Of a stretch of 46,025 bases of DNA, positions 1 to 46,025 are shown piece after piece; the stretch's first letter is position 1, and every line of letters begins with the position of its first letter. The position numbers and the translations under genes were made by a program. The notes below the pieces were generated by a model, which did not search any database, was not told where the DNA came from, and was given only the letters and a program-made list of their open reading frames with translations. The DNA is taken from positions 1 to 46,025 of the IMG/VR virus record IMGVR_UViG_3300042298_002521, one strand, 5' to 3'. Origin of the DNA: a virus.

Positions 1-23
1 CTCGCTTTGCCTTGTTATATATA

Positions 24-50
24 GGGGGGGTGGGGGTATAGGGTCGCGGG
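24..50 (+). other. G-quadruplex-type G-rich tract
   Basis: Four runs of guanines (7, 5, 3 and 3) are separated by loops of 1, 4 and 4 nt, which fits the usual G-quadruplex pattern. It lies at the very edge of the window, upstream of the first promoter, with no gene on it. Its role is unknown, and an assembly or contig-end artefact is possible. Confidence 0.4.
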
Positions 51-130
51 AAGATACGCCGGTACTGATACCCTTTTGCTCTCTTTATTCTCTCTATCTG
101 TCTTATTATGGTAGGGGGAAGTGGTGAATA

Positions 131-160
131 TTGTTAATTGTAAACTATTCCCTATATTTG
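131..160 (+). promoter_or_regulatory. Bacteroidota-type promoter
   Basis: TTG at 131-133, a 19-nt spacer, then TATATTTG at 153-160. This matches the Bacteroidota consensus TTG-N17-23-TAnnTTTG. The start codon of the next gene is only 5 nt after the -7 element, so the transcript would be leaderless or nearly so. Confidence 0.65.
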
Positions 161-164
161 CGGT

Positions 165-326
165 ATGAAAGAACAAATAATGTCCGTTACCAGCTACGCT
201 AAAATGCTGGGGCTTACCAGACAAGCTATCGTAAAAAGAATTAAAAAAAATCAACCCCTTCCGGGCGTCAAGCATCTTTACAAGACGGGGGAGAAGACCT
301 GCCATTATATTCTGATTATGGAGTAA
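165..326 (+). CDS. Small helix-turn-helix DNA-binding protein
   Basis: A 53-residue basic protein, the first gene after a strong promoter. Residues about 7-28 (SVTSYAKMLGLTRQAIVKRI) read as a helix-turn-helix of the excisionase/MerR-like kind: a short helix, a turn around Gly-Leu-Thr, and a recognition helix rich in Arg, Gln and Lys. The rest is a short basic wing-like tail. Proteins of this size are usually phage repressors, excisionase-like factors or anti-repressors; which one cannot be told. Its stop codon lies inside a second TAnnTTTG element that precedes the next gene. It is transcribed toward the leftward replication block and separated from it by a terminator. The start at 165 is the ATG closest to the promoter; ATG 180 is an alternative. 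Confidence 0.7.
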   Translation: MKEQIMSVTSYAKMLGLTRQAIVKRIKKNQPLPGVKHLYKTGEKTCHYILIME

Positions 327-331
327 CTTTG
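324..331 (+). promoter_or_regulatory. -7 element (TAACTTTG) overlapping a stop codon
   Basis: TAACTTTG fits TAnnTTTG and sits 5 nt before the lipoprotein start codon; its TAA is also the stop codon of the upstream gene. No TTG is present at the right distance upstream, so it may be weak. Confidence 0.4.
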
Positions 332-336
332 CAGGT

Positions 337-477
337 ATGAAAAAGATTGTCATTGTCGCCCTTATCGCAGCTTCCCTAACATCCTGCGTAACCATCCAGA
401 AGCAATACGTTGACGGAAAGGTAATCAAAGACAGCACCAAAGTCTTTGTAGGATTGGAGTTTCGTAAAGGCAAGTAG
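337..477 (+). CDS. Small lipoprotein
   Basis: A 46-residue protein with a clear lipoprotein signal peptide: Met-Lys-Lys, a hydrophobic stretch at residues 4-13, and a lipobox Leu-Thr-Ser-Cys with the lipid-carrying Cys at residue 17. The mature part would be only about 30 residues, charged and soluble. The product should be exported and anchored in a membrane of the infected cell. Small phage lipoproteins are often superinfection-exclusion or lysis-related factors, but nothing here decides this. It follows an HTH gene with its own -7 element and is followed by a strong terminator, so the two form a separate rightward unit. Confidence 0.7.
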   Translation: MKKIVIVALIAASLTSCVTIQKQYVDGKVIKDSTKVFVGLEFRKGK

Positions 478-533
478 TTGCCGTTTTAATTATTATTCAT
501 CGGGTTGGTCCTTGGTTTCGTAAGACGGCAAAA

Positions 534-563
534 GGGCAGGAGAATATCCTGCCCTAAATTTTT
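534..563. terminator. Bidirectional intrinsic terminator
   Basis: A perfect 8-bp stem (GGGCAGGA 534-541, TCCTGCCC 547-554) with a 5-nt loop. On the + strand it is followed by TAAATTTTT; on the - strand by TTTTGCC. It lies between converging transcripts (rightward 165-477 and leftward 7123-554) and can stop both. Confidence 0.8.
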
Positions 564-736
564 GGTTTTGCCCGCGAGCTAAGCCCGGGCGCTATCTGAA
601 GATACATTCTCTCAAATTTCTTACCCACCATCTTTTTCCAGCCATCAATAATTCTGCTACGGTGGTTGGCGGACTCGTACTGAGCAAACTTGAGTAATGC
701 GCCGTCAAAGTCAAATAAGTATACTGATCCTATCAT
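554..736 (-). CDS. Hypothetical protein, 60 aa
   Basis: Last gene of the leftward block; its stop codon lies in the arm of the shared terminator. The 60-residue product is basic (several Arg and Lys in the second half), with an N-terminal hydrophobic start containing Leu-Phe-Asp-Phe-Asp-Gly. No family is recognised. It begins 2 nt after the stop of the ssDNA-binding-like gene, so it is probably co-transcribed with it. Confidence 0.55.
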   Translation of the reverse strand: MIGSVYLFDFDGALLKFAQYESANHRSRIIDGWKKMVGKKFERMYLQIAPGLSSRAKPKI

Positions 737-738
737 AA

Positions 739-1296
739 TTAAAAGGGTAAATCTGTTTCTTCTTTGCTTACATCTTTTACAGGCTGCGCCACTTCTTCCC
801 CGACAGCATTGCCCAGCCAGTTTTTCCAGTACTCTAATTGTTTCGCATTGTAGTACTTGGTTTCACCCTTAAAGGTTACTTTTTCTAGCTGGGGAAGATC
901 TCCCGGATTATCTTTTGTGTGAGCGTGCTTTAAGTATTTGCCGTTCTGGGAAACAAAACAGGTTGCGGTCGTCTTTCCGTTTTCTTTAGAGTATGCGGGC
1001 TTGATAAACACTTCCCCTTTTGGGTTGCCGCTCTTAAGCGCATTACAAAAGTTTCTGAAATAGCCGCTATCTATTCGCATTTGCAAAATAAAGTTCTGGT
1101 CAACGTGGCTAATGTAGATGTTTGCCTTTTCGTATGGCTTTCCATCGTACTCGTCCTTTACAAATTCCACTTTGTCAATTCTTCCCCCTACACCATCGTA
1201 AGTTTCTACTTCACCTTGTTTGTTTTTGTGAACAAGCTTACCCTCTTTGATATTGAGGTAAATGTAGCTTCCTCCACCTTTTACTAATCCTGACAT
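739..1296 (-). CDS. Probable single-stranded DNA-binding protein
   Basis: A 185-residue protein, three genes downstream of the primase-helicase in the same leftward operon. The body is rich in alternating polar/hydrophobic stretches with Tyr, Phe and Lys, as expected of a beta-barrel (OB-fold) protein. The last residues (KEETDLPF) form an acidic tip ending in Leu-Pro-Phe, like the Asp-Leu/Ile-Pro-Phe tip of bacterial SSB or the acidic Phe-ending tail of phage T7 gp2.5, used to contact replication partners. Inference: coats ssDNA at the phage fork. The assignment rests on the tail and context, not on a recognised full-length match. Confidence 0.6.
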   Translation of the reverse strand: MSGLVKGGGSYIYLNIKEGKLVHKNKQGEVETYDGVGGRIDKVEFVKDEYDGKPYEKANIYISHVDQNFILQMRIDSGYFRNFCNALKSGNPKGEVFIKPAYSKENGKTTATCFVSQNGKYLKHAHTKDNPGDLPQLEKVTFKGETKYYNAKQLEYWKNWLGNAVGEEVAQPVKDVSKEETDLPF

Positions 1297-1307
1297 AAAA
1301 TTACTGG

Positions 1308-1523
1308 TTATCGAGAGCCAGTATCGTTTGAGTATGTGTTGTTATAATATTCTCCTGAGTCGGTTATGATTATTGATAAGTCCCCTACTGCGTGACCGTC
1401 ATCCCAAGCGTCTAAGATAGCCTGCTTTTCTTTTTCTAAAAATTCTTTTTCTACCTGCTTAGGTAGACCTATTTGATAACGCTCTTCTATCCACTCAAGA
1501 GCCTGAGTTAGTGGTGTCTTCAT
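1308..1523 (-). CDS. Small conserved phage protein, 71 aa
   Basis: A short acidic helical protein. The order of motifs (an early Trp-Ile-Glu-Glu, a central Glu-Lys-Gln-Ala-Ile-Leu-Asp-Ala-Trp, and a C-terminal Gly-Glu-Tyr-Tyr-Asn-Asn-Thr-Tyr) resembles small proteins common in flavobacterial and other Bacteroidota phages, usually encoded among replication genes. Function unknown. Its start overlaps the 3' end of the upstream 77-aa gene by 29 nt, so translation may be coupled. Confidence 0.65.
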   Translation of the reverse strand: MKTPLTQALEWIEERYQIGLPKQVEKEFLEKEKQAILDAWDDGHAVGDLSIIITDSGEYYNNTYSNDTGSR

Positions 1524-1728
1524 CTTTTTTTAATTTTAATCGGTTAATAAGTTCTTCTATGTGAGGGAAGTTCTCGCAGAGGTAGGTCATCTCCGCACTT
1601 ATCTTAAACACTCTTCTTGCTTGCTCTTCCGCGACTTCCCCCTCAACACCAGTAATTAGATTTCTGTATTTATTTTCACCTAAGTATCGGTAGTATGTAT
1701 TATTTTGTACGTTTCTTACTATTGCCAT
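1495..1728 (-). CDS. Small conserved phage protein, 77 aa
   Basis: Begins Met-Ala-Ile-Val-Arg-Asn, followed by a Tyr-rich strand and a Gly-Glu-Asn-Lys-Tyr-Arg-Asn turn, then a helical C-terminus. This layout is common in small proteins of Bacteroidota phages near the primase, but no function is known to me. It starts 2 nt after the primase-helicase stop codon and overlaps the next gene, so it belongs to the same leftward transcript. Confidence 0.65.
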   Translation of the reverse strand: MAIVRNVQNNTYYRYLGENKYRNLITGVEGEVAEEQARRVFKISAEMTYLCENFPHIEELINRLKLKKDEDTTNSGS

Positions 1729-1730
1729 TA

Positions 1731-3641
1731 TTAAAAAGATATTTCACTTCCAGATTCATCTCTATACGGAAGCCATTGATTAGATATTTCAGCCTGTGTT
1801 ATATTATCTGGGTTGTGGGAAGACTTGGACCTCTCTGCTTCATATTTATCACAAAAAACTTTTCTTGTAATCGGGTCAATAAACCTTTTAGTTTTCCAAT
1901 CTAAATATAAATCGAAGTGGCCAAGTTGACCTCCAGTTCTTTTTCTTTTAACCTTCTGTATATATATCTCAACCTCACAACTGTTTTTATCTTCGTGAAA
2001 TCTGGGTCGATAGTAAGATATTATTTGGTCAACCTTATTACCCCACATTGCTCCGCCAGCTAAATCATACATATCAGCAACAGGAAGAGACTTGTCTTCT
2101 CGATAGCTCGGGCTTTTAGGGTGAGCAATAATATTGTAACAAATGCCATTAAGAAGCGCAAATCTTTTTATATCCTTTAATATACTCGACAAATACTGGT
2201 CTTCTCTTTGATAAGATTTCTGCATTGAGTCTAATTGATTAAATGGATCAATCATAACACCATCTAATCCCTTTTTCAAAATCAAATAACGAAACTTATC
2301 GTGTACAGACTCAATATCGTGTTCGTTTTCTGGATAGACAAAGAAAATGTGATTACCAATAAACTTACAAGCCTCCGTATATTCTTCTTCAGTTAAATTA
2401 GAGGTCCACTTGCCAGTATACATTTCAACTAAGTCGTCATAAAAATCATTTGCAGGATAATTCTCTGGACTAAATATCGCCCACTTCCAGCCATCCCATA
2501 TACTCTTTGTAAGCATTAATTGTAGCATAAAGGTTGACTTACCCGCATTTGCATATCCAGTACATAAATTTATATCCCCTTTTTTCCATCTAAAAAAGTT
2601 GTCCATTTCGCCAAAATTGGTTGGCGGAGCGACCTGAACACCCTTCTTAAAGTTTTCCAACATCGAAGAAAATATGTCTTCAACATAAAAAATCCCGTCA
2701 ACTGGAATTTCCTGCGAACTCAATACAAGCGATTTAAGGGCCTCTTTTCCAAAGTGGCACAATACCTCATTAAAGTCTTTTGGTGCGAAATTTGGGCCGT
2801 TTCCGTGCGTCTGGTGCGATTGTAGGATTTCCCATCTGACAGTTCGGCACTTTTCCACGCCAAGTCGGCGGATTAGCTCGTCCCGAAGCGCCTGACCCGG
2901 CAGGTCGTTGTCGGTCGCAATTACAAATTCTTCAATAGTGCTTAAATAGTCCGAACTGTTGTCGAGGTACTCAAGTCGGTTGTTTCCAGAAACCGCTCCG
3001 TTCGGAACCGAGATTACCGCAAATCGACCGAGTTCGTGTTCGACGATTTCCCCGTCCTCGTTGCAAACCGCATCGTAGTCCTGACCAAATCCAGCTTCGT
3101 ATGCCGAAAGCGCATCGATTTCACCTTCGACGATGATGGCACACCTGCGGCCCTCAAGCGATTGCATTCCGAAAAAAATCAATTCAGCATCCTTGATGAG
3201 CTTGAAATTTTTCTTTCCGTCCCGGTATTTCGCATTGACAATTTCGTTGTTTCGGATGTAGGGGAAGACGATGCAGCGTTCCTTCTGCTGTGTCTGAGGC
3301 ATCCACTCTTCCTTGCCGTGAATGAAAAACTTTTTAAGCGTTGTTTCGCTAATTCCCCGACCATCAAAATATTTTTTTACCCTGTCATTCAGCTCGATGC
3401 TCTTGAGCATATCCTGACTTGGTCTTTCAAATTTTTTCAATGTGCTCTTGGGAACAAACGATCTTACGTTTCCCATCCAACCGCAGTTGTGGCAGTTGTA
3501 GTCGCCCTGCGAAATGTTCACCGACAAGCAAGGGTCTGTTTTTTTCTTCCGACCCGCTGAGCATTGCGGGCAGGTTGTTTTTTCTTGTCCGCTGCGTTTG
3601 CGAAGTCTGATGCCGAGTTTTGTGAGTTGGTCAAAATACAT
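1731..3641 (-). CDS. TOPRIM primase-helicase (T7 gp4/Twinkle type)
   Basis: A 636-residue replication enzyme. N-terminal zinc ribbon: Cys24, Cys27, Cys50, Cys53 (the last followed by Gly-Trp). A TOPRIM domain at about 165-260 has the Val-Glu-Gly-Glu-Ile-Asp motif (171-176) and Asp-Asn-Asp (244-246), the metal-binding primase residues. A RecA/DnaB-type helicase domain follows, with Walker A GYANAGKST (362-370) and a Walker B-like strand ending in Asp465 (VMIDPFN). It should make RNA primers and unwind DNA at the phage replication fork. Length and order fit the fused primase-helicase family. No DNA polymerase is seen, so the phage must carry it outside the window or use the host's. Confidence 0.92.
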   Translation of the reverse strand: MYFDQLTKLGIRLRKRSGQEKTTCPQCSAGRKKKTDPCLSVNISQGDYNCHNCGWMGNVRSFVPKSTLKKFERPSQDMLKSIELNDRVKKYFDGRGISETTLKKFFIHGKEEWMPQTQQKERCIVFPYIRNNEIVNAKYRDGKKNFKLIKDAELIFFGMQSLEGRRCAIIVEGEIDALSAYEAGFGQDYDAVCNEDGEIVEHELGRFAVISVPNGAVSGNNRLEYLDNSSDYLSTIEEFVIATDNDLPGQALRDELIRRLGVEKCRTVRWEILQSHQTHGNGPNFAPKDFNEVLCHFGKEALKSLVLSSQEIPVDGIFYVEDIFSSMLENFKKGVQVAPPTNFGEMDNFFRWKKGDINLCTGYANAGKSTFMLQLMLTKSIWDGWKWAIFSPENYPANDFYDDLVEMYTGKWTSNLTEEEYTEACKFIGNHIFFVYPENEHDIESVHDKFRYLILKKGLDGVMIDPFNQLDSMQKSYQREDQYLSSILKDIKRFALLNGICYNIIAHPKSPSYREDKSLPVADMYDLAGGAMWGNKVDQIISYYRPRFHEDKNSCEVEIYIQKVKRKRTGGQLGHFDLYLDWKTKRFIDPITRKVFCDKYEAERSKSSHNPDNITQAEISNQWLPYRDESGSEISF

Positions 3642-3652
3642 TCAAAAATTTT

Positions 3653-4240
3653 TTAATAAATCTCTCCCTCAATAATTTCGTAATAGTGTAATTTGTTTTC
3701 AGCTAAAAGTTTTTTCTGCTCTACGCCGAGCTCCTGAAAAACTGTGCCGTCGGATGTGAAGTATGCTCGACCTAATTCCAAATCCAAAAAAACGGCACTT
3801 TTCTTTTTTTTATTTTTCTTTTCTTTTTCTTTATTTTCCTTTTCTTTCCTTTCCTTTGCATAAGGGGTGCCATAGCCACCCTTATCGCCACCCCATCTTA
3901 AATCAGCCCCTTTTTTGCCACTTTCGGATAGTTTTTGCCTGTGTAATTTATGAGATAAAAGCCTGTTACTGAAGAAGTAACCATCACTTTCGTAAAGTAG
4001 TTTTAATTCAACACATTTATTTATAATATCGTTTAATTTATTTTTAGCCACCCCAAAGCCAAGCGATAGCCCCCCTAATAGTGATGCTTTAATTCCACAG
4101 TTCTCGTTTTCTGCCATAGTTTCGACAATCATCCAAAAAATACCATATCCTTCTGGCCCAAATTCAGCCCTTAGTTCAAGTATTTTTTCGTCATTTCTGG
4201 CATTATAATCGTGACTAAAGTAAAATGTTTCCTTAGGCAT
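3653..4240 (-). CDS. Replication-initiation-like protein (DUF4373, Lin1244/Lin1753-like)
   Basis: 195 residues. The N-terminal 100 residues (FYFSHDYNARNDEKI, then Leu-Arg-Ala-Glu-Phe-Gly-Pro-Glu-Gly-Tyr-Gly-Ile-Phe-Trp) are typical of the DUF4373 / Lin1244-Lin1753-like N-terminal domain, a winged-helix domain found in phage replication proteins related to DnaD. A very Lys/Glu-rich linker (about 128-148) follows, encoded by A-rich homopolymer-like runs. It lies just upstream of the primase-helicase with an 11-nt gap, where an initiator or helicase loader would be expected. A TAnnTTTG element 6 nt before the start suggests its own promoter. Confidence 0.75.
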   Translation of the reverse strand: MPKETFYFSHDYNARNDEKILELRAEFGPEGYGIFWMIVETMAENENCGIKASLLGGLSLGFGVAKNKLNDIINKCVELKLLYESDGYFFSNRLLSHKLHRQKLSESGKKGADLRWGGDKGGYGTPYAKERKEKENKEKEKKNKKKKSAVFLDLELGRAYFTSDGTVFQELGVEQKKLLAENKLHYYEIIEGEIY

Positions 4241-4246
4241 AAATCA

Positions 4247-4254
4247 CAAATTTA
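4247..4254 (-). promoter_or_regulatory. -7 element (TAAATTTG) for the replication genes
   Basis: On the - strand TAAATTTG ends 6 nt before the start codon at 4240. No TTG is present at 17-23 nt upstream. If used, the transcript would have almost no leader. It would give the replication genes separate control from the sugar-nucleotide operon upstream. Confidence 0.4.
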
Positions 4255-4274
4255 TAATGTTGTAAATTAAGGTT

Positions 4275-4338
4275 GGCTTGCCCATAACGGTTGCTAAGTC
4301 AATTCCGATGAAGGGATGGACCCGCTACGGGACAAGCC
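4275..4338 (-). other. Long imperfect inverted repeat / structured RNA candidate
   Basis: Arms 4275-4290 and 4322-4338 form a 16-bp stem with a single bulged base around a 31-nt loop. Two positions are G-U pairs when the - strand RNA is folded but A-C mismatches in + strand RNA, so the structure favours leftward transcripts. It sits between the kinase-like gene and the replication genes, upstream of their -7 element. No U-run follows, so it is not a classic terminator. A regulatory or processing hairpin, a replication-origin structure or a mobile-element remnant are all possible. Confidence 0.55.
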
Positions 4339-4432
4339 AGTATTTTTGAAAATATGTTTTATTAATTTCATCAAAATTGAACTTAGCGGCACGAATATAC
4401 ATCACATCTTCCCAAACTTCCAAAAAAAATTT

Positions 4433-5182
4433 TTAGATCACCGAAACACCCCTTTCTGATACCACTTCTGAAGCCTCCTGATTAGCCTTTTGTATAGCAT
4501 ATCTTATATCCTTCTTTTCCATATAATAGAAGGCTAATGCAGCTAAGAATGTGTCTCCTGCTCCTGATACATCGCTTGTTATTTTCTTTATGCCGGGGAA
4601 GTCTTGATTGTCATAGCGCGCACCATTTCCACCTCGAGTAATGATAACTTTTTCCTTATATAGCATTGCTATTGGTTTGTTAAGCTCGTATTCCGTTTCA
4701 TTAAGCTTGATAAAATCATAGTAATCAAGTATGCCACTATTGAGATCCTTTTTTGAGTCAAGAAAAGCGATGCAATCATCTTTTTTCTCTTGGCAAATTT
4801 TACACAAATCCGACTTTGATAAAAACCCCTTATCGTAATCAGAAACTAATATGCAGTCTGCACTTTTAATAAGCTTCAGGAGGTAGCTTGTAAATTCTAT
4901 TGGCTGAGCTGTATCGTTTTCGTCAATACGAATTAAATAATGATTTGATTTTTCTTCCACATATCTTGTCTTCTTAATGTCGCTGCTAGAGAAGTGGCCC
5001 ACAATAGATGCCTTTTTCTCAATAAGAGAAAACAAGTTGTTGTATACGTTTTGCGCCATACCTCCATTTTCAACCGTTTTTAGCGGCTTAAATATTGGCA
5101 CAGGGGCTTCTGGGCTGAGCCTTGTAACTTCCCCGTACACAAAAACATCCTTACATTTTTCTCCAATGACCAAGAAGTTCAT
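4433..5182 (-). CDS. HldE N-terminal-like heptose-phosphate kinase (PfkB family)
   Basis: 249 residues of the PfkB/ribokinase family, closest in motifs to the kinase half of HldE (RfaE domain I): Arg-Leu-Ser-Pro-Glu-Ala-Pro-Val-Pro at 21-29, Gly-Gly at 40-41, Val-Ser-Asp-Tyr-Asp-Lys-Gly at 113-119, and the Gly-Ala-Gly-Asp anion hole/catalytic Asp at 207-210. HldE-N phosphorylates D-glycero-D-manno-heptose 7-phosphate at C1. It is shorter than the roughly 320-residue E. coli domain, with shortened middle loops but all key motifs. It ends the overlapping sugar operon (ATGA with the HAD gene). A related sugar substrate is possible. Confidence 0.8.
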   Translation of the reverse strand: MNFLVIGEKCKDVFVYGEVTRLSPEAPVPIFKPLKTVENGGMAQNVYNNLFSLIEKKASIVGHFSSSDIKKTRYVEEKSNHYLIRIDENDTAQPIEFTSYLLKLIKSADCILVSDYDKGFLSKSDLCKICQEKKDDCIAFLDSKKDLNSGILDYYDFIKLNETEYELNKPIAMLYKEKVIITRGGNGARYDNQDFPGIKKITSDVSGAGDTFLAALAFYYMEKKDIRYAIQKANQEASEVVSERGVSVI

Positions 5183-5469
5183 AGCTCTTCTATTCTTTTA
5201 GTTTTGTCACAAATTAGTAGGTCATAAGCAAGCTTATGGTTCATTATTACCCCGTGATATTTACACCCCCAGTCATTCAACTGTTCTACGGTTAATTCCG
5301 TATAATCTATGCCACTACTTCTTCCTCTAGCTGTGTAGTAGATTATTGTGTTACCCTCTTCATAGAGCTTGTTTATTTTTTCTATGTTATCGGGAAGTGG
5401 CGACGCTTTGTCATATTTTCTCTCAGCGCTCTCGCAAATTGTTCCGTCGATGTCTACCAGTATTTTCAT
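5179..5469 (-). CDS. HAD-family sugar-phosphate phosphatase
   Basis: 96 residues. The N-terminal Asp-Ile-Asp-Gly-Thr (6-10) is HAD motif I with the nucleophile and acid/base Asp; motif II is Tyr-Tyr-Thr-Ala-Arg-Gly; a Lys and the Asp-Leu-Leu-Ile-Cys-Asp stretch near the end supply motifs III/IV. The Leu-Asn-Asp-Trp-Gly-Cys-Lys-Tyr-His segment is typical of small HAD phosphatases from capsule and LPS loci. Between a heptose-type kinase and nucleotidyltransferase it could take the GmhB role (removing the C7 phosphate), though GmhB itself is a longer, different HAD branch. It shares an ATGA overlap with the kinase gene. Confidence 0.78.
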   Translation of the reverse strand: MKILVDIDGTICESAERKYDKASPLPDNIEKINKLYEEGNTIIYYTARGRSSGIDYTELTVEQLNDWGCKYHGVIMNHKLAYDLLICDKTKRIEEL

Positions 5470-5620
5470 TGTTTAGTGTTTTTAATAGCGTATCAGCAAT
5501 CTCTACCGCCTCTTTGCAAACGTCTTCTATTGTCTCAGCGTTACTCGAAGCAATTAGCATAGATAAAACCTCAATAGCAATATGCTCCCTAATGGTTATA
5601 TCTTTTAGTTTCCTTTCCAT
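5423..5620 (-). CDS. Small phage protein, 65 aa
   Basis: A helical protein beginning with charged residues and Ile-Arg-Glu-His-Ile-Ala-Ile-Glu. This resembles very small proteins with an Arg-Asp/Glu-X-Ile-Ala-Ile-Glu start found in many phages of Gram-negative bacteria, of unknown function. It overlaps the cupin gene by 16 nt and the HAD gene by 47 nt; the basic C-terminal tail is encoded inside the HAD overlap. Its place inside a tightly overlapping operon makes it likely real. Confidence 0.55.
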   Translation of the reverse strand: MERKLKDITIREHIAIEVLSMLIASSNAETIEDVCKEAVEIADTLLKTLNNENTGRHRRNNLRER

Positions 5621-5970
5621 ACTCGGTAGCTGTCTGAGTCAAAGTGTTGGGTTGATATCTCAAAGATTTCGCCGTCCTGAAGAGCCTTTAGTTGGTGAGG
5701 CATACCGATAGGTATTGTTACAACGTCTTGCTCGTAAAGTATCTTCGTGTGCTTTTCACCCTTTTCGGTGTCAATCCAAGAAAATTCAAACTCACCTTTG
5801 TTGACGTACCAAGTCTCTTGCTTAATAATATGATAGTGCATACTAAATTGGCACCCGCTATTGAAGACAAGTATTTTGCCGCAATAAAGTTCGTTATTAA
5901 CTATAACCGTCTCTCCACCCCAACCTTTGGGAACGTGGCAGCACTCGGTACAGATTGGCTGTTTATCCAT
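5605..5970 (-). CDS. Cupin-fold sugar isomerase/epimerase-like protein
   Basis: 121 residues with a single-domain cupin pattern: Gly-Trp-Gly-Gly-Glu near the start, the metal site Met-His-Tyr-His followed by Glu (HYHIIKQETW), then Pro-Ile-Gly-Met-Pro-His-Gln, and a C-terminal Glu-Ile-Ser-Thr-Gln-His-Phe-Asp. It resembles the C-terminal half of type II mannose-6-phosphate isomerases and small cupins of polysaccharide loci. In this operon an isomerase for the sugar phosphate is plausible; no GmhA (sedoheptulose-7-phosphate isomerase) is present, so it may replace it or the host may supply that step. It overlaps both neighbours. Confidence 0.72.
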   Translation of the reverse strand: MDKQPICTECCHVPKGWGGETVIVNNELYCGKILVFNSGCQFSMHYHIIKQETWYVNKGEFEFSWIDTEKGEKHTKILYEQDVVTIPIGMPHQLKALQDGEIFEISTQHFDSDSYRVWKGN

Positions 5971-6364
5971 TTTTAATCTTGTTAATTATTTCGGTCGTTG
6001 AATGAAGTGACTTTGGGAAAAAGACAATCCGCTTGACGCTTTCAGCCCCAATAATAGTGCGGTCCTTATATTCATCGCCTATCACCATAAAGTCGGGCTT
6101 AAGCTTTTTCATCGTTAATCGTAAGTCCCAGTCTGTCTCAAAGATGTAAACTTTTTTAATAAAAGAAAAGCAGGTTAGCATATCAGCCCGAAACCCTTCA
6201 TCAAAGATAGGTCGGCTTGGGCCTTTAGACTTGCTTACTCTTAGGTCTGAGTCGATGCCAACGTGGAGTTGACCAAGTGTGGCGGCATAACGCAGTAGCT
6301 CAAAGTGTCCGGGGTGGATAATGTCAAAGCATCCGTTAACCCAGACAATTTTTTTGCGAGTCAT
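5963..6364 (-). CDS. HldE C-terminal-like sugar-phosphate nucleotidyltransferase
   Basis: 133 residues matching the second half of HldE (RfaE domain II): Asn-Gly-Cys-Phe-Asp at 10-14, the catalytic His-Pro-Gly-His at 17-20, Ser-Arg-Pro-Ile after a Lys-Gly, and Ser-Thr-Thr-Glu-Ile-Ile at 122-127, near the C-terminus. The HldE-C reaction attaches AMP from ATP to heptose 1-phosphate to give ADP-heptose. The related TagD/glycerol-3-phosphate cytidylyltransferases share the HxGH signature, so the nucleotide and sugar are not proven. It starts by ATGA overlap with the upstream ribbon-helix-helix-like gene and overlaps the cupin gene by 8 nt. Confidence 0.82.
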   Translation of the reverse strand: MTRKKIVWVNGCFDIIHPGHFELLRYAATLGQLHVGIDSDLRVSKSKGPSRPIFDEGFRADMLTCFSFIKKVYIFETDWDLRLTMKKLKPDFMVIGDEYKDRTIIGAESVKRIVFFPKSLHSTTEIINKIKNG

Positions 6365-6534
6365 ATATTTGCCTCTTTAACAAGTTTAGGCAAAATTTCC
6401 TCTCTTACAGCGTTGGTAACAGAACCGTATTTTTCAACGATTTTCTGTTTTTCTTCTTTCTTTAAGTAAACGGAAACGAGAATTAATTTTTCGTCTCCAA
6501 GTGGCTTTCGCCCTCTTTTTTTTGGATTTTCCAT
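6361..6534 (-). CDS. Ribbon-helix-helix-like small protein
   Basis: 57 residues: a basic start with Arg-Gly-Arg-Lys-Pro-Leu-Gly, then Leu-Ile-Leu-Val-Ser-Val-Tyr-Leu (a beta ribbon), then Lys-Lys-Glu-Glu-Lys-Gln-Lys-Ile-Val-Glu-Lys-Tyr-Gly-Ser-Val-Thr-Asn-Ala-Val-Arg (two helices). This matches the shape of ribbon-helix-helix/CopG-type DNA-binding proteins. It opens the sugar-nucleotide operon and its stop overlaps the next start (ATGA), so it may regulate the operon. The residue pattern is the only evidence. Confidence 0.62.
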   Translation of the reverse strand: MENPKKRGRKPLGDEKLILVSVYLKKEEKQKIVEKYGSVTNAVREEILPKLVKEANI

Positions 6535-6546
6535 AATGGGTAGTAT

Positions 6547-6642
6547 TTAATCGTTATTTAAGAATGTATGCTTTATTGCTTTTACAATAATCCAAATGCA
6601 GAAAAGTAATAGCACTAAAAATATGTAGTCTTCAGTTTTCAT
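6547..6642 (-). CDS. Single-pass membrane miniprotein, 31 aa
   Basis: Encodes 31 residues: a short polar N-terminus (Met-Lys-Thr-Glu-Asp-Tyr), one hydrophobic helix at about 7-20 rich in Ile, Leu, Val, Phe and Trp, and a basic/polar tail. A one-segment membrane peptide is likely. Its start overlaps the end of the HNH gene by 11 nt and it is followed by the ribbon-helix-helix gene on the same strand. Small single-pass phage proteins often act in lysis timing or exclusion; no specific role can be assigned. Confidence 0.5.
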   Translation of the reverse strand: MKTEDYIFLVLLLFCIWIIVKAIKHTFLNND

Positions 6643-7123
6643 TTTGCATATAATTTAAGATGATGTCGGGGAAGTGACGACGCTCATCATCGGCTAATTC
6701 TGGATAAACCATAATCAAGCGATCACGAACTTCTGGGAAACAACCCCACTTCGCTATATCTTCCCACGCACTATTATCAAATTTGTAGTGACAATCTGGA
6801 CACAGCTCAATCCAGTTGTTTTCATTTGTAGCCACACTTGGGGCTACTGTTTTTCTTTTAGCAAGTAAGTGGCAAATAGAGTGAATGGCCAATTCATAGA
6901 CTTTTGTCGTGGTCGGCTTTCCACACTCCGCACAATTGCCACTCATTTGCTTTTGGCAGTTCTTGTAGAACTTAACCAGTTCTGTGTCTTCCCCCGCACG
7001 CTCCTTTCTCTCTTCTTTTTCTTGCTTTAGTTTTTTGGCAGATTTTTTTGGGATAGTGTATTTCTTAGGCGCTTTGGGAAGTCCTGCCTCAGCCTTTAAT
7101 TTCCTAATTTGTTCAATACCCAT
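6632..7123 (-). CDS. HNH-type endonuclease-like protein
   Basis: 163 residues, first gene of the leftward block. Two metal-binding pairs frame the core: Cys64-Ala-Glu-Cys67 and Cys108-Pro-Asp-Cys111-His112. In between are His81 and Cys84-His85, an Asn-Asn-Trp at 102-104, and Leu-Cys-Pro-Asp-Cys-His at the end, as in HNH/recombination endonucleases. The first 50 residues are a Lys-rich helical arm likely to bind DNA. Phage HNH proteins cut DNA during homing, recombination or packaging. As an early gene away from the terminase, recombination or host-DNA attack are reasonable guesses. Confidence 0.65.
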   Translation of the reverse strand: MGIEQIRKLKAEAGLPKAPKKYTIPKKSAKKLKQEKEERKERAGEDTELVKFYKNCQKQMSGNCAECGKPTTTKVYELAIHSICHLLAKRKTVAPSVATNENNWIELCPDCHYKFDNSAWEDIAKWGCFPEVRDRLIMVYPELADDERRHFPDIILNYMQNEN

Positions 7124-7178
7124 AACCCGACCAAATTATTATTATTATTTTACTTTTATCAACCAAATAAATTCTACA

Positions 7179-7208
7179 CAAATTTATAGACAATATTCAT
7201 ATATCCAA
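7179..7208 (-). promoter_or_regulatory. Leftward Bacteroidota-type promoter
   Basis: On the - strand: TTG (complement of 7206-7208), a 19-nt spacer and TAAATTTG (complement of 7179-7186). This is a full consensus match. It faces the leftward replication/sugar block, with a leader of about 50 nt to the start codon at 7123. Confidence 0.7.
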
Positions 7209-7225
7209 ATTTTAATTAAATTTTT

Positions 7226-7252
7226 TTGTAATTATTTTTATACATATCTTTG
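7226..7252 (+). promoter_or_regulatory. Rightward Bacteroidota-type promoter
   Basis: TTG at 7226-7228, a 16-nt spacer (one short of the usual range) and TATCTTTG at 7245-7252, 4 nt before the start codon at 7257, giving a leaderless or near-leaderless message. It forms a divergent pair with the leftward promoter in a 133-nt A/T-rich gap. Confidence 0.55.
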
Positions 7253-7256
7253 CCGT

Positions 7257-7481
7257 ATGGACAAACAAGAAAACGCATTTAACCCTCCCACGCCTACCGA
7301 GGAAGAGATTTCTTGGGTTCGCCTACTCGCGACTGGGGAGAAGGCTAAGGGTGTGGCTGAAAAGTTGGGCCTTAACAAGAACACATTTGCTTACAGGCTC
7401 CAGCTTTTGAGGGCTAAGTTTAATTGCAAAAACACAACCCAGTTGGTATCTTATTTTATAACAAACAAATACATTGACTAA
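7257..7481 (+). CDS. LuxR/GerE-type helix-turn-helix regulator
   Basis: 74 residues made up almost entirely of a LuxR (GerE) DNA-binding domain: Thr-Glu-Glu-Glu-Ile-Ser-Trp-Val-Arg-Leu-Leu-Ala-Thr-Gly near the start, Gly-Val-Ala-Glu-Lys-Leu-Gly-Leu-Asn-Lys-Asn-Thr (the turn and start of the recognition helix), then an Arg-rich helix and Lys-Asn-Thr-Thr-Gln-Leu-Val at the end. There is no receiver or sensing domain. As the first gene of the rightward block, beside divergent promoters, it may switch between early and late transcription or control its own region. The start is the ATG right after the -7 element; a longer reading extends into the A/T-rich promoter and is unlikely. Confidence 0.8.
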   Translation: MDKQENAFNPPTPTEEEISWVRLLATGEKAKGVAEKLGLNKNTFAYRLQLLRAKFNCKNTTQLVSYFITNKYID

Positions 7482-7648
7482 TGGCAAGGAAAAAGAAAAT
7501 CAACGCAGATCAGTTGGCGGAACAAATTTCCCAATTAGATGTTTCTGAGCAAGTTGTATTGCTTAAAATCCTAAAAGACGCTATCAGCACTTCCCTCGCA
7601 AAAAAACAAGAAGAGCTGGCTGAATTAAACGCTAAGTTTAACCAATAA
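7481..7648 (+). CDS. Small charged coiled-coil-like protein, 55 aa
   Basis: Starts within the stop codon of the LuxR-type gene (TAATG), so translation is probably coupled. The product begins Met-Ala-Arg-Lys-Lys-Lys and is then almost wholly helical, with heptad-like Leu/Ile spacing and a Lys-Gln-Glu-Glu-Leu-Ala-Glu-Leu C-terminal part. It is probably a small dimeric helical protein, perhaps a partner of the HTH protein. No family is recognised. Confidence 0.6.
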   Translation: MARKKKINADQLAEQISQLDVSEQVVLLKILKDAISTSLAKKQEELAELNAKFNQ

Positions 7649-7673
7649 AAAAACCGACCTTTTTAGGGGTCGG
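7647..7673 (-). terminator. Intrinsic terminator for the lone leftward gene
   Basis: A 6-bp GC-rich stem (CCGACC 7654-7659, GGTCGG 7668-7673) with an 8-nt loop. Read leftward it is followed at once by seven Ts (complement of 7647-7653), a good intrinsic terminator for 7957-7697. Read rightward it has only CTTCTT after it, so it should stop the + transcript poorly. Confidence 0.75.
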
Positions 7674-7696
7674 CTTCTTCAATGAGTAAAACTCAA

Positions 7697-7957
7697 TTAG
7701 GCGTTAGCCAAAGTCTGTACTTGAGCAACGGTTCTGTCAGTAAAGAACTTCGTAGAGATTTGGTTCAAACCTTGAGGAAGGACTTCGATGACAGCGTTAC
7801 ATTGTACTTGGGCTTGACCACGAACTTCGGTAGTGGGGTAAACGTGAATTGGGCTTTGAGAGGCAAACAAGTTAGCTTGTCCACCAGCAGCCGCAATGTC
7901 AGTCTGTCCACCGGGCGCGTCTATACCATAGACTTGCACCAAGAAAAGATTAGCCAT
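7697..7957 (-). CDS. Lone leftward small protein, 86 aa
   Basis: An 86-residue protein starting Met-Ala-Asn-Leu-Phe-Leu-Val-Gln-Val-Tyr-Gly, with Gly/Ala/Gln-rich beta-like segments (Ala-Ala-Ala-Gly-Gly-Gln) and an Arg-Gly-Gln-Ala-Gln-Val-Gln centre. No family is recognised. It was preferred over the overlapping + strand reading because of its leader (an A/T-rich TTAAATTGTTAAAAA like that of the capsid gene), a TAnnTTTG element about 60 nt upstream and a good terminator just downstream, all on the - strand. It is an isolated gene inside a rightward block. Confidence 0.65.
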   Translation of the reverse strand: MANLFLVQVYGIDAPGGQTDIAAAGGQANLFASQSPIHVYPTTEVRGQAQVQCNAVIEVLPQGLNQISTKFFTDRTVAQVQTLANA

Positions 7958-7988
7958 TTTTTAACAATTTAAGCTGTGAAGAAAACTC

Positions 7989-8006
7989 TTCGCAAACGCT
8001 TGCGAA
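7989..8006. promoter_or_regulatory. Dyad TTCGCAA-N4-TTGCGAA, operator or leader hairpin candidate
   Basis: A perfect 7-bp inverted repeat with a 4-nt centre. It lies between the leftward -7 element (8016-8023) and the start of the lone leftward gene (7957), just upstream of the rightward glycosyltransferase start (8023). Such a symmetric site could be an operator for a dimeric phage regulator or a hairpin in the mRNA leader. Confidence 0.5.
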
Positions 8007-8015
8007 ATATCCTAA

Positions 8016-8023
8016 CAAAGATA
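8016..8023 (-). promoter_or_regulatory. -7 element (TATCTTTG) for the lone leftward gene
   Basis: On the - strand TATCTTTG fits TAnnTTTG; the leader to the start codon at 7957 would be about 50 nt. No matching TTG lies at the usual distance, so it is a partial promoter match. It overlaps the start codon of the rightward glycosyltransferase gene. Confidence 0.45.
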
Positions 8024-8820
8024 TGACAAATGTCTTAAAATATAAAACATCTTCTCCGGCGGGCGACCTAATTAGTTTTCTGGCAGGGGTAAAGAAGATG
8101 TGGGAGGATACGGGGAAGAAGGGTGTTATTTATCAGCGCCTTGATATGCCGGGGGCGGGAACGGATACAAGTATACACCCCTACAAAAACAAATATGACG
8201 AGCCTGTTTGTATGAATAGGTATATGTATGAAATGCTATACCCCTTGATAATCTCCCAAGAGTATGTAGAGGATTATGTCGTGTATGCGGGGGAAGAGGC
8301 GGATGTCGATTTCGACCTTATCAGAATGGAGCGCTATACTAATCAGCCGAGGGGTAGCCTAAATCGCTGGTTCAATTACGTTTTCCCTCAAATGGCATCG
8401 GACCTGTCTATTCCGTGGCTCACGATTTCCCCGAACAAAAACGACAAAATAATCATCAACTTTACCCAGCGATACCGAAACCACTTGATTAACTACTTCT
8501 TCTTAAAGGAATATCAAGATCGAATTGTCTTTGCTGGATTAAAGGAAGAACGCGACCTGTTTTGTTCCACATGGAACCTTGATATTGAGCATCTTGAGGT
8601 ATACGACTTTTATCAATTAGCTACCCTAATTGCGGGCTGCAAGTTCTTTATGGGCAACCAAAGTTTTTGCTTTCAGGTAGCCGAGGCGGTCAAGGCTCCG
8701 CGTATCTTAGAGATATTTCCAATGATGCCAAATGTTGTCCCATCAGGCAACTTTGCATACGACTTTTACCACCAAGGAAGCTTAGATTTTTACTTTCATA
8801 AACTACTAAAAAATGAATAG
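8023..8820 (+). CDS. GT-B glycosyltransferase, family 9-like
   Basis: 265 residues. The C-terminal half carries the pattern of heptosyltransferase-type (GT9) enzymes: a strand with Ile-Ile-Ile-Asn-Phe-Thr, Ile-Val-Phe-Ala-Gly-Leu, then Leu-Ile-Ala-Gly-Cys-Lys-Phe-Phe-Met-Gly-Asn-Gln-Ser and Gln-Val-Ala-Glu-Ala-Val-Lys-Ala-Pro-Arg-Ile-Leu-Glu, where the nucleotide-sugar usually binds. The N-terminal half is less typical. It would transfer a sugar from a nucleotide donor to an unknown acceptor. With a second GT9 enzyme, a methyltransferase and the ADP-heptose-like operon nearby, a heptose donor is a reasonable inference. Its 3' end overlaps the next gene. Confidence 0.68.
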   Translation: MTNVLKYKTSSPAGDLISFLAGVKKMWEDTGKKGVIYQRLDMPGAGTDTSIHPYKNKYDEPVCMNRYMYEMLYPLIISQEYVEDYVVYAGEEADVDFDLIRMERYTNQPRGSLNRWFNYVFPQMASDLSIPWLTISPNKNDKIIINFTQRYRNHLINYFFLKEYQDRIVFAGLKEERDLFCSTWNLDIEHLEVYDFYQLATLIAGCKFFMGNQSFCFQVAEAVKAPRILEIFPMMPNVVPSGNFAYDFYHQGSLDFYFHKLLKNE

Positions 8821-9136
8821 AGAAGAATTACTGCGTTTTGCTGGCGAGTTTTTTGGAACTTGCACTAAGATTATGCAAAACAAGAACAAAGACTACACGG
8901 GAGCAAAAGAGGTGGAAGACCCCTTTTCCAACTTCAGGGCGGTAGAAATGTTTGGCATTGAAACAGAAACAGGCTTCATAACCAGAATGACGGATAAGAT
9001 GGCTCGCATAGGTTCTTTTGTTAAGCGGGGGGAACTTGCGGTAAAGGATGAAAGTGTGAAAGACACCCTTGTTGATCTGGCTAATTATGCGATGCTATTT
9101 GCCGCCTACTTGGAAAGTAAAAAGGTTGTAAAATGA
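8813..9136 (+). CDS. DUF1599 / nucleotide modification-associated domain 1 (Nmad1) protein
   Basis: 107 residues, all-helical. The middle has Lys-Asn-Lys-Asp-Tyr, Asp-Pro-Phe-Ser-Asn-Phe-Arg, then Arg-Met-Thr-Asp-Lys-Met-Ala-Arg-Ile and Val-Lys-Asp-Glu-Ser-Val-Lys-Asp-Thr-Leu-Val-Asp-Leu-Ala-Asn-Tyr. This is the pattern of DUF1599, named nucleotide modification-associated domain 1 because it is often encoded beside DNA-base modification genes; the fold is related to MazG/dUTPase-type helical proteins. It lies between glycosyltransferase genes, overlapping the first by 8 nt and the next gene by 4 nt (ATGA). Whether it handles nucleotides or DNA is not shown here. Confidence 0.7.
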   Translation: MNREELLRFAGEFFGTCTKIMQNKNKDYTGAKEVEDPFSNFRAVEMFGIETETGFITRMTDKMARIGSFVKRGELAVKDESVKDTLVDLANYAMLFAAYLESKKVVK

Positions 9137-9354
9137 TACACGAATTTAAGACACCCCTACCAGTCCACACTCCTCACGGAGAAGGGGAGGCTATTTTGAT
9201 TATTGACTACGGCATTGACGTAAACACTATTTGGCTGATTAGACTTGAGGGCGGCTTAGTCAAGCACTATAATTCAGATGATATTCGCTTGTACGGAAAC
9301 CCGATGCACGGGAAAGGATATGATGTTCAAATACCTATAAACTGGAAACAATGA
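9133..9354 (+). CDS. Small beta-rich phage protein, 73 aa
   Basis: Starts by ATGA overlap with the Nmad1-like gene and ends overlapping the next start in the same way. The sequence has Val-His-Thr-Pro-His-Gly-Glu-Gly-Glu-Ala near the start and Ile-Trp-Leu-Ile-Arg-Leu-Glu-Gly-Gly in the middle, suggesting a small beta-barrel of the kind found in short phage proteins. No function is recognised; coupling to the neighbours suggests the same pathway or transcript. Confidence 0.62.
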   Translation: MIHEFKTPLPVHTPHGEGEAILIIDYGIDVNTIWLIRLEGGLVKHYNSDDIRLYGNPMHGKGYDVQIPINWKQ

Positions 9355-9476
9355 GAAAAGTAAGAGCTAAACAGCTTAAAAGAATTGCAAAGTCGATAAC
9401 CGCGTCTTCCCCAGAGATGATGAGAAAAGTATACCGCAGACTTAAAAAAACGTGGAGTGCGAACAAGTCTAAATAG
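9351..9476 (+). CDS. Very basic 41-aa protein
   Basis: A 41-residue protein with more than a dozen Lys and Arg residues, likely helical and nucleic-acid binding. It starts inside the stop of the previous gene (ATGA), and its end overlaps the proposed GTG start of the glycosyltransferase fusion by 20 nt. Its small size keeps confidence moderate, but both overlaps fit the compact operon. Confidence 0.5.
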   Translation: MRKVRAKQLKRIAKSITASSPEMMRKVYRRLKKTWSANKSK

Positions 9477-10893
9477 CGTAACCCTTATCTGTGTTGACTG
9501 TTCAAGACACGCAGAAGCATTGGCGGCTATACGAAAAAGTATGGCTGAGTGTGATTTTGCGGCGGTCAAGTTTTTGTCCGATAGGCAGTTTTATTTTGAG
9601 GGTATTGAGTCTGTAATTATACCTAAGATAAGCTCTAAGGAAGAGTACTCAGAGTTTATAATAAAGAAGCTAATCAAGTATTTTGATACAGAATTTGTAT
9701 TGTTAATACAGCACGATGGGTATATACTGAACGGGAAGTCTTGGCTGCCAGAATTTTTGGATTACGACTACATTGGCGCTCCGTGGCTTTACTCTGACGG
9801 GAAAAATGTGGGTAATGGCGGTTTTTCTATCAGGTCCAAAAAGCTTCAAGATATATTGGCTGCAGATGATTTTATTTTTGCTTCGGATCCCGAAGATCAA
9901 GCAATAGGTCGCCTATACCGAGATTATTTAATAAAAAAGTACTCGATTAAATTTCCTTCTGAGGACATTGCTGATAAGTTCGCCTACGAACTTCGCACAC
10001 CTATTTACGACACATTCGGGTTTCACGGCAAGTTTCATAAACCCTTTCAAAAGACGGTCATTATCAAGCGAAGTGCGGCGATGGGTGATGTTATTTTGGT
10101 TGAACCCGTATTGCATTACTTTCACAAAAAAGGCTATCGGGTGGTTATTGATACACCTGAGCAATTCTATATGCTTTTTGTGAGCCATTACTTCCCCGTA
10201 CACCACATAAGCAAAATAGACGCAAGGCTTATTCCCGGAGCCGAACACTATAACCTTGATATGGCTTACGAGGCGTTGCCTAAACAGAACAGGTTGCTTA
10301 GTTACTATCAGTTTTGCGGCATCAAGGACGGGGAAATGAGAAACCCTAAATTATCGGTAGGTTTCCAACTAAGTCAATACACCAAATTATTTCCTAAATA
10401 TTGCATCATACACCTTGAGGGCATAAGACAATCTGGAAGGAATGTTTTTGGGGTGGACTGGGAAAATGTGGTAGCCAATATCCAAGCAAGGGGCTATTCG
10501 GTATTTCAAGTTGGTAAACGGAATGTGCCTCTTATCAAGAACGCTATCTATCTTAACACAATGAACGAGAATTTTTTGTGTTATGCGGTGGGAAGTGCCG
10601 ACTTCTTTATCGGAATAGATAGTGGGGTAAGCCACGTTGCGTCTGCCTTTAATGTGCCGTCAATCCTGTTTTTTGGCAATACCAACCCAGAGATTGTCCA
10701 CGCCGACCTTTCTAATAAAGTTGTCCTGACAAAAGTTGTTTGCGAAAAGCCCCACTGCTGGCACGAACAAATCGGGGTGGAAAGTAGCGAGTGTTACATT
10801 GACCCACAACTTCCCCCTTGCGCAAAATACACCACAAAAGAAGTTTTAGAAGCAATAGATAAAATAATCCAAAATGAGAATAACAACCTATAA
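9457..10893 (+). CDS. Bimodular glycosyltransferase: DUF5672 domain fused to GT9 heptosyltransferase
   Basis: 478 residues. Residues about 8-180 fit DUF5672, a presumed GT-A-like glycosyltransferase domain: Val-Thr-Leu-Ile-Cys-Val-Asp at 8-14, Gln-His-Asp-Gly-Tyr at 85-89, Gly-Ala-Pro-Trp at 107-110, Val-Gly-Asn-Gly-Gly-Phe-Ser at 118-124. From about 198 a GT9 (ADP-heptose:LPS heptosyltransferase-type) GT-B domain follows, with Ile-Ile-Lys-Arg-Ser-Ala-Ala-Met-Gly-Asp-Val at 202-212 and Gly-Ile-Asp-Ser-Gly-Val-Ser-His at 386-393. It may add two sugars in turn. The GTG start at 9457 keeps the whole first strand; no better ATG exists. It overlaps both neighbours. Confidence 0.82.
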   Translation: MRTSLNSVTLICVDCSRHAEALAAIRKSMAECDFAAVKFLSDRQFYFEGIESVIIPKISSKEEYSEFIIKKLIKYFDTEFVLLIQHDGYILNGKSWLPEFLDYDYIGAPWLYSDGKNVGNGGFSIRSKKLQDILAADDFIFASDPEDQAIGRLYRDYLIKKYSIKFPSEDIADKFAYELRTPIYDTFGFHGKFHKPFQKTVIIKRSAAMGDVILVEPVLHYFHKKGYRVVIDTPEQFYMLFVSHYFPVHHISKIDARLIPGAEHYNLDMAYEALPKQNRLLSYYQFCGIKDGEMRNPKLSVGFQLSQYTKLFPKYCIIHLEGIRQSGRNVFGVDWENVVANIQARGYSVFQVGKRNVPLIKNAIYLNTMNENFLCYAVGSADFFIGIDSGVSHVASAFNVPSILFFGNTNPEIVHADLSNKVVLTKVVCEKPHCWHEQIGVESSECYIDPQLPPCAKYTTKEVLEAIDKIIQNENNNL

Positions 10894-11476
10894 GCAAAAC
10901 GGCGACTCAGCCCTGCAAGTTCAAGTCCTAAAAGCAATCTGTGGCCCAACCGAGGATAAAACCCTAATAGACCTTTGTTGCGGATCAGCCCCGCAAACAG
11001 GCCAAATAGCTTTTAAGCAAAAAACCCACGTTGACGCCGTATATAGAGATCTTGTGGGTGGAGGGGAAATGATAGCAGACGATGTTATTGAATTTCTAAA
11101 AAAATCGTTTGGGCGTAAATGGGATATATCCATTAGTACCGACTCTATAGAACATTTTAGAGATAAGGATGCTTGGGAATTCGTGGAACTTACCTCTAAG
11201 GTGGCGTCTAAAAATATATGGTTCACGCCTTTAGGAGAGTTCTGTATGACCTTAGACCCTAATAATAATGACCCGGACACCCACAAGTCGGAGTGGACAC
11301 CTGAAAAGCTGGAGAAAGCTCAGCCGGGCTACTGGTCCTTTCTTGCCTTTCCAAGCTGGCACCCTACCCTTAGAAACTCAAAAGATGAAATACTCGGAGC
11401 CTTCTTTTTCTGGCACTCCAAGGATCCAGACGCCGACTTTGCCCGTGTAAAATCTGAACTTAAAAATTTGGAATAA
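10874..11476 (+). CDS. Class I SAM-dependent methyltransferase-like protein
   Basis: 200 residues. Leu-Ile-Asp-Leu-Cys-Cys-Gly-Ser-Ala-Pro at about 31-40 fits motif I of class I methyltransferases (SAM binding). Asp-Ala-Val-Tyr-Arg-Asp is in the place of the acidic loop, and Ile-Ser-Thr-Asp-Ser-Ile-Glu-His-Phe at about 86-94 matches the motif IV region often written Ser-Asp-x-x-Glu-His. The target could be a glycan, protein or small molecule; there is no DNA-methyltransferase signature such as DPPY. It overlaps the glycosyltransferase fusion by 20 nt, so a role in finishing the same glycan is plausible. Confidence 0.68.
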   Translation: MRITTYKQNGDSALQVQVLKAICGPTEDKTLIDLCCGSAPQTGQIAFKQKTHVDAVYRDLVGGGEMIADDVIEFLKKSFGRKWDISISTDSIEHFRDKDAWEFVELTSKVASKNIWFTPLGEFCMTLDPNNNDPDTHKSEWTPEKLEKAQPGYWSFLAFPSWHPTLRNSKDEILGAFFFWHSKDPDADFARVKSELKNLE

Positions 11477-11482
11477 TTGTAG

Positions 11483-11490
11483 TATTTTTG
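11483..11490 (+). promoter_or_regulatory. -7 element (TATTTTTG)
   Basis: TATTTTTG fits TAnnTTTG, 15 nt before the likely start of the next gene. A TTG is present only 12 nt upstream, too close for the usual spacing. It may start transcription of the small basic proteins and the packaging genes. Confidence 0.4.
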
Positions 11491-11505
11491 GTAAAAGGTA
11501 TCTTC

Positions 11506-11820
11506 ATGCCAAAGCTTAGATTTAAAACAGCCGCTTGGTCTCGCTCAGAAGGGAAGGCAAAATCGGGTGGCTTAAACGAAAAAGGCCGCGCTTCCTACAA
11601 GGCTGAAACAGGCGGAACCTTAAAGGCTCCTGTTAAGTCTGGAGACAACCCTCGCAGAGCTAGTTTCCTTGCTCGTATGGGCGGTATGCCCGGACCCGAA
11701 TATAAAGACGGAAAACCAACCCGCCTGCTTCTTTCTCTAAGAGCGTGGGGCGCATCTTCTAAGGCTGACGCAAAAGCAAAAGCTAAAAATATTTCTGAAC
11801 GCAATAAAAATAAAAAATAA
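11506..11820 (+). CDS. Small basic phage protein, DUF6321-like
   Basis: 104 residues from the ATG at 11506, chosen because the longer GTG reading would start inside the -7 element. The order Ser-Gly-Gly-Leu-Asn-Glu-Lys-Gly-Arg, Thr-Gly-Gly-Thr-Leu-Lys-Ala-Pro-Val, Arg-Arg-Ala-Ser-Phe-Leu-Ala-Arg-Met-Gly-Gly-Met-Pro-Gly and a final Leu-Arg-Ala-Trp resembles DUF6321-type proteins that lie near head genes in many phages. Function unknown; strongly basic, possibly DNA- or capsid-associated. Confidence 0.65.
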   Translation: MPKLRFKTAAWSRSEGKAKSGGLNEKGRASYKAETGGTLKAPVKSGDNPRRASFLARMGGMPGPEYKDGKPTRLLLSLRAWGASSKADAKAKAKNISERNKNKK

Positions 11821-11821
11821 A

Positions 11822-12100
11822 ATGCCACAACAATTACCAAAGGACAGGCCTACCGCGGCTGACAAAAAAAGAGAGCAAGACCTAATCAACGCCTTGCAAA
11901 AAGAAGATTTTTACGGCAAGAAAAAAGCTCCTGCTAAGGCATCTCCAAAGCCAGTAGTAAAGGTTACAAAAGTTCAAATGAGCGTAGATAGACCTACCGC
12001 TGCGGACAAGAAAAGAGAAGACGATCTCGTGAAGGCCCTTCAAAAGGAGAAGTTTTATGAAAGCCCCTTGATGCGTGCCGCCAAGGCAAAAAAGCAATAA
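11822..12100 (+). CDS. Internally duplicated basic protein, 92 aa
   Basis: Two near-identical units of about 25 residues: each begins Asp-Arg-Pro-Thr-Ala-Ala-Asp-Lys-Lys-Arg-Glu and ends in Leu-Gln-Lys-Glu-x-Phe-Tyr, at about residues 8-32 and 56-80, joined by a Lys/Pro/Val linker. The duplication is at protein level with diverged codons. It probably binds two copies of the same partner. It starts 1 nt after the stop of the previous gene and is followed by another small basic protein. Confidence 0.68.
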   Translation: MPQQLPKDRPTAADKKREQDLINALQKEDFYGKKKAPAKASPKPVVKVTKVQMSVDRPTAADKKREDDLVKALQKEKFYESPLMRAAKAKKQ

Positions 12101-12101
12101 T

Positions 12102-12332
12102 ATGCCGCAAAAAGATAAAGCATTTGAAAAGGAGCTATCTCAGCAACAGGTAGACAAACTTGCTGATAAGCTAATTAAGAATATGGCCGAAAAAAAGAGG
12201 CTTGAAAACCCTGTTATGGCCTCTATCGTTCGGTCTGCCGGAACTGAAAAACAGAAGGAGCTTCTTCGTAAAAAAGGAATTGATGGGCCAATATTTCGCG
12301 CCATCGTTCGTACTTCGACAAAAAAGAAGTAA
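12102..12332 (+). CDS. Small basic helical protein, 76 aa
   Basis: Starts 1 nt after the preceding stop codon (the longer reading from 12075 lies inside the previous gene and is not preferred). Rich in Lys, Glu and Gln, with a helical pattern through most of its length and a C-terminal Thr-Lys-Lys-Lys. The Pro-Val-Met-Ala-Ser-Ile-Val-Arg and Pro-Ile-Phe-Arg-Ala-Ile-Val-Arg stretches look like two related short motifs. No family is recognised; it is grouped with other small basic proteins ahead of the terminase. Confidence 0.6.
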   Translation: MPQKDKAFEKELSQQQVDKLADKLIKNMAEKKRLENPVMASIVRSAGTEKQKELLRKKGIDGPIFRAIVRTSTKKK

Positions 12333-12359
12333 CTTTATAACAAACAAACACAAACGCCT

Positions 12360-13025
12360 ATGCTCGCTGTAGAGGGAAGAGTTGTTATTAGCGTTGATTT
12401 AGAAAGTAAGAATAGCCATACCTTTTCGGATGGCACAAAGATTAGATTAGAGAGGGACTATAACAACCTAAACCAAAGAGAAACAAAGCCCGTCAATGCG
12501 ACTGTAATTGACGGCGAAGGAATTAAGTCTGGCAGTCAAATCTTGATCCACCCTAATTTTACTCACGAAACATACAAGATAAATGACAGGACCAGACTTT
12601 CTGGTGAAGTCGAGGGAAGTGATATTAAGTATTTTTCAATACCAATGGAAAAATGCTTCGCGTGGCTGGATGGGGAAACGTGGAAGCCGCTTAAGACCTT
12701 TGAGTTTGGCCTTCGTGTATACAAGCCCTACGAAGGAATGATACAGGGTATTGAGCCTAAGTTGATACCTGATGTATTGTACGTTACAACAGGGGAGTTG
12801 GCTGGAAATATAGTGCAAACCCTAAAGGCTTGCGATTATGAAATTATCTTTCAAGGAATTAACGGACAAGAAGATAGATTGATACGCTTTCGCCACTTCC
12901 CCGACGAGGACCACGAAAGAGAAGAAGTGATAGCAATGAGAGATGATTTAACGGAGCGATACAATAAGGGAGAGATACTAATTGGATTATCTCCGTCTAC
13001 CGCTAAAACAATCAACGATGACTGA
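12360..13025 (+). CDS. Hypothetical protein, 221 aa, beta-rich
   Basis: The first half is beta-rich, with a Val-Ile-Asp-Gly-Glu-Gly-Ile-Lys-Ser-Gly-Ser-Gln-Ile-Leu-Ile-His segment that faintly recalls the core of GroES-like barrels but lacks their mobile-loop and roof motifs. The second half carries Phe-Arg-His-Phe-Pro-Asp-Glu-Asp-His-Glu-Arg-Glu-Glu, rich in acidic residues. No function can be given. It comes after a 27-nt gap and overlaps the next gene by 8 nt. Confidence 0.65.
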   Translation: MLAVEGRVVISVDLESKNSHTFSDGTKIRLERDYNNLNQRETKPVNATVIDGEGIKSGSQILIHPNFTHETYKINDRTRLSGEVEGSDIKYFSIPMEKCFAWLDGETWKPLKTFEFGLRVYKPYEGMIQGIEPKLIPDVLYVTTGELAGNIVQTLKACDYEIIFQGINGQEDRLIRFRHFPDEDHEREEVIAMRDDLTERYNKGEILIGLSPSTAKTINDD

Positions 13026-13347
13026 TGCCGCTAAAAAAATCTTGGAAGACCGAATAGCCGAGCTTGAAAAAGAGCTTGAAGGTTATAAGAATAATGGAGT
13101 AGAAAAACTCTATTACAGCCTTCAACGTAAGGCAAACGAAATGGCTGACCTATTAAATAGCGTCAACCTAAAGAATGTAAACATTGACGATGCCAAAGAC
13201 AAGAGCTTTGAGCGTATTTTCAAAATCCTTGAGAAGAGTAACGCGGTAAGTGAGTCAATCAGAGCGCTCAGGGATAGCGTTCCGGGCGTCAAAAAAGAAG
13301 AAGTTAAAAAACCATTTTTAGACCGCATCGCGGAAGAAAGAAATTAA
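13018..13347 (+). CDS. Coiled-coil protein, candidate small terminase-like subunit
   Basis: 109 residues from the ATG at 13018, which overlaps the previous stop. The first 25 residues are an acidic/basic helix with Leu at heptad spacing, followed by a long helical middle and a short basic tail. Small terminase subunits are helical oligomers encoded just before the large subunit, and this gene lies two positions upstream of it, but no helix-turn-helix is evident, so the assignment is only a suggestion. Confidence 0.55.
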   Translation: MTDAAKKILEDRIAELEKELEGYKNNGVEKLYYSLQRKANEMADLLNSVNLKNVNIDDAKDKSFERIFKILEKSNAVSESIRALRDSVPGVKKEEVKKPFLDRIAEERN

Positions 13348-13349
13348 TT

Positions 13350-13481
13350 ATGGCAAAGTCAAAATCCAGCGGCACCAGCACCAAGGTGGTCTTCTTTAAG
13401 ACAAAGGGAGGAAAAGCTAAAAAAAGTAGAAACAAGCACGACCGCAAATCGAGGACGTATCGCGGCCAAGGCAGGGTCTAA
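13350..13481 (+). CDS. Very basic 43-aa protein
   Basis: Encodes 43 residues, about 40% Lys/Arg, with Ser/Thr/Gly and no acidic clusters; it looks intrinsically disordered and DNA-binding. Its stop codon overlaps the terminase start (TAATG), so translation is likely coupled. It could help packaging by binding DNA or be a minor head protein. Confidence 0.6.
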   Translation: MAKSKSSGTSTKVVFFKTKGGKAKKSRNKHDRKSRTYRGQGRV

Positions 13482-15559
13482 TGACAACTGAGTTAATATA
13501 CGGTACACAATGTCGGCTACCAGAACTTCCCCCGCATACTAAAATACTCAACTTTGACAAGAAAGTAGAGGATCAAATGTGGGTTAGGGAAGAACTGCCC
13601 GACTATTTTGAAAAGATTGAGTATACTAAGACGGGCGACTTAGTTCTTACCGAAGAACAGGAAGAATACGCTATTAGAGAACTTGAAAGATGTAAAAAGG
13701 GTCTCTGGGTTTACATTTTAGGCAAACCCTATTTTATTACCAAGAAGTATTATTTTTATCTTCAATGGTGGACACTTGAGGACGGATCTAGGCCAGAATA
13801 TCGAGATGCCGATAGGAGATATTTTACATTCTTAGAACATTGGGAGAATATACCTTGGGCGCTTGGGGTTATTAGATCAAAGAAACGACGCGAAGGTGCG
13901 TCTTCCCAAGCAACGTCAAATCTTGTCTACGAGGCAATATTTTACAAGAACTCTAACTGTGGTCTGGTGTCTAAGTCTAACGAGGACGGGCGGGCCACAT
14001 TTACGGAGATGGTCGCTTATGGGTATAGGCAATTACCAGCCTTTCTAAAGCCAAAACAAATTAACCGAGAAGATAGTGTAACAGAGCTTGTTTTTGCTCA
14101 AAAGGTTTCTAATGTCCGGGAAGGAACGGCTGCCACCCAAAAAGAAGATGAAGGCAACAGGTCAAAGATTAACTACCGGGCCCCTGTATTAAACGCCTAT
14201 GACCGTGGTCGTATGAGCCGCCTACTGCTGGATGAGTTTGGTAAACTTGAAAAAGAGGTGCAGGCCTCTCAGTTGTTTGCGATTATATCCAAGACGCTGG
14301 TAAAGGGTGTTAAAAGAGTAGGGTTTGTTGAAATGCCCTCTACCGTTAATAAGCTTTCTAAGGGAGGTTCTGAGTTTAAGTTGTTGTGGGAAAACGCGGA
14401 TCTCGGAAAGAAGTCGCCGACTATCAACCGCCTTGTCCGTTATTTTAGCCCCGCCTACGACGGCTACGAGGGTTTTATTGATAAATACGGGTTCTCTGTC
14501 ATCAATTCCCCGACACCCGAACAAAAAGCTTATTTAGTAGAAAAGTGGGTAGTAAAGGATGAAGACGGAAATACCATAAGTGAGATTAGCGAAGAAGATA
14601 TTGACTTAGGCTCAAAGGCATATATAATAAAGAGGCGGGAGGGAAGAACTGGTGATGACTTAGAGGAAGAGATAAGGATGAACCCCTGCACAGAGGTAGA
14701 AGCCTTTATGTCGGCAAACGCCGATTGTATTTTCAATGTTGTGAAACTCAATGAGCAAAGTGAAAAATTAAAGCAAAGTCCCGTCTACAAGCGCAAGATA
14801 TTATTTTTCAGAGATGAAGTAACTCAAACAGTCCGCTGGAGAGATGCCACAGATTCGGAAAGTAATTTTTGTTGGGAATTTATAGGCGACCTCAAACCAA
14901 CCGATGCAAACAAGCACTACTGGGACACAGGGATAAAAAAGCCCGGAAGGGCGGATATAGGAGTGATAGGGGTGGACGGATACTCAAACTCACAAGGCGG
15001 TAAGAAGTACGGCTCAAAGGCTTCGGCGTGGGTATACCTTAAATACGATATTCGAGACCCAGAAAACACGGGCCTCTTTACCGCGCACCTTTACGGAAGA
15101 CCGCAAGAAAAGGACGACCTGCACAATCAGGTTATGCTGGCTGCCGAATACTTGGGATTTCAATGCTATTACGAATTTGTGGCCGATGATTATTACACCT
15201 ATTTTAAGAATAGGGGAAAATTAGGGTATCTGGCAAAGTTCCCAATGAACGCGATTGACCCCAATAAGCGAAAAGCTGCCGAAAGACATTACGGCTTCCC
15301 AATTACAGACTTTGCAATGACTAAGCAGAATGATGCGATGATTAGCTATATTGAACACTATTGCGAAAAAATATACTGGCTTGAACTTATCGAGGACTTA
15401 AAAAGTTACGATCCTCAAAAGCGTACACCTAGCGACCGATCCGTTTCGGCTATGATTGCCCTCGTTGCAGGGCTTGAGCCTATCTATAAGCCAGCACCTC
15501 CCCAAACACCGTTAATTAAAATTTATCCGAATTACGGCACCGCAAACGCCGGAAGGTAG
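13481..15559 (+). CDS. terL: Terminase large subunit (DNA-packaging ATPase/nuclease)
   Basis: 692 residues. The ATPase half has a Walker A-like Arg-Ser-Lys-Lys-Arg-Arg-Glu-Gly-Ala-Ser-Ser at 132-142, of the variant type seen in Bacteroidota phage terminases, and a Walker B Arg-Leu-Leu-Leu-Asp-Glu-Phe-Gly with Asp251-Glu252. The C-terminal half holds an RNase H-like nuclease with Ile-Gly-Val-Asp-Gly-Tyr near 490-500 and a later Phe-Val-Ala-Asp-Asp-Tyr-Tyr. The product pumps DNA into proheads and cuts concatemers. The portal gene follows after a 57-nt gap with a promoter element. Confidence 0.9.
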   Translation: MTTELIYGTQCRLPELPPHTKILNFDKKVEDQMWVREELPDYFEKIEYTKTGDLVLTEEQEEYAIRELERCKKGLWVYILGKPYFITKKYYFYLQWWTLEDGSRPEYRDADRRYFTFLEHWENIPWALGVIRSKKRREGASSQATSNLVYEAIFYKNSNCGLVSKSNEDGRATFTEMVAYGYRQLPAFLKPKQINREDSVTELVFAQKVSNVREGTAATQKEDEGNRSKINYRAPVLNAYDRGRMSRLLLDEFGKLEKEVQASQLFAIISKTLVKGVKRVGFVEMPSTVNKLSKGGSEFKLLWENADLGKKSPTINRLVRYFSPAYDGYEGFIDKYGFSVINSPTPEQKAYLVEKWVVKDEDGNTISEISEEDIDLGSKAYIIKRREGRTGDDLEEEIRMNPCTEVEAFMSANADCIFNVVKLNEQSEKLKQSPVYKRKILFFRDEVTQTVRWRDATDSESNFCWEFIGDLKPTDANKHYWDTGIKKPGRADIGVIGVDGYSNSQGGKKYGSKASAWVYLKYDIRDPENTGLFTAHLYGRPQEKDDLHNQVMLAAEYLGFQCYYEFVADDYYTYFKNRGKLGYLAKFPMNAIDPNKRKAAERHYGFPITDFAMTKQNDAMISYIEHYCEKIYWLELIEDLKSYDPQKRTPSDRSVSAMIALVAGLEPIYKPAPPQTPLIKIYPNYGTANAGR

Positions 15560-15588
15560 TAAAAAAAAATTTTTTCGTATAATTTAAC

Positions 15589-15596
15589 TATATTTG
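15589..15596 (+). promoter_or_regulatory. -7 element (TATATTTG) before the portal gene
   Basis: TATATTTG lies 20 nt before the portal start in a 57-nt A/T-rich gap. An A-tract and T-tract (15561-15575) lie where the -33 element should be, without a clear TTG. It probably drives late structural genes. Confidence 0.5.
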
Positions 15597-15616
15597 TTTC
15601 GGATAAAAATATAAAG

Positions 15617-18061
15617 ATGCAGGATTTCTCTGCTCAACCCTTAAAGTCGTTTCAGCTTGACCCTAAGCTAACTATCAAAGATAAGTCAGACTGGGAATAC
15701 GGAAAACGACTCGCTATATATATCGATTCTACTATAAGGGGTGGAATATCAAGTTATTTCTTTGTTCGCAATGCTCGTTGGAGAACTAATCGCGGTTACG
15801 CTAATGGTCGTATTCCGATGAGCAAGTTTCAAGACTTGCTTGAGTTCAATGGTAAGGTCAACTATCTTAATATCAACTGGCAATCAATTAACATTGTTAA
15901 TCGTATTATCTCCGGCTTGGTAGGTAGATGGATGGCTCGTAGCGAAAAAATACAAGTAACTGCCACCGATAGTATTTCTAATAAGCAAAAGAAAGAAGAG
16001 TACGAACAACTAGAGTTCATCCTTGAGAATAGAGCGATGCTGGAACGCCTGCAAGAAGAGTCGGGTGTTCCGCTCTTGCCACAAGGAGAAGAACTTCCCG
16101 AAGACAAAGAAGAACTCAAGCTTTGGCAATCTCAATTCCAGCGCTTGCCAGAAGAGATTGGTTACGAGCTTGCCTGTAATGATGTATTAGCTGCTAATGG
16201 CTGGTTTGATACATTAAAGGAAAAGATGCTGCACGACAGCGCTGAAACAGGTTTTGTTGGTACCTATACATGGATGGATGACCAAGGTGTTATTCACGTT
16301 GAGTGGCTGAAGCCTGAAAATTGTTTTTATTCCTACTCTTCCTATCCAGATTTTAGAGATACGACGTGGCGCGGTGTAATTCGCACCTATAAAATTAGCG
16401 AACTCAGAAGAAAGTATGGCGTTGAGTTTGGTGGAAAGATTAGCGAAGAAGAGTTATGGAAGATGGCTCAGTTTTCTAAGGAGTTCCAATTATACGACAA
16501 TATCACTTGGCTTACCGAGTGGAATGTAACCTTCCTTCGCCCTTATGACGAGTGGAACATTGACGTAATTGAGTTTGAGCTAAAGACGGTTGATAGCGAT
16601 GACTACACCGTTGTTACAACAAAGAAAAATAAGTCTACAATCGTTAAGAAAGGTAGACCCGATAAAACGGCTGAAAACGAAAAGCTTTTGTCGGATACAA
16701 AATGGAATATATACCGCGGGGTGTATTGCAGACCTACTAATACCGTTCTTGAGTGGGGCCTAAAGAAAAATATGATACGCCCGCAGGATCCGAAGGAAAT
16801 TGGAAATGCCGAGTTCTCGTACAGCTTTTATATGGTGCAGAACTACGACATGACTTCCCTCGCCATCCCGGAAAAAATTCAAGAGCCAGTAGACCAGATG
16901 ATTATTGCTCGTCTTCGCATGCAGCAATTAGTGGCAAAAATGAGACCTACTGGTTCGGCTGTAAACTGGGACGCCTTACAAAATATTGACTTTGGATTAG
17001 GAGACCAGAATAAAGGTATTGACGTTAAAAAACTTTACGACCAAACAGGTGATATTTACTATCGCGGTCGTGATGCGGAGGGAAATCCTATCCCTGTGCC
17101 TATTCAGGAGTTAAGCAATTCAGGGTTCTTGGCCCAATTACAAGGTCTTATCTTATTATATGATAAGCACTACCAGATTTTGAAGGATGAGTTGGGGGAA
17201 GACCCGAACCTCATAGCCGCCGCTATTCAGCCCCGTGTTGCTGTTTCAAATATCAATACCGCTGAGCAGGTGGCCCAAAATGCTACCGATTACTTTTATT
17301 GGGCGTACACTAATTGTATGGCCGATACCGCGAAGAAAGTAGCATCGCTTCTTAAGACTTCTGTAATGTACGGGGCTAATGTGTATCGTGATATTGTTAA
17401 GAGCAATAGCGACGAAATCGCTGCCCGTATCTTTAATGCGAGAATACAAATGCTGCCCGATCAGTATGAGCTGGCCCGTTTTGAGGCTATGCTTAATCAG
17501 GCACTCGCATCTTCCCCCGACCTAGTACTATTCCTTGACCCCTTCCAAATAATGCGTGTAGCCAAGGAAGATGTGAAATTAGCAGAGGCCTTGTTTAGAA
17601 GAGCGCAAAAGAAGATGATTATTTACAATCAGACAAGAGCCGCAGAAAATCAACAAGCTACTATTCAAGGGCAAATCCAAGCCGCTCAAATAGCAGAGCA
17701 AGAAAAGAGGGCTACAAAGGAGCAGGAAGGCCTTATGGACATGAAACGTGCCGAGATGGCCGCCAATGCCCAAAATAAAACCGCTGTTCTTCAAATGGCG
17801 ACCCAAGCCTACCTGAAGCACATGGAAACTGGCCAGCCAATTCCTCCAGAAATTTTGCCGCTAATCCAAGCCGTAATGGAGAATGTAGCTTTATCCTCTG
17901 TCATATCTTCCCAAGAGAAACAAGAAGAAGTTCTTGCTAAAATGCAAATGGCAGCGGCAATGCAGCAACAACAGGGTGCGGGGGAAATGATGCCAGAAGG
18001 TGAAATGCCCGCCGAAGAGCAAATGATGCAAGAACAACAACCACAACTTCCCCAACAATAA
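15617..18061 (+). CDS. Portal protein
   Basis: 814 residues. It has the usual portal layout: an N-terminal Trp-rich segment (Asp-Trp-Glu-Tyr-Gly-Lys-Arg), Asn-Ile-Asn-Trp-Gln-Ser-Ile-Asn-Ile-Val-Asn-Arg-Ile-Ile-Ser-Gly-Leu-Val-Gly, a beta-rich wing, then a long helical stem and crown, and a C-terminus of about 100 residues dominated by Gln, Glu and Met (a likely coiled or disordered barrel extension). Size and order resemble portals of crAss-like and related Bacteroidota phages. It forms the ring through which DNA enters the head and to which connector proteins bind. Position directly after terL supports the call. Confidence 0.85.
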   Translation: MQDFSAQPLKSFQLDPKLTIKDKSDWEYGKRLAIYIDSTIRGGISSYFFVRNARWRTNRGYANGRIPMSKFQDLLEFNGKVNYLNINWQSINIVNRIISGLVGRWMARSEKIQVTATDSISNKQKKEEYEQLEFILENRAMLERLQEESGVPLLPQGEELPEDKEELKLWQSQFQRLPEEIGYELACNDVLAANGWFDTLKEKMLHDSAETGFVGTYTWMDDQGVIHVEWLKPENCFYSYSSYPDFRDTTWRGVIRTYKISELRRKYGVEFGGKISEEELWKMAQFSKEFQLYDNITWLTEWNVTFLRPYDEWNIDVIEFELKTVDSDDYTVVTTKKNKSTIVKKGRPDKTAENEKLLSDTKWNIYRGVYCRPTNTVLEWGLKKNMIRPQDPKEIGNAEFSYSFYMVQNYDMTSLAIPEKIQEPVDQMIIARLRMQQLVAKMRPTGSAVNWDALQNIDFGLGDQNKGIDVKKLYDQTGDIYYRGRDAEGNPIPVPIQELSNSGFLAQLQGLILLYDKHYQILKDELGEDPNLIAAAIQPRVAVSNINTAEQVAQNATDYFYWAYTNCMADTAKKVASLLKTSVMYGANVYRDIVKSNSDEIAARIFNARIQMLPDQYELARFEAMLNQALASSPDLVLFLDPFQIMRVAKEDVKLAEALFRRAQKKMIIYNQTRAAENQQATIQGQIQAAQIAEQEKRATKEQEGLMDMKRAEMAANAQNKTAVLQMATQAYLKHMETGQPIPPEILPLIQAVMENVALSSVISSQEKQEEVLAKMQMAAAMQQQQGAGEMMPEGEMPAEEQMMQEQQPQLPQQ

Positions 18062-18071
18062 AAAATAAAAT

Positions 18072-18341
18072 ATGTCAGTAACAGTAACAAATAGAAAAGC
18101 GTCTCAAGCCCTTAGAGGTCAAAGCGTCAAAGTAACACTTAACGCAGCACAATCCGCCAATCTATCTTCATTTCAGGTAGGTATGCGTTGCCAAGCCGGA
18201 TCGTTTGTAACCCTTGGCTACATTGGAAGCGTTGATTACTTTGGAAACTCTTTTAAGGTTATACCCGCTCAGCCCAATAAAGAATTTGGAGCCAACGGAT
18301 ATTTAAGCGCTCTTGAAACAATAACAGTAGTAACATCATAA
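18072..18341 (+). CDS. Small beta-rich virion-associated protein, 89 aa
   Basis: Beta-rich, with Val-Thr-Val-Thr-Asn-Arg at the start, a Gly-Met-Arg-Cys-Gln-Ala-Gly-Ser-Phe-Val centre and a final Thr-Ile-Thr-Val-Val-Thr-Ser. It comes 10 nt after the portal stop. A head decoration or completion role is possible; no family is recognised. Confidence 0.6.
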   Translation: MSVTVTNRKASQALRGQSVKVTLNAAQSANLSSFQVGMRCQAGSFVTLGYIGSVDYFGNSFKVIPAQPNKEFGANGYLSALETITVVTS

Positions 18342-18351
18342 AAATAAAAAT

Positions 18352-18729
18352 ATGTCAGTACAAGTAATAATTGATGCCACAGAAGAGTATACCTCTGGAA
18401 CCGAGTCAGGGACACCCTTTCTCGTTAAATTAGACACAGGGGGCTTTGATTATGCGGTTGTCCAGTTTGTCGGAATAGGCGGAGAGGTAGCCTTTAAGCA
18501 TACCAACGACTCAGGAGCTATCAACGGCGTTTCAGACGGTAGTGCGGTATCCTCGGCTAACGCATTAGCCCTACAAGGGGTTAACTTGGCTTCAGGCGCA
18601 ACAGCAACCTCAACATTGACGGCTTCAATCTTCCGTTTTCAATCATACGCAAGATTTTTGTGGATTGACGGAACGGCTACAAGCGCCACCTTGGATAAGC
18701 TCATTGTAAGACTTTACAAAATTTGCTAA
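18352..18729 (+). CDS. Small beta-rich virion-associated protein, 125 aa
   Basis: Rich in Gly, Ser, Ala, Thr and Val with alternating hydrophobic residues, typical of a beta-sandwich such as a capsid decoration protein. It begins Met-Ser-Val-Gln-Val-Ile-Ile-Asp, like its upstream neighbour (Met-Ser-Val-Thr-Val), perhaps a distant paralogue. It lies between portal and capsid. Function inferred only from place and composition. Confidence 0.6.
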   Translation: MSVQVIIDATEEYTSGTESGTPFLVKLDTGGFDYAVVQFVGIGGEVAFKHTNDSGAINGVSDGSAVSSANALALQGVNLASGATATSTLTASIFRFQSYARFLWIDGTATSATLDKLIVRLYKIC

Positions 18730-18731
18730 AG

Positions 18732-18935
18732 ATGAAAAAGGTAAAACTCAAAGTAAAAAAGAAAGGCCAAAAGCCTATTGAGTTCAAGGCAGGTGCGCTT
18801 CGCGCTCAACTTGGGGCCAAGAAGGGTGAGCCTATCCCTGCCTCTAAGATGAAGGCAGCCGAAAGCGGTGAGCTTGGAGAACTTGCTAAGAAGCGTGCCT
18901 TATTTAAGAAAAACGTATTAACTGGTAAGAAATGA
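18732..18935 (+). CDS. Small basic protein, 67 aa
   Basis: Starts at ATG 18732 (a TTG 9 nt earlier is less likely). Begins Met-Lys-Lys-Val-Lys-Leu-Lys-Val-Lys-Lys-Lys-Gly-Gln-Lys-Pro-Ile, then Gly-Ala-Leu-Arg-Ala-Gln-Leu-Gly-Ala and Glu-Pro-Ile-Pro-Ala-Ser-Lys-Met-Lys-Ala-Ala, a pattern seen in small basic proteins near phage head genes. It probably binds DNA or the inside of the head. Its stop overlaps the next start (ATGA). Confidence 0.62.
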   Translation: MKKVKLKVKKKGQKPIEFKAGALRAQLGAKKGEPIPASKMKAAESGELGELAKKRALFKKNVLTGKK

Positions 18936-19087
18936 AAGAGATGATTAAAAGAGCGGACGGAAGTTACTCTCAAAGAGGACTTTGGGATAATATCCGCGCT
19001 AATGTTGGTAGCGGTAAAGCGCCGACCAAGGAAATGCTAAAGCAAGAAAAGAAAATAAAATTGCGAACCAAAAAAAAGAAATCATAA
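18932..19087 (+). CDS. Small basic protein, 51 aa
   Basis: Begins by ATGA overlap and ends by TAATG overlap with the following gene. The sequence has Arg-Ala-Asp-Gly-Ser-Tyr-Ser-Gln-Arg-Gly-Leu-Trp-Asp-Asn-Ile-Arg-Ala-Asn in the first half and a Lys-rich tail. The Gly-Ser-Tyr-Ser-Gln-Arg-Gly-Leu-Trp-Asp run looks conserved-type, but no family is recognised. Confidence 0.6.
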   Translation: MKEMIKRADGSYSQRGLWDNIRANVGSGKAPTKEMLKQEKKIKLRTKKKKS

Positions 19088-19452
19088 TGCAAAATCAAAA
19101 GCCAGACCCAAAGAAGCAGCCGGACCCAAAGAAACAACCCAGTAAGGTTGTTATGCGTGTTAAATGGGAACACGATGTAAAGAACCCGGAAAATGCTGAA
19201 TTTGTCAAAGAGGTTGCAGACGATCTTGGTAAAGGAACGAGGAACATAACACAAGACGAGTTCAATAGAAGATATGAAATCAAAAAGACCAACGAGTATT
19301 ACGATTATGATGTTCAGGTTCCTAAAAAAATCAATATCAAGCTAAGAAGCCCCGTTGATATAAAATTCAAAAATCCGTTTAAGTCTAATGCAGGACCTAA
19401 TACGGTAGAGAGAACTAAAAAAGAAGTTAAAGAAGCTAAAAAAGGAATGTAA
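19087..19452 (+). CDS. Hypothetical basic protein, 121 aa
   Basis: Starts with two copies of a Pro-Asp-Pro-Lys-Lys-Gln unit (residues about 6-18), followed by a mixed alpha/beta body and a Lys/Glu-rich C-terminus. No family is recognised. It is coupled by TAATG to the preceding gene and has a 2-nt gap to the next one, so it is part of the head-gene run. Confidence 0.6.
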   Translation: MQNQKPDPKKQPDPKKQPSKVVMRVKWEHDVKNPENAEFVKEVADDLGKGTRNITQDEFNRRYEIKKTNEYYDYDVQVPKKINIKLRSPVDIKFKNPFKSNAGPNTVERTKKEVKEAKKGM

Positions 19453-19454
19453 TT

Positions 19455-19886
19455 ATGGCAATAACAGCTAAAATCAGAATGTCAGGGGAAGAGGTGAAAG
19501 CCAAGACTTCCCTCACACCCGAAGAAATCCGCGATAGATTATTCTATTTTCACGATGCCGCACACGAATTTCATCAGCAAACTAAAGGCGGATGGGAACA
19601 CGACGCGCTTGGTAAGTTATACGAGGGTCTAGAAGACTTCTCTGATGATATTCCAGAAAAGATGATGGGCTATATGGACGGCAAAAGACTTGGAGCCCTA
19701 GTTCGCATCCCTACTCCAAAATATGGAGGACACGAGTCTTCTGTAAAGCTGGTTAAAGAGTTATTAGACTTCTCTTACGACTTATATGAATTTGCGTGCG
19801 AGAAAAAATTGCTTGACGTGGAAAATAGATCTCAAGAACTTTCTGGTCTTGCCGCAAAGACTATTTACCGCTTAACGCTTAGCTAA
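19455..19886 (+). CDS. DUF5856 / ferritin- or Dps-like helical protein
   Basis: 143 residues, mainly helical, with the order Phe-Tyr-Phe-His-Asp-Ala-Ala-His-Glu-Phe-His, Gly-Gly-Trp-Glu-His-Asp-Ala-Leu-Gly-Lys-Leu-Tyr-Glu-Gly-Leu-Glu-Asp and a long C-terminal helix. This is the pattern of DUF5856 and other Dps/ferritin-like proteins encoded among the structural genes of crAss-like phages. The His/Asp/Glu arrangement resembles a metal or ferroxidase site. It may bind DNA or iron, but the virion role is unproven. Confidence 0.65.
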   Translation: MAITAKIRMSGEEVKAKTSLTPEEIRDRLFYFHDAAHEFHQQTKGGWEHDALGKLYEGLEDFSDDIPEKMMGYMDGKRLGALVRIPTPKYGGHESSVKLVKELLDFSYDLYEFACEKKLLDVENRSQELSGLAAKTIYRLTLS

Positions 19887-19906
19887 TTATTAACCAAATA
19901 GACTTT

Positions 19907-21121
19907 ATGTCAGAAAACAACAACAACCAAGAACAGGTACAAGAAAACGTACAAAATGCTGCACAAGAAAATGTACAGCAACAGTCCTTTAATCCATTTT
20001 CGGATAACGCTTGGAGCGCTACGCCGGATTTTACAAACAATCAAGCTCCCGAAACCACATCTTCCCCCGACACTCAAGAAGAATACGAGGAAGAGATAGT
20101 AGACGCGGACGAGTGGTTAAAAGGACAATTTGGATGGGATAATGCCGATGCCGCGAGGGAAGAGATAGAGCAACTTCGTCAACTTCGCGATACCGCATCT
20201 TCCCCCGCAGAAATAGAATTTGCCAACGAACAAAGCGCAAAGTTCTTTAAGCTAATGCAAGAAGGTAAAGAAGACGACCTTTACAGCTTCTTAGAGAACA
20301 AAAAGAAATTCGATCGCCTTACCAGTATATCTGAGTTAGACACGCGGTCTGCTGCTGAGATTATCAAACTCAATATGCAGCAAAAGTACAAGGACTTAAC
20401 TCCTAACGAAATTGAGTATAAGTTCAATAAGCAATTTTCTGTTCCCCAAAGACCCGCTCAAGGCGACTTGGAGACAGATGAAGAATATCAAGAAAAACTC
20501 TCTAATTGGGAGGCAAGAGTAAAGGACGTTGAAACAGAAATGTTCATCGAGGCTAAACTTGCCAAGCCCGAATTAGAGAAATTCAAAAACGAGCTAGTTC
20601 TCCCTGACGTACAATTTGAAACGGGACAACAAGGCTATGAGCCAACCCAAGAGGAATTGGATGCTCAATCGGCCCTGATGAACCAATTCAAGGAGTCAGC
20701 GATTGCTGCACTTTCTTCCTTTGATGGCTTTAGCGTATCGGTAAAAGACGAGGAAGTTGAAATACCGCTATCTTATGCCGTATCAGATGAAGAGAAAATT
20801 GCAGTTGCTTCGCAAATTGAACAATTTGCCGACGCTAATTTTGACGCCAATGTTGTGCTGGCAGAAAGATGGTTGAAAGATGACGGGAATGGAGGGTATA
20901 AATTAAATACCAATCAAATTATCCGCGACTTAACGCTCCTGCAGAGCGAAGGAAAAGTGAATCAGAAGTTTGTGAACGATGCGGCCTCAAAAAGGCTTGC
21001 GGAGTACATTAAAAAGACGAGTAACGTAAGCGTGACTTCCCAGACAGCCCAATCAACTTTCTCAGGCAATAACAAATCAGACTTAGACCGACAAATTGAG
21101 TACATCTGGAAGAACTCGTAA
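19907..21121 (+). CDS. Probable capsid scaffolding protein
   Basis: 404 residues, strongly acidic. The first 70 residues are almost wholly Asn, Gln and Glu (disordered), then a charged helical body with many Glu/Gln/Leu, and a short basic C-terminus (Asp-Leu-Asp-Arg-Gln-Ile-Glu-Tyr-Ile-Trp-Lys). Scaffolds of HK97-fold capsids are acidic, helical, often with a basic end that binds the capsid protein, and are encoded directly upstream of it, as here (36-nt gap). No protease motif is seen. Confidence 0.7.
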   Translation: MSENNNNQEQVQENVQNAAQENVQQQSFNPFSDNAWSATPDFTNNQAPETTSSPDTQEEYEEEIVDADEWLKGQFGWDNADAAREEIEQLRQLRDTASSPAEIEFANEQSAKFFKLMQEGKEDDLYSFLENKKKFDRLTSISELDTRSAAEIIKLNMQQKYKDLTPNEIEYKFNKQFSVPQRPAQGDLETDEEYQEKLSNWEARVKDVETEMFIEAKLAKPELEKFKNELVLPDVQFETGQQGYEPTQEELDAQSALMNQFKESAIAALSSFDGFSVSVKDEEVEIPLSYAVSDEEKIAVASQIEQFADANFDANVVLAERWLKDDGNGGYKLNTNQIIRDLTLLQSEGKVNQKFVNDAASKRLAEYIKKTSNVSVTSQTAQSTFSGNNKSDLDRQIEYIWKNS

Positions 21122-21156
21122 ATCAAATCAATTAACAAAAATTAAATTTTAACAAA

Positions 21157-22593
21157 ATGGCTCTTGGTATCCCTACCTCGAACATACTCCAACCCGGTAA
21201 TATTAGTATCGCGGGTGGCGTAACGAGACAACTGGTGTCCGACCTTCAACTATTGACACCACAGTACTACAAAAACTACGTTGAAAAATATGGTAGCGAA
21301 GACTTCACTTGGTGGTTAGCTACTCACGCTGGAATGGAAGAGGTTAAAAACCGTGATTACTTCTGGTTTGAAAACCGTGGTAAATTGATCACCGGTATTC
21401 AAGCTGCTGCTAACGTAGCTGCTTCTGCCGGTGCAACTATCACCCTGACTCTGGCCGCTGGTTACCACTACAACAGCGGAACTCAGGCCCCCTTGCGCCC
21501 CGGTGAAACTGTCCGCGTAGCTTCAACTAACGTAGAAGGTCAAATCTTGGCAATCACAGGAACTACTCCTAATGCCTTTACCTTCACCGTTCGTCCCAAA
21601 ATCTCTACCGAGTCTTTGGCTTCTGCTGGTAGCTCAAGCTTCCTTGCTACTGATACCCTGATCTTCGGTGGTATTATGGATGCTGGTGAGGCTTCTAACA
21701 CCAACCAACCAATGATTCAGTTGGACGAGAAGTACACTAACACCATTACTGAAATGCGTGAGACTTTCTCAGCAACCGACCTCGCTGAAATGACCGAAGT
21801 GTACTACACAGGCGGTTTTTCTGGTGACGTTCCTGCTGGTGGAGCGCAAGCCGGGACTTCCCTCTTCACCCTGAAAGGACTTGTTAAGTCAAACATCCGT
21901 TTCAAGGACGACGTAGAGATGAAGTTAATGCGTGGTAACATCGTAAACAACACAGGTCTTAGCACAACAACTTCAGTAGGTTCTGAGGGTATCATCCCCA
22001 AGGTACTGGCTGATGGTGAGACTGTTGGTTACACACCCGGAAACTTGGATATCGCCAAGATCCACGAAATCACTCGTATTATGGACGTAAACGGTTGCGT
22101 AAGCGAGAATATGTGGCTTCAGGATATCTATCAAAACCAAAACTTCTCTGACGGATTGTTCGCCGCTTACCCTGCTGGTGCTTGGGTTTGGGGTGCTAAC
22201 GAAAAGTCTGAAGAGGCTGCTATCAACTACGGCTGTAAGTCAATCAGCATCGATGGCTACCACTTCAAGGTGAAGAAGTATCGTCCCTTCAATACCGAGT
22301 TCTTGACTGGAGTAACTCCTAACACAGACTTCTTCCGTAACTTCGGAATGATCTGTCCTCAAGGAGAAACTCGCGACGCTAAAGATGCGAGCAAGCTCTA
22401 CAAGAACATTACCATTATGTATCAGCAACCTCCTAAAGGTGGTACTATTGGTAACGGTATCCGTGTTTGGCAATGGGGTGGTGGTTCTCAGAACCCCACA
22501 ACTGGTCAAATGAACGATAACGTGGAGATGATCACGTATCGCGGGTCGAGGGTAGCAGCGGCCAACCAGTTTGTCATTGTACAAGCTTCATAA
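21157..22593 (+). CDS. Major capsid protein (HK97-fold type)
   Basis: 478 residues. After an N-terminal helical arm (Gln-Leu-Val-Ser-Asp-Leu-Gln-Leu-Leu-Thr-Pro-Gln-Tyr-Tyr) come a Gly/Ala/Thr/Val-rich beta domain at about 80-175 and the body, with Gly-Cys-Lys-Ser-Ile-Ser-Ile-Asp-Gly-Tyr-His-Phe-Lys-Val-Lys near 348-362. Size, position after an acidic scaffold-like gene, and codon use biased to C-ending codons (unlike its neighbours, as expected for the most highly expressed gene) all fit the major capsid protein. The leader is A/T-rich without Shine-Dalgarno. Confidence 0.85.
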   Translation: MALGIPTSNILQPGNISIAGGVTRQLVSDLQLLTPQYYKNYVEKYGSEDFTWWLATHAGMEEVKNRDYFWFENRGKLITGIQAAANVAASAGATITLTLAAGYHYNSGTQAPLRPGETVRVASTNVEGQILAITGTTPNAFTFTVRPKISTESLASAGSSSFLATDTLIFGGIMDAGEASNTNQPMIQLDEKYTNTITEMRETFSATDLAEMTEVYYTGGFSGDVPAGGAQAGTSLFTLKGLVKSNIRFKDDVEMKLMRGNIVNNTGLSTTTSVGSEGIIPKVLADGETVGYTPGNLDIAKIHEITRIMDVNGCVSENMWLQDIYQNQNFSDGLFAAYPAGAWVWGANEKSEEAAINYGCKSISIDGYHFKVKKYRPFNTEFLTGVTPNTDFFRNFGMICPQGETRDAKDASKLYKNITIMYQQPPKGGTIGNGIRVWQWGGGSQNPTTGQMNDNVEMITYRGSRVAAANQFVIVQAS

Positions 22594-22607
22594 TCATTAA
22601 CTTAGGT

Positions 22608-22638
22608 GAGTCGCCCAGTCACATGGGCGGCTCCCTTT
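22608..22638 (+). terminator. Hairpin after the capsid gene (terminator or processing site)
   Basis: A 10-bp stem with one G-U pair (GAGTCGCCCA 22608-22617, TGGGCGGCTC 22624-22633), a 6-nt loop, followed by CCTTTGT. The T-run is short, so it may be partial: high capsid expression, then reduced read-through. It also makes an upstream GTG start (22606) for the next gene unlikely. Confidence 0.55.
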
Positions 22639-22650
22639 GTAACTAAAAAA

Positions 22651-23547
22651 ATGGGAGTAATATACAAAATAACAAGTCCTTCTGGTCGACTTTATGTAGG
22701 CAAAACGCACGATTTGCGCAAGCGAGTTAATGCGTACAAATGCGATGTAAGGAAGAATAGAAAGGATTTAAAATTACACAACAGCCTAAGAAAATACGGC
22801 TGGGATGCTCACATTTTAGAAGTGATTGAAGAAGTTGAGGACGCTATGTTGGACGAAAGGGAAATTTACTGGATTGCTGAACTTAACACTTATTGTTATA
22901 AAAATTCGAGAGGATTGAATATGACATTGGGTGGGGATGGTCAGCGTTCAACTTGGATGCACGATTTAGAAAGAAGAAGAAAACAGTCTAAGGTATTTTC
23001 TGGAGCGGGAAATCCTTTTTATGGCAAAACTCATACTGAAGAGACAAGGAGAAAACTTGCCAAGGTAATGAGTGAAAGAAATAAAAAACAAGGTATTAAA
23101 ATTCCAGAATGGGGCGCCGAAAAGGGTAGAGATACTATAAGAAGAAAAATACTTTGCTATGATTTGCAGGGTAATTTTGTAAAAGAGTATAAATCACTTT
23201 CAGCGGCTTCGGATGAATTGAAAATTCACCATTCTACCATATCTGATTCATTGCAAAAACGTAAGAGTCAAGCAAAGGGGTATGTTTTTCGTTACAAAAC
23301 CGACAGCTATCCATTAAAGATTGATGTTGGCGTAATTAAAAATAAGACTGTTAAACGCCCAATTGTTTGCGAGTATGCGGGGGAAGTTATGGTATTCGAT
23401 GGCTCCGAAGAGGCCTCACAACAGCTTGGCATACCCAAGACCACTATCAATCGTGCAGCAATGTATAATAACGGCAAGCCTATAAGGGCTGGTCACAAAT
23501 TTTTCTACAAAGAAAACCGCCCGCGTATTGCGGGGCGTGCAGCTTAA
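22651..23547 (+). CDS. GIY-YIG homing endonuclease with NUMOD-type DNA-binding repeats
   Basis: 298 residues from ATG 22651. The N-terminus has Val-Ile-Tyr-Lys-Ile and Leu-Tyr-Val-Gly-Lys-Thr, the GIY and YIG strands, with Arg26 in the following helix and a conserved-type Glu in Leu-Asp-Glu-Arg-Glu-Ile-Tyr-Trp-Ile. Next is a NUMOD3-like segment (Gly-Asn-Pro-Phe-Tyr-Gly-Lys-Thr-His-Thr-Glu-Glu-Thr-Arg), then two NUMOD1/helix-turn-helix-like units (Leu-Ser-Ala-Ala-Ser-Asp-Glu-Leu and Ser-Glu-Glu-Ala-Ser-Gln-Gln-Leu-Gly). It is free-standing, behind the capsid hairpin, and likely mobile. The base use is more A-rich than the capsid gene, fitting a late insertion. Confidence 0.88.
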   Translation: MGVIYKITSPSGRLYVGKTHDLRKRVNAYKCDVRKNRKDLKLHNSLRKYGWDAHILEVIEEVEDAMLDEREIYWIAELNTYCYKNSRGLNMTLGGDGQRSTWMHDLERRRKQSKVFSGAGNPFYGKTHTEETRRKLAKVMSERNKKQGIKIPEWGAEKGRDTIRRKILCYDLQGNFVKEYKSLSAASDELKIHHSTISDSLQKRKSQAKGYVFRYKTDSYPLKIDVGVIKNKTVKRPIVCEYAGEVMVFDGSEEASQQLGIPKTTINRAAMYNNGKPIRAGHKFFYKENRPRIAGRAA

Positions 23548-23574
23548 ATGGTAAAAATTAAAAATTAAATTAAA

Positions 23575-24465
23575 ATGGCAAAATTATCAGATGTTCAGTA
23601 CTCGCTGAGAGGTGAACAAAAAAACACAGAAGCTCTTTCTTTAGGGGAACAAGAATTGGTAACGGAAATTAGACAACAAAGTGATGGAGGAATAAAATAT
23701 CACATCTTTAAGTTAATTAATAGAACAAGAAGAGGTGGTGTTCACGTTCCGGGAATTGATGACGTTATTAATCCTGCAACAGGTAAAATGGAGCGTGTCA
23801 GATTACTCTCTGGTGTTGATACTATTTGGGTAAAAGAACAAAAGGATATTACACCCGAATATGTAAGAAACAACCTGCGCAGCTTAAGCTTTGTGAGAGG
23901 AACCAAGATACTTCGTATCCCTGAGTGGGATACAACAGCCCTTGAGTTTGCTCGCATTACAAGGCACAATGTAGGTAGCGCAAGTAACAAAACAGGAAGC
24001 CAGTTTGAGTTTTATGAATACGATCCAGCAAGAGAGCAGGAAGAGTTGTTTAAGAGAGAGGCGCTTGAACTTGAAATGGCTATTCTTGCAAAAGAAATGC
24101 CAGCAGATAAAATGCGCAAGCACGCAGCTTTCTTGGGCTTACGATTGATTGATGATCTTGGTATGCCTAAGACGGATGATGGATTGCGCAGGGAATATAT
24201 GGTGTACGCAAAACGTAACCCAGACTATTTCCAAAGAACAAAAGACTCAAAAGAGATTGATATTATGTGGCTGATTAAAAGAGCAATTCTTGATTCTAAG
24301 ATTGAGATTGGTCGGGAGCCGGGTAAGATATACTGGTCAAACGGAGGTGGACTGATTGGCGTTATGTCAAAGCAGGATACCCCAGAAAAGTATCTCTTGA
24401 ACTTGGCGCTGACAAACTCTCAAGATGGAGAATCGTTCAGAGACCAGCTACAAAAGACCGCATAA
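23575..24465 (+). CDS. Virion-associated protein downstream of capsid, 296 aa
   Basis: Mixed helical/beta protein with an early Leu-Gly-Glu-Gln-Glu-Leu-Val-Thr-Glu-Ile-Arg, a conserved-looking Val-Arg-Leu-Leu-Ser-Gly-Val-Asp-Thr-Ile-Trp segment and a C-terminal Arg-Glu-Pro-Gly-Lys-Ile-Tyr-Trp-Ser-Asn-Gly-Gly-Gly. Placement (after MCP, before connector genes) and size suggest a head auxiliary or completion protein as in crAss-like phages. No family is named with confidence. The leader is A/T-rich, like that of the capsid gene. Confidence 0.65.
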   Translation: MAKLSDVQYSLRGEQKNTEALSLGEQELVTEIRQQSDGGIKYHIFKLINRTRRGGVHVPGIDDVINPATGKMERVRLLSGVDTIWVKEQKDITPEYVRNNLRSLSFVRGTKILRIPEWDTTALEFARITRHNVGSASNKTGSQFEFYEYDPAREQEELFKREALELEMAILAKEMPADKMRKHAAFLGLRLIDDLGMPKTDDGLRREYMVYAKRNPDYFQRTKDSKEIDIMWLIKRAILDSKIEIGREPGKIYWSNGGGLIGVMSKQDTPEKYLLNLALTNSQDGESFRDQLQKTA

Positions 24466-24476
24466 AAAAATAAAAG

Positions 24477-25181
24477 ATGGCGTACAATATTAATGATGTA
24501 TACAAGATAGTCCTTTATGCTGTAAGCAAGAACCTTCAGCAGGGTTATGTTTCACCAGAGGATTTTAACAACTCTATTAATATAGCTCAAAAGGGCTACG
24601 TCGCCTATCTTTTAGGAAATTTTCAGCAGTATCAACCGGGACGCCCTGTCGCACGCATTGAGTTTGGACAAAACGCAGTCGTGCGGCAGAGGCTCACCCC
24701 GATTATTTACGAAACGTGGCTTTCTGTTGACGGTAGCGGGTATTCCCCCTACCCAAGCGCAGCCTCTCAGCTACCAAGCGGTGGGGCCTATATGCAAACA
24801 GACGCTATGTGGAGCGCCTACGGTTATGAAAGAATCAGAGAAGTGCAGCAGCACTATTTCTACTCAATTTACAATAGCGTAATAGACCCCGTAGCAAGCT
24901 GGCCAGTTTATATGATAAAAAACAATGGCTTTCAGTTTGCCCCCTTCGGCATCGGTCAAGCAAGAATAAGCTATATTATTGAACCACCAGATATGATTTG
25001 GGGCTACACGCTTGACGGAAACGGCGTTCCTGTCTATAATGCAGCCAGTAGTGTTCAGCCCGTTTGGGACGATGTGTCGATTATGGAAATTATTGCCCGT
25101 GCATTACGATTAATTGGTGTAAATTTACAGTACAATGATGTAGCGGCTTACGCTAATCAAATTCAATTTCAAGGGCAGTAA
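24477..25181 (+). CDS. Connector/adaptor-like protein, 234 aa
   Basis: Begins with a helical segment (Ile-Asn-Asp-Val-Tyr-Lys-Ile-Val-Leu-Tyr-Ala) that resembles the start of phage head-tail connector proteins, followed by a beta-rich middle and a C-terminal helix (Ile-Met-Glu-Ile-Ile-Ala-Arg-Ala-Leu-Arg). Together with the two ring-like genes downstream it probably forms the neck. A 2-nt gap to the next gene shows coupling. Confidence 0.6.
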   Translation: MAYNINDVYKIVLYAVSKNLQQGYVSPEDFNNSINIAQKGYVAYLLGNFQQYQPGRPVARIEFGQNAVVRQRLTPIIYETWLSVDGSGYSPYPSAASQLPSGGAYMQTDAMWSAYGYERIREVQQHYFYSIYNSVIDPVASWPVYMIKNNGFQFAPFGIGQARISYIIEPPDMIWGYTLDGNGVPVYNAASSVQPVWDDVSIMEIIARALRLIGVNLQYNDVAAYANQIQFQGQ

Positions 25182-25183
25182 AA

Positions 25184-26158
25184 ATGGCAAACCAGATACA
25201 AGCAACAGTATATCAGATAGACGGAAGCCCATTAACTTCCCCAACTGAGATCTCTTTTCTTACGAGCGATATTATGATAAAGGAAGCCACTCTTCCTATT
25301 GCTTCTGTCAATGCGGCTATATTCTACTATCCAAATACAAGCAATAAATTAGGCAGTCAAGTGTTTTATGTATCCGAAACGCTTTCCACCTTATTGACAG
25401 CGGCTAACGTAGGAAATACAACACAGGTACAGGCAACTGTTATACAAATAGACGAAGATCCACAGGTTCCCGCAGGCGTACAATATACATTTCCAGCTAG
25501 TAATATATCTATATGGGAAAATATTGATGCTGCCGCAGGAGTTAATGCCGATATACATTACAAAAACAAAACCTATTCTGTTGCCGAAACCGAGGATTCT
25601 TTAGTCGCAGATGCTAATGTAGCTACAATAATTCCTTCATCATTAAGTTATGGGCTTTTTGCGCAAACAGCAAATAGCACTATAATCACTAACACTACTG
25701 TAGAAACTACATTAATAAACGGGGGCGTAGGAACATTAACCGTACCAGCTAACGGATTTTCTATAGGAGATAGTTTTAGAGCTATATTTGGTGGTGTTAT
25801 AAATGCTAATAATAATCAAACTATTAGAATTAGAGTGAGGGCTGGATCTATTCTTCTTTTAGATAGTGGTCTACAGAATCTTGGAAGTAGTGTTATAAAT
25901 GATGTGTGGTCTTTAAATATTGATTTTACAATTAGACAAATTGGAACTGCTGGTGTAGCATCTATTGTATCGCTAGGTAGTTTTCATTACACAAAAACTA
26001 ACAATGCTTCTGTTCAAGGATTTGGATTTAATGTAGTGAACAGCACTACGTTTAGTACAACAATTAGCAATACATTAGACGTTACAGCTCAATGGGGATC
26101 CGCTTCTACAGGAAACAACATCTACAGCGATATTTTCATCCTGAATAAAACTTATTGA
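25184..26158 (+). CDS. Virion protein with duplicated N-terminal domain and fibre-like C-terminal domain
   Basis: 324 residues. Two related units of about 70 residues lie at the N-terminus: Gln-Ala-Thr-Val-Tyr-Gln-Ile-Asp and Gln-Ala-Thr-Val-Ile-Gln-Ile-Asp each open a beta-rich unit ending in Ala-Asn-Val. The C-terminal 150 residues (rich in Ser, Thr, Asn and Ile, with an Ile-Arg-Ile-Arg-Val-Arg-Ala-Gly segment) look like a jelly-roll receptor- or decoration-type head. The gene is more A/T-rich in its 3' half. It may be a head fibre or neck fibre protein. Confidence 0.6.
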   Translation: MANQIQATVYQIDGSPLTSPTEISFLTSDIMIKEATLPIASVNAAIFYYPNTSNKLGSQVFYVSETLSTLLTAANVGNTTQVQATVIQIDEDPQVPAGVQYTFPASNISIWENIDAAAGVNADIHYKNKTYSVAETEDSLVADANVATIIPSSLSYGLFAQTANSTIITNTTVETTLINGGVGTLTVPANGFSIGDSFRAIFGGVINANNNQTIRIRVRAGSILLLDSGLQNLGSSVINDVWSLNIDFTIRQIGTAGVASIVSLGSFHYTKTNNASVQGFGFNVVNSTTFSTTISNTLDVTAQWGSASTGNNIYSDIFILNKTY

Positions 26159-26160
26159 TA

Positions 26161-26793
26161 ATGACGAGGGGTCAATTAATAGAGCAAATTTTAAGACAAG
26201 TCTACGGAGGTTATGTCCAAGAGGATTCGTCGATTACCCCGATGCTTGTCAATCAGTATATTGATCAGGGTATTGCGGTCGCGGCCAAGACAAACTATAC
26301 AGACAACCTTAAACTAGAAGGCATCAGCTTTGTTAACAATAGCTTTTATACTACTTTTAAGAACTTGGTTCCTGTCAGGGATGAAAGGGACCTCTGGAAG
26401 ATAACCCTTCCTCAAATTCCCGTCGGTATTGGGTATAGCGAGGGTATTTCTACACTCCAGTTTAAGGATGATAGCGGTGTTATATCGCTACCGTGTATTC
26501 CCCTTACACAAAATCAAAAAACTTATTTCCAAACAATGCCCCATATACCTCAGAGGGTTTTATTTTATAGTGAGGGGGAAAATGTGTTTGTCATAAGCAG
26601 CCTTGTTCTTAGCAACTATACCGCAAGTGTAACAATGATTAGCGGAGGGTTGTCCAGTAGTCTCAATAGTACCTTAAATGTACCACCAGACTATATTCCC
26701 GTTGTCGTGCAATATGTACAACAGCAGTTGCTTTTAATGAAGCAAAGGCCACAGGATTTGGCGAACGACGGAACAGACCTAACAACAAACTAA
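26161..26793 (+). CDS. Ring/adaptor-like protein, 210 aa
   Basis: Starts at ATG 26161 (a TTG 6 nt earlier is less likely). The N-terminal helix Thr-Arg-Gly-Gln-Leu-Ile-Glu-Gln-Ile-Leu-Arg-Gln-Val and Tyr-Ile-Asp-Gln-Gly-Ile-Ala-Val-Ala-Ala-Lys resemble neck ring proteins of crAss-like phages. The rest is beta-rich, and the C-terminus has a Val-Pro-Pro-Asp-Tyr-Ile-Pro helix as in adaptor proteins. Its stop overlaps the start of the GroES-like gene (TAATG). Confidence 0.6.
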   Translation: MTRGQLIEQILRQVYGGYVQEDSSITPMLVNQYIDQGIAVAAKTNYTDNLKLEGISFVNNSFYTTFKNLVPVRDERDLWKITLPQIPVGIGYSEGISTLQFKDDSGVISLPCIPLTQNQKTYFQTMPHIPQRVLFYSEGENVFVISSLVLSNYTASVTMISGGLSSSLNSTLNVPPDYIPVVVQYVQQQLLLMKQRPQDLANDGTDLTTN

Positions 26794-27062
26794 TGAATAT
26801 GCAGCCAATTAGAAACCAAGTACTTATAAAACCCTTCCCGCCGGATGAAATCTCCGAGGGTGGGATATTTGTACCCGAGTCAGCAAGAAAGGAAAGCAAC
26901 AAGGTTCACATAGTTGCTGTGGGAAGAGGTACTAAAGAAAACAAAATGAAACTTAAGCCCGGACAAGTGGCTTACCGAATTAAGGATTGGGGGACGCCTG
27001 TGGATATAAAAGGTGAAAGACATTACTTACTTGAAGACGCAGCGATATTGGCAACTGAATAA
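26793..27062 (+). CDS. GroES-like co-chaperonin
   Basis: 89 residues with the GroES pattern: Ile-Arg-Asn-Gln-Val-Leu-Ile-Lys-Pro-Phe near the start, Ser-Glu-Gly-Gly-Ile-Phe-Val-Pro-Glu-Ser-Ala at the mobile loop, Val-Ala-Val-Gly-Arg-Gly-Thr, Leu-Lys-Pro-Gly-Gln-Val-Ala-Tyr, and Leu-Leu-Glu-Asp-Ala-Ala-Ile-Leu-Ala at the end. It would cap host GroEL to fold large phage proteins, as T4 gp31 does for its capsid protein. The hydrophobic loop triplet (Gly-Ile-Phe) is kept. It lies among neck genes and is coupled to the upstream gene by TAATG. Confidence 0.85.
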   Translation: MNMQPIRNQVLIKPFPPDEISEGGIFVPESARKESNKVHIVAVGRGTKENKMKLKPGQVAYRIKDWGTPVDIKGERHYLLEDAAILATE

Positions 27063-27078
27063 AATGTAAGGGGAAGAT

Positions 27079-27849
27079 ATGGCAACACAAAATAGACAAT
27101 GGATTACTCTTGATGAAGTCATCACCGACTACTTAACCGAGTCGGAGCAGGGTAACCAAAAATACTTCAAGTGCTGGAACCTTGCGTTCCGTGGGATGAC
27201 GGAGCTGGGCTTGGACTTTTTTTACAGCGTTAAATCTGTTAAGCTTCCTGTTAATCCAAACCTAACGGTAACACTTCCCGCAGACTACCTAAACTACACA
27301 AAAGTAGGTATCTTAAATAATCAAGGCAATATCATACCCTTGCAGGTAAACAATAACCTTACCACCGCCTTTGATATGCAGCCTACTCGTCTTTCTCAAG
27401 TAGAAGACCCCACCATCGTAACCGCATACGCACCCCAAGGAATTGTATGGTGGAACTTCTGGAATGGCTATGGCCTAAGCAACCTTTACGGACTTCCAAG
27501 CGGATCACCCTTTGTAGGTTCTTTTAAGATTGACAATCAGAACGGCGTTATTGTCTTGGATGCTTATTATAGCTTCGAGTATGTGATGCTGGAATATATC
27601 GCTTCCCCAATCGCTGGCGGTGATTACTTTGTGCCTACACAGTTTAAGGAAGCGATGATAGCTTATTTAAGGTGGAAGGATATTATAAGTTTAAGTACGT
27701 CTAGGCGCGGCTCACTTGGAGACAAAAGAGACAGAAGGGCTGACTACTACAACGAAAGAAGACTTGCTATTGCAAGATATGACGCTATTCGACTGAGCGA
27801 CCTGTATGAGTGGAACCTTGTAAATCAAAGAGTTGCAGTAAAATCGTAA
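27079..27849 (+). CDS. Ring/tail-connector-like protein, 256 aa
   Basis: Begins Trp-Ile-Thr-Leu-Asp-Glu-Val-Ile-Thr-Asp-Tyr-Leu, then Ala-Phe-Arg-Gly-Met-Thr-Glu-Leu-Gly-Leu-Asp, Leu-Pro-Ala-Asp-Tyr-Leu-Asn-Tyr-Thr-Lys-Val-Gly and a C-terminal Phe-Lys-Glu-Ala-Met-Ile-Ala-Tyr-Leu-Arg-Trp-Lys. This order is typical of tail-tube/ring adaptor proteins (gp11-like connectors) in Bacteroidota podoviruses. One WCTTCCC-family copy (GGGAAGA, 27071-27077) lies directly in front of the start, where it could serve as an unusual purine-rich ribosome-binding site. Confidence 0.65.
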   Translation: MATQNRQWITLDEVITDYLTESEQGNQKYFKCWNLAFRGMTELGLDFFYSVKSVKLPVNPNLTVTLPADYLNYTKVGILNNQGNIIPLQVNNNLTTAFDMQPTRLSQVEDPTIVTAYAPQGIVWWNFWNGYGLSNLYGLPSGSPFVGSFKIDNQNGVIVLDAYYSFEYVMLEYIASPIAGGDYFVPTQFKEAMIAYLRWKDIISLSTSRRGSLGDKRDRRADYYNERRLAIARYDAIRLSDLYEWNLVNQRVAVKS

Positions 27850-27855
27850 AGAGTA

Positions 27856-28116
27856 ATGGCACTTCCCGCTACACTATCACAAGGAATTATATCAATATAC
27901 GGAGGCGGAAGCGACTTCGGTGTAAGCGGAATTAGTTTATTGAATAGTGGGTTTTATTTTGGGATGGTAGACCAAGTGAGTATTTATAGCAGTTTTTCGA
28001 TATATGATAATATTTTATTTTCGGAGGATGCTATCAAAGCGAGACTATTGTTTATTGACTATCCCTATACATTGCTTGATGAAACAAAAGTAATTTTAAT
28101 AGAACAGGCACTATGA
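27856..28116 (+). CDS. Hypothetical protein, 86 aa
   Basis: A small hydrophobic beta-rich protein (Gly-Gly-Gly-Ser-Asp-Phe-Gly-Val-Ser-Gly-Ile-Ser, and Tyr/Phe-rich middle) with a charged C-terminal half. The first half is Gly/Ser/Ile-rich. It overlaps the large tail protein start (ATGATAG at 28113), so it is probably a tail accessory. No family is recognised. Confidence 0.6.
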   Translation: MALPATLSQGIISIYGGGSDFGVSGISLLNSGFYFGMVDQVSIYSSFSIYDNILFSEDAIKARLLFIDYPYTLLDETKVILIEQAL

Positions 28117-31100
28117 TAGATGTAAAGCGTTTTTCAGGGGTGATGAACCGAGATGATTTGCCAGAAAACATACTGGCCCCTCAGCACATTGACGCGCTAA
28201 ACCTTCGTTTTTATGGAGGTCAAAACGGGCTTACGGCTGAGAATGTAAAGGGAAATTATGTTATTCCTAATGCATCACTTCCCACAACAGGAAATAATAT
28301 TTGTATCGGCTCTTACTTTGATCAGGTCAACCAGTTAATATATTTTTTTAATTATAATAGTCAGGGAAATCACGGCATCTATCAATTAGATGTAAACAGC
28401 GAAACTATTACTAAAATATTCCTTTGCAATACAGACAGCATAAGCGATGTCTTGAACTTTGATGCAAGCTATCCTGTTCACTCTGTTGCGCTGGTATACC
28501 GCGACCCCGGACAAGGAAACCTGCTATACTGGACCGATGGAATTAATCCGCCTAGGTATATAAATGTCGATACCGTATCTTCCCTCGCACCCTTTACTTC
28601 AGATATGTTAACGGCAGCAAAGAACGCTCCGCTAACGCCTCCGGCTTACGTTTATGGAGACGACCCCAATGTTACGACAAATAATTTGCGCAAAAAGTTA
28701 TTTAGATTTTCCTACAGATGGGTTTATAAGAACGGAGAGAAATCAACCTTTTCCCCCATATCTAAGGTTGTTTTACCAACTGGAGGATATAATCCAAATA
28801 CTTCTAACGACCCCACTAAGAACAACTATGTACAAATAGAGGTGTTTTCTGGAAACGTAGACTGTGAGGCGATAGAGCTTGTTGGTCAGGTTAATATTAA
28901 TAATACTTGGAGCGACTTCTTTACAATAGATAGCTTAAACTTAGACCAATACAATATACCAGCAAATTCTTATTATTTTTATAGGTTTTACAATAACGGG
29001 GCGTATGTAACCGTTCCTATATTGGAAAGCGACCTTCCTTTCAGTTATCTTCCAGATCTTGCCAATACGCTTGAATTACTAAATGGCAATACGATAATTT
29101 ACGGGGGCATTACCGAAGGGTATGATGCTATTGCCCGGGAAGACGTAGATGTGACTGTTACGACTGGATTAAGCAACCCTAACACCCCTAGCATATCTTT
29201 TAGCTATACTGGGCCAAACTCTTTTACTGTAATAATTGGTCCAACTATAACCACAGGCGCGGCTTATACGATTTACTTTGACTACAATACTGGGAATCCC
29301 GGAGACGCTTCCCCGAAAAATGTCACTTATACAACTTTATCTGGAGACAATATTGATGATGTTGTTGCCGGATTAACAACGCTAATACAGGGTCAAAATA
29401 TAGTAGTAGACAATTTTGGAACTTCAGGAGTATTTAATGTTCATACGTCTGGGTTTGTGGGCACAATTACGAATTTAGTTACCAGCGTATCAATTCCCGG
29501 AGCATCTGTTTCGCAGGCTTCTTGGAAATGGAATTGCCCAGAACGACTTGGACTTGTGTATTTTGACGAACACGGAAAGACTAATGGAGTCGTTTCTTTT
29601 GCATCGGACTCAGACGTTGATATTACAGATTTTGCTGTTACAACACCAGCTTTTAATGTTCTATCTACCGTTCCTCAAATACCATTTGTGGCCGCTACGA
29701 TTAATCACACGCCGCCCGATTGGGCCGTCGCTTACCAATGGGTTCGAGCAGATCTTAAGCCAACAAGTTTTTTATACTGGGTAACAAACGACTTTGCTGA
29801 CCCCGGAGATGGGTTTTTGTATTTTTGTATCGAGAACTTAACAAGACAGCAAACGCAAAATACGGGGTTTGTACCCGGTTACGATTTTAATGAAGGGGAC
29901 AGGGTTCGAGTTATTGCCAATTATACTGGCGGGAACTTTGTCCCTTTTGTAACTGGCGGAGGTGCTTCTTTGCAGCTCGACTTCGAGATATTGGGGACCG
30001 TTACAAGAACCATGACAACCGCGCCAAATACTGGCAACGGAAGATTTTTGAAAGTTACTAAACCATCAACACTTCCCTCAGCAACCTACACAGCCACTAT
30101 GCTTGTAGAAATGTACACTCCAAAGGCTACAAATGCTGAAAATAATGAGTTCTTTTATGAGTTTGGTGAAAAATACGATATATATACAGATGCAGGGGTG
30201 AGGTATCACAGAGGGCAAATAACGGATCAAAACTCCACCAATCCCGCAACTTTCCAATGGTATGAGGGCGACGTTTATTACAGGGAAAGGGGTTGGCTTG
30301 CAAGTAGCGTAGCCACAGCGTTCACCACCGAGTATTTTATGGACGTTAACTATAACGATTATTTCCCCAGCGCCGTTAACTCAAACGGAAGGGCTTGGAC
30401 TATCAATCCCGATGCTCAAACTATTTACAACCAAGCAATGGTCCGTTGGGGAGGCCAATACGAGCAAGGAACGGATATAAATAACTTAAATATTTTTAAT
30501 CCAGCCGATTTTGATGAGGTAGATAGGGCAAGAGGGGCTATTCGCAGAATGATGGTAGAGGACAGAACTCTTTATGTTTATCAAGAAAGAGGGGTTGGCG
30601 TTTACGGAATTTACGCTAAGTATCTTCAAGACAATGCTGGACAAGCTGTTGTTACAACTACAAACGCAATCATAACAGTAAACAACGTAAGATATTTGGT
30701 TGGAACCTATGGTCTTGGCGAAGATCCCACAAGCCTTGTAAGGGGTAAAAATGCCCACTATTTTGTGGACCCTGTTAGAGGGTATCAAGTAAGAAGGTCG
30801 GCCGATGGATTAACCCCAATATCTGAGCTATATAAGGGTCAGTTTTATATCCGTGATTTGATTATCCCTTATAATAAAAATTATGAGTCATCAAGCTTTG
30901 TGAAATCTAAGATACTTGGAACGTACAATTTCTTTGATGAGGAATATGTTTGTAGCCTGCAAGGAGGTAACTTATATACAGCAGACAAGCTGAGGACTGT
31001 GGACAATGGAATTATTACCAATGGTGACATAAACACGCCTTCCACGTTGTACGCTCCCTTTACCAAAAACTTAGGCCCATTTAAATATGTGGCTTCGTTT

Positions 31101-32174
31101 GCTGGAACGCCGTTAGCTGGAGATATTGTTCATTTTATACTTAGGGATAGTATTGGGAATGTATCAATCGACTACCCAATATTGGTTTTGGCTGGCTGGA
31201 CTCCAACTAACGTGGTTAATGCCGCCGTTTCCGCTATTAACGGTTCGTTTTTTTGGGTGGCTACTGCCACTACCTATTTTGGGAACCCCGCCGTGGAAAT
31301 TACCAATTCTCAAGCTGGTGCTATTATTTACGCTTTAGTCAACATTGAATATCCGGCTCTGGTTACAACCTTTGAGGGCACACCGCAAGCCGGGGATGTG
31401 GTTACCGTGAGCGTTTCGGCTGATCCAGTTTCGCCGCCACTTCCCTATACGCAATTCACCTATACCTTTGGGGCAGGCAATACAATAGCTAATATGATAA
31501 GCTCCATAGTATCTTCTGTTAATGCTGGGGGAAATTTTACCGCTACATCGGTAACTTACAACGGGAAGCCCGGTTTTACAATACGCAAAATAACAAGTAT
31601 TTATATTTACGGATCTTCTACACTTGATTTAGAGCCCTTAAGCACGATTTCCCCTTACACATTCTCTTTCAATGAGTTGCGTAACGGATACACCTCATTT
31701 TTCAGCTATCACCCTGAGTGGTTAGATAACGCCCAAGAATTAATATACTCTTGGAAAGAAGGTCGCGTCTACAAGCACAATAACACTACCAATTACAGCA
31801 ACTTCTACGGAACCCAGTACCCCGCCTTTGTAACGGTTGTCTTTAACCAAAATTACCACACCAAAAAGTCGTGGAACAGCTTAATGGAGATAGCTAATAC
31901 CATCTGGTCGGTACCTACAATGTACACCAATACCTACTCCTACGGGACCACAAAGCAAGTCAGTAACCTTGTTGAGGCCGAATTTCAGCTCTTGGAGGGC
32001 AACCCGTCCTCAGCCATCAAAAGGGATGCCAACTCCAGCGGAGGTAAGGTAAATGGCAATTTTATGAAAGGGAGTTATTTGGTAGTAAAATTTCAGAAAA
32101 CAAATGCAAATAATTTAGTAAATTTGAGTGAGGTTTCGGCTAGGTTTTCGGATAGCCCCCTTACGGTCAAGTAA
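28113..32174 (+). CDS. Large tail stabilisation-type protein with inserted beta domains
   Basis: 1,353 residues. The N-terminus (Val-Lys-Arg-Phe-Ser-Gly-Val-Met-Asn-Arg-Asp-Asp, then Gln-His-Ile-Asp-Ala-Leu-Asn-Leu-Arg-Phe) and a later Phe-Arg-Phe-Ser-Tyr-Arg-Trp-Val-Tyr-Lys-Asn-Gly-Glu-Lys-Ser-Thr-Phe-Ser-Pro match the large proteins called stabilisation proteins (P22 gp10-like) in crAss-like phages; they plug the tail hub. Three similar Gly/Thr-rich modules of about 80-100 residues (about 364-463, 990-1075 and 1083-1163) appear inserted, each with a Gly-Asp-then-beta pattern. Overlaps the upstream gene by 4 nt. Confidence 0.7.
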   Translation: MIDVKRFSGVMNRDDLPENILAPQHIDALNLRFYGGQNGLTAENVKGNYVIPNASLPTTGNNICIGSYFDQVNQLIYFFNYNSQGNHGIYQLDVNSETITKIFLCNTDSISDVLNFDASYPVHSVALVYRDPGQGNLLYWTDGINPPRYINVDTVSSLAPFTSDMLTAAKNAPLTPPAYVYGDDPNVTTNNLRKKLFRFSYRWVYKNGEKSTFSPISKVVLPTGGYNPNTSNDPTKNNYVQIEVFSGNVDCEAIELVGQVNINNTWSDFFTIDSLNLDQYNIPANSYYFYRFYNNGAYVTVPILESDLPFSYLPDLANTLELLNGNTIIYGGITEGYDAIAREDVDVTVTTGLSNPNTPSISFSYTGPNSFTVIIGPTITTGAAYTIYFDYNTGNPGDASPKNVTYTTLSGDNIDDVVAGLTTLIQGQNIVVDNFGTSGVFNVHTSGFVGTITNLVTSVSIPGASVSQASWKWNCPERLGLVYFDEHGKTNGVVSFASDSDVDITDFAVTTPAFNVLSTVPQIPFVAATINHTPPDWAVAYQWVRADLKPTSFLYWVTNDFADPGDGFLYFCIENLTRQQTQNTGFVPGYDFNEGDRVRVIANYTGGNFVPFVTGGGASLQLDFEILGTVTRTMTTAPNTGNGRFLKVTKPSTLPSATYTATMLVEMYTPKATNAENNEFFYEFGEKYDIYTDAGVRYHRGQITDQNSTNPATFQWYEGDVYYRERGWLASSVATAFTTEYFMDVNYNDYFPSAVNSNGRAWTINPDAQTIYNQAMVRWGGQYEQGTDINNLNIFNPADFDEVDRARGAIRRMMVEDRTLYVYQERGVGVYGIYAKYLQDNAGQAVVTTTNAIITVNNVRYLVGTYGLGEDPTSLVRGKNAHYFVDPVRGYQVRRSADGLTPISELYKGQFYIRDLIIPYNKNYESSSFVKSKILGTYNFFDEEYVCSLQGGNLYTADKLRTVDNGIITNGDINTPSTLYAPFTKNLGPFKYVASFAGTPLAGDIVHFILRDSIGNVSIDYPILVLAGWTPTNVVNAAVSAINGSFFWVATATTYFGNPAVEITNSQAGAIIYALVNIEYPALVTTFEGTPQAGDVVTVSVSADPVSPPLPYTQFTYTFGAGNTIANMISSIVSSVNAGGNFTATSVTYNGKPGFTIRKITSIYIYGSSTLDLEPLSTISPYTFSFNELRNGYTSFFSYHPEWLDNAQELIYSWKEGRVYKHNNTTNYSNFYGTQYPAFVTVVFNQNYHTKKSWNSLMEIANTIWSVPTMYTNTYSYGTTKQVSNLVEAEFQLLEGNPSSAIKRDANSSGGKVNGNFMKGSYLVVKFQKTNANNLVNLSEVSARFSDSPLTVK

Positions 32175-32185
32175 ATTAATACACT

Positions 32186-32899
32186 ATGCCAATTCCAATA
32201 GCAGCAATACAAGCAGGTTTAGCGGCCGCGCAAACAGGCTTAGGTTTTATACAAGCCGCAAAAGGTAGAAAAGAATTAAAAAAAGAAATTGCAGCTCTTC
32301 CTCAGTATCAGCAAAGCCAAGGTATTCTTGATTACTACAATCAAGCTATGCAGCGTTATGGTGTTTCTCCAACGCAAACAGCAGCGTACAAAAGGCAAAT
32401 GGCCAACATACAGCGCGCTGGTGCAAGTGGATTAGCAAACTTAGGTAGCGCTCGCGAAAGACTTGGAGCTACTTCATCTATTGTGAGATCAATGGCTGAT
32501 GCTGGTCTTGGAGCTGAGGTAGCTGCAGAACAAGAACAAAATCGTCGCTTTGGTCAATTAGGTCAAGCCGCTCAGTTAAAGAGAGGCGAAGAGATGGCTG
32601 CCTTCCAGCAGAACCAAGTCCTCCCCTCACAAATGAGACTTCAAATGGCCGCACAAAGAGCAGCGGGCGGAACCCAGATTGCAAATACTGGAATTAGTAA
32701 TTTATTTGGAGCAGCACAGTCAGCAGCTACGCAGAATTTGTATAGGGATATTTATGGAACTGGAAAAGAAAATGTGCTAAGTCCCGGACAAGTTAGGAGA
32801 GAGGCTAGAAGCGGGCTGATTGATTATGCAGCTAAACAGGGCATTGGGAGAGGAAAGGCTATTAAAGCTTCAAAACAATTAAAGGATTTTCGTTTCTAA
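32186..32899 (+). CDS. Probable internal virion protein, Ala/Gln-rich, 237 aa
   Basis: Begins with a hydrophobic helix (Ile-Ala-Ala-Ile-Gln-Ala-Gly-Leu-Ala-Ala-Ala-Gln-Thr-Gly-Leu-Gly) that could insert in a membrane, then long helices rich in Ala, Gln, Arg and Gly. This composition is typical of the small internal/ejected virion proteins that precede giant ones in podoviruses. It lies directly after the tail hub gene and before two further candidate internal proteins. Confidence 0.62.
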   Translation: MPIPIAAIQAGLAAAQTGLGFIQAAKGRKELKKEIAALPQYQQSQGILDYYNQAMQRYGVSPTQTAAYKRQMANIQRAGASGLANLGSARERLGATSSIVRSMADAGLGAEVAAEQEQNRRFGQLGQAAQLKRGEEMAAFQQNQVLPSQMRLQMAAQRAAGGTQIANTGISNLFGAAQSAATQNLYRDIYGTGKENVLSPGQVRREARSGLIDYAAKQGIGRGKAIKASKQLKDFRF

Positions 32900-32909
32900 A
32901 ATTATCTAA

Positions 32910-34214
32910 ATGGGCGTAATTCCTCGCGAAGTATTTACCCTTGGTGCGGTTCAGTTTAATACACAGCCTTTAGCAAGATTGCAAGGGGAACTGATGGCTA
33001 AAAAAGCCGCTAAAGAAGAGGCGGTTGACAAATACCTGCTTGAGCTACAAAATAAAATACCCAAAGACCAAGTTAGGGCAATAGACAGAAACCTTTTTCA
33101 ACAAAAAGTAAAGAACTGGATTGAGACAGGTATTGCTGCGAAGGGAAAACCTGATGCTCAGCAAAGAGTCTTTGAGGGATTTCAGGAATTACTTGCCGAC
33201 GCAAATGAGTCTAAGGCCGCTGGAGAAAGACAACAAAAAATTGCAGAATTAAAGCTACAAGGTAAAATTGACGAGGATGATTTTCCTATTATAGATAGCA
33301 TGAGTCAATCTATCTATGATCAAAATTTCTATAAAAACCCCGTAACACGACAGCCATATACTATTGAAGATTTTTCTGCTAATATTCCAGCTTGGGATTT
33401 ATCCAAGAGAAAGCAATTTATTGATTTTGCTCAGGGCGGAATGAAGCCAGCGGGTAGGGCGAACGAAAGAGAGGAATACGATCCAAAGGCTATGGCCACA
33501 TATAAGACGTATGACCAAATATTTACACCGCAGCAAATTAAGGACGCTTCACAAAGGGCCATTTTTGCATTACGGGAAGAGGGTGGATTAAAGACGTATC
33601 GGAGCATACTTGAAGAAGGGGCGCAAAAAGTTCCCTCAAAAGAATTTTCAATTTTAGCAAATGCGTACTCGATGATAAACCCTGATGACGTGATGGATAC
33701 GCCATTGAAGGCCGCTCAGGCAGATGTGATACTTTCAATGATGGGTACAAAGCAAGAGGGCGAAAAAACTATTATTGATGTTAAGAAAAGAGCAAGTTTA
33801 AGAGGAACGGGAGCTGGAGGCGGGGTTCCCTCTCAGGTTAATTTCCTTGATTATGATGTACTGGGAAAATATGAGCCTGAGCAAAAAGTTACTCCTGACA
33901 ATCCTATCTTCGGGATTAAAGGATTTACAGAGGATGTGGTTTATGTAAAAGACATACCCTCCGAAGATTTGGAATTAATTACCAATAATGGGGCGGTTAA
34001 CCCGATAACAGATCAAGGGGTTAAATACTTTAAGGTAAGGGCAGACGGCAACTGGGAAGGAGCTAGAGGGCAGCTAATTGGTAGGTCATCTGTTGCAAGA
34101 TCAAACCTTGATAAAATTTCTTTAGCTGAAGAAAAAAGATTGAAACAAGGTATTATTAGACCATCGGTTCCCGCAGCACCAAAGACTAAGACAAAAAAAG
34201 GAGAGTTAGATTAA
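32910..34214 (+). CDS. Probable internal virion (cargo) protein, 434 aa
   Basis: Helical protein with charged N-terminal helices (Lys-Lys-Ala-Ala-Lys-Glu-Glu-Ala-Val-Asp-Lys-Tyr) and a C-terminal beta-containing part, ending in a Thr-Lys-Thr-Lys-Lys tail. No enzyme motif is visible. Its place between the membrane-helix protein and the giant protein suggests a second cargo component delivered with the DNA. No family is named with confidence. Confidence 0.6.
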   Translation: MGVIPREVFTLGAVQFNTQPLARLQGELMAKKAAKEEAVDKYLLELQNKIPKDQVRAIDRNLFQQKVKNWIETGIAAKGKPDAQQRVFEGFQELLADANESKAAGERQQKIAELKLQGKIDEDDFPIIDSMSQSIYDQNFYKNPVTRQPYTIEDFSANIPAWDLSKRKQFIDFAQGGMKPAGRANEREEYDPKAMATYKTYDQIFTPQQIKDASQRAIFALREEGGLKTYRSILEEGAQKVPSKEFSILANAYSMINPDDVMDTPLKAAQADVILSMMGTKQEGEKTIIDVKKRASLRGTGAGGGVPSQVNFLDYDVLGKYEPEQKVTPDNPIFGIKGFTEDVVYVKDIPSEDLELITNNGAVNPITDQGVKYFKVRADGNWEGARGQLIGRSSVARSNLDKISLAEEKRLKQGIIRPSVPAAPKTKTKKGELD

Positions 34215-34226
34215 AAAATCAATCAA

Positions 34227-37200
34227 ATGGATGAAATCAAAAAACTATACGATGTTCTCTCCAGTAAGGGGTATTATTCTAAATCGTTTGATGATTTTAA
34301 GGTTCAATTTCAAGATAAAGGGTATCAGGATAAAGTATTTGGCGTAGTATCAAGAGACGGCCTGTATACTAAAAGCAAGGATGAGTTTTTGGCAAAGTAT
34401 GTAGCTTTGCCTCAGCAAGATACTTCTAAAAAAAAAGAGGTTTCGCAACCCGTTTTACCGACTGGTGGGGAAGTTGGTATTTCAGAAGTCCCATCGGAAG
34501 AAGGCGGAGCGATAAGTAAGGCGATAAGCAAGGGTATTGAAACTGCTTTGCAACAACCAAAAGTTAAGCAAGCTATTGAGGGTAAGCAGCGGGAAGATGT
34601 GCTATCATTTCTTCAGCAAGAAAAAGCTAAGGCGCCAACAAAAATAACTGGGCCAACCCCAACAATGCCTACTGAGGGTGTTATCTTACCCGCAAAAAGC
34701 TTAAAAAAGGTAGAAACAAGTTTTGCGCTACCAAAAGAAAAGATTGATAATATTGTTGTTCCAACCTTTCAGGAAGTTGCGTCAAGCGCAGATCCGTTAG
34801 GGGCGATAGAGCAAAAAGAGTCTGAGGAAAAAGACTTGCAAAGAAAAGCCGACCTGATGGCTGTTTCTACTTTGGTAAAAGACCAAATTCCAGACTTTTA
34901 TAAGGCCTTCAAAGCAGCACAATCACCACTTCCCGATACAAGAACAAATCAACTTGTAAAGGAAAGAGCCGCTAATTATGAAAGCGCTACAAGGGGCTTG
35001 AGGGAAATCAAGGCGCCCGACCTAATGACGGCAAACAATCTTTTTATTGAGTCCAATATCATACCTCAAATAGAAAGAGCGGCTGTAATGTACCACATTA
35101 ACAGGTACCCCTCCTTCAAGGACGAACTTGCTGCGGTCAATACAGGCGTTGATAACCCTAATTTATCCAATGCTATCGGCTCAGCAAAGATGGGCCAAAT
35201 TATGCAGGAGTTTCTCTACTCTCCCGAAGTAATTGATTTTGAAAACCAAGAAGATAGTAATATCGGCGCGGCTATCCAGCGCGCCAGAGAAGTGAATTTG
35301 AGCAGAAATACAATGTGGGGTGTTTCCGTTGTAGGAAACAAGGTTAGCCAAGCCTTTGAAAGGTCCCCTTTGAGAAGAAACGCAATAGCGGGCTTTGATA
35401 CGCCAGCTCTTCGAAAAGACTTAAACACGGTAGCCACTCAGGTTCTTACGCCTGAAGAGTACAAGATATACGATTTATACATAAAAGGAAATGAGGACCA
35501 GTACTTAGACACCCCCTCTCTTTTAGAAAGATTTGCAAGAGGCGGCGAAGGTGTTTTGGTGGGCGCCTATAATACTCTTTCCAAGATAGCGGGTTACGGA
35601 AAATCAACAAAAGATGTTGTAAGAGAAAATTGGGAAAAAGAGGCGATGAATATAACCGCTGACCCTGAAGGATTAAGAGGGTTTTTAGCTGATTCTGGTA
35701 ATGTACTTGGACTTGTAGCGGCGATAGGTGCTACGGGAAGAGTTGCCACTCCTCTTATTGGCGCTGCTGCTGCTGGGACAGGACTTCCCGCTACAACAAC
35801 AGCCGCTGTTGCTGATGCAGTAAATTTATCGACAGCCTTTTTTGGTGATATGCTAGATCAGGGTACGGTTAAATTTCCAAACGACCCTATGAAGGCTTAC
35901 ACTTCTGCCATCTTTAATACGGCAGCCTTTGTTGCAATGGGAAGAAGTATATTCCCGCTTAAAAAAGTGCAATCGGTATTTTCCAAGGCACAGCCAGAGG
36001 TTAATCAAGTCGTTAGTAATCTAGCAAATGGTTCTATAACAAGAGAGGTTGCTAAAAAAGAATTAAATACCATTGTAAAGAAAGGCGTTGATGTCTTAGG
36101 GGCTGGCTTATCGCAAAACCTAAAAGTATCGGCTGAGCTTACTGCCCTGCAAGGAGCTAATGAAATCTTGGATATTGCATTGGGAATGGACCCTGACAAA
36201 CTGAAAAAATTATATCCAGAAGGCACATACGGGGAAAGCTTTAAGCACTTGTTTTTAAGCAATGCAATTATTTCATCGGTAGCGGGATACGGAAAAGTAA
36301 AGCAAAAAAACAATGCTGCCAAAGAGTCAATTTACGAGGCGGCGTCCAATCCTAAGAGATATGCAAATATTATTGAACAATCTGCTGTTAAAGACCCTAC
36401 ATTAAATAAACAAGAGTTATTAGATAACCTTGCTTTTTCGGTAGAGGTAAAAAGATTACTTGACCAAAAGGGAATACCCGTAGAGAAGCAAAAGGATTAT
36501 TTGATTTTAGCGTTGGGGGAACGAGCGGCGCTGGCAGAAAAGGCTAAGATACAAGACTCTACCTTAAAAAAAGAGATTGAAAATAAAATAAGCGAAGCGC
36601 AAAAGGAAAAAGAAGCTATTTTATCGGCACCTGAAGAAGAGGTTGCGCCAGAGATGGCTCAATACACTATGGAAGCTCCAAGAGTAGCTGGAGAGCCTGA
36701 GCAAATTTCTAAGCCGATAGAGTTAAGTGTAGAGCCAAAAGTTCCCGCAGCAGAAGAACTCACATACAGGGTAGATTATTTTGACCCTGAAACAAATAAG
36801 ATGGCATCTAAAATGTTTGCTACCGAAAAAGAAGGTAGCGCATTTCAGAGAGGACTTACTTCGGAGCAAAACAAATACGGATCTAAGGGGTATTATACAA
36901 GTGCTAAGGGTGTCGGGGAAGTCGCGCCAGAGGCAGCACCAGAAGTTCCCAAATCACCCGAAATAGAGAAAAAAAGTGATGCAGATATAGAGAAAAGAAT
37001 GCAAGAGATTGAAGAATCTGCTGGCGGTATACCTTCTTTTCAAACCGAATCTGGTAAAGAATATGATTTTCTTGAAAAAGAAATGGAGAAACGGGAAAAG
37101 GCTTCCGTTTTCAATGTTACGTTAGATAAAGTAAAAGAAGCTGTTGATGCCTTAATTAAGAAAGAGAAAGAAATGCCGAATGGGTATGGGGCATTTATAG

Positions 37201-40200
37201 AAATGAAAGATGCAAGAGAAACAAAATCTGTTGCAAATAAGTATTTAAACGCAAGCGAGCTTACAGAAAGTGAAATATATAAAGATTTTGCTGATGCTGT
37301 AATGGGAAATCCCGATACTTGGTATGCTGATGGATTAAAATTAAGAGAATCTCTTAAGGAAGCTACGAATAGAGGAATAGACGCGCAAAAGATGGTAGAA
37401 AGGATTGTGCAAGAATTTGTACGAGATGGATTTACAGAAGAGGAAGCAAAAAGTGTTGTAGCAAGACAGTTAGCTCCAATTTTTGAAGGTTCAAAAAAGG
37501 CAGCACCAGAACTTCCCAAGGCACCCGTAGAGGAAATGGAAGATATGCCAGAACTTGGAGAGGTTAGACCCGAAACCCCAAGGACTGAGCCACCTGCTTT
37601 TGAGGGGTATAAACCTATCGAGTTTGCAGAAGCTTTCGAGGTTGAAGAAAAGCCAAAAGCTAAAGAAGTAAAAGCCGAAACGGATATTAGAAAACGAGCC
37701 TTAAACTTAGATGTGGAAGGTGTTCCAAGGGGAGAGGTGTTACAATACTTTATAGGCGGAGGTAAGATAAGCTCCGATGCTATAAAAAAGCTTTTCCAAA
37801 GAAGTGAAAATCGTATTAGGTGGAACGTGATGAAGCCGGAAGAACGCAAAAGCCGTATTGGTCTATCGAGCAAAAAGGGGCCTACCATAGAGGAATTGGC
37901 TGAAAAATTAGCGGGCGCAGACAGGCTGGATATGACTCAAGAGTTTAGGAATATCATTGAGGAAGTTGTATTGGAGAATTACGGCACAAAGTCAATGGAA
38001 AAGGAGTTGGTTGAAAGCTACGATGCTGAGTACAGAATGATGATGCGCGAACAAGAGTTAATTGAGTTGGGGGAAGAAATGGAACGCCAAATACAAGAGT
38101 TTACGGCAGGACTTCCCGAAGCGCAAAAAAGAGAAATAGCAGAAGTACTAAATGAAGTACGAAACAATGACGGCACTATTGACTGGGATACCATAGAAAG
38201 GGAGATGCAGTCAGCAGAATTATCCTCTTCCCCAATTATTCAAAAACTATCACCAGAAACACAAAAATTAATAATCGATGGCATCAAACAACTTAACGAA
38301 ACAGGCCGAGTTAGCCGCGTTCCTGTCGAAGCTGTTCCTAGCGCAGAAGCGGGCAGGAAAGAAGGAGCAAAAGAAAGAAAACCAAAAGCAGAACTTCCCC
38401 CAACAGACAAAAGAGCAGAAGCAAGAAAAAGGCTAAAAGATGCCTTTGATGATTTTATGAGTTCTGGTATTGTCTATGACCCAAGATCACAGGCTGAAAA
38501 GCAGGTACGATTAACAAAGGCAATCATAAACGCAATAAAAGAAGAAGCAATCGGGGCCATCAAGGACCTTAAAAAATACATTAAGGAGAACGTAGGTATC
38601 GATATATCGGACAATGATGCCAAATATCTTTTATTAGAAAGCAAAAAACCAGAGTATGCCATTCAAGAGCCAGCAGCAGGTGAAGTTCCTGTACAGCCAG
38701 AAGCCGGAGTTAGCGGAAAAATGGAGGCAGGAGTTCCCCCAACAGAACCTCCAAAAGTTACCGAAAAAGGTGAAAGTCCGCGTAAAGAAAGACAAAAAGC
38801 GCTCCTAAATAGAATTGTTGACTCCAAGGGCACACCAGAAGCTCTTAAGGAGCAAATTAGAGAAAAGGGGCTCACTTATAAACCCGCCTCACAAAAAGAG
38901 GCCACTCGATTAGCGAACGCTATAATTGACTCAATAGGAATAGACCAAGCCGTAGAGATGGCCAGTAGGTCTGAATTTTCCGATGTCTTCGGAGGAATGA
39001 ACTCAGCTGTTCTTTCAGAAGCCGCTTCACGCCTTGTTAATGACCCTGTAAAGCAAGCGCAAGTGTTCGCTACGCTTGATAATGGATTACTATGGAAAGG
39101 TCAGGACGTATCGTATATGAATGAGTTCTATACGAAGAACCCATTAGGAGTAGTAATCTATGAAAACACTAGGCGTAAGAATGATTTTGAACAATGGTCT
39201 ACCAAAAAAGAAAAGCAATGGCAAGATGCCTATGATGTCCTAAAGGCTGAAAAAGAAGCTCTTAAAAAAGAACTTGAAGAACTAAGAATTGAAAAACCGA
39301 CTAACGAGGGAGTACAAAGAGCAAAGGTAAAGGCAGAAAAAGCAAGACAAAAGAGAGCTGATATAATTGAAAAATATAAAAATAAAGGCGGTGGTCTTAC
39401 GCTAACAACAGGAGGTCTTACAAAAGAAGGTATTGAGTTTGTCGGGGAAGTGTCACTAACCTATATTCAAGAAGGGGTTGCCAATGCTGAAGTTGTTATC
39501 AGAAAGGTGTTGGCCGACTTAAAAACCGCTATAGGGAAAGACGTTTCTCAAGAGGTTAGAAACGAGGTAGAGCAAATCGTAAGAAGAGTGGTCAATGATA
39601 AAAAGGGAGCACCCGTAATTGATAGGATAAGAAAAAAGCTGGAAGGGCTCAGCAATAAAGAAAAAGAAGAGGTTATAAGGCAGTCTTACAAAAAAATCAT
39701 TGAGTCTGGAGCGCTTGAGTTTGAGGACTTCAAAAATATTATTGCTGATGTGCTGGGAAGAGGTCCCCTTTCAGAAGCGGATGCAAAAAAATTGCAAGAC
39801 CTAACTGTTACTATTAATGAATTAGAGGCAAAAGCCTTGGACGCTCAAGAACTTCGCACACCAGAGGCTCTAAAAGCGCATAAAATTGCTCAAAAAGAAG
39901 CTGCCGAAGCATCAAAGGAGCTATCTAACTTGTTTAACAACAAGCCTAATATTCTAAAGAGAATTTCCCAATTAATACAGTTAAGGACCCTTGGAATTGT
40001 TGCCTTAATTAACAACCCTTTCTATAATATAGTAAACCAAGCTTTTTTAAGATTTCCAATAGGGCTTACAAATACGTTAATTGACAGGGCTGTTTCCGCA
40101 GGGGCCAAGGCTGCAAATGTGCAAATCAACCCATCAACAAACGTACTATCAAGAAGGGTTCAGGCAGAGTATTTCAAGAAGTTAAAATTGGGATTCAAAG

Positions 40201-42065
40201 AGTCTGGGGAGCAGCTTTTTACTGGGCTAAATAGACAAGACTATATCCAAAAAGAAACCTATGCCCAGTCAATACAGCCTCTTGAGTCAATGAAGGCTCT
40301 TTACCGATACGCGAAAGGGAAGCAAAAAATGAGTCTTGCGGAAGTGGTGGATCGTTCTCTTCAGGCTACTGGCGCCGACGCTGAAGCTGTTGCAAGAACA
40401 TTGAATATTGGGGATAAACCCTTTAGGTTTGGATCAGAGGGGGCAACAGCCGCCGACTTCTCCGAAGCGCTTGGACTGAGCAAGGGGATTGATTATGAAT
40501 TATTTATTGAGTTCCCCAAGGCTGAAGCGTACAGAATATACAAGAAACAAGGTTTAAGCGATGCTGAGGCAACACAGAAAGCCGAATATATAGAAAAATC
40601 AATTATCCAAGAGGGTAAAAGAGCCGCTTTCCAGCAGGATAATTTCTTGGCAGACCTTCTTAAGATGATTTCCGGCGAGGTTAGTAAAAAAACTGGACCC
40701 GGAGTGGGTGAATTAACGTCAACGCTTGTAGTAAGCCCATACATAAAAACGCCCGCAAACGTATTTTGGTCTTATTATAATCTTCTTCATCCAGAGGTTG
40801 CCCTTTTACAAGCCTTTGCTTATGGAGGGAAAGCTTATAAGTTAAGAGAAAAAGATCCAACAGCTTCAAAACTTGCATTAAGGGAGGGTCGTTTTTGGTT
40901 TGGCCACGCTGTAACTGGAATAGCTTACGTTTCGGTTATCTCTTCTATGGTTGGAGCTGGTATATTTACAGCCGGATCAACGGCTGAGGATACGAAAAAA
41001 GAAAGAGAAGGAAGATCTTACTATGGCAAGCCCGGAACGACAAATGTGACTAAGCTTATGGCTTGGTTGCGCGGGGAAGACCCAACGCAAATCAAGGGTG
41101 GGTACACTATCAAAAATAGTTGGTTTGGCCATATTGGTACACTTGGCAATGCTATTGCAAGGCGCGAGCAAGAGATGACGCCTGAGCAACTAAAGAACAG
41201 GGGGGATTTAATGGATAGGCTTATCTCAAACGTAGACCCAGACAATCTATTCCCTGAAGCTTTGGAAGGCTTACAGTCCGGTATTTTCTCAAACACATCT
41301 TCGTTGCTTAACTCCATTCAGTCTGATTTTGGAGCTAAAAGATGGGGGTTAAACACTATCAACTTGTTAACTAACGTTGTTCAACCCGCCACTCTCGCTC
41401 AAATTTCAAGGGCTGAGCTACCATACTACTCGTCTACTAAGGCGGATAGCTTTATGGGTGAATTAAGAAATTCAATGCTTCAGCGTTCTTCGATGTTTAG
41501 AGCTTTGACCGGGGAAGTGCCGCCAGCCAAGGTTGGTATTTGGGGTGATCGACTTGAGAAAAAGGATAATTTTATGATGCGCTTTTTTGGCATCTCAAAA
41601 GAAAATCCAGACAACTTTGCTCAGCCTTTATACGATATTGTAAAAAGAACAAATAATATATCATATTTTCCCCCTACAATCAAGCCTGAAATAGAAGACG
41701 AAGGCAAAACGTCAAAATTAAACACTAAGCAAACTATTGAGCTTGAGATGATGGTAGGACAATATCGCAAAAATCTTGTTGCACCCCTATTAAACGATTT
41801 TGTAGATATAGGGAAATATGGTGTGTGGAGCGAATTGGAAGACTATTTTAAGGGTGAAGGCCTTAGCAACGAAGAGGCTAGAAAAAAAGCAGATGAGCTT
41901 AAGCTTGACGCCCTTAGGAATGCCTACGATTATGGCTTTGAGCTTGGTAAAGAGGCGTTCTTAGACGCCCATCCGGAATTTAGAAACTTGGATTATGACA
42001 ACAGCGAAATGAAAGATAAGAAAAATGCAATGGAAAAAGTAAGAAAGCAACTTAAACAATTCTAA
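34227..42065 (+). CDS. Giant internal/ejected virion protein, 2,612 aa
   Basis: The longest gene in the window. Residues 5-56 hold two copies of a short unit (Leu-Ser-Ser-Lys-Gly-Tyr-Tyr-Ser-Lys and Val-Ser-Arg-Asp-Gly-Leu-Tyr-Thr-Lys, each followed by Asp/Phe-rich residues) seen at the start of similar Bacteroidota phage proteins. Hydrophobic Ala/Gly-rich segments at about 490-555 and 2220-2255 could span membranes. Between about 810 and 1170 are Pro/Glu-rich linkers. The C-terminal third resembles large polyvalent protein-associated regions. No lysozyme or protease motif was recognised. Likely role: ejected with the genome, forming a channel or carrying early-acting domains. Confidence 0.72.
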   Translation: MDEIKKLYDVLSSKGYYSKSFDDFKVQFQDKGYQDKVFGVVSRDGLYTKSKDEFLAKYVALPQQDTSKKKEVSQPVLPTGGEVGISEVPSEEGGAISKAISKGIETALQQPKVKQAIEGKQREDVLSFLQQEKAKAPTKITGPTPTMPTEGVILPAKSLKKVETSFALPKEKIDNIVVPTFQEVASSADPLGAIEQKESEEKDLQRKADLMAVSTLVKDQIPDFYKAFKAAQSPLPDTRTNQLVKERAANYESATRGLREIKAPDLMTANNLFIESNIIPQIERAAVMYHINRYPSFKDELAAVNTGVDNPNLSNAIGSAKMGQIMQEFLYSPEVIDFENQEDSNIGAAIQRAREVNLSRNTMWGVSVVGNKVSQAFERSPLRRNAIAGFDTPALRKDLNTVATQVLTPEEYKIYDLYIKGNEDQYLDTPSLLERFARGGEGVLVGAYNTLSKIAGYGKSTKDVVRENWEKEAMNITADPEGLRGFLADSGNVLGLVAAIGATGRVATPLIGAAAAGTGLPATTTAAVADAVNLSTAFFGDMLDQGTVKFPNDPMKAYTSAIFNTAAFVAMGRSIFPLKKVQSVFSKAQPEVNQVVSNLANGSITREVAKKELNTIVKKGVDVLGAGLSQNLKVSAELTALQGANEILDIALGMDPDKLKKLYPEGTYGESFKHLFLSNAIISSVAGYGKVKQKNNAAKESIYEAASNPKRYANIIEQSAVKDPTLNKQELLDNLAFSVEVKRLLDQKGIPVEKQKDYLILALGERAALAEKAKIQDSTLKKEIENKISEAQKEKEAILSAPEEEVAPEMAQYTMEAPRVAGEPEQISKPIELSVEPKVPAAEELTYRVDYFDPETNKMASKMFATEKEGSAFQRGLTSEQNKYGSKGYYTSAKGVGEVAPEAAPEVPKSPEIEKKSDADIEKRMQEIEESAGGIPSFQTESGKEYDFLEKEMEKREKASVFNVTLDKVKEAVDALIKKEKEMPNGYGAFIEMKDARETKSVANKYLNASELTESEIYKDFADAVMGNPDTWYADGLKLRESLKEATNRGIDAQKMVERIVQEFVRDGFTEEEAKSVVARQLAPIFEGSKKAAPELPKAPVEEMEDMPELGEVRPETPRTEPPAFEGYKPIEFAEAFEVEEKPKAKEVKAETDIRKRALNLDVEGVPRGEVLQYFIGGGKISSDAIKKLFQRSENRIRWNVMKPEERKSRIGLSSKKGPTIEELAEKLAGADRLDMTQEFRNIIEEVVLENYGTKSMEKELVESYDAEYRMMMREQELIELGEEMERQIQEFTAGLPEAQKREIAEVLNEVRNNDGTIDWDTIEREMQSAELSSSPIIQKLSPETQKLIIDGIKQLNETGRVSRVPVEAVPSAEAGRKEGAKERKPKAELPPTDKRAEARKRLKDAFDDFMSSGIVYDPRSQAEKQVRLTKAIINAIKEEAIGAIKDLKKYIKENVGIDISDNDAKYLLLESKKPEYAIQEPAAGEVPVQPEAGVSGKMEAGVPPTEPPKVTEKGESPRKERQKALLNRIVDSKGTPEALKEQIREKGLTYKPASQKEATRLANAIIDSIGIDQAVEMASRSEFSDVFGGMNSAVLSEAASRLVNDPVKQAQVFATLDNGLLWKGQDVSYMNEFYTKNPLGVVIYENTRRKNDFEQWSTKKEKQWQDAYDVLKAEKEALKKELEELRIEKPTNEGVQRAKVKAEKARQKRADIIEKYKNKGGGLTLTTGGLTKEGIEFVGEVSLTYIQEGVANAEVVIRKVLADLKTAIGKDVSQEVRNEVEQIVRRVVNDKKGAPVIDRIRKKLEGLSNKEKEEVIRQSYKKIIESGALEFEDFKNIIADVLGRGPLSEADAKKLQDLTVTINELEAKALDAQELRTPEALKAHKIAQKEAAEASKELSNLFNNKPNILKRISQLIQLRTLGIVALINNPFYNIVNQAFLRFPIGLTNTLIDRAVSAGAKAANVQINPSTNVLSRRVQAEYFKKLKLGFKESGEQLFTGLNRQDYIQKETYAQSIQPLESMKALYRYAKGKQKMSLAEVVDRSLQATGADAEAVARTLNIGDKPFRFGSEGATAADFSEALGLSKGIDYELFIEFPKAEAYRIYKKQGLSDAEATQKAEYIEKSIIQEGKRAAFQQDNFLADLLKMISGEVSKKTGPGVGELTSTLVVSPYIKTPANVFWSYYNLLHPEVALLQAFAYGGKAYKLREKDPTASKLALREGRFWFGHAVTGIAYVSVISSMVGAGIFTAGSTAEDTKKEREGRSYYGKPGTTNVTKLMAWLRGEDPTQIKGGYTIKNSWFGHIGTLGNAIARREQEMTPEQLKNRGDLMDRLISNVDPDNLFPEALEGLQSGIFSNTSSLLNSIQSDFGAKRWGLNTINLLTNVVQPATLAQISRAELPYYSSTKADSFMGELRNSMLQRSSMFRALTGEVPPAKVGIWGDRLEKKDNFMMRFFGISKENPDNFAQPLYDIVKRTNNISYFPPTIKPEIEDEGKTSKLNTKQTIELEMMVGQYRKNLVAPLLNDFVDIGKYGVWSELEDYFKGEGLSNEEARKKADELKLDALRNAYDYGFELGKEAFLDAHPEFRNLDYDNSEMKDKKNAMEKVRKQLKQF

Positions 42066-42071
42066 TTTTAG

Positions 42072-42079
42072 TAACTTTG
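42072..42079 (+). promoter_or_regulatory. -7 element (TAACTTTG) before the tail-fibre genes
   Basis: TAACTTTG fits TAnnTTTG and lies 24 nt before the start at 42104, in a 38-nt A/T-rich gap after the giant gene. No TTG is found at the right distance upstream. It probably gives the fibre genes their own late promoter. Confidence 0.45.
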
Positions 42080-42103
42080 ATTAACAATTTAATATATTAA
42101 GAG

Positions 42104-42631
42104 ATGCCGTTAACTCCTAATTTTAGCACCTCGCAACAGGCAGGACTTCCCTCTAACGTAATAATCACAGACACCTCTACTGGATCTGATGTAGCTATAG
42201 TTAGCCGTAGAGTTTTTTTAGTTAATTATGCCGGGGAATATGTGGTAGCCGATGGAACAACAACCAACTACACCGTTTGGCCTTTAGCGCAAAATTCAAT
42301 ATCTATCAATTGTCTATCAGCCGACACCGCGCTTCAAGTTACGGTAAACTACGTAGATGCTGGCGGAGTGACGCTCTATACCAAGACTACTCTTGCGGGC
42401 TTTACGCTATACAATCTCACCTTCTATTACTCCCTGACCCAAGGTCAAGCAGCCATTAGCAACCCTTCGTACATATTACAGGATAATACTTACTTTCAGA
42501 ACAAGGGAAAGTTAAAGACGCTTATTGAGTCAGGGAATAACGCGGTAACGCTAGGGTATGATATTACTTCAGCGCAAGTATGCTACGACTTGGCAACCTT
42601 TATGGTAAACAATCAAAATAACCTTTTCTAA
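42104..42631 (+). CDS. Tail-associated beta-rich protein, 175 aa
   Basis: Ser/Thr/Val-rich, beta-sandwich-like sequence with Val-Ile-Ile-Thr-Asp-Thr-Ser-Thr-Gly-Ser-Asp-Val, then Thr-Val-Asn-Tyr-Val-Asp-Ala-Gly-Gly-Val-Thr-Leu-Tyr, and a C-terminal helical part (Leu-Lys-Thr-Leu-Ile-Glu-Ser-Gly-Asn). Short Ig-like or neck-type proteins of this kind often lie next to fibre genes. Its stop overlaps the next start (TAATG). Confidence 0.6.
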   Translation: MPLTPNFSTSQQAGLPSNVIITDTSTGSDVAIVSRRVFLVNYAGEYVVADGTTTNYTVWPLAQNSISINCLSADTALQVTVNYVDAGGVTLYTKTTLAGFTLYNLTFYYSLTQGQAAISNPSYILQDNTYFQNKGKLKTLIESGNNAVTLGYDITSAQVCYDLATFMVNNQNNLF

Positions 42632-43152
42632 TGTTGACGGTAGCGCAAATAATAGATATTGCTAAAATATCGGAATATCTTTCTGTACTTGACGTAGAGA
42701 AAGGTTCTTTGTTTGGAAAGCGAGTTGTTCCCGAAACACCCCAGATATTGTCTAATGAAATATTTGCGGTAGAAAGCTGGTACAACCTAAATCCAGCCGA
42801 TCCTTCTTTAATAGAAACCGCCAATTATCTTTATTCTCTTTGCCGCGGTTACAACCTTCAGGCGCAACAGATTTCAGGAACAGGAGGGGTTATCACACCA
42901 GTCAATCCTACACAGATACCAAATCCGTACATCTTTGAGGTATCGCCAACGTCTATTGTACCAACAGGAGCCACATCGGCAACACTCACCGCCTTTATTG
43001 GCTTTAATGTACTTTTTGTAAGAAATGGAATACCGCAAAGTACGCTTAATCTGAATGGTGATAGCTACTTTTCTTGGAATAAGAATTTAGGTTTGTTGAC
43101 TATTCATCCTGCTGCTATCCAAAATGAAGTTTTCCAAATTTACCCGATATGA
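42631..43152 (+). CDS. Tail-associated protein, 173 aa
   Basis: The first 85 residues are helical (Ile-Asp-Ile-Ala-Lys-Ile-Ser-Glu-Tyr-Leu-Ser-Val-Leu-Asp and Pro-Ser-Leu-Ile-Glu-Thr-Ala-Asn-Tyr-Leu-Tyr-Ser-Leu), then a Gly/Val/Pro linker, then a beta domain (about 105-173) ending Glu-Val-Phe-Gln-Ile-Tyr-Pro-Ile. The helical-plus-beta layout suggests an adaptor between tail and fibre. It is coupled to both neighbours by TAATG and ATGA overlaps. Confidence 0.6.
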   Translation: MLTVAQIIDIAKISEYLSVLDVEKGSLFGKRVVPETPQILSNEIFAVESWYNLNPADPSLIETANYLYSLCRGYNLQAQQISGTGGVITPVNPTQIPNPYIFEVSPTSIVPTGATSATLTAFIGFNVLFVRNGIPQSTLNLNGDSYFSWNKNLGLLTIHPAAIQNEVFQIYPI

Positions 43153-46025
43153 TAAAAAAGATATTTGCCCTTGTTTTTGCTTTTGTAGCTGTAAAGTATT
43201 CATTTTCACAGGGTTACCCATTGCAACAAAATTTGGGAAGTGACAGCACTATTGTAATATCCAAGGGGGCTTTACAGTCAAGACTTGTTCCAATAGTCAT
43301 CACCGATACAAACGCGGCTAATGCTCAGAGGTTAAAAAGCTACCCCGGAGCGCAGCTTTATACTACGGCGGGGGATTTTTACATAAGAAATTCTAATGCT
43401 ACAAAATGGATTTTGGTGAGTTCGGGAAGTTCTGGCTCAGTAAATATTTACACGGCTGACGGAACGCTTACAGGAAACAGAACACTTACAGGAGCAAATA
43501 ACAACTTGACCTTTACGGGTCTTAACAAGTTTACTGTTAGTACAGGAGATACAACCTTATTCAATACAAACACCTTTGGTATAAAAGGGGTAGGAGGGGT
43601 TTTGAATGTTGAGGGAACTGCTGCCGGTACCACATCTTCCCTGACACTCAAGACAGCAAGCGACGGTAATTGGACTATTAGCACAGGACAAGTAAACTTC
43701 AACTCAGGAGACTTACGCTTTTACGATAATGATAACGGGGCCAATAGAATGATTATTAAGCCCTCGGGAAATGTCGGTATCGGAACAGAAACTCCCGATA
43801 GCCTTCTTACTGTTAACGGAGGGGTCTATGTTGGAGGTGGAATTAGAGCGCCGGGACTTCCCACCGCACTCGGAACAAAGGCACTTCGTATTAACGCACA
43901 AGGTCAAATATCAGTAGCAGACACAACTCTTGGAGGGGGAACCGTAATCTCTGTAGGAACAAACAATGGATCAGGTATCACAGGGGGTCCTATTACTGTT
44001 TCGGGAACTCTTGCCATTGACACCACGAATGTTATCGCCACCAAGGCTAGTGTGACGGGTGGTTTGGCCGGAAAACTCAATATCTCAGACACAGCTTCAA
44101 TGCTGAGTCCTTACCTCAGAAAGGCGGACACTACCGCAATGCTCGCCCCTTATCTAAGAGCCATTGACACAGCTTCCCTCAGCAATAGAATTAACCTCAA
44201 ATTAAATATCTCAGACACCGCCTCAATGCTTGGCAACTACCTAAACAACGTAGGGTACGGGCTTAGCAAAGTAGGGCAGGTAGCATCAGCCGACTCAGCC
44301 ACCTTATCGGCATATTATCTTAGAAGAAAGGACTCTCTAACCACTACCAACCCGCTGGGTTACGTCACCAAAAAGATATTGGCAGACACCGCCGCAGCTA
44401 TCCGATCCTCAGACGCAGGCGGAACAGTAACTTCGGTAGCAACCAACAACGGGACAGGTATTACGGGGGGTACAATCACCACATCGGGTACAATTGCAGC
44501 CGATACCTTACTATTATCAACCCGAGCTTGGAGACAAAAGGGTGTAGACTCAGTAGCTGCGTTAATAAACAATAATATATCTGGAACAACCAATTATATC
44601 CCACGATTTAGTTCTACTAATGCTATAGACAATAGCATAATGAGAGAAAGTGGAACCAGAATAGGTATTAATACTTCCCCTTTTTACAACTTAGATATTC
44701 TTGAAGCTGGATCAGCTACAATAGGGGCTGGAACTGCTAATAATAAGATAGTACTAAATGGTGATGATAATGGCGGTAGTATATCTACAACTAATACAAC
44801 ATATATAAGTTTTGCACCCTTCCAGACAGAGGCTATGAGAATAACTTCAAGCGGGGTAGTTAATATAGGGGCAAATTTTACTAACAACTCTAATAAGTTA
44901 AATGTTGGGGGAAGTGCCACTATTGGATATTCTACAAATGTGGTAGGCCCAACAAATGGATTGTCTGTCAATGGTAGTGTCGGTATTGGCTTAAATGGAG
45001 TCAGCACCGACTCAGCCCTATCTGTTCTTAATGGGGCATACTTCCAAAGGGGGGTACGAATGTCAGGACTTCCCTCTGCACCCGGAACCAAGGCCTTACG
45101 CATAGATGCTGCTGGAACAATCTCTATTGCAGATACTTTAATAGATGCTGGGGGAACCGTTACTTCAGTTGCCACCAATAACGGAACGGGAATTACGGGC
45201 GGAACAATCACCACTTCGGGAACCCTCGCAATAGACACGACTGTAATTAGCACACGGGCTTGGAGACAAAAGGGTATTGATAGTGTGGCTGCCTTAATTA
45301 ATTCTAATGTCTCGGGAACAACCAACTATGTATCTAAGTTTACAGGAACCAATACGTTAGGTAATAGCCAGATTTTTGACAACGGGACAAATGTGGGAAT
45401 AGCCAACGCGTTACCGTCGCAAAAATTTGAAGTTGGTGATGGAACCCAGACAGGTCAACAGTTTGCAAGATTTAGCTTTTCGGCGACTAATCTTTATTTA
45501 GGTCAATCAAGCGGAACCGCATTTGGTCAATCGGCCGGGTCTGCTTCTCTTATATTAAGCGACCAAAACAATCCGCTTGCGATAGGGACTAATCAAAATC
45601 AGCCAATGATATTTGGCACCAATAATAGCGAGCGCATGAGGGTTGCCTCTACGGGTAATGTAGGGATTGGCACATCCTCTCCCGACAGTATGCTCACAGT
45701 TACGCAAGGGGCTCATATACAAAGAGGTGTGCGACTATCAGGACTTCCCACAGCACCCGGCACAAGATCTCTTAGGATAGATGCAAATGGTACTTTATCA
45801 GTATCAGATACTTTAGCTAATGGTATGTCAGGATCCGGCACCCCCAACTACATACCCAAGTTTACAGGTTCAAGTTCAATAGGAAACTCAGTTATTTATG
45901 AGAGCAGTTCCAATATAGGAATTGGTACAATTTCTCCCAACTATCCTTTACACATAAATAGTACAAGTAACGCAAGAATTGGTGTTCAGGGAACAACCAA
46001 TTTTAGTGCCTTTCAAAATATAAAT
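43149..46025 (+). CDS. Tail fibre with signal peptide, partial (runs off the right end)
   Basis: 959 codons without a stop up to the window edge. It starts by ATGA overlap. Residues 1-21 (Met-Ile-Lys-Lys, a hydrophobic core, Phe-Ser-Gln-Gly) form a Sec signal peptide. The rest is Gly/Thr/Ser/Asn-rich and repetitive: three copies of a Gly-Gly-Thr-Val-x-Ser-Val unit with Gly-Ile-Thr-Gly-Gly (from about 43935, 44418 and 45150) and three modules from a Val-Gly-Ile-Gly motif to Gly-Leu-Pro-x-Ala and an Arg-Ile-(Asn/Asp)-Ala turn. Such repeats are typical of trimeric fibres ending in an endosialidase-type intramolecular chaperone (peptidase S74), which would lie beyond the window. Confidence 0.8.
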   Translation, partial: MIKKIFALVFAFVAVKYSFSQGYPLQQNLGSDSTIVISKGALQSRLVPIVITDTNAANAQRLKSYPGAQLYTTAGDFYIRNSNATKWILVSSGSSGSVNIYTADGTLTGNRTLTGANNNLTFTGLNKFTVSTGDTTLFNTNTFGIKGVGGVLNVEGTAAGTTSSLTLKTASDGNWTISTGQVNFNSGDLRFYDNDNGANRMIIKPSGNVGIGTETPDSLLTVNGGVYVGGGIRAPGLPTALGTKALRINAQGQISVADTTLGGGTVISVGTNNGSGITGGPITVSGTLAIDTTNVIATKASVTGGLAGKLNISDTASMLSPYLRKADTTAMLAPYLRAIDTASLSNRINLKLNISDTASMLGNYLNNVGYGLSKVGQVASADSATLSAYYLRRKDSLTTTNPLGYVTKKILADTAAAIRSSDAGGTVTSVATNNGTGITGGTITTSGTIAADTLLLSTRAWRQKGVDSVAALINNNISGTTNYIPRFSSTNAIDNSIMRESGTRIGINTSPFYNLDILEAGSATIGAGTANNKIVLNGDDNGGSISTTNTTYISFAPFQTEAMRITSSGVVNIGANFTNNSNKLNVGGSATIGYSTNVVGPTNGLSVNGSVGIGLNGVSTDSALSVLNGAYFQRGVRMSGLPSAPGTKALRIDAAGTISIADTLIDAGGTVTSVATNNGTGITGGTITTSGTLAIDTTVISTRAWRQKGIDSVAALINSNVSGTTNYVSKFTGTNTLGNSQIFDNGTNVGIANALPSQKFEVGDGTQTGQQFARFSFSATNLYLGQSSGTAFGQSAGSASLILSDQNNPLAIGTNQNQPMIFGTNNSERMRVASTGNVGIGTSSPDSMLTVTQGAHIQRGVRLSGLPTAPGTRSLRIDANGTLSVSDTLANGMSGSGTPNYIPKFTGSSSIGNSVIYESSSNIGIGTISPNYPLHINSTSNARIGVQGTTNFSAFQNIN

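Follow-up and report, generated by a model that had tools for sequence, protein, structure and literature searches.

A Sec-type leader on a tail-fibre-like gene suggests that some tailed phages of Bacteroidota may send their fibres through the host secretion machinery

A tail-fibre-like gene in the 46,025-nucleotide viral stretch analysed here (positions 1 to 46,025 of IMG/VR record IMGVR_UViG_3300042298_002521, hereafter the window) opens with a Sec-type signal peptide. Since this leader is kept in most of the related phages, our analysis suggests that some tailed phages may export their fibres via the host secretion machinery, and perhaps via its sugar-coating machinery, before these proteins join the virion. 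Fibres of tailed phages are generally regarded as cytoplasmic proteins.

The fibre-like ORF (43149..46025; plus strand, as all features given below) starts with ATG and runs for 959 codons to the contig end without a stop. It lies among late structural genes and resembles PHROG tail fibre families (phrog_9942, E 7.8e-10; phrog_18345, E 1.1e-5). Its ATG is overlapped by the TGA of the preceding gene (42631..43152, 173 aa), a conserved partner upstream of the fibre gene, before which stands a connector/appendage-like gene of 175 aa (42104..42631) with a weak match to phrog_29955 'appendage' (E 0.003). The fibres of several relatives also match tail-fibre, tail-spike or virion-protein PHROGs, no such match being found for those of contigs L011, L175 and L185. 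Among isolate phages, the window fibre gave weak matches only, to one Thermus and three Pelagibacter phage records; no isolate-phage relative was found for the N-terminus of the L011 fibre, and the C-terminus of the L009 fibre matched three isolate-phage records. In the reading favoured below, the phage is an uncultivated, podovirus-like phage of Bacteroidota, and the product is a putative tail fibre or appendage protein. The GIG repeats described in the earlier note are present in the fibre. The S74-type end that it also expected was not recovered: the window gene is open at its 3' end and the searches rest on relatives, in which no S74 match was found in 10 complete fibres (two of them mutually close) searched over their final 400 residues, nor in the whole L005, L007, L009 and L010 fibres. 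Over the same stretches of those 10 fibres no sorting domain of cargo of the type IX secretion system (T9SS) was matched either, which, as far as complete relatives go, speaks against the fibre as such cargo.

The first 20 codons (43149..43208) encode the leader MIKKIFALVFAFVAVKYSFS, which shows a basic n-region, a hydrophobic core and S at -3 and -1 when scored with a home-made heuristic, not SignalP. It is directly followed by QG, the Gln codon (43209..43211) occupying the predicted signal peptidase I +1 position, and no lipobox Cys is present; the Sec signal peptide proposed earlier for this N-terminus is thereby confirmed as one of the signal peptidase I type. Positive leader scores were obtained for 2 of the 115 window ORFs of at least 60 aa, namely the fibre and an antisense ORF inside the fibre gene. 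Gln at +1 is found in 28/28 aligned leaders, that of the window included, and in 16/16 clusters at 50% identity; the leader, its conservation and its +1 residue are direct observations. Gln at this position is the Bacteroidetes "Q-rule", and among predicted host signal peptidase I substrates +1 Gln averages 71% (PMC5837995). Export is the natural prediction for a Sec-type leader with the Bacteroidota Gln at +1, and the window fibre is accordingly classed as a predicted exported protein. Under simulated random substitution, with 1000 trials each, the leader score survived 8 amino-acid changes in 411 trials and 12 changes in 173; all 11 relatives of the first set (L001-L011) score as leader-led despite their differing leader sequences. 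The first 12 sequences contain 0-2 Cys per fibre, an uninformative hint with regard to disulfides, as 7 of the 14 other window proteins counted are also Cys-free.

Thirty related IMG/VR contigs (11 known, 19 new) were retrieved through the connector-like gene, whose copies are 24-87% identical to the query. Behind the pair of connector genes, 26 of them have a leader-led ORF, with other genes between in some, by a scoring that takes the best-scoring start near the ORF start and hence favours positives. The remaining four, the closely related L179-L182, carry a leaderless fibre at the same place. Five of the 26 (L175, L177, L178, L184 and L186) contain, as judged by eye, an additional leaderless fibre-like ORF. 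In phages the leader is joined to an N-terminal domain, which recurrently begins Q(x)YP(I/L/V) and is represented in the window by residues 21-65 (QGYPLQQNLGSDSTIVISKG..., 43209..43343), a part found almost only in phages. In several relatives the contig ends before the fibre gene does. A further small protein with a leader comes after the fibre in several relatives, with lysis-type genes near.

Leader-led proteins are also annotated as virion constituents in Cellulophaga phages. Among the notes listed, 88 proteins from the virions of six such phages are marked as detected by MS/MS, and 11 of these were judged leader-led (3/12 in phi18:3, 4/14 in phi19:1 and 4/12 in phi10:1; 0/14 in phi40:1, 0/16 in phi14:2 and 0/20 in phi4:1), a count of complete CDS, the edge-cut gp078 of phi14:2 and gp038 of phi4:1 being left out, in which virion status is that of GenBank MS/MS notes and secreted proteins could co-purify. 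Two scoring candidates were discarded, a phi40:1 protein with a weak score of 17.1 and a phi4:1 protein that scored 47.9 and is transmembrane-like, with no Gln. The 11 proteins are encoded by fibre/pectate-lyase-type genes that stand three or four in a row in front of lysis-type genes (phi18:3 gp085-087, phi19:1 gp101-104, phi10:1 gp091-094) and share with the window fibre the leader and, in 10/11, an [A/S/G] residue before the cut and Gln after it; their leader and N-terminal module is found again joined to other C-terminal parts. They differ from it in being depleted in the sequon considered below, and no reliable homology to the window N-terminus was detected for the two of their three families that were compared (probability 5-8%; family A3 left out). 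Some relatives of these proteins are annotated as pectate lyase or tail fiber protein. By analogy with the Cellulophaga MS/MS annotation, the window fibre would be a virion component. The leader is not needed in general, since fibres are leaderless in L179-L182 and the tail proteins of phi40:1, phi14:2 and phi4:1 are leaderless too.

The window fibre contains, between 43242 and 45815, 20 O-glycosylation-type sequons D(S/T)(A/I/L/V/M/T) where about 4 are expected. In 25 leader-led fibres (28 minus L163, L168 and L173, which are close to L164, L171 and L172) D(S/T)phi was observed 348 times versus 112.7 expected, a directly established 3-fold enrichment. The controls in the same fibres gave 16 versus 31.1 expected for E(S/T)phi, 230 versus 238.2 for N(S/T)phi, 108 versus 115.4 for the reversed motif and 103 versus 153.5 for D(S/T)nonphi. 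Nor was the sequon in excess in leaderless fibre-like proteins that these loci encode (11 versus 17.8; n=7, picked by eye, L180 and L182 dropped), in upstream virion ORFs (72 versus 101.8; n=45), and it stood close to expectation in window virion genes (20 versus 18.5; n=11). A per-residue scan recovered the motif, with D first, S/T second and A/I/L/V/T third, Met at the third position not being enriched (1 versus 2.7). For half of the sites the context is D(S/T)phi-x(x)-L/M/I, with an enrichment of 5.4-fold versus 2.07-fold elsewhere, and therefore structural repeats may explain part of it. The sequon is hardly enriched in the L007-L009 fibres and barely in that of L186 (p about 0.06). A small first set had been mixed, with enrichment in the window and none in L007-L009 or phi18:3; the larger set strengthened the idea for the window's clade and not for Cellulophaga. 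The leader-led virion proteins of the latter are depleted in the motif (12 versus 33.1 expected), so glycosylation cannot belong to the scheme in general. In B. fragilis, motifs of the D(S/T)(A/I/L/V/M/T) type are stated to have been shown to be glycosylated on exported proteins only (PMC8729774). The window fibre shows what is expected of a Bacteroidota O-glycoprotein, that is, sequons on a predicted exported protein, and the fibres of the window's clade are probably O-glycosylated in the periplasm, as judged from their sequences.

The reading that we favour, and hold to be fairly probable, is that export and processing of the fibre are followed, probably, by O-glycosylation in the periplasm, and that it joins virions around lysis. 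It would be made as a precursor, which the Sec machinery of the host would move through the inner membrane; signal peptidase I would cut before Gln21, which would probably then be cyclised to pyroglutamate, and the mature fibre would accumulate in the periplasm where, in the window's clade, its D(S/T)(A/I/L/V/T) sites would probably receive O-glycans. Assembly of capsids and tails would take place in the cytoplasm without the fibre, and at cell lysis mature fibres would meet these particles and dock via the conserved N-terminal domain. Export, cleavage, glycosylation, the periplasmic pool, docking at lysis and the presence of the fibre in the virion are steps that we infer. More tentatively, and at somewhat less than an even chance, a class of Bacteroidota tailed phages could complete its virions outside the cytoplasm, through a Sec/signal peptidase I/glutaminyl cyclase fibre route, host O-glycosylation in the periplasm in one clade, attachment at lysis to particles made in the cytoplasm, and use of the cleavage-generated N-terminus as the docking end. 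If so, the virions of one clade would wear host glycans.

Other readings of the leader have to be weighed against this one. In-frame TTG codons at 43221 and 43233 could place the true start downstream, the leader never being translated, but this is scarcely credible: the leader-start ATG stands in 12/12 of the first sequences (the window and L001-L011), even with homing-endonuclease-like ORFs directly upstream (L003, L004, L010), which supports the start first assigned to the ORF, and the amino-acid pattern of the leader is conserved. Pfam confirms one of those upstream ORFs as GIY-YIG. The earlier note had likened the protein to host secreted proteins and had proposed either capture from a host surface-protein gene or export. 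The likeness was borne out, as GIG/NIY modules, among them NIYTADGTLTGNRTLTG (43443..43493), are common to host secreted proteins and shared with at least 65 genome loci in a non-exhaustive scan with seeds near residues 60-69 and 99-108. Among the matches listed, 59 of the 65 loci are titled Bacteroidota and 51 are leader-led by the same permissive scoring, and that leader-led NIY/GIG proteins are common in Bacteroidota speaks for a host gene captured whole, its leader being a functionless leftover. Three of those listed (L083, L094 and L096) also extend upstream of residue 66, at 30-34% identity. The other 62, however, start at residue 66 or later; the leader and the N-terminal domain recur together in phages and are mostly absent from the host matches, so simple capture is not supported. 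Moreover, the leader still looks functional across deep divergence, and the same layout is found in phage proteins without detectable homology. The Bacteroidota secreted proteins of the QVGINT / NIY-DGTLT-NRT type (Chryseobacterium, Chitinophaga) share with the fibre a Sec-type leader, often +1 Gln, and the modules, but mostly lack the phage N-terminal part, and the sequon enriched in phages falls below expectation in 13 of the 17 host relatives tested, being enriched in two Chitinophaga proteins (the sequon analyses covered 21 of the at least 65 loci in one case and 17 in the other). No PHROG match was found in six neighbours of two Chitinophaga loci checked. Whole capture is therefore very improbable, and of the alternatives offered earlier export stands as a prediction and simple capture does not; a third, a leader-led protein that is nonetheless part of the virion, had been missed and is raised by the Cellulophaga phages.

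An uncut leader might instead serve as a hydrophobic N-terminal anchor helix holding the fibre in the tail or the membrane. Some virion proteins have hydrophobic termini, and AlphaFold2 puts residues 2-20 in a helix, in an N-terminal model too low in confidence (pLDDT 51) to be of use. An anchor, though, would not need the small -1 residue and the +1 Gln that occur in 28/28 leaders, and the sequon enrichment points to the periplasm; we regard this reading as improbable. A less remote, if still unlikely, reading is that the fibre is exported and is not part of the virion, masking receptors, blocking superinfection, binding debris or helping release, the Cellulophaga copies being co-purifying contaminants. 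The leader alone predicts export, the modules are those of host secreted proteins, the small second leader-led protein and the lysis-type genes lie close by in several relatives, and the extra leaderless ORFs seen by eye in L175, L177, L178, L184 and L186 could be the virion fibre. Against it stand the 11 leader-led proteins annotated from virion MS/MS in three Cellulophaga phages, the position of the window gene directly behind connector-like genes, and the PHROG matches of the window and several relatives (not L011, L175 or L185) to tail-fibre, tail-spike or virion proteins.

Among the literature matches listed, no recognisable description of Sec leaders on tailed-phage fibres was found. Phage DGR target proteins are described as having no detectable signal peptide (PMC6199706), and two signal peptides are counted for Bacteroides phage Brb01 and one for Brb02, with no fibre named in the passages concerned (PMC5723332). 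If fibres are secreted as we favour, virion completion would be a two-compartment process needing export by the host and perhaps its glycosylation. Fibres expressed in the cytoplasm of E. coli may then lack steps of their normal maturation, receptor binding could be adjusted by glycans from the host, and fibres present as a secreted pool could keep debris and neighbouring cells from being re-infected. Leader, Q-rule and sequon would offer simple sequence tests by which to recognise fibres of this kind, and would hint at Bacteroidota as hosts.

Sec signal peptides on virion proteins are known from the filamentous phage coat proteins pIII and pVIII, which differ in being assembled in the membrane during extrusion and do not join tailed particles made in the cytoplasm when the cell lyses. 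The fibres of the related podoviruses elemoF, phi40:1 (gp085) and L179-L182 are tail-fibre-type proteins like that of the window, but lack the leader and, in those tested, the sequon enrichment. The TerL and portal proteins of elemoF and phi40:1 are related to those of the window, and phi40:1 gp085 is annotated as a chaperone of endosialidase (PF13884).

The window is a viral record of 46,025 bases. Its tail-fibre-like ORF (43149-46025, +; 959 codons, open at the contig end) starts with an ATG overlapping the stop of the preceding gene and matched two PHROGs tail-fibre families, phrog_9942 (E 7.8e-10) and phrog_18345 (E 1.1e-5), with no match above cut-off in Pfam or NCBIfam. Residues 1-20 of the ORF product display the pattern of a Sec signal peptide and are followed by Gln, a type of leader that our home-made score found in 2 of the 115 window ORFs, the other being an antisense ORF inside the same gene. 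At 22-28% identity, the window terminase and portal put the phage close to Flavobacteriia podoviruses (Elemovirus, Callevirus and Pachyviridae, from Flavobacterium and Cellulophaga); a homing-endonuclease gene (GIY-YIG/HNH-type PHROGs) lies within the head gene cluster (22606-23547, +).

The earlier note's observation of a tail-fibre gene with a Sec-type N-terminal leader holds; the leader is better conserved than random substitution would allow, and parallels annotated as virion proteins exist. The neighbouring 173-aa gene (42631-43152, +) retrieved 11 related contigs, all with a leader-led fibre-like ORF downstream, including L011, although its 173-aa neighbour is only 30% identical. In three of them homing-endonuclease-like ORFs exactly occupy the position that separates the connector-like gene from the start of the fibre (L003:6519-7274, L004:6516-7269, L010:6516-7268), and the fibre nonetheless starts at the corresponding ATG; the ORF of L003, the sole one scanned against Pfam, carries GIY-YIG and NUMOD domains, and that of L004 is broken into two frames. 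A further endonuclease-like ORF was recognized by eye ahead of the 173-aa gene in the related contig L007 (5387-5983). Using the 175-aa connector-like gene (42104-42631, +) as alignment query yielded 30 contigs (11 known before, 19 new), 26 of which present the connector pair followed by a leader-led ORF, directly or after other genes, the intervening ORFs being endonuclease-like in three contigs and leaderless fibre-like in L175, L177 and L184. The first leader-led ORF of L178 has just 342 codons and the second 763. Four contigs closely related to one another, L179-L182, carry at the same place a collagen-like fibre with a GTSGS repeat and no leader (L181:8067-13181; L179:8067 on). The alignment comprised 28 leader-led sequences: that of the window, one from each of the 26 contigs and the additional one of L178. 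They fall into 24 clusters at 90% identity and 16 at 50%; in every sequence Gln occupies +1, and position -1 is S, A or G. This Gln is that of the Bacteroidetes Q-rule; in predicted signal peptidase I substrates of this group +1 Gln is reported to average 71%, and its cyclisation to pyroglutamate is described in a member of it (PMC5837995).

The parallels come from Cellulophaga phages, where we scored 88 complete CDS within the fetched GenBank stretches; their notes, some of them abridged, report detection by MS/MS or read 'part of structural virion'. The score flagged 13, of which we judged 11 to be leader-led: 3 of the 12 scored proteins of the podovirus phi18:3 (gp085-087), 4 of 14 of phi19:1 (gp101-104) and 4 of 12 of phi10:1 (gp091-094). 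The flagged proteins of phi40:1 (weak score; 0/14 accepted) and phi4:1 (transmembrane-like; 0/20) were rejected, and phi14:2 scored positive in none of 16. The genes of the accepted proteins form contiguous groups of 3-4; further on, after other genes, comes a glycosyl hydrolase or lysozyme gene. Several relatives carry the annotation pectate lyase or tail fiber. Two of the three families have a modular N-terminus, made of the leader and the next 60-118 residues or so, set on differing C-terminal parts; the phages concerned belong to Pachyviridae, Assiduviridae and Duneviridae by their classification. The leader-led virion protein at 9545-11902 of the Cellulophaga phage stretch L016 and its relatives, several annotated as pectate lyase, share an N-terminal module mostly >80% identical and differ in the remainder. 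These proteins are possibly exported depolymerases. Since the window N-terminus showed no reliable homology to the two Cellulophaga N-terminal families compared with it, the leader-led feature probably arose or was exchanged more than once. By analogy with the Cellulophaga proteins, which are annotated as being in virions, the window-clade fibre may be a virion protein too.

It had also been proposed, as one of two alternatives, that the gene derives from a host surface-protein gene. The profile of the N-terminal 124 residues recovered only ten already known viral contigs and at least 65 genome loci (scan seeded near residues 60-69 and 99-108, which would miss relatives that share residues 21-60 only); 59 of those listed are titled Bacteroidota, and 51 of the 65 bear a leader by our permissive score. 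The modules are therefore common to host secreted proteins, but 62 of the 65 match from residue 66 onward only, mostly through a NIYxxDGTLTxNRTLTG module, so the leader-bearing part appears almost phage-only among the matches listed, the exceptions being L094 (residues 2-115), L096 (35-122) and L083 (41-122), 30-34% identical. Six neighbour genes of two Chitinophaga loci gave no PHROG match, and cell-type Pfam domains lie beside one of these loci.

The sequon at which Bacteroidota O-glycosylate proteins that they export is given as (D)(S/T)(A/I/L/V/M/T), to which S/G/C/F were subsequently added (PMC8729774). This sequon occurs 348 times in 25 leader-led fibres versus 112.7 in shuffles, in 338 contexts distinct within their own protein; all 16 cluster representatives exceed expectation (220 versus 68 in sum; p <0.02 in 15). 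Near-variants (E or N first, reversed, or D(S/T) with another third residue, the last 103 versus 153.5) are not enriched. A per-residue scan recovers the pattern: D at position 1 (2.98; next G, 1.31), S and T at position 2 (3.3 and 2.7; H 1.37, 5 sites), and A, I, L, V and T at position 3, with C (5 sites), S slightly (1.39) and M not (1 versus 2.7). Counts were 11 versus 17.8 expected in seven fibre-like proteins that lack a leader and come from the same loci, 72 versus 101.8 in 45 upstream virion ORFs, 20 versus 18.5 in 11 window virion genes (portal alone 6 versus 1.6) and 30 versus 44.8 in 21 host leader-led proteins. Repeated structural elements may explain part of the enrichment, because 173 of the 348 sites fall in a 5.4-fold enriched D(S/T)phi-x(x)-L/M/I context (phi, third-position residue class); the remaining sites are 2.07-fold enriched. 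The enrichment may be taken as a second, independent sign of periplasmic location. If real, glycosylation does not reach all leader-led virion proteins, since the 11 Cellulophaga ones are depleted (12 versus 33.1). Among 17 host proteins only two, both from Chitinophaga, were clearly enriched (7 versus 1.0; 7 versus 2.6), a weak hint of a Chitinophagaceae host.

In the most probable reading the fibre would be exported by Sec, cleaved before Gln21 and, given that its clade's leader lacks a lipobox and no sorting domain was found in the C-terminal ends of ten complete relatives, retained in the periplasm, where it would be O-glycosylated before docking on particles once lysis takes away the membrane barrier. 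A late, lysis-linked role would fit the downstream genes of several relatives, which encode another, small protein with a leader, a lipoprotein judged spanin-like on visual inspection and an endolysin-like product (GH19 match in contig L169). The small protein, about 120-136 aa, is at L005:11881-12291, L007:9682-10047, L009:10125-10493 and L010:9996-10373. A tail fibre is a known kind of protein, and its assembly route is possibly new; the open-licence full-text literature searched, which leaves out most subscription journals, yielded no description of Sec leaders on tailed-phage fibres.

By NCBIfam and domain matches the window also encodes split HldE-like parts (4433-5182, -; 5963-6364, -), one heptose-7-phosphate kinase-like (TIGR02198, E 2.3e-32) and one heptose-1-phosphate adenylyltransferase-like (TIGR02199, E 5.9e-28), both below the curated cut-off, and a DUF5672 and GT9 heptosyltransferase-like protein (9457-10893, +); they may serve the phage in surface-sugar remodelling or glycosylation of a product.
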